Shown piece after piece: positions 1 to 24,224 of a stretch of 24,224 nucleotides of DNA. Both the position numbers and the translations under genes were made by a program. Position 1 is the first letter of the stretch, and every line of letters begins with the position of its first letter. The stretch is from a virus, in the IMG/VR virus record IMGVR_UViG_3300010233_000194, positions 4,040 through 28,263 of that record. One strand, written 5' to 3'. Below the pieces are notes generated by a model. It was not told the DNA's origin. It did not search any database and worked only from the letters and a program-made list of their open reading frames with translations.

Positions 1-90
1 GTAATCGGTGTAATATTGGGGGGCAGCAGTACCAGTTGTTCTAGTTGTATTAACGTCTGGTGCAACTGTACCTTGAAAAATGTCAGCCAT
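1..90 (-). CDS. Phage virion protein, N-terminal fragment cut by window edge
   Basis: Only the first 30 codons are present. The reading frame begins MADIFQGTVAPDVN and continues through TTGTAAPQYYTDY to the window edge without a stop. The start is supported by an AAGGAGC Shine-Dalgarno at 95-101, inside the end of the preceding gene, whose TAA (92-94) lies one base before this ATG. The Thr/Ala/Pro-rich opening resembles the start of structural proteins that I recall following this gene order in uncultured phages. An internal virion or ejection protein is possible from its place after the gp10-like and poly-Gly proteins, but that is inference. The function cannot be read from 30 residues. Confidence 0.75.
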   Translation of the reverse strand, partial: MADIFQGTVAPDVNTTRTTGTAAPQYYTDY

Positions 91-91
91 G

Positions 92-1645
92 TTAGCTCCT
101 TGACTTTTTGCTCAAATAATCTAGTGGTGATTTTAACGCAGGGGGCGGTAAATCTTTGGGGCCTGTTGACCTAGCCCTAGCGCGAATTGCGTGCATCATT
201 TCATATAATTTTTGTGAGCCAGCTTTTGTAGAACCATTGCCTAAAGCTGCAACTACGTCCGCGGGCAGCACAAATTCCGAATCGGCGAGCATTGCGGGAA
301 TATCGTCACTTTGACCGTCACCAGGCCCCGCAACATGCGCCCCTTGCCTGAAGTCACCACGCAACTTGCCGCCATGACTCATCATGGGGACAGATAAACC
401 ACCCTCTGCGTACTTCTGAACCGATCCACCAGAAGCCATTAAAGGGGTAACCATACCGCCTTCTTTTGCTGTGAATTGTGATCCAAATCCAAATATGTCG
501 TCAATAGATTGATTTGATCCGTAGTTATAGTAATTTGGCATAGCATTTTCTCGTGTGGCTTGCTGTACTGGTTGTTGTGCAGGAGGTGCTTGCACATCTT
601 TAGCAACCATTTGTTGGTATGTAGAAAGCGGGTTTACAAATCCTGTTGTTCCTGCTTTTGATGTCAAGTATTGAGCGTTAAGTGGAGATAAGGTAGTCCC
701 ACCACTAGATGTTGTTTGTTGTATCGTAGGTTGAGATGAAGTGGTTTGTCCAAGACTATTTGCATAATTTACAGCAGAAGATAATGGAATACCTTTCTTT
801 ACCAAATCATTAGCTATTTGTTTTTTAATGTTGTTAAGTTTTTGATAAGTTTGATCTGTTTGATCTGTGCTTATTGGTGGTTGCGCTCCCTCTGCATCAA
901 TACCTGTTGGGGTATCTGCTGGGGGTAGATTTTCAGGAGGCGTCCACTCCGGCTCTGCTGGAGGTGGCTCTGGTAAGTCTGTTGTGGGGGCTGTGTTAGT
1001 AGCTTCTTCGGGAGGCGTATAAATACCACTATCTGATTGAACAAAAGGCCCCGTATTTGGCGGCTCAATTGGCGCGTTAACTGGCGCAGTTGTTGGCGCA
1101 GAAGGCGCGGTTTCAATTGGAGTCTCAATAGATCCAGTAACAGAAGGTGCAGCAACGGCGGGTAAAGCTTCAGCCCCAACCGCAGCAGATCCCGCAACGC
1201 CACCCAATTCCGCTTCTGCGGCAACTTGACTAGCTAAAACCAACTGCTCAGCCTCTGACAACCCAATGGCAGCTTCTGCCGCAGCAGCCTCAGATCCCAT
1301 TGCGGCAATAAGTTCGGGAGCAACAAATGCGGCAGCAACAAGTGCGGCAGTTTGTAAAGGATTTTTTACTGCTGTATCAATAATATTAGAAGTTGCTTGA
1401 GCGGCGCCGTTAATAATATTAGATGCGGTATCTACAGCCGTTCCGAGCGGATTTCCCAAAAAGCCACCCAACCATCCTCCTCCGCCGCCTCCACCACCTC
1501 CGCCTCCACCGCCAATTCCTTCTATAATTTGAAGTGGGGCTTCAAATATTGGTGCTACAGGCCCTTGAGGTTTAATGCGCCTATCCCCATAGTGCTTAAA
1601 AGCATCTATAGGTAAATCTGGAAAATCAAAACGGTGGTATCTCAT
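92..1645 (-). CDS. Poly-Gly virion protein with tape-measure-like C-terminal motif
   Basis: 517 residues. In order: a short charged N-terminus; a run of 13 glycines (45-57); an Ala-rich hydrophobic stretch (about 95-117) that could enter a membrane; an Ala-rich helical part to about 170; a Pro/Thr-rich linker (about 170-260); and a Gln/Ser/Thr-rich linker to about 375. The C-terminal region has short GG motifs (395-430) followed by GDGQSDDIPAMLADSEFVLP (442-461). GxGDGxSDxIPAxLxxxEFVxPA motifs recur in phage tape-measure-type and other virion proteins. The start codon overlaps the stop of the preceding gene (ATGA). Its position after the gp10-like gene suggests a structural or ejected virion protein. 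This is inferred; no enzymatic motif is visible. Confidence 0.8.
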   Translation of the reverse strand: MRYHRFDFPDLPIDAFKHYGDRRIKPQGPVAPIFEAPLQIIEGIGGGGGGGGGGGGGWLGGFLGNPLGTAVDTASNIINGAAQATSNIIDTAVKNPLQTAALVAAAFVAPELIAAMGSEAAAAEAAIGLSEAEQLVLASQVAAEAELGGVAGSAAVGAEALPAVAAPSVTGSIETPIETAPSAPTTAPVNAPIEPPNTGPFVQSDSGIYTPPEEATNTAPTTDLPEPPPAEPEWTPPENLPPADTPTGIDAEGAQPPISTDQTDQTYQKLNNIKKQIANDLVKKGIPLSSAVNYANSLGQTTSSQPTIQQTTSSGGTTLSPLNAQYLTSKAGTTGFVNPLSTYQQMVAKDVQAPPAQQPVQQATRENAMPNYYNYGSNQSIDDIFGFGSQFTAKEGGMVTPLMASGGSVQKYAEGGLSVPMMSHGGKLRGDFRQGAHVAGPGDGQSDDIPAMLADSEFVLPADVVAALGNGSTKAGSQKLYEMMHAIRARARSTGPKDLPPPALKSPLDYLSKKSRS

Positions 1646-2004
1646 ACTTCAGCCATCCAGTTATAACCCTCAAGATCGGGTTCTTGTATATCTGCGCCCA
1701 ATTTACTCAGCAATTGCAATATTTCTTGATTGTCGGCTTTGCCGTAAACTCGCTTTATCCCCATGCGTTTTAAAGCGTTCCAAAACTTAGGCACGGCTTT
1801 GGCAATAGCGATAGGAGAGTCTTGAGTAAAGATATGAAGCTCTGCATTTTTGTCAGAAAGCATTCGTACAAACAAAACACTATTGCCAACGTTTAGTATT
1901 TGACCTGTTTTATTTTTTACAAATTGAGCTATTACGCTTAACACTTTTTGTGGGTCAACATTGTGTCTTTGGCAATCTGCCGTAATAATTTCTGCTGGTG
2001 TCAT
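1642..2004 (-). CDS. Small phage protein, possible GNAT-like fold
   Basis: 120 residues with predicted alternating helix and strand. It opens with MTPAEIITADCQRHNVDP. The middle (about 45-85) reads FVRMLSDKNAELHIFTQDSP, followed by a helix rich in Ala, Lys and Trp and then MGIKRVYGK. This strand-helix-strand layout is reminiscent of small GNAT-type acetyltransferase-like proteins in phage structural clusters. I do not see a clear acetyl-CoA-binding R/QxxGxG/A loop, so catalytic activity is doubtful. An AAAGG Shine-Dalgarno lies about 8 bases before the ATG. The stop overlaps the next ATG (ATGA), so the gene is translationally coupled to the 517-residue virion protein. A hypothetical virion or morphogenesis factor is the safe call. 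Confidence 0.7.
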   Translation of the reverse strand: MTPAEIITADCQRHNVDPQKVLSVIAQFVKNKTGQILNVGNSVLFVRMLSDKNAELHIFTQDSPIAIAKAVPKFWNALKRMGIKRVYGKADNQEILQLLSKLGADIQEPDLEGYNWMAEV

Positions 2005-2014
2005 ATCAATACCT

Positions 2015-2290
2015 TTAAGTCGCGGGGTTTACAGCATTTACCAAAGCCTCGGCCCACACCTGCCAATCGCTATAGTTGTCTGTTGAGGGGATAGCCTCGT
2101 TTGTAAATACATCAATTGCCTTGATGCCATTGCCCCAAACCTTCCAATCCGTTTGGGCATTAGGAATCTCTAGCTGCTGTGGAGCATACAACTCACACAT
2201 CAGACTGGCCCAAGAGTCAAACGAATGAAACCTTGGGTCGTATACAAGTGCTGGGCCTCTAATATCCACGCGTATCTCCAAAATCTGCAT
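2015..2290 (-). CDS. Small conserved phage protein, WASLMCELYAPQQL type
   Basis: 91 residues and acidic, with several Trp. FDSWASLMCELYAPQQLEIP and two later W-x-x-W segments (about 49-52 and 75-78) resemble a small protein that I recall next to gp10-like genes in uncultured phages. The function is unknown. The ATG at 2290 overlaps the preceding gene by 32 bases and has only a distant AGGA. A GTG at codon 8 (2269) is preceded by GGAG at a 6-base spacing and would give an 84-residue protein with an 11-base overlap. That may be the true start. The gene lies between the gp10-like protein and the 120-residue protein, in the same operon. Confidence 0.7.
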   Translation of the reverse strand: MQILEIRVDIRGPALVYDPRFHSFDSWASLMCELYAPQQLEIPNAQTDWKVWGNGIKAIDVFTNEAIPSTDNYSDWQVWAEALVNAVNPAT

Positions 2291-4460
2291 TTAGCAGCAC
2301 TCGTCCTAATTGATAATCACCACCAGCTTCATTGGAAACAAACTTGAGTCTAAGCTCTCGCCTTTGCTCTTTCATGTCAATTTTATTGGTGGTGGAGTCA
2401 AACACAAAGGGAGTAGATTGAGCATCATCAGATTGTGCATAAGGACGGCCTGTGATGTAAAGCGTCATATTGCCCTCTAGCACCAAATCAGGCTCTACCC
2501 TCTCTAGCCTTATCCACTTGTTTAAACCCGTCATAGCGGGTTCTGAGGGGCCTCCTGATACCCATCCTAAGTCATTGGTCTCAAAGTAGCTCTCAATGGC
2601 GTTTACGTTCTGCCCGTTAACAGCATCTACCCCAATCTCATGTTGGAGGATTTCAATTCTGTTTTCGGGGGTTGAGAATGTAAGTGGGACAGTGGCCGTT
2701 GCAGTAGCCGCGACAGACATCTGAATGCCTTGTTGATACAAAGTTGCCACGGGCACAGAAAATCCAGCACCAATCCCACCGAGCTGGGTGTTGGAGGCGC
2801 TTAAAGTATTGCCTACTTGGTATCCTGCACCCCTAGATGTTAATGTGACGGCGGTTACACTACCGCCAGAAACGGTTACGGTGGCCTTGGCTCCGCTTCC
2901 ACTTCCGCCCGTAAGGGTGACGTTGGTGTAAGTTCCGTTTATGTATGCAGAACCGCCTGTAATGGATCCTAGGGTCTTAATGTTGCTGGTGGTGATGGCG
3001 GTTACGTAAGCGCCAACCGGAACCCCAGAGCCTGAAATCACCAAGCCCAACACCACTTGGGTGTTGTACGTGTCTAAGTACAAGAATTGGCTTGCATTTA
3101 CTGTGTTAAATGAGCTGGTAAAAACCGCTTCTGCGGGTGAGGTTTCCCAGTTAGCCTGTACAGGATAGTGAAAAACTTGCGAGAAGTAACCAGCAGACCT
3201 TCTTGCTCCCAAGGCTTGCCCAGCGTCGTACCAAGTATTTTCTCTAGTGTTGTATACAATAGCGTCGGTGCATTCAGTAGCATCCCCACGGGGGTAGAAC
3301 CACCAAATCTCACCAAAGCGAGGCACTTTGCTGACCCATACTTTTTGTCTTTGGCTATAGTTTAGATTGTCAAAGAAGTAGTTCTGGTTCATGTTGTTGG
3401 GGATTTCCTTCACAACACCGTTGTACATCAAGAAACGATCAACCCCACACCAGTAATACACTCCATCGTATTCAATCGCGGATTGGCTTGACAGAATAGA
3501 GGACTGCGAGCTAATGATGTCATAGCGCCAATATTGGACAGGCGTTCCCGTTCCGCCTATGTAAGACACGCGGATTACGCTGTCAAGGCTCCAAAACAGC
3601 CCAGAAGGCGCATTTGAGCCGCCCCTAAGGGGTAGGCCCTGCACAACCTTTCCTGTGGCCACATTGACCGCATTAGCGTCTGCTGAAGTCCAATCCTGAG
3701 CATTTCCTGCGGAGCAGTTCTGAATCAGTCCATTGTTGCCATAAACAAAAACGTAAGGGTGAAGGGAGACCACCCCACCAGATACGCTAATGTTGTTGCT
3801 AAAGGTAGCCAATACCGCACCAGCAGGAACCGAGTTTGAGAGCGTTACGGTTGTGGTGGATACAGAAACCACCGTAGTGTTGGCGGGGATGCTTGTTCCT
3901 GTAACAGTTTGGCCAGCACCAATCAAGGGATTAGAGGCGGCAATGGTAACTACCGCGGTTCCAGTAGAGGTGATTGTGTCGGTAAACGTCCCAATTTGGG
4001 ACATTGTTAGACCGTTGATGTCGCCAATTAAAACTGGGGTGTTGGCATCATTGTCAACAGAGGCGAGGTTCTGGCCTGGGTGCGCCAACAAAGACTGCAC
4101 CCCAGCTCCAGCCACATCATAAAAGCCGTCAAACTGCCAAAGGTTTAAATTAGAGGCCGTAAAGTTTGACAATGCAAAGCTTCCAACCCCAGCTCCAATG
4201 CCGTTTTCATCAATAGTGAGCACTTGCAAACCATTGTTGTAACCACTAAAAATGTAGTTAAAGGCATTCTGAGCGTTAACCCAAATACCTCTAGATGGGC
4301 CTGTCAGTTGGTCAGAAATGACTCTATATCCACCCATTTTTCTAGGGCGTCCGCGCTGAAACCTTACCCAACGACCATCATTGTAAAATTGCTTATCAAA
4401 GACGGTTCCGTCCCTTTGGACGCCAGGCTTGGTATCTAATGCAAAAACTTTCTGCGTCAT
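2259..4460 (-). CDS. gp10-like tail hub / DNA-stabilisation protein with inserted beta modules
   Basis: 733 residues. The N-terminus (1-100: KPGVQRDGTVFDKQFYNDGR, then a Phe/Arg-rich stretch and GGYR) and the central core (about 226-440, with YYWCGVDRFLMYNG and IWWFYPRGDATE) resemble P22 gp10-type packaged-DNA stabilisation and tail-hub proteins. The C-terminus (591-733), ending in RRELRLKFVSNEAGGDYQLG, recalls tail tubular proteins. Two Gly/Thr/Ser/Val-rich modules look inserted: about 160-225 and about 448-590, the latter with GGSGSGAKATVTVSGGSVTA and GAGYQVGNTLS. That would explain why it is longer than P22 gp10 (about 470 residues). The TAATG overlap with the preceding fibre gene and a GGAG Shine-Dalgarno inside that gene indicate coupled translation. 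The gp10-like assignment comes from remembered family features. Structural protein is secure; the exact role is moderate. Confidence 0.72.
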   Translation of the reverse strand: MTQKVFALDTKPGVQRDGTVFDKQFYNDGRWVRFQRGRPRKMGGYRVISDQLTGPSRGIWVNAQNAFNYIFSGYNNGLQVLTIDENGIGAGVGSFALSNFTASNLNLWQFDGFYDVAGAGVQSLLAHPGQNLASVDNDANTPVLIGDINGLTMSQIGTFTDTITSTGTAVVTIAASNPLIGAGQTVTGTSIPANTTVVSVSTTTVTLSNSVPAGAVLATFSNNISVSGGVVSLHPYVFVYGNNGLIQNCSAGNAQDWTSADANAVNVATGKVVQGLPLRGGSNAPSGLFWSLDSVIRVSYIGGTGTPVQYWRYDIISSQSSILSSQSAIEYDGVYYWCGVDRFLMYNGVVKEIPNNMNQNYFFDNLNYSQRQKVWVSKVPRFGEIWWFYPRGDATECTDAIVYNTRENTWYDAGQALGARRSAGYFSQVFHYPVQANWETSPAEAVFTSSFNTVNASQFLYLDTYNTQVVLGLVISGSGVPVGAYVTAITTSNIKTLGSITGGSAYINGTYTNVTLTGGSGSGAKATVTVSGGSVTAVTLTSRGAGYQVGNTLSASNTQLGGIGAGFSVPVATLYQQGIQMSVAATATATVPLTFSTPENRIEILQHEIGVDAVNGQNVNAIESYFETNDLGWVSGGPSEPAMTGLNKWIRLERVEPDLVLEGNMTLYITGRPYAQSDDAQSTPFVFDSTTNKIDMKEQRRELRLKFVSNEAGGDYQLGRVLLNADFGDTRGY

Positions 4461-4474
4461 TAGAACACTCCACC
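4460..4474 (-). promoter_or_regulatory. Shine-Dalgarno and TAATG coupling site inside fibre-gene C-terminus
   Basis: The last codons of the 412-residue fibre gene (SGGVF, stop) contain GGTGGAG (4468-4474). This is followed by TGTTCTA and the ATG of the gp10-like gene, whose first base is the last base of the TAA stop. The same arrangement occurs at the end of the 733-residue fibre gene at 18308. Confidence 0.7.
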
Positions 4475-5698
4475 AGAGATTCCGCCTGTAAAGGTTCCAG
4501 TACCAGAAATGGTCAGCCCCGCAGAAGAAAGACCAAATAGTTTCACACCAAGGATGGCCATACCCAACTCACCCGCGGCAGGGCGATAAATACCTGTAGA
4601 GTTTTCTGAGGCAAAGTTCAAGGCAGGAGCGCCAACGGTTCCCGAAACCAAAGAAATATTAGTGGCTCCAGCGGCAATTGTGGAGGCGTTTAATAGGTTT
4701 ACAGAGTCGCATAGCAGGATAACCTGCTCGCCAGCAGGAACAGTGGCCGTTCCACCTCCTGCGCTTGTGGTAAAGGTAATTTGATACCCCGCACCAGTTC
4801 CATTTGTTTGGTTGGTGATGTAGTAAACCTGTACGGTTTGCGGTAAAGTAACTGTTACATTACTGCTAAGTGTTCCCGTGTATTTCTGAACTACGTTTGC
4901 GGCTTCAGCAGAAGTTAAAGTGTAGCTGCCAGATGTAACAGCTTTGGTAAGCTGCGTAAAATTGAACTGAGTGCTTCTGCCAAGGCCGACGGTGTAAAAA
5001 GCCAAGCCAGAGCAGCAGATAAAGCAGGAATCAGAGGGCTGCAAAGAAATAGAAGCTGCACCATTGATTAGGTCTCCACCAGAGGGCGATACGGTCAACG
5101 TGCCAGTACCGCCATTTCTCAACATCATAAACCAATCATTACCCAGCGTTACGGCAGAGGTTAGGGTTAAGGTTCCTGCGCCGTTGTTCCACACGTAGTA
5201 AGAGGCTCTATCTGACGCAATTGCAGTATAAGCAGATGAGAACGTGGTGACGTTGTGTGCTGCATTTAGGGTGTTAGTGATGGCTTTTAAACCATACCCA
5301 GCCAATGCTCCAGCATCTACGCTAGAAGACCCAACACCAAAGGCAATATTGCCCCACGTACCCGCTATTGTGGCGTTTGTGGTGATGTAAATGTAACGCG
5401 AGGCACTAGGAGCCACGCTTGCAATAGAGTTGCCAGCGGCGTCTTTAACGGTAAAGGTGTTGGCTCCAATGTTTCGGATTAGAGCATCTTGACCCACAGA
5501 GGCTTGATTGGCGGGGGGCATAGACAAAGACAAGCCAGCAGTAGTGGCCGTAACGTCCATGATCCGAGCAGCAACATCGTCTGTAACGCCACCGTTAATG
5601 GGCCAAAACAGATTGGTGTTGGCAGAAAGCGTAACGGATCTGTAAGAAACGTCCGTTGGTTGGATTACGTTTCCCGTGAAGGGTGAAATAAAGCTCAT
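4460..5698 (-). CDS. Tail fibre / adhesin-type virion protein (412 residues)
   Basis: It opens MSFISPFTGNVIQPTDVSYR and continues with alternating short strands rich in Ser, Thr, Gly and Ala. LSMPPANQASVGQDALIRNI (about 57-76) and ATIAGTWGNIAFGVGSSSVD (about 109-128) match an N-terminal tail-attachment region that I recall from freshwater phage fibre proteins. The remainder has low-complexity beta character. The C-terminal stretch with ASENSTGIYRPAAGELGMAI resembles motifs common in phage tail-fibre proteins. It ends GGISGGVF, nearly identical to the end of the 733-residue fibre at 18308. There is no S74 chaperone and no enzymatic motif. It sits between an adaptor-like gene and the gp10-like gene, with ATGA and TAATG couplings on its two sides. 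Confidence 0.75.
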   Translation of the reverse strand: MSFISPFTGNVIQPTDVSYRSVTLSANTNLFWPINGGVTDDVAARIMDVTATTAGLSLSMPPANQASVGQDALIRNIGANTFTVKDAAGNSIASVAPSASRYIYITTNATIAGTWGNIAFGVGSSSVDAGALAGYGLKAITNTLNAAHNVTTFSSAYTAIASDRASYYVWNNGAGTLTLTSAVTLGNDWFMMLRNGGTGTLTVSPSGGDLINGAASISLQPSDSCFICCSGLAFYTVGLGRSTQFNFTQLTKAVTSGSYTLTSAEAANVVQKYTGTLSSNVTVTLPQTVQVYYITNQTNGTGAGYQITFTTSAGGGTATVPAGEQVILLCDSVNLLNASTIAAGATNISLVSGTVGAPALNFASENSTGIYRPAAGELGMAILGVKLFGLSSAGLTISGTGTFTGGISGGVF

Positions 5699-6324
5699 AC
5701 ATCCCTCGCAATAGCTTGACGATCCCCAATTCGGGCAACGTCTTCAGTTTTCAGTACATTCATGATTTGCTCATATTGAGCTTGCCACATAGGAATACGC
5801 TCATCATTCTTTAAAAATGGCATAGCTTGCAGGAGAGATCCATACAACAAAGCCTGTGGGGCATATTCAGTAAACCAGTTGCTTTGATTGGTTGCATCTA
5901 GGGGCTGTAGGCGTTCATAGTAAAGAACCTCATACGCATAATCATCATTAGGTGTAGGAGCAATCATCCAATGGGTGTAGTCGTAATCGCAGTAAAAGAA
6001 TGGCACATCTTGTTGTGATGGATCGGGCCAATATTCTCTTAAGTATTCATACTTACGCAGAAAGACGGGTTGACGCACTCCATTGACCGTGACGTTCATA
6101 GAAACGGTCTTTCTCCATCGAGCAGGTTTATCAATGATGTTTTCGCCCTGCACCATGTTACTCGTAGCCACAATTAGGTTTCCAAGAAACTTTAAATCCG
6201 CAGCCATGACTTGTTCCGCCAACATGATAAATGTGGGGATTTTGTCAATAGTCGCTTGGTCAGTACGCTCCAAATACGATTGGATATTTTCTACCAGCGA
6301 GGAATATGTCATTACTGCTGCCAT
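5695..6324 (-). CDS. Head-tail adaptor/connector-like structural protein
   Basis: 209 residues. The N-terminal helices (MTYSSLVENIQSYLER, IPTFIMLAEQVMAADLKFLG) precede a beta-rich middle containing DKPARWRKT, YEYLREYWPDPSQ, FFYCDYDYTHWMIAPTPNDD and YEVLYYERLQPL. A helical C-terminus contains YAPQALLYGSLLQAMPFLKN. This helix-beta-helix plan matches the phage adaptor family represented by P22 gp4 and T7 gp11-like proteins, which join portal to tail. The ATG overlaps the stop of the preceding small gene (TAATG). An internal ATG at codon 5 is an alternative start. A second, larger adaptor-like protein lies at 20862-21935, so one of the two may have a different place in the neck or tail. I am confident it is structural, less so about its exact position. 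Confidence 0.75.
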   Translation of the reverse strand: MAAVMTYSSLVENIQSYLERTDQATIDKIPTFIMLAEQVMAADLKFLGNLIVATSNMVQGENIIDKPARWRKTVSMNVTVNGVRQPVFLRKYEYLREYWPDPSQQDVPFFYCDYDYTHWMIAPTPNDDYAYEVLYYERLQPLDATNQSNWFTEYAPQALLYGSLLQAMPFLKNDERIPMWQAQYEQIMNVLKTEDVARIGDRQAIARDV

Positions 6325-6491
6325 TACCAGTTACCTTTCTTCGCTCCAGCCATATTAGCTACCAAAGATGGGTACTTAGTACCTGTGCGCTTTGCGAAAG
6401 CCTTTGCGGCTTTGATCTGGTTAGGGCTTAACTCTTTTGGCTTGCCAAGACTTTTAGGGCGGGTTTTTTCCCACACGGGTTTTGTTGACAT
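6324..6491 (-). CDS. Small basic conserved phage protein (55 residues)
   Basis: It starts MSTKPVWEKTRPKSLGKPKE, followed by ELSPNQIKAAKAFAKRTG and an AxxGAKKGNW end. It is strongly basic and probably helical, and it resembles a short protein that I recall from uncultured phages, of unknown role. DNA binding or packing inside the capsid is possible only on charge grounds. The frame is open as far as a TTG at 6519, but the ATG at 6491 is preceded by GGGAGG at a 6-base spacing, which decides the start. It lies between the endolysin and the adaptor-like gene, and its stop overlaps the adaptor ATG. Confidence 0.7.
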   Translation of the reverse strand: MSTKPVWEKTRPKSLGKPKELSPNQIKAAKAFAKRTGTKYPSLVANMAGAKKGNW

Positions 6492-6497
6492 TTTAAA

Positions 6498-6503
6498 CCT
6501 CCC
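6498..6503 (-). promoter_or_regulatory. Ribosome-binding site deciding the 6491 start
   Basis: GGGAGG on the minus strand, six bases (TTTAAA) before ATG 6489-6491. It rules out the longer reading from the upstream TTG, because it lies inside that extension. Confidence 0.75.
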
Positions 6504-6524
6504 ATTCAAAATTGACAATGTTTA

Positions 6525-6965
6525 TTACATAAGGGCACATTCAGCTTGGCGTCTTTTTAGTAAGCCAGGCAACACTTTGCCGCCACCCTTAGTCCAAAGC
6601 ATAAGTTGTTCTTTAGCCCCTTCCCAATCTTTGGCATTGATTTTGCGCTTTAGGGTGCTGGTTTGGAGCCTTCCTACACCCAAGTTATAGCAGAATCCAA
6701 CAATCGCATTACATTTGCGTTCATCTGTGGCTAGTACAGGGCAGTTTCTTAAAGTTCCTGGCAGGTAGGTGTGCTCAAGTTCGTTCATTAATAGATCATT
6801 TGCGTCTTTTTGACTTATTAACGAGTCATTCAGCGTGACTTTCCTGCCATCAGCGTAGTAGGTTGATCCATACCCAATCGTGGGGACTCCAGCAGGACAG
6901 AGGTAGGGCTTCGCCCTGAAGCCCTCAAATCGCCTACAAAGCTCTGCGGCGATCTCTAGGTTCAT
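6525..6965 (-). CDS. Endolysin, GH24 muramidase (T4/P22 lysozyme type)
   Basis: 146 residues, the usual size for a single-domain phage lysozyme. It hydrolyses the MurNAc-GlcNAc beta-1,4 bond of peptidoglycan. The active site is visible as RFEGFRAKPYLCPAGVPTIG: Glu14, eight residues, Cys23, five residues, Thr29. This is the E-8-(D/C)-5-T pattern of lambdoid and P22-type lysozymes, here in its Cys variant. Other family signatures are TIGYGS (29-34), a central NAIVGFCYNLG (about 86-96) and the C-terminal LPGLLKRRQAE. There is no signal peptide or N-terminal membrane anchor, so export should depend on the holin encoded immediately upstream. The ATG overlaps the holin stop (TAATG). The family assignment is firm. 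Confidence 0.93.
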   Translation of the reverse strand: MNLEIAAELCRRFEGFRAKPYLCPAGVPTIGYGSTYYADGRKVTLNDSLISQKDANDLLMNELEHTYLPGTLRNCPVLATDERKCNAIVGFCYNLGVGRLQTSTLKRKINAKDWEGAKEQLMLWTKGGGKVLPGLLKRRQAECALM

Positions 6966-7459
6966 TACAAACCTCGTTTGGCTAAAGTGCGGTCAAGAAT
7001 CCAAAAATTTATCACGCCCGATAGCAGCGTCATATCATCCACAGTCCAAGCACCCTTTAATAATTCGGGGATAGGTTGGCCGTTTGCATATCCAATAGCC
7101 ATTGTGGCGGTCTTAAACACTCCGTATAGCAACAGGAGGTAGTAGGTCATTACAGGGCGCACAGAAGCGGATAGAGAGGCTGCCCAGCCCCCTGCTGCTG
7201 AGACCATTGATGCTTGTTGGTGGATGGCTGCGTTGAAAGCATCCATCACGCCTGAGTCTATAGCGGCTTCTTTTTGTGCGCCAATTTCTGCGAGTTTCTG
7301 TGAGCCTCTAACTTTTTCTAATTCGCATTGTTTTTCAAACATCGCCAGTTCATGCTCGCGCTCGTTTTTCTTGTCCCAAAACTTAATTGCTTCAGGCACT
7401 AAACGAAAAATGCCCCCAAGAAGGGAGCCGACAATACCGCCACCTAAGAAGTCCATCAT
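6965..7459 (-). CDS. Holin, three-membrane-segment GTA-type
   Basis: 164 residues. A Gly-rich hydrophobic N-terminus (about 4-21) is followed by a charged helix (about 28-66) and then two hydrophobic segments: about 98-122 after SVRPV, and about 142-157 (MTLLSGVINFWILDRTL). The pattern SVRPxxTYYxxxLY ... SGxxxFWxxDRTLxKR matches the 'holin of 3 TMs' family described in gene-transfer agents (PF11351). It would form holes in the inner membrane and release the endolysin encoded directly downstream (TAATG overlap). It starts ATGATG, so either Met may be used. The upstream gene's TGA overlaps the first ATG. Confidence 0.8.
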   Translation of the reverse strand: MMDFLGGGIVGSLLGGIFRLVPEAIKFWDKKNEREHELAMFEKQCELEKVRGSQKLAEIGAQKEAAIDSGVMDAFNAAIHQQASMVSAAGGWAASLSASVRPVMTYYLLLLYGVFKTATMAIGYANGQPIPELLKGAWTVDDMTLLSGVINFWILDRTLAKRGL

Positions 7460-7689
7460 TTATCCTGCTTCAGTTCTAGCTTGTCCATGATCTTGTTGAA
7501 CATTTCCTTGATGTCGCGCATGTCTTCGCGGTAATCATCGCGCTGTACGTAGACCTTTGGGATCTCTTCACGCAGCTTGGCAAGGTCAGACTTTAAGTCT
7601 TTCACAGCCGCCCAAAGCTCACGAGCAAACCATCCGCAAACTGCCATGCAGGTTCCGAGAGCGAAGTTAATGAGTGTTTGGGCGTCCAT
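7456..7689 (-). CDS. Small membrane-anchored coiled-coil protein of lysis cassette
   Basis: 77 residues. One N-terminal hydrophobic helix (about 4-22, LINFALGTCMAVCGWFARELW) is followed by a charged, heptad-like helix (about 25-75) with LKSDLAKLREEIPK and a C-terminal MFNKIMDKLELKQDK. The layout of an N-terminal anchor followed by a coiled coil is shared by inner-membrane spanins and by short holin-associated proteins. It is short for a spanin, and I found no lipobox partner gene, so an accessory lysis or holin-modulating role is an equal possibility. It lies directly upstream of the holin with an ATGA-type overlap. Confidence 0.72.
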   Translation of the reverse strand: MDAQTLINFALGTCMAVCGWFARELWAAVKDLKSDLAKLREEIPKVYVQRDDYREDMRDIKEMFNKIMDKLELKQDK

Positions 7690-7693
7690 GTTT

Positions 7694-7927
7694 TTACCAA
7701 GTTACAGGTTGGTTAGTGATTTTTCGCAAGCCGAGGTTGATTGCAGTCAGCGCAAGAGCTTGTAGCTCCGCACCGATCACAAAGCCGTAGCGCATCTGTA
7801 GACCTAGCGCGGCGGCACAGACTATGTTCACCCAGAATGTCTTGGAGAGATAGAACTTCTTTCCAGTCACTTGGCTTACTAAAGCGTCCGATGCTGCTGC
7901 GGCGATGGCTGAATTTACATCAGTCAT
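7694..7927 (-). CDS. Small membrane protein of lysis region, possible second holin
   Basis: 77 residues. An Ala-rich N-terminus (NSAIAAAASDALVSQVTGKK) precedes two hydrophobic segments: FWVNIVCAAALGLQM (about 31-45), then FVIGAELQALALTAINLGLR (about 49-68). It ends KITNQPVTW. Size and topology fit a small class II holin or a phage membrane accessory protein. I recall close look-alikes annotated only as hypothetical next to lysis genes. Its ATG overlaps the upstream stop (ATGA), and it lies four bases before the next small membrane gene. Lysis involvement is inferred from location and hydrophobicity. Confidence 0.7.
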   Translation of the reverse strand: MTDVNSAIAAAASDALVSQVTGKKFYLSKTFWVNIVCAAALGLQMRYGFVIGAELQALALTAINLGLRKITNQPVTW

Positions 7928-8154
7928 TCTTTTACCTCTGCTTCGGCAGGTTGCTCAGCTAGAGCTTGTTTCAGCATAGACAAGAACGCATCCTTGCCCA
8001 CGTTGAGTTGTTGCAGTTGGAACTGAGTCGATGCAATCTTGCGGTCTAGGTCGGCCGTGTGGTTCAACAAAAGAATTTGGTTCTCGTTGAACTCGTTAAC
8101 GTCATACTCGGTTCCGTCAATGGTCACGATCTGAGGGGTATTGGTTTTGCTCAT
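7924..8154 (-). CDS. Small coiled-coil phage protein, DUF6447-like
   Basis: 76 residues: PQIVTIDGTEYDVNEFNENQ, then a helix with LLNHTADLDRKIASTQFQLQ and a second helix with VGKDAFLSMLKQALAEQ. The short beta hairpin (V-T-I-D-G-x-E-Y) followed by two helices resembles small proteins grouped as DUF6447 in cyanophages and freshwater phages. The assignment is from memory. The function is unknown. The start is supported by AAAGGAAA about 7 bases upstream. A GC-rich hairpin separates it from the preceding gene, while its stop overlaps the next ATG. Confidence 0.72.
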   Translation of the reverse strand: MSKTNTPQIVTIDGTEYDVNEFNENQILLLNHTADLDRKIASTQFQLQQLNVGKDAFLSMLKQALAEQPAEAEVKE

Positions 8155-8174
8155 TTCGTTTTTCCTTTCAATGT

Positions 8175-8196
8175 GCCGCCAAGGTCGGGTGGCGGC
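8175..8196 (-). other. Intergenic GC hairpin, possible weak terminator or processing site
   Basis: GCCGCCA pairs with TGGCGGC (7 bp) around an 8-base loop in the 48-base gap between two small genes. No U-run follows on the minus strand; the sequence passes into the AAAGGAAA ribosome-binding site of the next gene. A classic intrinsic terminator is therefore unlikely. It could attenuate transcription, protect a 3' end or mark an RNase site. Confidence 0.5.
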
Positions 8197-8202
8197 TTCC
8201 CG

Positions 8203-8427
8203 TTACTTAATCGCAGCCTTCAGGGGTGCAAGGTCTTGGTCTTGCATGAAGTCTTTTGCAATCATAATTTTTAAGTGCGAAACGTTACGCTCCAAGCAGT
8301 CTGCCCAGTCAGCATCTTCCATGCCTTCGGGCTGTCCTGCGTTGATGAGGTTCACGCTGTCCATACATGCTGAAAAATGCCTAGCGATTTCTTCTGCTGT
8401 AGGTTGCTCAATGTTCATGTTTTCCAT
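8203..8427 (-). CDS. Small conserved phage protein (74 residues), intact copy
   Basis: It opens MENMNIEQPTAEEIARHFSA and continues CMDSVNLINAGQPEGMEDAD, WADCLERNVSHLKIMIAKD and a DLAPLKAAIK end. It is acidic and helical with no recognised catalytic motif. I recall similar short proteins in freshwater phages, of unknown function. Its first 20 bases lie inside the end of the GIY-YIG gene, and its AAAGGAG ribosome-binding site is built from that gene's codons. A truncated 21-codon relative (TAEEVAKHYSAAL) lies on the far side of the nuclease gene at 9106-9171. The start at 8427 is supported by the ribosome-binding site; an internal ATG at codon 4 is an alternative. Confidence 0.75.
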   Translation of the reverse strand: MENMNIEQPTAEEIARHFSACMDSVNLINAGQPEGMEDADWADCLERNVSHLKIMIAKDFMQDQDLAPLKAAIK

Positions 8428-9100
8428 TTACGACTCCTTTCAAGTCTTTTGTGTAACCAAGTTTAATGTATCCAAATTTCTCTGGATACAGTCTCAAGCG
8501 CGTGCGAATTGTTGAGTAATTCACCCCCGTGTACTCCGCCAACTCTTTTGCACATCCGAAAAATTTATTATCAAACATGACGGCATTTGCTGAATGATTA
8601 TTCCTGCCAGATTTTGCTTTTGAAATCTTTTCGCAAAACTCTTGGCTCATTTTTCTACCTTGACCAGCCGCCGATATTTTCGCTCTTATTTCATCTGTAA
8701 ACACCAGCTTTGCCCTTGCTGCTCTCAAATTGGCGCGCTGCTCTTCGGTAAACACATGACCAAAAGTCCAATGTTTTTCACCCATTTGGGCTTCTGCTAT
8801 TTTTCTTTTGGCCTCATCTGTATGCCGCAAACCTGACGGGCCTTCGCCACCATCCGTCTTGTTTGCCAACTTTAAACCCATGCGTTTAAGTTGATCTATG
8901 CGCTCCATCTCTACCAAAAATGATAAATCTTCCTCAATTCCATCGGCAACCAACCGAACAGAATATCCGCCAGCCTTGGCAACAATACTGTTCCAATGCT
9001 TGTTTCTACGATGTTTTGAATGCGCCCGACGAAGACTACCTTTGCCAACATAGAAAATGGCATTGGTGTCAGGTCGGATGTGTTCGTAGACGCAAAACAT
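8408..9100 (-). CDS. GIY-YIG homing endonuclease with NUMOD3 and IENR1-like modules
   Basis: 230 residues. GIY-YIG catalytic domain at about 1-85: CVYEHI (GIY-equivalent), FYVGKG (16-21, YIG-equivalent), with Arg24/Arg25 and Glu64/Glu66 as candidates for the conserved catalytic Arg and Glu. TDGGEGPSGLRHTDE follows (82-96). NUMOD3-type DNA-binding repeats run from about 91 to 166 (HTDEAKRKI, FTEEQRANL, FTDEIRAKI, MSQEFCEKI). An IENR1/NUMOD1-like helix-turn-helix lies at about 170-205 (FGCAKELAEYTGVNYSTIR). It should nick or cleave a specific site and spread by homing. There is no Shine-Dalgarno: the ATG lies 5 bases after the stop of a 21-codon open frame, which suggests coupled translation. 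It is free-standing, not inside an intron that I can see. Confidence 0.9.
   Translation of the reverse strand: MFCVYEHIRPDTNAIFYVGKGSLRRAHSKHRRNKHWNSIVAKAGGYSVRLVADGIEEDLSFLVEMERIDQLKRMGLKLANKTDGGEGPSGLRHTDEAKRKIAEAQMGEKHWTFGHVFTEEQRANLRAARAKLVFTDEIRAKISAAGQGRKMSQEFCEKISKAKSGRNNHSANAVMFDNKFFGCAKELAEYTGVNYSTIRTRLRLYPEKFGYIKLGYTKDLKGVVNGKHEH
8434..8440 (-). promoter_or_regulatory. Ribosome-binding site supplied by the nuclease 3' end
   Basis: AAAGGAG, six bases (TCGTAA) before ATG 8425-8427. It is formed by the Leu-Lys-Gly-Val codons near the end of the GIY-YIG gene. The downstream gene therefore keeps a strong start signal despite the inserted nuclease gene. Confidence 0.7.
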
Positions 9101-9105
9101 TTTGG

Positions 9106-9171
9106 TTAAAGTGCTGCGGAATAATGCTTAGCAACTTCTTCGGCGGTGATTTGTTCAATGATTTCAGTCAT
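9106..9171 (-). pseudogene. Truncated 21-codon remnant of the 74-residue gene
   Basis: This open frame reads MTEIIEQITAEEVAKHYSAA plus Leu, then TAA. Aligned to the start of the 74-residue gene (MNIEQPTAEEIARHFSACM), it shares I-E-Q-x-T-A-E-E-x-A-x-H-x-S-A. The match stops at the position where the intact protein continues with DSVNLI. It has a good ribosome-binding site (AAAGGAAA) and lies between the S74 fibre gene and the GIY-YIG nuclease. Two readings fit: a paralogue cut off when the nuclease arrived, or a leader segment carried with the nuclease. It is probably still translated and may couple translation into the nuclease gene, which has no Shine-Dalgarno of its own. Confidence 0.6.
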
Positions 9172-9188
9172 TTCAGTTTCCTTTCAGT

Positions 9189-11768
9189 TTAAGGGTGGGT
9201 TGCTTTATAAGCATCAAATTCAGCTTTGAGTTCTTGGATTGCCTTGACAAGAATTGGAATCAATACAGTTGTCTTAATTGACTTTGTAAATTTTCCAGTT
9301 AAATTTCCATCAGCATCTTGGTCTGCTGTTTCATCAACCATTGCAGGGAACACTTGCTCTAATTCTTGAGCAATAAAACCAATTTGTTTTTGGTTTGCAT
9401 CTGTTTTGAAATTGAAGTTTTTAACTTGTAAACGCATTACATCAGCAAGTTTTGGTGTTGCATCAATAATGTTTTCTTTCAGTTTTTGGTCTGAAATTGT
9501 GCCGTAAGTGCCGTTGGTGTTGTAACAGTTACCATCACCGCGAACAAAAAATCTTTGTGTGCTTGTATCTGACCTATAGGCAATGGCATTAAAACCTGTA
9601 CCCGATGCCATACCAGTTCTAATGTCAATAATGTTTGCCGTATAACCCGTGGTTGAGGCGGCAAGAAATAAAGCAGAAGAGGTATTATTACCGCTTGCTG
9701 AAGTTGCAAGCAATGCAGCAGAGCCACTTGCCCCTTTAATATTGAACCATTGGTCACCAATACCTAATGCGCTTGCACTTCCATTTATATAGCCATATCC
9801 ATTGCTATCAAAATACTGTCGTGGATTCCCATCACCATCAGACAGCACGATGTAGTTGCTTGCTGTGCGAATGTCTAAGCCACCTTGGTTGCCGTTGTAA
9901 GAGCCAAGGATTGTGTTCTTAGCGCCAGATGTAACAGCGTTACCCGCTAACTTACCAAAGAATGTGTTTCCGCCACCTGTAGTGCTTTCACCAGCGTAGT
10001 AACCAGCCATGCAATTGTCACTTGCGGTAGTAACTAACCTGCCAGCGCCAATACCTAAATAAACACTATTTGTACCAGTCGTATTACTATACCCAGCCTG
10101 ATAACCTACAGCAGTGTTGTTAGAGGCTGTGGTGTTTTTTGCTAATGCGCCGTTGCCAATTCCAGTGTTGTATGAACCAGTCGTGTTGGAGTACAAAACA
10201 GGCCACAATCCGCTGTCTGGGCCGCCAACAGCAGTGTTGTAATTTCCAGTCGTGTTTGAATAAAGGGCTTCATCACCAAAAGCGGCAAGATAATTGCCAG
10301 TTGTGTTTGCGTATCCCGCTTGAAAGCCAACAATGGTGTGCCTAGTGCCAGTAGTGTTGTAGTATCCCGCCTGATAACCTACAGCAGTGTTGTTAGAGGC
10401 TGTGGTGTTGGAGTAGAGGGCCTGCTCCCCAAGGGCCGTGTTGTAGGAGCCTGTGGTGTTTAACTGAACCGAGTTTTTACCAATAGCGGTGTTTGATGTG
10501 CCAGTGGTGGTGTTCTTCAACGCAGAACCACCAAAAGATGAGTTAACACCAGTGGTGTTGGCATACCCCGCGTTATATCCTACAGCAGTACCTTCTGAGC
10601 CTGTGGTGTTGGAAGTAAGTGCCTCATACCCAAAAGCCGTGTTATATGAGGCTGTGGTGTTGGAGCGGAGAGCTGACTGACCAACGGCAGTGTTGAGGCT
10701 TCCCGTGGTGTTAGAGGAAAGAGCTGTACGCCCATTTGCAGTGTTACGCTCACCAGTTGTGTTGGCATTCAGTGCCTCATATCCGCTTGCGGTGTTATAA
10801 CTCCCTGTTGTGTTGGATAACAGCGCTGTAACGCCAATTGCCGTGTTTTGAGAACCACTTGTATTTACACTCAAAACACTAGCACCCACCGCAGTGTTGG
10901 TAGACACAGCACCTGCACCACGTCCTACTGTAAGTCCGTAGATGAGAGCATCTGAGTTTGCTACTTCTAGCTTTTTAGATGGTGAACTCGTCCCAATACC
11001 CAGACCTGTGGAGGTTAGGCGCATTTGTTCGGCAGATGAGCTATACCAAATTGTGTTGCCGCTGTTGTCAAGCGTCTGCATCTTCCCATTACCACTCCAC
11101 AAATTTGTTGCACCGCTTTGCACTGCGCCAAAATGTGTGGAGCCGCTGTACATGATGACGCCACTATCCCCTGCGGCTGCGGAAAGATTGCCAATCGTAT
11201 AAGTGCTTGCCGTACCTACTTTAAATAAAGTTGCGCCATTGTTGCCAAGATTGTCTCGTGCCTGAAGAAAAGAATTGGTTGTGGTAGCCGTTGCGTCATT
11301 GGACAAAATGCCGTTCACAAATTGCAACGCAGAGCCACTTGTCAACACTTTAGAGCCATTGAGGTAAGCAACACCGTTAGCTGTGCCGTAAGACAAGGTT
11401 TCGCTTGTGCCGATGGTTGTAGTAGTAAACGAACCAGCAGCAGGAGTAGTAGCACCCACAGTACCGTTCAATGGGCCAGAGAAGCCCGAAGAGGTCAATA
11501 CTGTACCGCTCCATGTCAGGGAAGCAGAACCACCTAAAGCACCAGCATTGTTAAACTGCACTTGGGTAGTAGAACCACCGATAGAGCCTGTGGCTTTGGA
11601 GGCCATAGTCTGAACAACGCCAGCGCTGTCCTTGTAGAAAAGGCGTCCATCTGCGGTGTTAATCGCCAACTCTGCGCCGTTGGTGTTATCAAGGTTAGCT
11701 GCAAGCGGGACACTAGAAGCTGTCGAGCTAGCATAAATTTTTATGGGGGTAAATCCTGTGGCGGCCAT
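9189..11768 (-). CDS. Tail fibre/spike with 17-residue repeats and S74 chaperone
   Basis: 859 residues. The N-terminus (about 1-130) carries motifs common in phage fibres: QVQFNNAGALGGSASLTW (69-86) and ATTPAAGSFTTTTIGT (106-121). Residues 251-270 read LTSTGLGIGTSSPSKKLEVA, a frequent fibre linker. An array of about twenty 17-residue units (288-628) follows the pattern G-x-x-N-T-A-x-G-x-x-A-L-x-x-N-T-T, reminiscent of trimeric beta-roll heads of YadA type. The C-terminal ~100 residues are a peptidase S74 intramolecular chaperone: SDQKLKENI with Ser759 and Lys764, the Ser-Lys spacing of the self-cleaving dyad in endosialidase-type fibres, then IGFIAQELEQVFP. The chaperone should trimerise the fibre and then cut itself off. 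It is likely a receptor-binding protein. Its AAAGG ribosome-binding site lies in the end of the upstream nuclease gene. Confidence 0.88.
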   Translation of the reverse strand: MAATGFTPIKIYASSTASSVPLAANLDNTNGAELAINTADGRLFYKDSAGVVQTMASKATGSIGGSTTQVQFNNAGALGGSASLTWSGTVLTSSGFSGPLNGTVGATTPAAGSFTTTTIGTSETLSYGTANGVAYLNGSKVLTSGSALQFVNGILSNDATATTTNSFLQARDNLGNNGATLFKVGTASTYTIGNLSAAAGDSGVIMYSGSTHFGAVQSGATNLWSGNGKMQTLDNSGNTIWYSSSAEQMRLTSTGLGIGTSSPSKKLEVANSDALIYGLTVGRGAGAVSTNTAVGASVLSVNTSGSQNTAIGVTALLSNTTGSYNTASGYEALNANTTGERNTANGRTALSSNTTGSLNTAVGQSALRSNTTASYNTAFGYEALTSNTTGSEGTAVGYNAGYANTTGVNSSFGGSALKNTTTGTSNTAIGKNSVQLNTTGSYNTALGEQALYSNTTASNNTAVGYQAGYYNTTGTRHTIVGFQAGYANTTGNYLAAFGDEALYSNTTGNYNTAVGGPDSGLWPVLYSNTTGSYNTGIGNGALAKNTTASNNTAVGYQAGYSNTTGTNSVYLGIGAGRLVTTASDNCMAGYYAGESTTGGGNTFFGKLAGNAVTSGAKNTILGSYNGNQGGLDIRTASNYIVLSDGDGNPRQYFDSNGYGYINGSASALGIGDQWFNIKGASGSAALLATSASGNNTSSALFLAASTTGYTANIIDIRTGMASGTGFNAIAYRSDTSTQRFFVRGDGNCYNTNGTYGTISDQKLKENIIDATPKLADVMRLQVKNFNFKTDANQKQIGFIAQELEQVFPAMVDETADQDADGNLTGKFTKSIKTTVLIPILVKAIQELKAEFDAYKATHP
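9885..10907 (-). repeat. 51-bp / 17-residue tandem repeat array in fibre gene
   Basis: About twenty imperfect 51-bp units encode G-x-x-N-T-A-x-G-x-x-A-L-x-x-N-T-T. Two units are 16 residues and one is 23 (with a PDSGLWPV insertion). The DNA of most units is diverged, but one 41-bp block is identical at 10096-10136 and 10369-10409, a sign of recent copying or conversion within the array. Confidence 0.85.
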
Positions 11769-11770
11769 AT

Positions 11771-12439
11771 TTAAACCTTTCTTTCGTTTAGTTTCTTAGC
11801 TGCAATAGTAGCTAATCTTGATGTAATCCGTTTGTTAATCTGTTCCGGGCTTTGTTTTTTGCCTTTGTGAGTGGCAGAAATAATAGCTCTGTGTTCTTCT
11901 GACATTTTTCTTCCCAATGCTTTTTGTCGAATCTTATCTTTTGCTTCTGCGCTTAATTTTTTGCGCTTACCAGCTTCTGATATTTTAGACTTTTGTTCAT
12001 CAGTAAGAACCCTTTCAAGATTTATTTTTTTCAAATAATCTTTTGTTTCTTGCGTATGTTTTTTACCGGTGTTTGCAAGCCTAAGCTTTTCCAGCTGCTC
12101 TTGAGTAAGTTTCCTACCTTTGTTTAAGCGAGAAATTCTTTGCTTAACTTCATCTGTATGACGCAATCCCACACAGCCCTCACCACCATCAGTAACATTT
12201 GCCAAAACAAATCCCATGTCTCTAAAAGATTCAATTAACAATTTTTCGTGGTCAAATGCATCTTTCTCTGTATCCCAATACGCCAATACTTCCACATTGG
12301 GTTTTCCATATTTATTTACAATACGTGCCCAATGTGGGTTTCTTCCTTTTTTACTGTACGCACGATTACCTTGGCCCTTTCCTATGTAGAACAGGCCGCC
12401 TTGATCTGGCTTGTAATGTGCATACGTGTAAAACTGCAT
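11771..12439 (-). CDS. GIY-YIG homing endonuclease with NUMOD3 repeats (second copy)
   Basis: 222 residues. Catalytic domain at about 1-85: FYTYAH (GIY-equivalent), LFYIGKG (16-22, YIG-equivalent), candidate catalytic Arg26 and Glu70 (KLLIE). VTDGGEGCVGLRHTDEVK (82-99) matches the other nuclease in this window at nearly the same place. Four to five NUMOD3-type helices follow (about 92-205: HTDEVKQRI, LTQEQLEKL, HTQETKDYL, LTDEQKSKI, LSAEAKDKI, MSEEHRAII). It lacks the C-terminal IENR1-like module of the copy at 8408-9100, so it probably recognises a different site. It sits between the collagen-like fibre and the S74 fibre, with no Shine-Dalgarno, 12 bases after the upstream stop codon. It is free-standing. 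Confidence 0.9.
   Translation of the reverse strand: MQFYTYAHYKPDQGGLFYIGKGQGNRAYSKKGRNPHWARIVNKYGKPNVEVLAYWDTEKDAFDHEKLLIESFRDMGFVLANVTDGGEGCVGLRHTDEVKQRISRLNKGRKLTQEQLEKLRLANTGKKHTQETKDYLKKINLERVLTDEQKSKISEAGKRKKLSAEAKDKIRQKALGRKMSEEHRAIISATHKGKKQSPEQINKRITSRLATIAAKKLNERKV
11776..11780 (-). promoter_or_regulatory. Ribosome-binding site supplied by the second nuclease 3' end
   Basis: AAAGG, seven bases before ATG 11766-11768. It is formed by the final Arg-Lys-Val codons of the GIY-YIG gene. The TAA stop of the nuclease lies between this site and the fibre-gene ATG. Confidence 0.65.
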
Positions 12440-12451
12440 GATAAAACTATA

Positions 12452-15226
12452 TCAGAATGTGCCGCCAGAAACGGAAGTAACTCCGTATCCCGATAGTGTA
12501 GTAGGTTTGCTTGTTAAATCTGCAAATGAACCTGAAAAAAGTGTAGGCTTATTTGTCAAATCAGCGTAAGAGCCAGAGGTTGCAACAGTCGCCAAGCTGG
12601 AGGTGTTGGCCTTCAGAGCAATTGCTGTGTCAATGGCTGTTTTTGTGTAAGCGTCAGTAATACCAAACCCAGCGATAGTGGTGGGTACGCTAGACAAACC
12701 AGAGAATGGGATGTTGATGTTAGCTGTGCCGTCAAAGGACACACCTGCAATCAGTCGTGCATTCTGTAGGGCTGTAGCTGTTCCTGCGTTACCTGTAACG
12801 GTTGTAGGCGAGGCGTGAACGTGGTCTGAACGAGCCGCTGTGGTAGCTGTACCTGCTGCTGCCGTACCCAATGCTGCACCTGCTGTAGCGCCCAAAGACA
12901 AGAGGCTAGGTCTGTTAGTTAGGTCTGCGTAATCACCAGAGGTTGCCACGGTGGCTAGGCTAGGTTTACCCGTCAGATCAGAGTAAGCGCCCGAGGTGGC
13001 TACGGTAGCCAACGAAGGTTTACCTGTGAGGTCAGAATAAGCACCAGTAGAGGCTACGGTGGCGTAGGTGGGTTTGCCTGTCAGGTCGGAGTAAGCACCG
13101 CTAGTAGCCACGGTAGCGAGACTAGAGGTGTTGGCTTTACCAGATATTGCAGTTGTAACATACGATTCGGTAGCCAAAGCCACTTCTTGTGAGGTGGGGC
13201 CAGCAACCCATTTGCCAGAGGTTTCATCCCACAACAGACGCTGACGAGCCAAGTCGCCACGATCCACGTCCAAACCAGCATAACGCAGTGTTACGCCCGA
13301 TCCAGCTTCACCTTTGTTCACGGTGATGATGTTGTCTTTGACCGTCAGAACTGTTGAGTTAACAGTAGTAGGAGTACCCGCTACGGTGAAGTTGCCCGAA
13401 ACAGTCAGGTTACCAGAGATGGTCTGATCGCCCACAGTAGCCACGGTGGGAGCAGTCAGGGTAACTTGCGTAGCAGAGGTCACGCGAGTCAGAGCGCCTT
13501 GGCCTGAAGATTGAATCAGCACATCACCGTTTTGGCCTGTGGTCTGGATGGTTGTAGAAGCTGCCGAATCCAGCACCAAGTTTCCTGTACCGCTTGTGGC
13601 GATACGCATACCTTGGTTTACATCAGATGTGAAGTTGATGGTGTTGGCAGAAGAACCCAGAACCGCCACTCCATCCACATACAAAGTAGAGGCGTCAAGG
13701 TACATTTCCTTGGCGTAGATGGCTGCAAACTTCTTGGAAGCAGAACCGATGTTGGTCACACCTGCCACGGATGGGAGGATGTCTCCGCTTACGGTCAGGG
13801 CCTTAGTAGCGAAGTCTTGCGCCGCAGAACCACCAGCGGCAGCCACGGATGGCTTGTTGGTCAGGTCAGCATACGAACCCGAGAACAGGCTGGGTTTGCC
13901 AGTCAAGTCGGCGTAGTCACCAGAAGTCGCCACGGTTGCCAAAGTAGGCTTACCCGACAGATCAGAATAAAGACCAGAGGTGGCTACGGTAGACAGAGAA
14001 GGTTTACCAGTCAGGCTTGCGTAAGTACCAGCGGTAGCTACAGAGGCTAAGGTAGAAGGATTAACAGGCGTGTAACCCAGAGCAGACTGGATAGAAGAGG
14101 TGGTTACGGAGGCGTCTGAACCTGCTGGGCCAGTAGCACCTGTCGCACCTGCTGGGCCTTGTGGGCCAGTCAAGCCTGTAGAACCTGTTGGGCCAGCGGG
14201 GCCAGTAGCTCCAGTAGAACCTGTGTCGCCCTTCAAGCCTTGGATACCTTGGATACCCTGTGCGCCAGTAGCACCTGTAGGGCCAGTCGAGCCTGTGTCT
14301 CCCTTGTCGCCCTTTAAGCCTTGTGGGCCTTGAGCACCAGCAGGGCCTGTTGCACCGTCAGCACCAGCCGATCCAGTGTCACCCTTAAGACCTTGGGGGC
14401 CTGTGGCTCCAGTATCACCTTTAACGCCTTGAATACCTTGTGGGCCTTGTGCGCCTGTTGCACCAGTAGCGCCGTTAGGGCCAGCAGGGCCTTGAGCACC
14501 AGTGGCTCCAGCAGCGCCTGTAGCACCTGTATCACCCTTTAACTGAGCAACTACGCCAGCGGGGAGTGTGGTGACGTTAGACAGGTCTTTATTAGCTTTA
14601 TTGGAAACAGTCGTTGTCAATGCGGAAACAGCCGACTCATCAGAAGCCAATTGGTCTGCGATTTCTTTCAGCGTATCCAAGGCAGCGGGAGCAGCGCCCA
14701 CTACAGCAGAGATAGAAGCGTCAATCTGCGGCTGGATGCTTGCACCAGTCAGAGCAGGAGAGCCATTAATGTACACGCCTGAAGTGTTGATTTCAACAGC
14801 CTGACCCACTTGGATCAAACTAGCTTTCAACAGGGGAACGTCCACTGTATCAGGAGCCACCACCATCACTGTACCGCGAACGGCGCTAGTAAATGTTAAG
14901 CGGAAAGAGTTAGCGTCAATGTCTTGTTTACCGACCGACAAGATGTTGCCAGTCTGGTCTTTAACCTGAATCCACAAGTTAGTGCTGTTCAGGTTGTGAG
15001 TCACAACCCAAGTGGAAGAATCCAAACCTTGGCTGTGGATGTATGAGTTTGTCTTAGATGCAAAGGGATACCAAGTCTCCAGATCACCCACCTTGATGTA
15101 GGCAAACAGACACTTGTCCTTGATCATAATAGTGCCAATTTGTGGGTTGGCGGGGAAGCCAGACTCATCCACCGACATAACCAACGCACCGTACAGTGCT
15201 AGGTCGTTATAGATTCTTGATTCCAT
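12452..15226 (-). CDS. Collagen-like tail fibre (924 residues)
   Basis: N-terminal part (1-70) starts [20 protein letters not shown] and is probably the virion-attachment end. An HNL beta-module follows (71-124, [18 protein letters not shown]). Residues 181-203 ([20 protein letters not shown]) are a recurrent fibre helix. A collagen-like region has 47 uninterrupted Gly-X-Y triplets (231-371). Phage-tail repeats of the type [17 protein letters not shown], as in the PTR family, occur at about 390-455, 690-790 and 885-915. In between lie beta motifs such as [20 protein letters not shown]. It ends SVSGGTF. It probably forms a long trimer for adsorption. No chaperone is fused. Its start follows TAA directly, with an AAAGG ribosome-binding site. 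The downstream GIY-YIG gene appears inserted at its 3' end. Confidence 0.85.
14114..14536 (-). repeat. Collagen-like Gly-X-Y repeat region
   Basis: 47 consecutive triplets with Gly in the first position, rich in [12 protein letters not shown] and GST. Three near-identical blocks contain [11 protein letters not shown] or [11 protein letters not shown]. This should form a triple-helical rod within a trimeric fibre. DNA codons vary among the triplets. Confidence 0.88.
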
Positions 15227-15430
15227 TTAAATTCCTTTCGGGCTTATGCCCTTCATGTATGCCGTGCCATGAGCGACTTTTTTCATCACCAAGAGCGTGT
15301 CGTAAGACTGACTAATGAAATCCAATAGTTCTTGTTTTGTAACGGTTCCAACTCTGTACATTTCAAATGTTTCTTGTACATCATCGGCTACGCGGATTAG
15401 CCACTCACGAATTCTCTCAGCTTCGGTCAC
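15227..15430 (-). CDS. Small helical protein of unknown function (67 residues)
   Basis: It starts with GTG: MTEAERIREWLIRVADDVQE, then TFEMYRVGTVTKQELLDFIS and a C-terminal KKVAHGTAYMKGI. It appears entirely helical with no membrane segment. It overlaps the preceding 69-residue gene by 14 bases, and its TAA directly abuts the ATG of the collagen-like fibre. It also provides that gene's AAAGG ribosome-binding site. The tight link to two fibre genes makes a fibre assembly or chaperone role conceivable, but there is no sequence evidence for it. Confidence 0.65.
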   Translation of the reverse strand: MTEAERIREWLIRVADDVQETFEMYRVGTVTKQELLDFISQSYDTLLVMKKVAHGTAYMKGISPKGI

Positions 15431-15626
15431 TCTCTAATATCCTCGTCTCGGCAGTTTCGTAAAACCGCTTTATCCATTCGATATTCTCAGACAACTGATC
15501 CCTATCGTCTTCAGTCATTGGGTCTTCAATCAAATCTGCCAATGCTCTCACTTGATCTTCAAGTGACTCAAATGCATCTTTCACAGTCTTGATCTTTCCA
15601 AAGTCGAAGTTTGACAGAGCTTTCAT
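15417..15626 (-). CDS. Small acidic helical protein of unknown function (69 residues)
   Basis: MKALSNFDFGKIKTVKDAFE, then SLEDQVRALADLIEDPMTED and SENIEWIKRFYETAETRIL. It is acidic and helical, with heptad-like spacing that suggests a short coiled coil. There is no recognised family. It follows the 592-residue fibre gene after a 32-base gap that contains a G6/C6 hairpin. No normal Shine-Dalgarno lies next to the ATG: GTTCTT immediately precedes it. Translation may therefore depend on the hairpin or on termination of the upstream gene. The frame also overlaps the next gene by 14 bases. Confidence 0.65.
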   Translation of the reverse strand: MKALSNFDFGKIKTVKDAFESLEDQVRALADLIEDPMTEDDRDQLSENIEWIKRFYETAETRILESDRS

Positions 15627-15629
15627 AAG

Positions 15630-15654
15630 AACGGGGGGTGATTAGCCCCCCATC
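15630..15654 (-). other. G6/C6 hairpin between fibre gene and small gene
   Basis: GGGGGG (15646-15651 on the minus strand) pairs with CCCCCC (15633-15638) around the 7-base loop CTAATCA, and weaker outer pairs can extend the stem. It begins 7 bases after the TAA of the 592-residue fibre gene and ends 6 bases before the next ATG. Only a weak U-tract (GTTCTT) follows, so partial termination or control of translation is more likely than full termination. Confidence 0.6.
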
Positions 15655-15658
15655 TCAA

Positions 15659-17437
15659 TTACACAGCTTTGGCGCTACGGCAGATCACTTTGACCTTGAG
15701 AGCGGTAGACAAGTACACTTTAACGGTGTTGTTGTCTTGCTCTTCAACGGACACAATGTCGTTGTAGTATTTGCCGTTGGAACGCTCAACTTGCACGCCC
15801 ACGTCCACGAAACCGTTGTTCAGGTTGTGGGTGATGGTGTGCACGGTAGCAGCAGCGGATGCTTGGAAAGTGAACACGGTGGCGTTGTAGTCGCTACGGA
15901 TCGCTGTGTCGGCGGCTGCACGAGCAGAGGCTTCAGCAGTTACAGCGGCTTGACGATCAGAGATTTCTGTGTCAATACGGCCACCCAAAGCAACTTCAGC
16001 AGCTTGAGCACGGCTGATTTCGCTGTTCAGGTCGCTACGCAAAGAAGCGTCAGCGGCAGAACGTGCAGCAGCTTCGGCTGTATCGGCAGCAGCGCGAGCA
16101 GTAGCCTCGGCAGAAACGGCAGCCTGACGGTCAGCAATCTCAGTGTTTAAGTCGGAACGCAGACCTGCTTCAACACCTTCTGCGCGGCTCTTTTCAGTAG
16201 CGATAGCAGTGGCGTTTGTTTGGTCGCCAGACTGACGTGCAGAGATTTCTGTGTTCAGGTCAGTACGCAACGATGCGTCAGCAGCTTGACGTGCAGACTC
16301 TTCAGCGGTAACAGCGGCTGCGCGAGCGGCAGACTCAGCAGTCAGATCAGAACGCAGACCAGCTTCCACGCCTTCAGCACGTGATTTCTCAGTGGCAATG
16401 GCGGTAGCGTTGGCTTGCTCAGCAGCTTGTGCGCGAGCAGTTTCAGCGGTCAAATCGGTGCGGAGGCCAGCCTCAACGCCTTCAGCGCGTGACTTCTCGG
16501 TTGCGATAGCAGCAGCGTTGGTAGCATCGCCAGCAGCACGGGCGGTAGCTTCAGCGGTGTCAGCAGATTGACGTGCAGCGGTTTCGGCAGTCAGGTCTGT
16601 GCGGAGGCCAGCTTCTACGCCAGTAGCACGGGTAACTTCAGCAGCAATGCTGGTAGTCAGGGTCTGCTCAGCGCCTTGGGCACGAGACACTTCGCTAGCC
16701 AAGCCAGCGTTAACTTCGTTGATAGCACCAACCAAGTCAGACTTATAGCTGGTATTCAGGTTGCTCAGATTGCCAATCTTGCCGCTGGACTGTGCTTCCA
16801 AGCTGGTGATACGGCCATCCAAAGCTGTGTCAGCAGAGGCGCGGGTAGAGGCTTCTGCGGAAACGGCAGCTTGGCGATCAGCAACTTCAGTAGTGATGCG
16901 ACCAGACAGAGCAGTTTCAGCGGCTTGAGCACGAGTAACTTCAGCGTCCACATTGGACTGAACTGCACCAATCATGCCTTCCAGCACGTTGATGATGTCT
17001 GGGTTGTTTTCCAGAGCAGCAGCTAATTCTGTGATGGTATCCAAAAATGCAGGAGGGATACCGCCGAGCAAGTCAGCTTTAGTCTGGTCAATTTTAGAAT
17101 TCAGGGCAGCTTCGGCAGCAGTAGCGCGTGTAACTTCGGCAGACAGGTTAGAAGCAATAGTGCCTTCAGCAGACTGGGCACGGGTGGCTTCAGCAGCGAT
17201 AGATGCTTGAACGGTAGCCAACTCGGAAGCGGCAGACTCAGCGTCCTTGATGGTGCGAACAACAACAGCGCCAGAGCTGTTCAAAGAAGAATAACGAACT
17301 ACTTTGTCAGTAGAGTTGAACCATACGCGACCAGCAGCAACGGGGCTGGGGTCAGCAGATAAGATTTCGAGGTTGAGGTTTTCTACGTAGGCATTAGCCG
17401 CAAGGGTAATACCGTGAAATACTGGAAAATTAGCCAT
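15659..17437 (-). CDS. Coiled-coil tail fibre (592 residues)
   Basis: The N-terminal segment (1-65) includes MANFPVFHGITLAANAYVEN and VWFNSTDKVVRYSS, a likely virion-attachment end. A long Ala/Glu/Arg/Thr-rich coiled coil (about 65-520) is built from recurring A-x-x-S-R-A-x-x-A-E units. It has three exact copies of IATEKSRAEGVEAGLR and many DRQAAVSAEA variants, interrupted by LDTITELAAALENNPDIINV (about 132-151) and a short beta-like break (about 228-250). The C-terminal 60 residues (533-592, HTITHNLNNGFVDVGVQVER onward) are an HNL beta-module also found in two neighbours. It is probably a trimeric fibre shaft with a small tip domain. The start is supported by TTGGAG about 7 bases upstream. 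No chaperone is fused. Confidence 0.85.
   Translation of the reverse strand: MANFPVFHGITLAANAYVENLNLEILSADPSPVAAGRVWFNSTDKVVRYSSLNSSGAVVVRTIKDAESAASELATVQASIAAEATRAQSAEGTIASNLSAEVTRATAAEAALNSKIDQTKADLLGGIPPAFLDTITELAAALENNPDIINVLEGMIGAVQSNVDAEVTRAQAAETALSGRITTEVADRQAAVSAEASTRASADTALDGRITSLEAQSSGKIGNLSNLNTSYKSDLVGAINEVNAGLASEVSRAQGAEQTLTTSIAAEVTRATGVEAGLRTDLTAETAARQSADTAEATARAAGDATNAAAIATEKSRAEGVEAGLRTDLTAETARAQAAEQANATAIATEKSRAEGVEAGLRSDLTAESAARAAAVTAEESARQAADASLRTDLNTEISARQSGDQTNATAIATEKSRAEGVEAGLRSDLNTEIADRQAAVSAEATARAAADTAEAAARSAADASLRSDLNSEISRAQAAEVALGGRIDTEISDRQAAVTAEASARAAADTAIRSDYNATVFTFQASAAATVHTITHNLNNGFVDVGVQVERSNGKYYNDIVSVEEQDNNTVKVYLSTALKVKVICRSAKAV
16150..16680 (-). repeat. Coiled-coil heptad-like repeats in the fibre shaft
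   Basis: Three exact 16-residue copies of IATEKSRAEGVEAGLR and one variant (IAAEVTRATGVEAGLR) lie here, with looser AEATARAA-type units between them. The DNA of the copies differs at many third codon positions while the protein is unchanged. Boundaries are approximate. Confidence 0.7.
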
Positions 17438-17508
17438 GAGTCACTCCAAAATTAGTGGATTAGTTTTACAAATTATCGTTACACGACACGACTCACGCAG
17501 ATGAAATC

Positions 17509-17715
17509 TTACTTCAGAAAACGGCGAAGAACAAGTAATTCTTGATCAACCCTCAAAGCATCTGATCCTGCGTGCTTAACTCTCCATTCGGTCTCGCAGA
17601 CCTCACTGGCAAAGAAAAACTTTTCGTCCCTGTATGTCTGCAATACTGCCCCGTGGGCTTTCATATACGCAGCCAAGTGAATATCACGTTTTAAGACAAC
17701 AATGTCATAGGTCAT
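17509..17715 (-). CDS. Small protein of unknown function, possibly DUF5659-like (68 residues)
   Basis: MTYDIVVLKRDIHLAAYMKA, then HGAVLQTYRDEKFFFASEVC and a C-terminal VDQELLVLRRFLK. The pattern of a short strand, LAAYMKAHG helix and FFFAS strand is reminiscent of small proteins grouped as DUF5659, assigned from memory with low weight. It is coupled to the upstream 91-residue gene by ATGA. A 71-base gap with a TTGGAG ribosome-binding site separates it from the coiled-coil fibre. The role is unknown. Confidence 0.68.
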   Translation of the reverse strand: MTYDIVVLKRDIHLAAYMKAHGAVLQTYRDEKFFFASEVCETEWRVKHAGSDALRVDQELLVLRRFLK

Positions 17716-17987
17716 AAGGAGAACACCACGTTTACCGAACCGCTCATTGGCTCAGTCATATAAACAACAAATTGGTTGGCGCTAATAACTTTTGTTCCAG
17801 CAAAAAATTGTTGATTGTTGGAATCAAATAAACTAGCAACAAAGTTATACGTCCCCAGGTTGTGCGTCACAGTCCAAGTTAACTCAGGGGTGTTAAACGT
17901 GTAAACACGACCAACTGAAGTTAAACCTGCTGATGTGGCTCCCGTCCCGTAAACTTTGCCGTATGGACGTGCAAAGTATGTTGCCAT
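17712..17987 (-). CDS. Stand-alone HNL beta-module protein (91 residues)
   Basis: The N-terminal 35 residues contain MATYFARPYGKVYGTGATSA. The rest (36-91) is an HNL beta-module: WTVTHNLGTYNFVASLFDSN, then GTKVISANQFVVYMTEPMSG and SVNVVFSL. The same module forms the C-terminus of the 592-residue fibre and residues 71-124 of the 924-residue fibre. This suggests a small virion protein that decorates or caps a fibre, or a source of the module for its neighbours. It starts directly after the TAA of the preceding gene. No catalytic motif is present. Confidence 0.75.
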   Translation of the reverse strand: MATYFARPYGKVYGTGATSAGLTSVGRVYTFNTPELTWTVTHNLGTYNFVASLFDSNNQQFFAGTKVISANQFVVYMTEPMSGSVNVVFSL

Positions 17988-18308
17988 TTAGATTCCCGCC
18001 TGTAACACCTTAAGAATAACTGAGCCTGATGTATATTCCGTGACACGAACACGCACTCCAGAGACTGGGTACGCATAATATCCATCAGCATTAGCTGTTT
18101 GATCTACAATAAATGGAAACCAAACAATATCAGCAGGATTGTGGGCCGTCCACAAATCATGATAAGTATGTTCAACGGTGTATTTTAAAGTAGAGCCTGG
18201 GCTTAGCATTACAGCAACTGACACGTTTACAGGCGTTAAGTTAATATCCACACCCACCACGTCAGTTGTTCCAAGACCCGTAACCTCGGTCTGAACTTGT
18301 CTCGACAT
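17988..18308 (-). CDS. Small beta-rich virion protein (106 residues)
   Basis: MSRQVQTEVTGLGTTDVVGV, then VSVAVMLSPGSTLKYTVEHT (about 29-48), YHDLWTAHNPADIVWFP, and a C-terminal YPVSGVRVRVTEYTSGSVIL with KVLQAGI. The series of V-x-V strands with the YTVEHTxxD and GSVxLxVLQAG patterns resembles a short beta-sandwich virion protein that I recall in many tailed phages, perhaps a decoration or tail-tip component. The ATG overlaps the TAA of the 733-residue fibre gene, and the ribosome-binding site GGAGGG is inside that gene's SGGTF codons, so translation is coupled. Confidence 0.75.
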   Translation of the reverse strand: MSRQVQTEVTGLGTTDVVGVDINLTPVNVSVAVMLSPGSTLKYTVEHTYHDLWTAHNPADIVWFPFIVDQTANADGYYAYPVSGVRVRVTEYTSGSVILKVLQAGI

Positions 18309-18322
18309 TAGAACGTCCCTCC
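18308..18322 (-). promoter_or_regulatory. Shine-Dalgarno and TAATG coupling site inside fibre-gene C-terminus
   Basis: GGAGGG (18317-18322), encoded by the Gly-Gly of the terminal SGGTF, lies 8 bases before ATG 18306-18308. The TAA stop shares its last base with that ATG. Of 32 bases aligned here, 25 match the junction at 4460, by hand count. Confidence 0.72.
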
Positions 18323-20509
18323 AGAAATGCCGCCAGTAGCGGTCACAGTTGTAAAGCTACCTGCGGCTGCGGTAGTGCCTCCAATGACGGTTCCATTAAC
18401 CGTTCCACCAGTAATCGTCACGCTGTTTGCGTTTTGCGTGGACATTGTGCCAAGACCAGAAATGTCTGTATTAGGAATTGTGGCAGAAGCCGTTAGCGCA
18501 GATGTTCCTGAACCCTTGACGTATCCCGTAAGGGTGGCTGCACCAGTTCCGCCATTGGCTACAGGCAAAGTTCCTGATGTTATTTGAGATGCCGCAATAG
18601 CAATTGCTACGTTAGATGCGCTTGTAATCTGACCTTGAGCATTAACAATAACTTGGGGTACGGAGCTTGCACTGCCGTAAGTATTTGCGGTAACGCCTGT
18701 GTTGCCAATGTTAAATGTGTAAGATGGGGACTCTGTTAAGCCAGTGCCAGCAGAGTAGGTAATTGGAGCACCAAATTGCTGGAACACCAAAGATGTAATT
18801 CCAACGGTAATAGGAAGGGGTGTCTGTTGAACCCAAGATGTATTGGTGTTGGCAGTTCCCACTGTAATGAGGAAGAAGTCACCAGCATCAATTTGATTGA
18901 TGCCAGTTCCTGCGGTATTGTAATCAGTTGCCCTTGTTAAAATATAAGGGGCTCCAGCCGTTCCTACTTGCGTAACGGTGTACACACCATTGTTAGCGCC
19001 AGCAGCTTCATTCTTGACCAAAATGCGGTTGCCAGCCACAGTTAACGTACCATCCACGCTCAGAGCGCCATTAGCATTAGCGGTTAAGGTTGCCCCAACA
19101 CCAAATGCGCCGTTGTTGTAAGTGTTTGCGGGAAGCGCTGTTGTAGTAGCAAGGCGACAGGCTTGATGGAAGTTAAGGCCAGCAGAAATGCCATCAACAT
19201 AAGTTTTGTTAACAATGTCGTTGCCACTAGATGGTGTTGTGGTGATTGTTCCTGTAGTGAGCGCCACAGAGCCTAACGTGCCTGATGTAGCGTTAACTGT
19301 TGTAAATGTACTAGCGGCGGGAGTGATTGCGCCTATTGTGGTTCCGTTGATTGCGCCACCAGAAATAGCTACAAAGCTTGCGCTCTGTGTAGACATTGTT
19401 CCCAAACCCGTAATGTCGGTGTTGGGTATGGTTGCGGAGGCGGTTAGGGCAGAGGTTCCTGTACCCTTAACGTAACCAGTCAGAGTTGCCGCGCCAGTGC
19501 CGCCAGACGCAACCGCAATCGGAGACGACAAGCCGCTGATGGTTCCGCCTGTAATGGCTACGTTATTGGCGTTTTGGGTAGACATGGTTCCCAAGCCAGT
19601 AATGTCTGTGCTTGGAATGGTTGCAACACCAGTAAAGGCGGACATTCCATTGCCTTTTAAATAACCGCTTAAAGTGTTAGCGCCAGTACCGCCGTTAGCA
19701 ACCACTAACGTACCGCCGAGTGATATAGCGCCGTTTGTGGGAAGAACTGGGGTTAATCCTGTAGTTCCGCCATCAAATGTGGTTACACCGTTACCCTGAG
19801 CAAAAGCAAGCCAGCTCCCCGCGGTATAACCCTCAAACACCCCAGTTGTAGTGTTAAAACGAATTTGACCAGTAACTCCAGCAGGTTGCTGTGCAATTGT
19901 TCCTTTGGGGATGGTCATGCCGCCTGTGCCAGGTATGGTTGGATCGCTGACTATAGATATAGTTGGACTACCAGAACCACCATCTCCATTGACCACGTTT
20001 ATTTGGTTAGCGGTTCCGTAGATTTGCCGACCAGCAATCGTAGATCCACCCACAATCGCAAGCATTCCTGTGCCAGATGCGCCAGCAATCGCCGCGGCAA
20101 CACCCGTGAGCTGGAAAGTGGGATTACCTGATACCCCATCGCCATTTGTAACGCTTAAGCCCAAACCAGAGGTAGAAAGCGTCCTTGCGGCAACGGTAGT
20201 TCCGCCAGTCTTGGCAATCATGCCTGTAGAGGCGGTTTCTAGGCTTCCAGAGGCTCCGTTTAGGTTCAGGCGTAGGTATGACTGTGAACCACCATCTGTG
20301 ATGGATAAACCTGTATTAGTGGACAAATAACGACTATTAGGAAGGCTTGGTTCTTGGTTCTTAGTAAGAAAGGTCTGAGTCTGAGCCGGAGATGCGGCAA
20401 TAGCACCAGTAGTTGTTTGTACGGTAACGCCATTCTGAACAACAGGAACAAGCTCAGTGCCTGTAATAGCACCAGCAGCAGGAAGTTGAGATATTTGTAC
20501 GTTTGCCAT
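18308..20509 (-). CDS. Tail fibre protein with 57-residue repeats (733 residues)
   Basis: It starts MANVQISQLPAAGAITGTEL, a fibre N-terminus I recall from many phages. It has Gly/Thr/Ser-rich beta strands throughout. Three repeats of about 57 residues (270-326, 333-389, 650-706) have the pattern VAxGGTGAxTLTGYVKGxGT followed by IPNTDITGLGTMSTQ. Between copies two and three, residues about 431-590 form a distinct domain: NDIVNKTYVDGISAGLNFHQ, then VAGNRILVKNEAAGANNGVY and TRATDY. This domain is common in phage fibre and baseplate-associated proteins. It ends TTAAAGSFTTVTATGGISGG plus TF. There is no S74 chaperone. Receptor binding is the likely role. The gene is 2 bases after the TAA of the zinc-ribbon gene and has no strong Shine-Dalgarno, so coupling is likely. 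Confidence 0.83.
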   Translation of the reverse strand: MANVQISQLPAAGAITGTELVPVVQNGVTVQTTTGAIAASPAQTQTFLTKNQEPSLPNSRYLSTNTGLSITDGGSQSYLRLNLNGASGSLETASTGMIAKTGGTTVAARTLSTSGLGLSVTNGDGVSGNPTFQLTGVAAAIAGASGTGMLAIVGGSTIAGRQIYGTANQINVVNGDGGSGSPTISIVSDPTIPGTGGMTIPKGTIAQQPAGVTGQIRFNTTTGVFEGYTAGSWLAFAQGNGVTTFDGGTTGLTPVLPTNGAISLGGTLVVANGGTGANTLSGYLKGNGMSAFTGVATIPSTDITGLGTMSTQNANNVAITGGTISGLSSPIAVASGGTGAATLTGYVKGTGTSALTASATIPNTDITGLGTMSTQSASFVAISGGAINGTTIGAITPAASTFTTVNATSGTLGSVALTTGTITTTPSSGNDIVNKTYVDGISAGLNFHQACRLATTTALPANTYNNGAFGVGATLTANANGALSVDGTLTVAGNRILVKNEAAGANNGVYTVTQVGTAGAPYILTRATDYNTAGTGINQIDAGDFFLITVGTANTNTSWVQQTPLPITVGITSLVFQQFGAPITYSAGTGLTESPSYTFNIGNTGVTANTYGSASSVPQVIVNAQGQITSASNVAIAIAASQITSGTLPVANGGTGAATLTGYVKGSGTSALTASATIPNTDISGLGTMSTQNANSVTITGGTVNGTVIGGTTAAAGSFTTVTATGGISGGTF
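18392..19702 (-). repeat. Three dispersed 57-residue repeats in the fibre gene
   Basis: Copies lie at 19532-19702, 19343-19513 and 18392-18562. The last two encode almost the same protein over about 40 residues, but by hand count about 28 of roughly 118 aligned bases differ, nearly all at third codon positions. Confidence 0.75.
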
Positions 20510-20511
20510 GA

Positions 20512-20853
20512 TTACGGACTCACATTCAGGTTATCAAGATTTCCATTGTTTTCAGGAGTCTGCGTATTTTGCTCTGGCGATATTACAAAGTCGCCATATC
20601 CGCCAGTAGTCAATGAGTTGTCTTGTACTGCTACGCTTTCATCTGGGCGCGGGAATCTTAGGTTAATTCTTTCTGTTTTTCTTGCTGCTAAACGGTATGG
20701 ATCAAAGTTATCCTTGCATCCTTCATCGCAAACACGCAGACCAGGGAAGTTTGGGTCTGATTGTAGCGATACAAACGCCCTTTTGAAGCGGCATCTATCG
20801 CAAATTGCAATTGCAACTGATGAAAGCCCAGAAGTATCAAGAAACGTAGGCAT
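20512..20853 (-). CDS. Small zinc-ribbon phage structural-region protein (113 residues)
   Basis: Cys18-x2-Cys21 and Cys42-x3-Cys46 frame a likely zinc ribbon: AICDRCRFKRAFVSLQSDPN, then LRVCDEGCKDNFDPYRLAAR. A conserved-looking RINLRFPRPD segment follows (about 63-72), and the C-terminal 40 residues are Asn/Gln/Gly-rich and probably disordered. This C-x-x-C plus DPYRL layout is familiar from uncultured phages, always between adaptor and fibre genes. The precise role is unknown. A neck or tail component that binds zinc is plausible. AAGGT upstream serves as a weak ribosome-binding site. Confidence 0.78.
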   Translation of the reverse strand: MPTFLDTSGLSSVAIAICDRCRFKRAFVSLQSDPNFPGLRVCDEGCKDNFDPYRLAARKTERINLRFPRPDESVAVQDNSLTTGGYGDFVISPEQNTQTPENNGNLDNLNVSP

Positions 20854-20861
20854 TAGTCATG

Positions 20862-21935
20862 TTACCTTGTGTAAACAGAAATGTTTGGCGCTAAAAAAAT
20901 TCCAGATTTATCGCGCTCTTCTTGTTGCGCTTCAAACAAATACTTATCTGCCATCTTTTCAAGATATTGAATGCGTCCAACGTCAATTTGAGGCAATTCC
21001 ATGCTCATTCTGTGAGCTAACATCATCTGAACAGCCTCATACCATCTTTGTGGGATCTCTAGCTCACCAGAAAGCGCTCCAACGTCCATAATTTGACGCT
21101 GATACCAGACTGTCATCTGAATAAATGGATCAGATGGGGTAGGCCAGAGGTAAACAGTAGGTTGGGGGATGGTTCTGTCAAACCAAAACTGGTAGGGCTG
21201 GTTAGCCGTAAAGTTTTTGTTGGGCAAATTGGTGTAATCATCACGATTTAGACGTGACATTTGGATTTCACGGCTGTTATTGCCAACAAACCACTCGCGC
21301 AAAGCCAAAGTTGTGTTGTTGTATGCCCGAATTCGGTAGTACATGACCGATTGGCCTGGGTCAATGTCAGTCCAAACCCATTGATTGTCAGTAACAACTA
21401 TGCTTCCGAGGTTGTTCAGAGTGTTCCATGTAACACCATCAACAGAATACTCTAGCGTGATCGACCAAGTAGCCGTTCCGCCGCCAGCAACATAGGGAAG
21501 AAAGCCAATAGAACCAGCGTATATGGGATTATTGGTGCCGTAATTAACAGATATGTTGCCATTGGTGCTTGTTTGTTGGCAAACTGTGTCAATGTCTGAG
21601 TCGTAAACATTAGCAATTACCCCCCCAGCGGAAGATGTGTATGACCCAGAAGGTCGATTCATGCTTCGATACAGCACGTTCAGCACATCTATGCAGCCCA
21701 CAGGCATGGTGTAGATGTATTGGTCAGCCTTTAAGCCAAAAACCTTCTTGTTAATTGCCCAGTAGTTGATGCCTTGATTGGCAAGGTGTGACAGCAAAAA
21801 ATATAAGGATTGGCGAGCGGATACAATTTGTTCTGAGGTTAATTCCTCGGCCAATTTGCCGCATCTGCGTGCCCCATGATCTATGAGGTCTTGTACGCTG
21901 ATTACAGTCTCTCCAACTGTGCCTGAATAAGCCAT
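20862..21935 (-). CDS. gp4-like head-tail adaptor with inserted beta domain (357 residues)
   Basis: N-terminal helical part (1-90): TVGETVISVQDLIDHGARRC, SARQSLYFLLSHLANQGINY and YIYTMPVGCIDVLNVLYR. The C-terminal part (about 240-357) has YQFWFDRTIPQPTVYLWPTP, VWYQRQIMDV and IPQRWYEAVQMMLAHRMSME, then a helix with ADKYLFEAQQEERDKSG. Together these match the P22 gp4 / T7 gp11-type adaptor plan that seals the portal to the tail. Residues about 95-225 (TWSITLEYSVDGVTWNTLNN, YYRIRAYNNTTL) look like an inserted beta-sandwich module, probably facing outward. A GAGGTAACG ribosome-binding site supports the start. The family call comes from remembered features. Confidence 0.78.
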   Translation of the reverse strand: MAYSGTVGETVISVQDLIDHGARRCGKLAEELTSEQIVSARQSLYFLLSHLANQGINYWAINKKVFGLKADQYIYTMPVGCIDVLNVLYRSMNRPSGSYTSSAGGVIANVYDSDIDTVCQQTSTNGNISVNYGTNNPIYAGSIGFLPYVAGGGTATWSITLEYSVDGVTWNTLNNLGSIVVTDNQWVWTDIDPGQSVMYYRIRAYNNTTLALREWFVGNNSREIQMSRLNRDDYTNLPNKNFTANQPYQFWFDRTIPQPTVYLWPTPSDPFIQMTVWYQRQIMDVGALSGELEIPQRWYEAVQMMLAHRMSMELPQIDVGRIQYLEKMADKYLFEAQQEERDKSGIFLAPNISVYTR

Positions 21936-21943
21936 TCGTTACC

Positions 21944-22468
21944 TCACCAATTGGGACAATTCCAACGCTTTAAAGATGCTTTTGCCCTTGGGGCATCGCC
22001 TTTTGAATGTTCTACAACACCCAACATTCTGGCGCAGAACGAGTCCTTTCGGGCGCCGCCTTGTGGTTGCGGAGCTTTCAAGTGACTTCCTGTCTCACGA
22101 TTGTACTTGGCTCTGCCCTTTGCGGTCAATCCAGCGCCCTTTTCTACAGAGAGTTTTTCACCGCGGCCAACCGCTAGACTTGGGCCGCCTTCTTTCATTT
22201 TTGCAGTTTTTGCAGACTCTTTAAAAGCCTCAGCCGTTGGCGCACCTTTGCTACCAACTCGGCGCATTTTCTCCCCAGAACCTTCGGCTATTCTTTCTTG
22301 CTTTGCGTGGATGTTTTCATAAAGTCCACCGCCTTTAAACTTCTTGCCTTCGTCGGCTTTAGCAAAGTCTTTGCCCACCTTAGTAGGAATCCCAACTTTC
22401 TTTGCGAAACTGGGGTTGTGTGCTACGGCTTCCATTAGCCTGTGTTGGGATGCTGATTTGCTTGGCAT
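21944..22468 (-). CDS. Basic phage protein with DUF6321-like C-terminus
   Basis: 174 residues from ATG 22468. The N-terminal segment has MPSKSASQHRLMEAVAHNPS and KVGIPTKVGKDFAKADEGKK. A charged KFKGGG linker follows. The C-terminal region (EKGAGLTAKGRAKYNRETGS, ARKDSFCARMLGVVEHSKGD, PRAKASLKRWNC) matches a short basic domain I recall as DUF6321, common in freshwater phages. It therefore looks like a joining of two small phage modules. It is strongly basic, so nucleic-acid contact is plausible. The frame is open to a TTG three codons upstream, but the ATG gives a clean 5-base gap after the previous stop and a start (MPSKS) that I expect for the family. Confidence 0.75.
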   Translation of the reverse strand: MPSKSASQHRLMEAVAHNPSFAKKVGIPTKVGKDFAKADEGKKFKGGGLYENIHAKQERIAEGSGEKMRRVGSKGAPTAEAFKESAKTAKMKEGGPSLAVGRGEKLSVEKGAGLTAKGRAKYNRETGSHLKAPQPQGGARKDSFCARMLGVVEHSKGDAPRAKASLKRWNCPNW

Positions 22469-22473
22469 GGTTG

Positions 22474-23247
22474 TCAATCTGGGTTTTTAATTAAAACAAG
22501 TTCAAAGAAACCAGCCGCTTCATTGTTTGCTGCACCGCCAATTGCTTCGCCTTGAATGCGAGTCTTTTCAGCAATTGAGAGAGGATAGGGAAATGGTTGG
22601 GTTGAAATATTGTTATTGGTAACAATCAATGGGCCAGTGATGGCAATTCCATTTGTTCCCACAAAACGAGTTCTTGCAGTAATTAAGCTGGTTCCAGTAT
22701 CTTGCGCCAAACCAATTCGAGCAATTGCCAAGTAGCCTGTGTAGCCAGCAGGTACTGTGTATTGACTTGACGTTGTATTGTTATAGCCTACGGCAATTAC
22801 GTTATAGATGGTTGCCGGTACGCCAGAAGTTACAACACCAGAACCAATGTAAATAGTTCCTGCATTTGCCAGCCCGGTTCCAGCACTTGTAACCAACATA
22901 CTGTTGATACGCAAAAATGACTTTGTGGTTGTCACAGCGGTCTGACCATTCATGGTCACGGTCTCACTGATAACATCGTAATTGGCGTCCAATCCTGTGA
23001 TTAGCACAGTTCTTGCGCCAGTTCCAGCCGCTGTATCGTTGGCGCTGGATGAACTTACAGTCATCTGTAAAGCGGCAGCAGGAAATGATAAATCTCCAAT
23101 AGGAGTAATCATCTCCCACGCAGTATCCACATCGGAGTTATAACCAGACACTGTAACAATTGAATGGCCTTGAATTTGACCGCGCGATACTTGCAATTCA
23201 AACGGCTCGTATGCGCCCTGACGTGACGCAGAAGAATAGATTCCCAT
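22474..23247 (-). CDS. Beta-rich virion structural protein (257 residues)
   Basis: MGIYSSASRQGAYEPFELQV, then SRGQIQGHSIVTVSGYNSDV, AAALQMTVSSSSANDTAAGT and GARTVLITGLDANYDVISET, followed by VTMNGQTAVTTTKSFLRINS. The order QIQG-V-x-GYN-D-T, GTGART, LDANY and E-T-V-x-x-NG is characteristic of a virion structural protein that I recall in freshwater phages and cyanophages. It is probably a capsid-surface or neck-associated beta protein. It is the first gene after the terminator at 23260-23285, and its AGGAG ribosome-binding site follows the terminator U-tract by one base. It may therefore need its own promoter or readthrough. Confidence 0.78.
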   Translation of the reverse strand: MGIYSSASRQGAYEPFELQVSRGQIQGHSIVTVSGYNSDVDTAWEMITPIGDLSFPAAALQMTVSSSSANDTAAGTGARTVLITGLDANYDVISETVTMNGQTAVTTTKSFLRINSMLVTSAGTGLANAGTIYIGSGVVTSGVPATIYNVIAVGYNNTTSSQYTVPAGYTGYLAIARIGLAQDTGTSLITARTRFVGTNGIAITGPLIVTNNNISTQPFPYPLSIAEKTRIQGEAIGGAANNEAAGFFELVLIKNPD

Positions 23248-23259
23248 GTTTATCTCCTG

Positions 23260-23285
23260 AAAAAAGTAGGGGCCGAAGCCCCCAC
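23260..23285 (-). terminator. Intrinsic terminator with UUCG tetraloop
   Basis: On the minus strand an 8-bp stem (GTGGGGGC / GCCCCTAC, one G-T pair) closes a TTCG loop and is followed by six T. It lies just after the TAA of the 310-residue gene and before the 257-residue virion gene, so it would end or attenuate transcription between them. Confidence 0.88.
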
Positions 23286-23287
23286 TC

Positions 23288-24220
23288 TTAGCACTCTACA
23301 GAACCGCCACGCTTTTTAGCGGGGGAAACCGTCACAGACTTCTCGGTTTTAGTTACGCTGCCAGGCTTTTTCTCTGGGCTGGTAAAAAATCCCTTTACGC
23401 CTTCATAAACGCGTTTTGGGAATCCAAGAATTGCGTCACGGGTAGCTTCGTTATCTGCTTTCTCAGCAGCCTTTTCAGCTTCGATGCGCTTGGTTTCACG
23501 AGCGATAATGGGATCAACCGCACCGCCCGTGTCATACTTTTTTACTGAACCACCTTTTTTATAGGTTCCAGAAAGTTGGTTAATGCTAACGGGACGTGCT
23601 GGACGTTTATTACCTTGCGGCATTTCTACAGCCGCTCCATCGTCTTGAACTGCTCCGCCCCTAGCAAACTTTTTTGTTGCACCACCTTTTTTGTAGCCAC
23701 CAGCATTGGATTTAGCAACGCCACCAGTAGCATAGCCACCGCCATTGCCTTCTTTCACTGCGCCAGTTTTAGCTGGAGAGTGATCAGGTTTGGATGTGTG
23801 CATTTTGGTGTCACGGTAAGCTCCACCTTGTTTTTCGGTGTTGATGATGCCGCCTTCTTTGTAGCCGCCTTGAGCGTTAGCAACGCCGCCAGTCTTCAAG
23901 CCCTTGTGAGCTTTGCCAGCAGGTTTGCCTTCGTGAGATTTTAACTCTTTCTCAATTTTACCCATCTTGGCCATCTCGGCTTTGTGGGTGGCTTTGGACT
24001 CCATTTCACCGCCCTTTTTCATGGCTCGAGGAACAGCCATGGCTTTACGGCGAGCTGCCAATGAGGGCTTGGCAGGACGTGCGGCTGGCATCATGCCGCC
24101 ACGCGCTGGCATAGCAGAAGACAATACGGCTGGCATTGCACCACCCATAGCTTTTTTGACTTCGCCGCCTTTTTTGAGCTTCAGTTCTACTGAAGGCTCG
24201 GTGGTCATCATTTTGACCAT
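23288..24220 (-). CDS. KGG-repeat basic phage protein, 5' end possibly outside window
   Basis: 310 residues from ATG 24220. It is very rich in Lys, Gly, Ala and Met, with recurring short motifs: KKGG, TGGVA, GGYKKGG and RGGAV. Two longer units match closely: YKKGGATKKFARGGAV (176-191) and YKKGGSVKKYDTGGAV (220-235). The C-terminal part (about 237-310) is a charged helix, then VYEGVKGFF and SPAKKRGGSVEC. Such KGG proteins are frequent in freshwater phages, and their function is not known. Charge and position suggest an internal DNA-contacting or assembly protein. The frame stays open to the window edge, only four bases beyond the ATG, so the true start may lie outside. It ends at a strong terminator. 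Confidence 0.75.
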   Translation of the reverse strand: MVKMMTTEPSVELKLKKGGEVKKAMGGAMPAVLSSAMPARGGMMPAARPAKPSLAARRKAMAVPRAMKKGGEMESKATHKAEMAKMGKIEKELKSHEGKPAGKAHKGLKTGGVANAQGGYKEGGIINTEKQGGAYRDTKMHTSKPDHSPAKTGAVKEGNGGGYATGGVAKSNAGGYKKGGATKKFARGGAVQDDGAAVEMPQGNKRPARPVSINQLSGTYKKGGSVKKYDTGGAVDPIIARETKRIEAEKAAEKADNEATRDAILGFPKRVYEGVKGFFTSPEKKPGSVTKTEKSVTVSPAKKRGGSVEC

Positions 24221-24224
24221 TGGT

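What the first reader, a model, noticed from the sequence alone, without database searches (positions are those of the whole stretch)
12452..17987. One HNL beta-module reused in three neighbouring genes
A 50-60 residue module with (W/H)xVTHNL, a V-x-V strand pair and a closing G-x-V-x-V-V strand appears as residues 71-124 of the 924-residue fibre, as the C-terminal 60 residues of the 592-residue fibre and as most of a stand-alone 91-residue protein. Its position differs in each (near the N-terminus, C-terminal, alone). This points to domain shuffling inside the fibre block and to a shared binding role, perhaps fibre-fibre or fibre-tail contact.
Basis: partly seen in the sequence, partly recalled or inferred. 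Interest (0 to 1): 0.5.

Follow-up and report, generated by a model that had tools for sequence, protein, structure and literature searches.

The report
Shared domain in three phage fibres
Three neighbouring phage genes carry old, related copies of one small beta-sheet domain that recurs in phage particle proteins but has no name in the main domain libraries; its fixed places suggest a structural or docking role.

Summary
One ~60-residue module lies at residues 62-122 of the 924-aa fibre, 522-586 of the 592-aa fibre and 28-87 of the 91-aa protein. A profile built without 592-type sequences still finds the 592 copy (i-E 9e-10; best reversed decoy 0.061). AlphaFold2 gives confident all-beta models for the 91 and 592 copies.

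"Shuffling inside the block" is not supported as a recent process. In 26 of 26 contigs where I could see all three genes, gene order and module position agree. Stand-alone and 592-type copies form separate, fully supported clades. 592-type and 924-type copies are recognisable, as neighbours, in jumbo phages PaBG and AD1. PaBG's 592-type protein, gp257, was identified in virions (PMC7412058).

The module is widespread: 239 matches, no decoys at 1e-3. No Pfam or NCBIfam family covers it; PHROGs holds it inside mostly unnamed families, and inside virion structural and head decoration families.

Best reading: a beta-domain that caps or docks fibre proteins. Direct fibre-fibre contact through it is plausible but untested.

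The parts
17712..17987 (-). 91-aa stand-alone HNL protein
   Evidence: ORF; AF2 mean pLDDT 90, about 98 over residues 31-90
17727..17906 (-). HNL module, stand-alone copy (residues 28-87)
   Evidence: profile boundaries
17509..17715 (-). 68-aa ORF between the 91-aa and 592-aa genes, unknown
   Evidence: ORF; no Pfam or PHROG match at E <= 1; no tblastn match in phage records at 0.1
15659..17437 (-). 592-aa fibre: N-terminus, helical shaft, C-terminal HNL module
   Evidence: ORF; regional conservation
15893..17212 (-). 592-aa shaft (residues 76-515): Ala-rich, 3 Pro, hydrophobic period 3.61, coiled-coil-like
   Evidence: power 6.07 against 1.43 for the 99.8th percentile of 500 shuffles
15680..15874 (-). 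HNL module, C-terminal copy (residues 522-586)
   Evidence: AF2 mean pLDDT 92.5 from a 592-type-only alignment
12452..15226 (-). 924-aa collagen-containing fibre with HNL module near its N-terminus
   Evidence: ORF; Pfam Collagen 6.3e-21
15044..15226 (-). N-terminal 61 residues of the 924-aa fibre; with the module they match the front part of ~200-aa proteins of PaBG and AD1
   Evidence: tblastn of residues 1-125: 54 of 54 matching phage records cover at least 80% of the query; PaBG_258 and AD1_094
14861..15043 (-). HNL module, N-terminal copy (residues 62-122)
   Evidence: phrog_21918 E 1.3e-17
14114..14542 (-). collagen-like Gly-X-Y region of the 924-aa fibre (about residues 229-371)
   Evidence: Pfam Collagen; range from NCBIfam and PDB collagen matches

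Best explanation
The three segments are ancient paralogues of one small (~60 aa) all-beta domain, here called HNL, that recurs in virion proteins of tailed phages. They belong to a conserved set of neighbouring genes: a short HNL protein, a helical-shaft protein ending in HNL, and a protein whose N-terminal base carries HNL in front of an exchangeable fibre.

Shown: homology of the three, confident all-beta models for two of them, fixed gene order and module position in relatives, position-specific descent, no Pfam or NCBIfam family. Shown by a published mass-spectrometry table: one homologue (PaBG gp257, 592-type) is in the virion.

Inferred: the fold is a beta-sandwich, and HNL works as a trimeric structural domain. 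In the 592-aa protein it caps the distal end of the shaft; in the 924-aa fibre it is part of the base through which an exchangeable collagen fibre is attached; the 91-aa protein is the same domain alone, acting as a small adaptor or plug. It is more likely a docking or assembly surface than the variable host-recognition tip.
For: Homology beyond chance. AF2 models: 91 aa, mean pLDDT 90 from an 87-row alignment; 592 C-terminus, 92.5 from 592-type rows only. In the 50 listed rows of each structural second look, both models share phage tail, fibre or spike entries: Pam1 tailspike (Z 5.6 and 5.5), R2 pyocin fibre (4.5 and 5.2), Carin-1 8ck1_B (5.3 and 5.4), LME-1 9efk_AE (5.7 and 5.2), Sf6 tailspike (4.6 and 4.1). 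The viral library BFVD gives 52 matches at E <= 0.001 for the 91-aa model. Position: 186 of 239 modules end within 25 residues of the ORF end; 111 of 133 after reduction to 72% identity. Order and place fixed in 26 of 26 contigs; clades by position. 592-type: N-terminus 0.78-0.92, module 0.65-0.90, shaft 0.29-0.60 identical to the window in 10 of 19 relatives (L040, L029, L044, L063, L064, L065, L068, L070, L104, L110; several of these are close to each other). PaBG_257 and AD1_095 score best with the 592-type profile, their neighbours PaBG_258 and AD1_094 with the 924-type profile. PaBG gp257: 57,162.97 Da in the published virion table, 57,162.2 Da computed for PaBG_00257. Collagen in the 924-aa fibre implies a trimer (general knowledge).
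Against: No oligomer or complex was modelled. Structural similarities are weak (best Z 6.6; Foldseek E in the PDB no better than 0.08), in the range that unrelated small beta-sandwiches reach; immunoglobulin-like and adhesin domains fill many rows too. Collagen is not enriched in module ORFs (6 of 96 against 27 of 969 ORFs of 150 aa or more). In L016 the 91-like gene is a distant one beside near-identical neighbours. Conservation is two-sided for the 924-type base: in L007, L009, L013 and L016 the base is 0.91-1.0 identical and the last 150 residues 0.22-0.33, but in L020, L021 and L024 the base is 0.68-0.86 and the tip 0.95. Of the other nine 592-type relatives, five full-length close ones are similar throughout, L013 is cut, L061 is mixed, and L028 and L030 show little difference between module and shaft. 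Some homologues are annotated head decoration, not tail fibre, so which virion part carries them is open.
Confidence: 0.6

Rival explanations
1. HNL is a receptor- or glycan-binding knob (lectin-like tip) carried by several fibres of the same particle.
For: It is C-terminal in most homologues found (186 of 239). Both models resemble tailspike ends and, weakly, H-type lectins (Helix agglutinins 4q56/2ce6/2ccv Z 4.1-4.5; SLL-2 Z 4.7 for the 91-aa model).
Against: In 10 of 19 592-type relatives the module is clearly better conserved than the shaft, the reverse of a host-range tip. In the 924-aa fibre it is near the N-terminus, normally the virion side (general knowledge). The invariant His (87 of 87 rows, a set selected by the profile) sits just after a predicted strand, with no known ligand.
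Confidence: 0.15
2. HNL is a capsid-decoration domain: the cassette encodes head fibres, and the module anchors them or fills the lattice.
For: PDB 9nx3_A, 'Capsid decoration protein', carries the module at 168-234 (E 6.3e-5; 0.0016 with the larger profile), and its residues 33-132 match a phrog_2647-like protein (1.3e-9). Second genes of the pair are annotated head decoration in phages E3 and Phrappuccino and some score with phrog_2647 (7.7e-80 for L163). The 733-aa fibre upstream in the window matches the body of phrog_2647 (8.5e-9).
Against: Other homologues are annotated tail fiber protein or structural tail protein. PaBG gp257 is listed as putative tail component. In relative G006 the cassette lies directly before the 807-aa relative of the window's 859-aa fibre, with the major head protein at the far end of the contig. 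Names in PHROGs are transferred, not tested.
Confidence: 0.2
3. Convergence: short W-x-V-x-H-N-L strands look alike, and the three are unrelated beta-hairpins.
For: 592 against 91 alone is not significant (498 of 5000 shuffles), and hhalign gives only 41% in one test.
Against: Profile matches along the module without decoys, and both predicted copies are all-beta with shared neighbours.
Confidence: 0.03

Closest known systems
phrog_21918 (PHROGs, unknown function, 200 positions)
   Same: Finds all three window copies; 924-aa residues 22-123 align to positions 23-127, so N-terminus plus module. 73 of 87 diverse modules match it at 1e-3.
   Different: Function unnamed. The ~200-aa proteins PaBG_258 and AD1_094, which score best with the 924-type profile, carry two modules and leave no room for a collagen fibre.
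phrog_16122 / Pseudomonas phage PaBG gp257 (virion structural protein)
   Same: Long protein ending in a module that scores best with the 592-type profile; the next gene is 924-type. Identified in purified virions (PMC7412058 Table 1, seen as a passage).
   Different: Body unlike the 592-aa shaft: tblastn with the whole 592-aa protein finds 4 phage records, PaBG and AD1 not among them.
phrog_2647 head decoration proteins and PDB 9nx3
   Same: End in a divergent HNL-like domain and, in the named phages examined, follow a short HNL gene.
   Different: Only 11 of 87 modules match phrog_2647 at 1e-3, and the 91-aa protein is not one of them. The 9nx3 paper was not found.
PfC / PCoil trimerisation domains of E. 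coli prophage collagen-like proteins (PMC3368898)
   Same: Small domains next to phage collagen or coiled coil; PfC and the PfN-PCoil fragment were shown to be trimers by light scattering (passages).
   Different: No sequence link was tested. PfC is C-terminal to collagen; in the 924-aa fibre HNL is on the N-terminal side.
C-terminal beta-domains of phage tailspikes and pyocin fibres (Pam1, Sf6, R2 pyocin)
   Same: Shared structural neighbours of both models, small beta-domains at chain ends.
   Different: Z 4.1-5.6 and 7-16% identity in those rows; no proof of common origin.

Membership tests
phrog_21918 | Profile match over the module | tested here: met
   924: 1.3e-14; 91: 2.1e-4; 592: 0.029 (weak) in hmmscan; 1.3e-17, 9.3e-6, 9.7e-5 in the single-genome search
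Pfam bacterial Ig domain Big_8 (PF17961) | Score above the curated cut-off | tested here: not met
   924-aa protein 14.7 bits against cut-off 22.9. Among family modules 4 of 22 match at E <= 1, best 2e-4, and 1 of 87 at E <= 0.01; their bits were not listed
Any Pfam or NCBIfam domain | A family matched by many members | tested here: not met
   At E <= 0.01 no Pfam family matches more than 2 of 87 members and no NCBIfam family more than 1
phrog_2647 head decoration | C-terminal part of the profile matches the window modules | tested here: inconclusive
   11 of 87 family modules match at 1e-3; not among the families listed for the 592- and 91-aa proteins, while the list for the 924-aa protein is cut at 25 of 55; 9nx3 carries the module
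Phage tailspike/fibre C-terminal beta-domain | Same fold | tested here: inconclusive
   Z up to 6.1 (TSP4 of CBA120) and 5.6 (Pam1) for the 91-aa model; 5.5 (Pam1) and 5.2 (R2 pyocin) for the 592 model
H-type lectin fold | Same fold and GalNAc site | tested here: inconclusive
   Z 4.1-4.5 to Helix agglutinins; the site was not tested
Trimerisation domain (PfC-like) | Trimer in solution | not testable with these tools
   Only single-chain prediction was available
Trimerisation domain (PfC-like) | Lies beside collagen as a rule | tested here: not met
   9 of 133 non-redundant modules lie in an ORF with five or more Gly-X-Y in a row; 4 have it within 60 residues upstream, 0 within 120 downstream

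The most novel reading that the evidence does not exclude
The paralogues are the two halves of a fibre joint: the HNL at the distal end of the 592-aa shaft docks on the HNL in the base of the 924-aa fibre, a pseudo-symmetric joint between two trimers, with the 91-aa protein as an interchangeable ring or plug. The 592-type and 924-type modules in neighbouring genes of the window's relatives and of jumbo phages would then be a conserved coupler that lets phages swap distal fibres without rebuilding the stalk.
Probability: 0.25. Interest if true: 0.65.

Novelty: new member of a known kind. Interest (0 to 1): 0.42.

Why it matters
A beta-domain that recurs in phage virion proteins has no Pfam or NCBIfam entry, and most of its places in named phage records are annotated only as hypothetical protein in the listings I saw. 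A model of it would annotate short genes beside fibre and head-decoration genes. If the joint reading is right it would explain how a stalk and an exchangeable fibre are coupled.

Tried and rejected
Collagen-cap idea: rejected as a rule, since collagen is not clearly enriched (6 of 96 module ORFs of 150 aa or more against 27 of 969 others). Similarity of the N-terminal 60-70 residues of 924 and 592: no support (z 0.2, 769 of 2000 shuffles). A literature name for the module: full-text searches for 'HNLG' with 'phage' (27 papers, the 15 listed unrelated) and 'THNLG' (0 papers) gave nothing. The 9nx3 paper: not found; passages of the Douge paper found by term do not name it. A search for decoration and collagen-like papers found none. 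tblastn of the 592 module alone finds no phage record at 0.1. Bacterial genomes: one weak partial locus, so that scan says little about prophages. Five named phages whose portal resembles that of relative G006 have no module (0 of 5), so they could not serve as named close relatives carrying it. The Rhodococcus E3 literature search was uninformative. Absences from the VIA-align lists are not used as evidence.
Full report
What is there. The finding spans three minus-strand genes of a 29,084-base virus contig: a 91-aa protein (17712-17987), a 592-aa fibre (15659-17437) and a 924-aa fibre (12452-15226). Each holds one copy of a ~60-residue module; a family profile finds these three places and no other in the contig, even at E <= 10. 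The copies lie at residues 28-87, 522-586 and 62-122.

Is it real. The 924 and 91 copies are plainly related (z 12.6), the 924 and 592 copies clearly (z 6.0), the 592 and 91 copies not on their own (z 1.5; 498 of 5000 shuffles as high). The weak edge closes through the wider family. I collected relatives from viral contigs and iterated a profile over 8,896 distinct ORFs and the same number of reversed decoys: 239 matches, no decoy at 1e-3. A profile built only from non-592 sequences finds the window's 592 copy at i-E 9e-10, with the best decoy at 0.061. The reverse test is weak: a 592-only profile finds 4 of 191 other ORFs at 1e-3, and hhalign of 592-type against 91-type gave 80% in one test and 41% in another.

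Fold. AlphaFold2 gives a confident all-beta model of the module in the 91-aa protein (mean pLDDT 90, about 98 over residues 31-90; four listed strands, two of them long) and, from an alignment of 592-type sequences only, in the 592 C-terminus (mean 92.5; seven listed strands after a short helix). The second rests on no sequence of the other types. Both models find some of the same phage tail, fibre or spike entries among their 50 listed PDB neighbours, but no Z is above 6.6, so I claim a similar general fold, not a shared origin with those proteins. The models could not be superposed directly, and the 924 copy was not predicted. A viral-structure search with the 91-aa model gave 52 matches at E <= 0.001, PaBG proteins among them.

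Not recently shuffled. In 26 contigs (the window and 25 others, those picked because all three genes could be seen) the order is always 91-like, 592-like, 924-like. The module sits near the end of the short protein, 6-12 residues from the end of the long one, and starts 62-107 residues into the third ORF. Two of the 26 carry a further module gene between the second and third. A tree of the 80 modules puts all 26 short copies and all 26 592-type copies in separate clades, both 100/100; the 924-type copies are not resolved as one clade (41% of bootstrap trees), the alignment has few columns, and the root is only a midpoint. Position-specific profiles still sort neighbouring genes of jumbo phages: PaBG_257 scores 29.9 bits with the 592-type profile against 18.3 or less, PaBG_258 51.6 with the 924-type against 19.4 or less; AD1_095 18.4 with the 592-type against 11.3 or less, AD1_094 59.4 with the 924-type against 36.9 or less. 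So the paralogues are old.

How the proteins vary. In four close relatives (L007, L009, L013, L016) the first 124 residues of the 924-type protein are 91-100% identical to the window's, while the last 150 are 22-33% identical. In L020, L021 and L024 it is the reverse: base 68-86%, tip 95%. Base and tip therefore behave as separate exchange units, with the module in the base. In the 592-type protein the shaft varies (29-60%) while the N-terminus (78-92%) and the module (65-90%) are kept in 10 of 19 relatives compared; five full-length close relatives are alike throughout, L013 is cut, L061 is mixed, and L028 and L030 show little difference. The shaft has a strong 3.61-residue hydrophobic period and is Ala-rich with 3 prolines in 440 residues, as expected of a coiled coil. 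The 924-aa fibre has a collagen-like region. Both point to trimers. A module more conserved than its shaft fits an assembly or docking surface better than a variable receptor-binding tip. This is inference.

The wider family. 186 of the 239 modules end within 25 residues of the end of their ORF. A recurrent arrangement is a short protein ending in HNL followed, within 326 bases, by a longer protein ending in HNL: 47 distinct pairs among 117 consecutive module-gene pairs (the size limits of the filter were mine, and some pairs are near-copies). Four named phages examined for this, chosen because they carry the module, all have two adjacent module genes: Javan117, E3, R5C and Phrappuccino; so does RcMrWorf. 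The second member is annotated head decoration (E3, Phrappuccino), tail fiber protein (Javan117), tail repeat like protein (R5C) or hypothetical (RcMrWorf). Other loci hold up to seven module genes (L158). 0 of 5 named phages whose portal resembles that of relative G006 have any module, so within that wider group the cassette looks optional.

Experimental anchors. PaBG gp257, the 592-type homologue, is listed with 57,162.97 Da as a 'putative tail component' among 14 proteins identified from purified virions (PMC7412058, Table 1, read as a passage). I compute 57,162.2 Da for PaBG_00257, which ends in the module. The sequence of PDB 9nx3, a 'capsid decoration protein', contains the module; I did not find its paper.

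What is known. Pfam and NCBIfam have no family for the module: at E <= 0.01 no family matches more than 2 of 87 members. PHROGs has it inside several families, mostly of unknown function; phrog_21918 matches 73 of 87. A described functional analogue, read in passages, is the pair of PfC and PCoil trimerisation domains of prophage collagen-like proteins (PMC3368898). Those sit beside collagen; HNL as a family does not.

Verdict. The shuffling idea is replaced by old, frozen paralogy. The contact idea is kept as an untested but sharpened hypothesis: the distal HNL of the 592-aa shaft against the basal HNL of the 924-aa fibre. Head or tail location is open.

Noticed in passing
window 8408-9100 and 11771-12439, minus strand: Two related genes (40% identity over 176 aa) with Pfam NUMOD3 motifs flank the 859-aa S74 fibre gene. 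They look like GIY-YIG-type homing endonucleases; GIY-YIG is my reading, not a Pfam hit.
   Followed up: partly
window 18308-20509, minus strand: The 733-aa fibre just upstream of the cassette matches the body of phrog_2647 'head decoration' (8.5e-9) and phrog_30390 (7.7e-18) but has no HNL module.
   Followed up: partly
window 14615-14746 (924 aa) and 16982-17113 (592 aa): A second possible shared segment (around [15 protein letters not shown] / PPAFLDTITELAAAL), after the module in 924 and before it in 592; z 4.0, 3 of 2000 shuffles. Hint of an old rearrangement.
   Followed up: partly
L016 (contig G006): The module of the 91-like gene is only 32% identical to the window's while those of its 592-like and 924-like neighbours are 93% and 98% identical: looks like a swap of one cassette gene.
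   Followed up: no
L158, L152, L150, L157, L049, L050: Four to seven module genes in one locus, including a ~200-aa protein with two modules in tandem, as in PaBG (L049) and AD1 (L050).
   Followed up: partly
phrog_24148 (annotated HNH endonuclease), positions ~192-264: 37 of 87 HNL modules match this family, at its C-terminal part in the one case seen: either a fusion or a wrongly named family.
   Followed up: no
L047 (phage RcMrWorf) 8851-10246: The HNL pair gp10-gp11 lies between DNA polymerase and ribonucleotide reductase genes, with no annotated tail gene in the stretch shown.
   Followed up: no
window 12921-13125: 54-base tandem repeat (3.8 copies) encoding an ~18-residue repeat near the C-terminus of the 924-aa fibre.
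   Followed up: no
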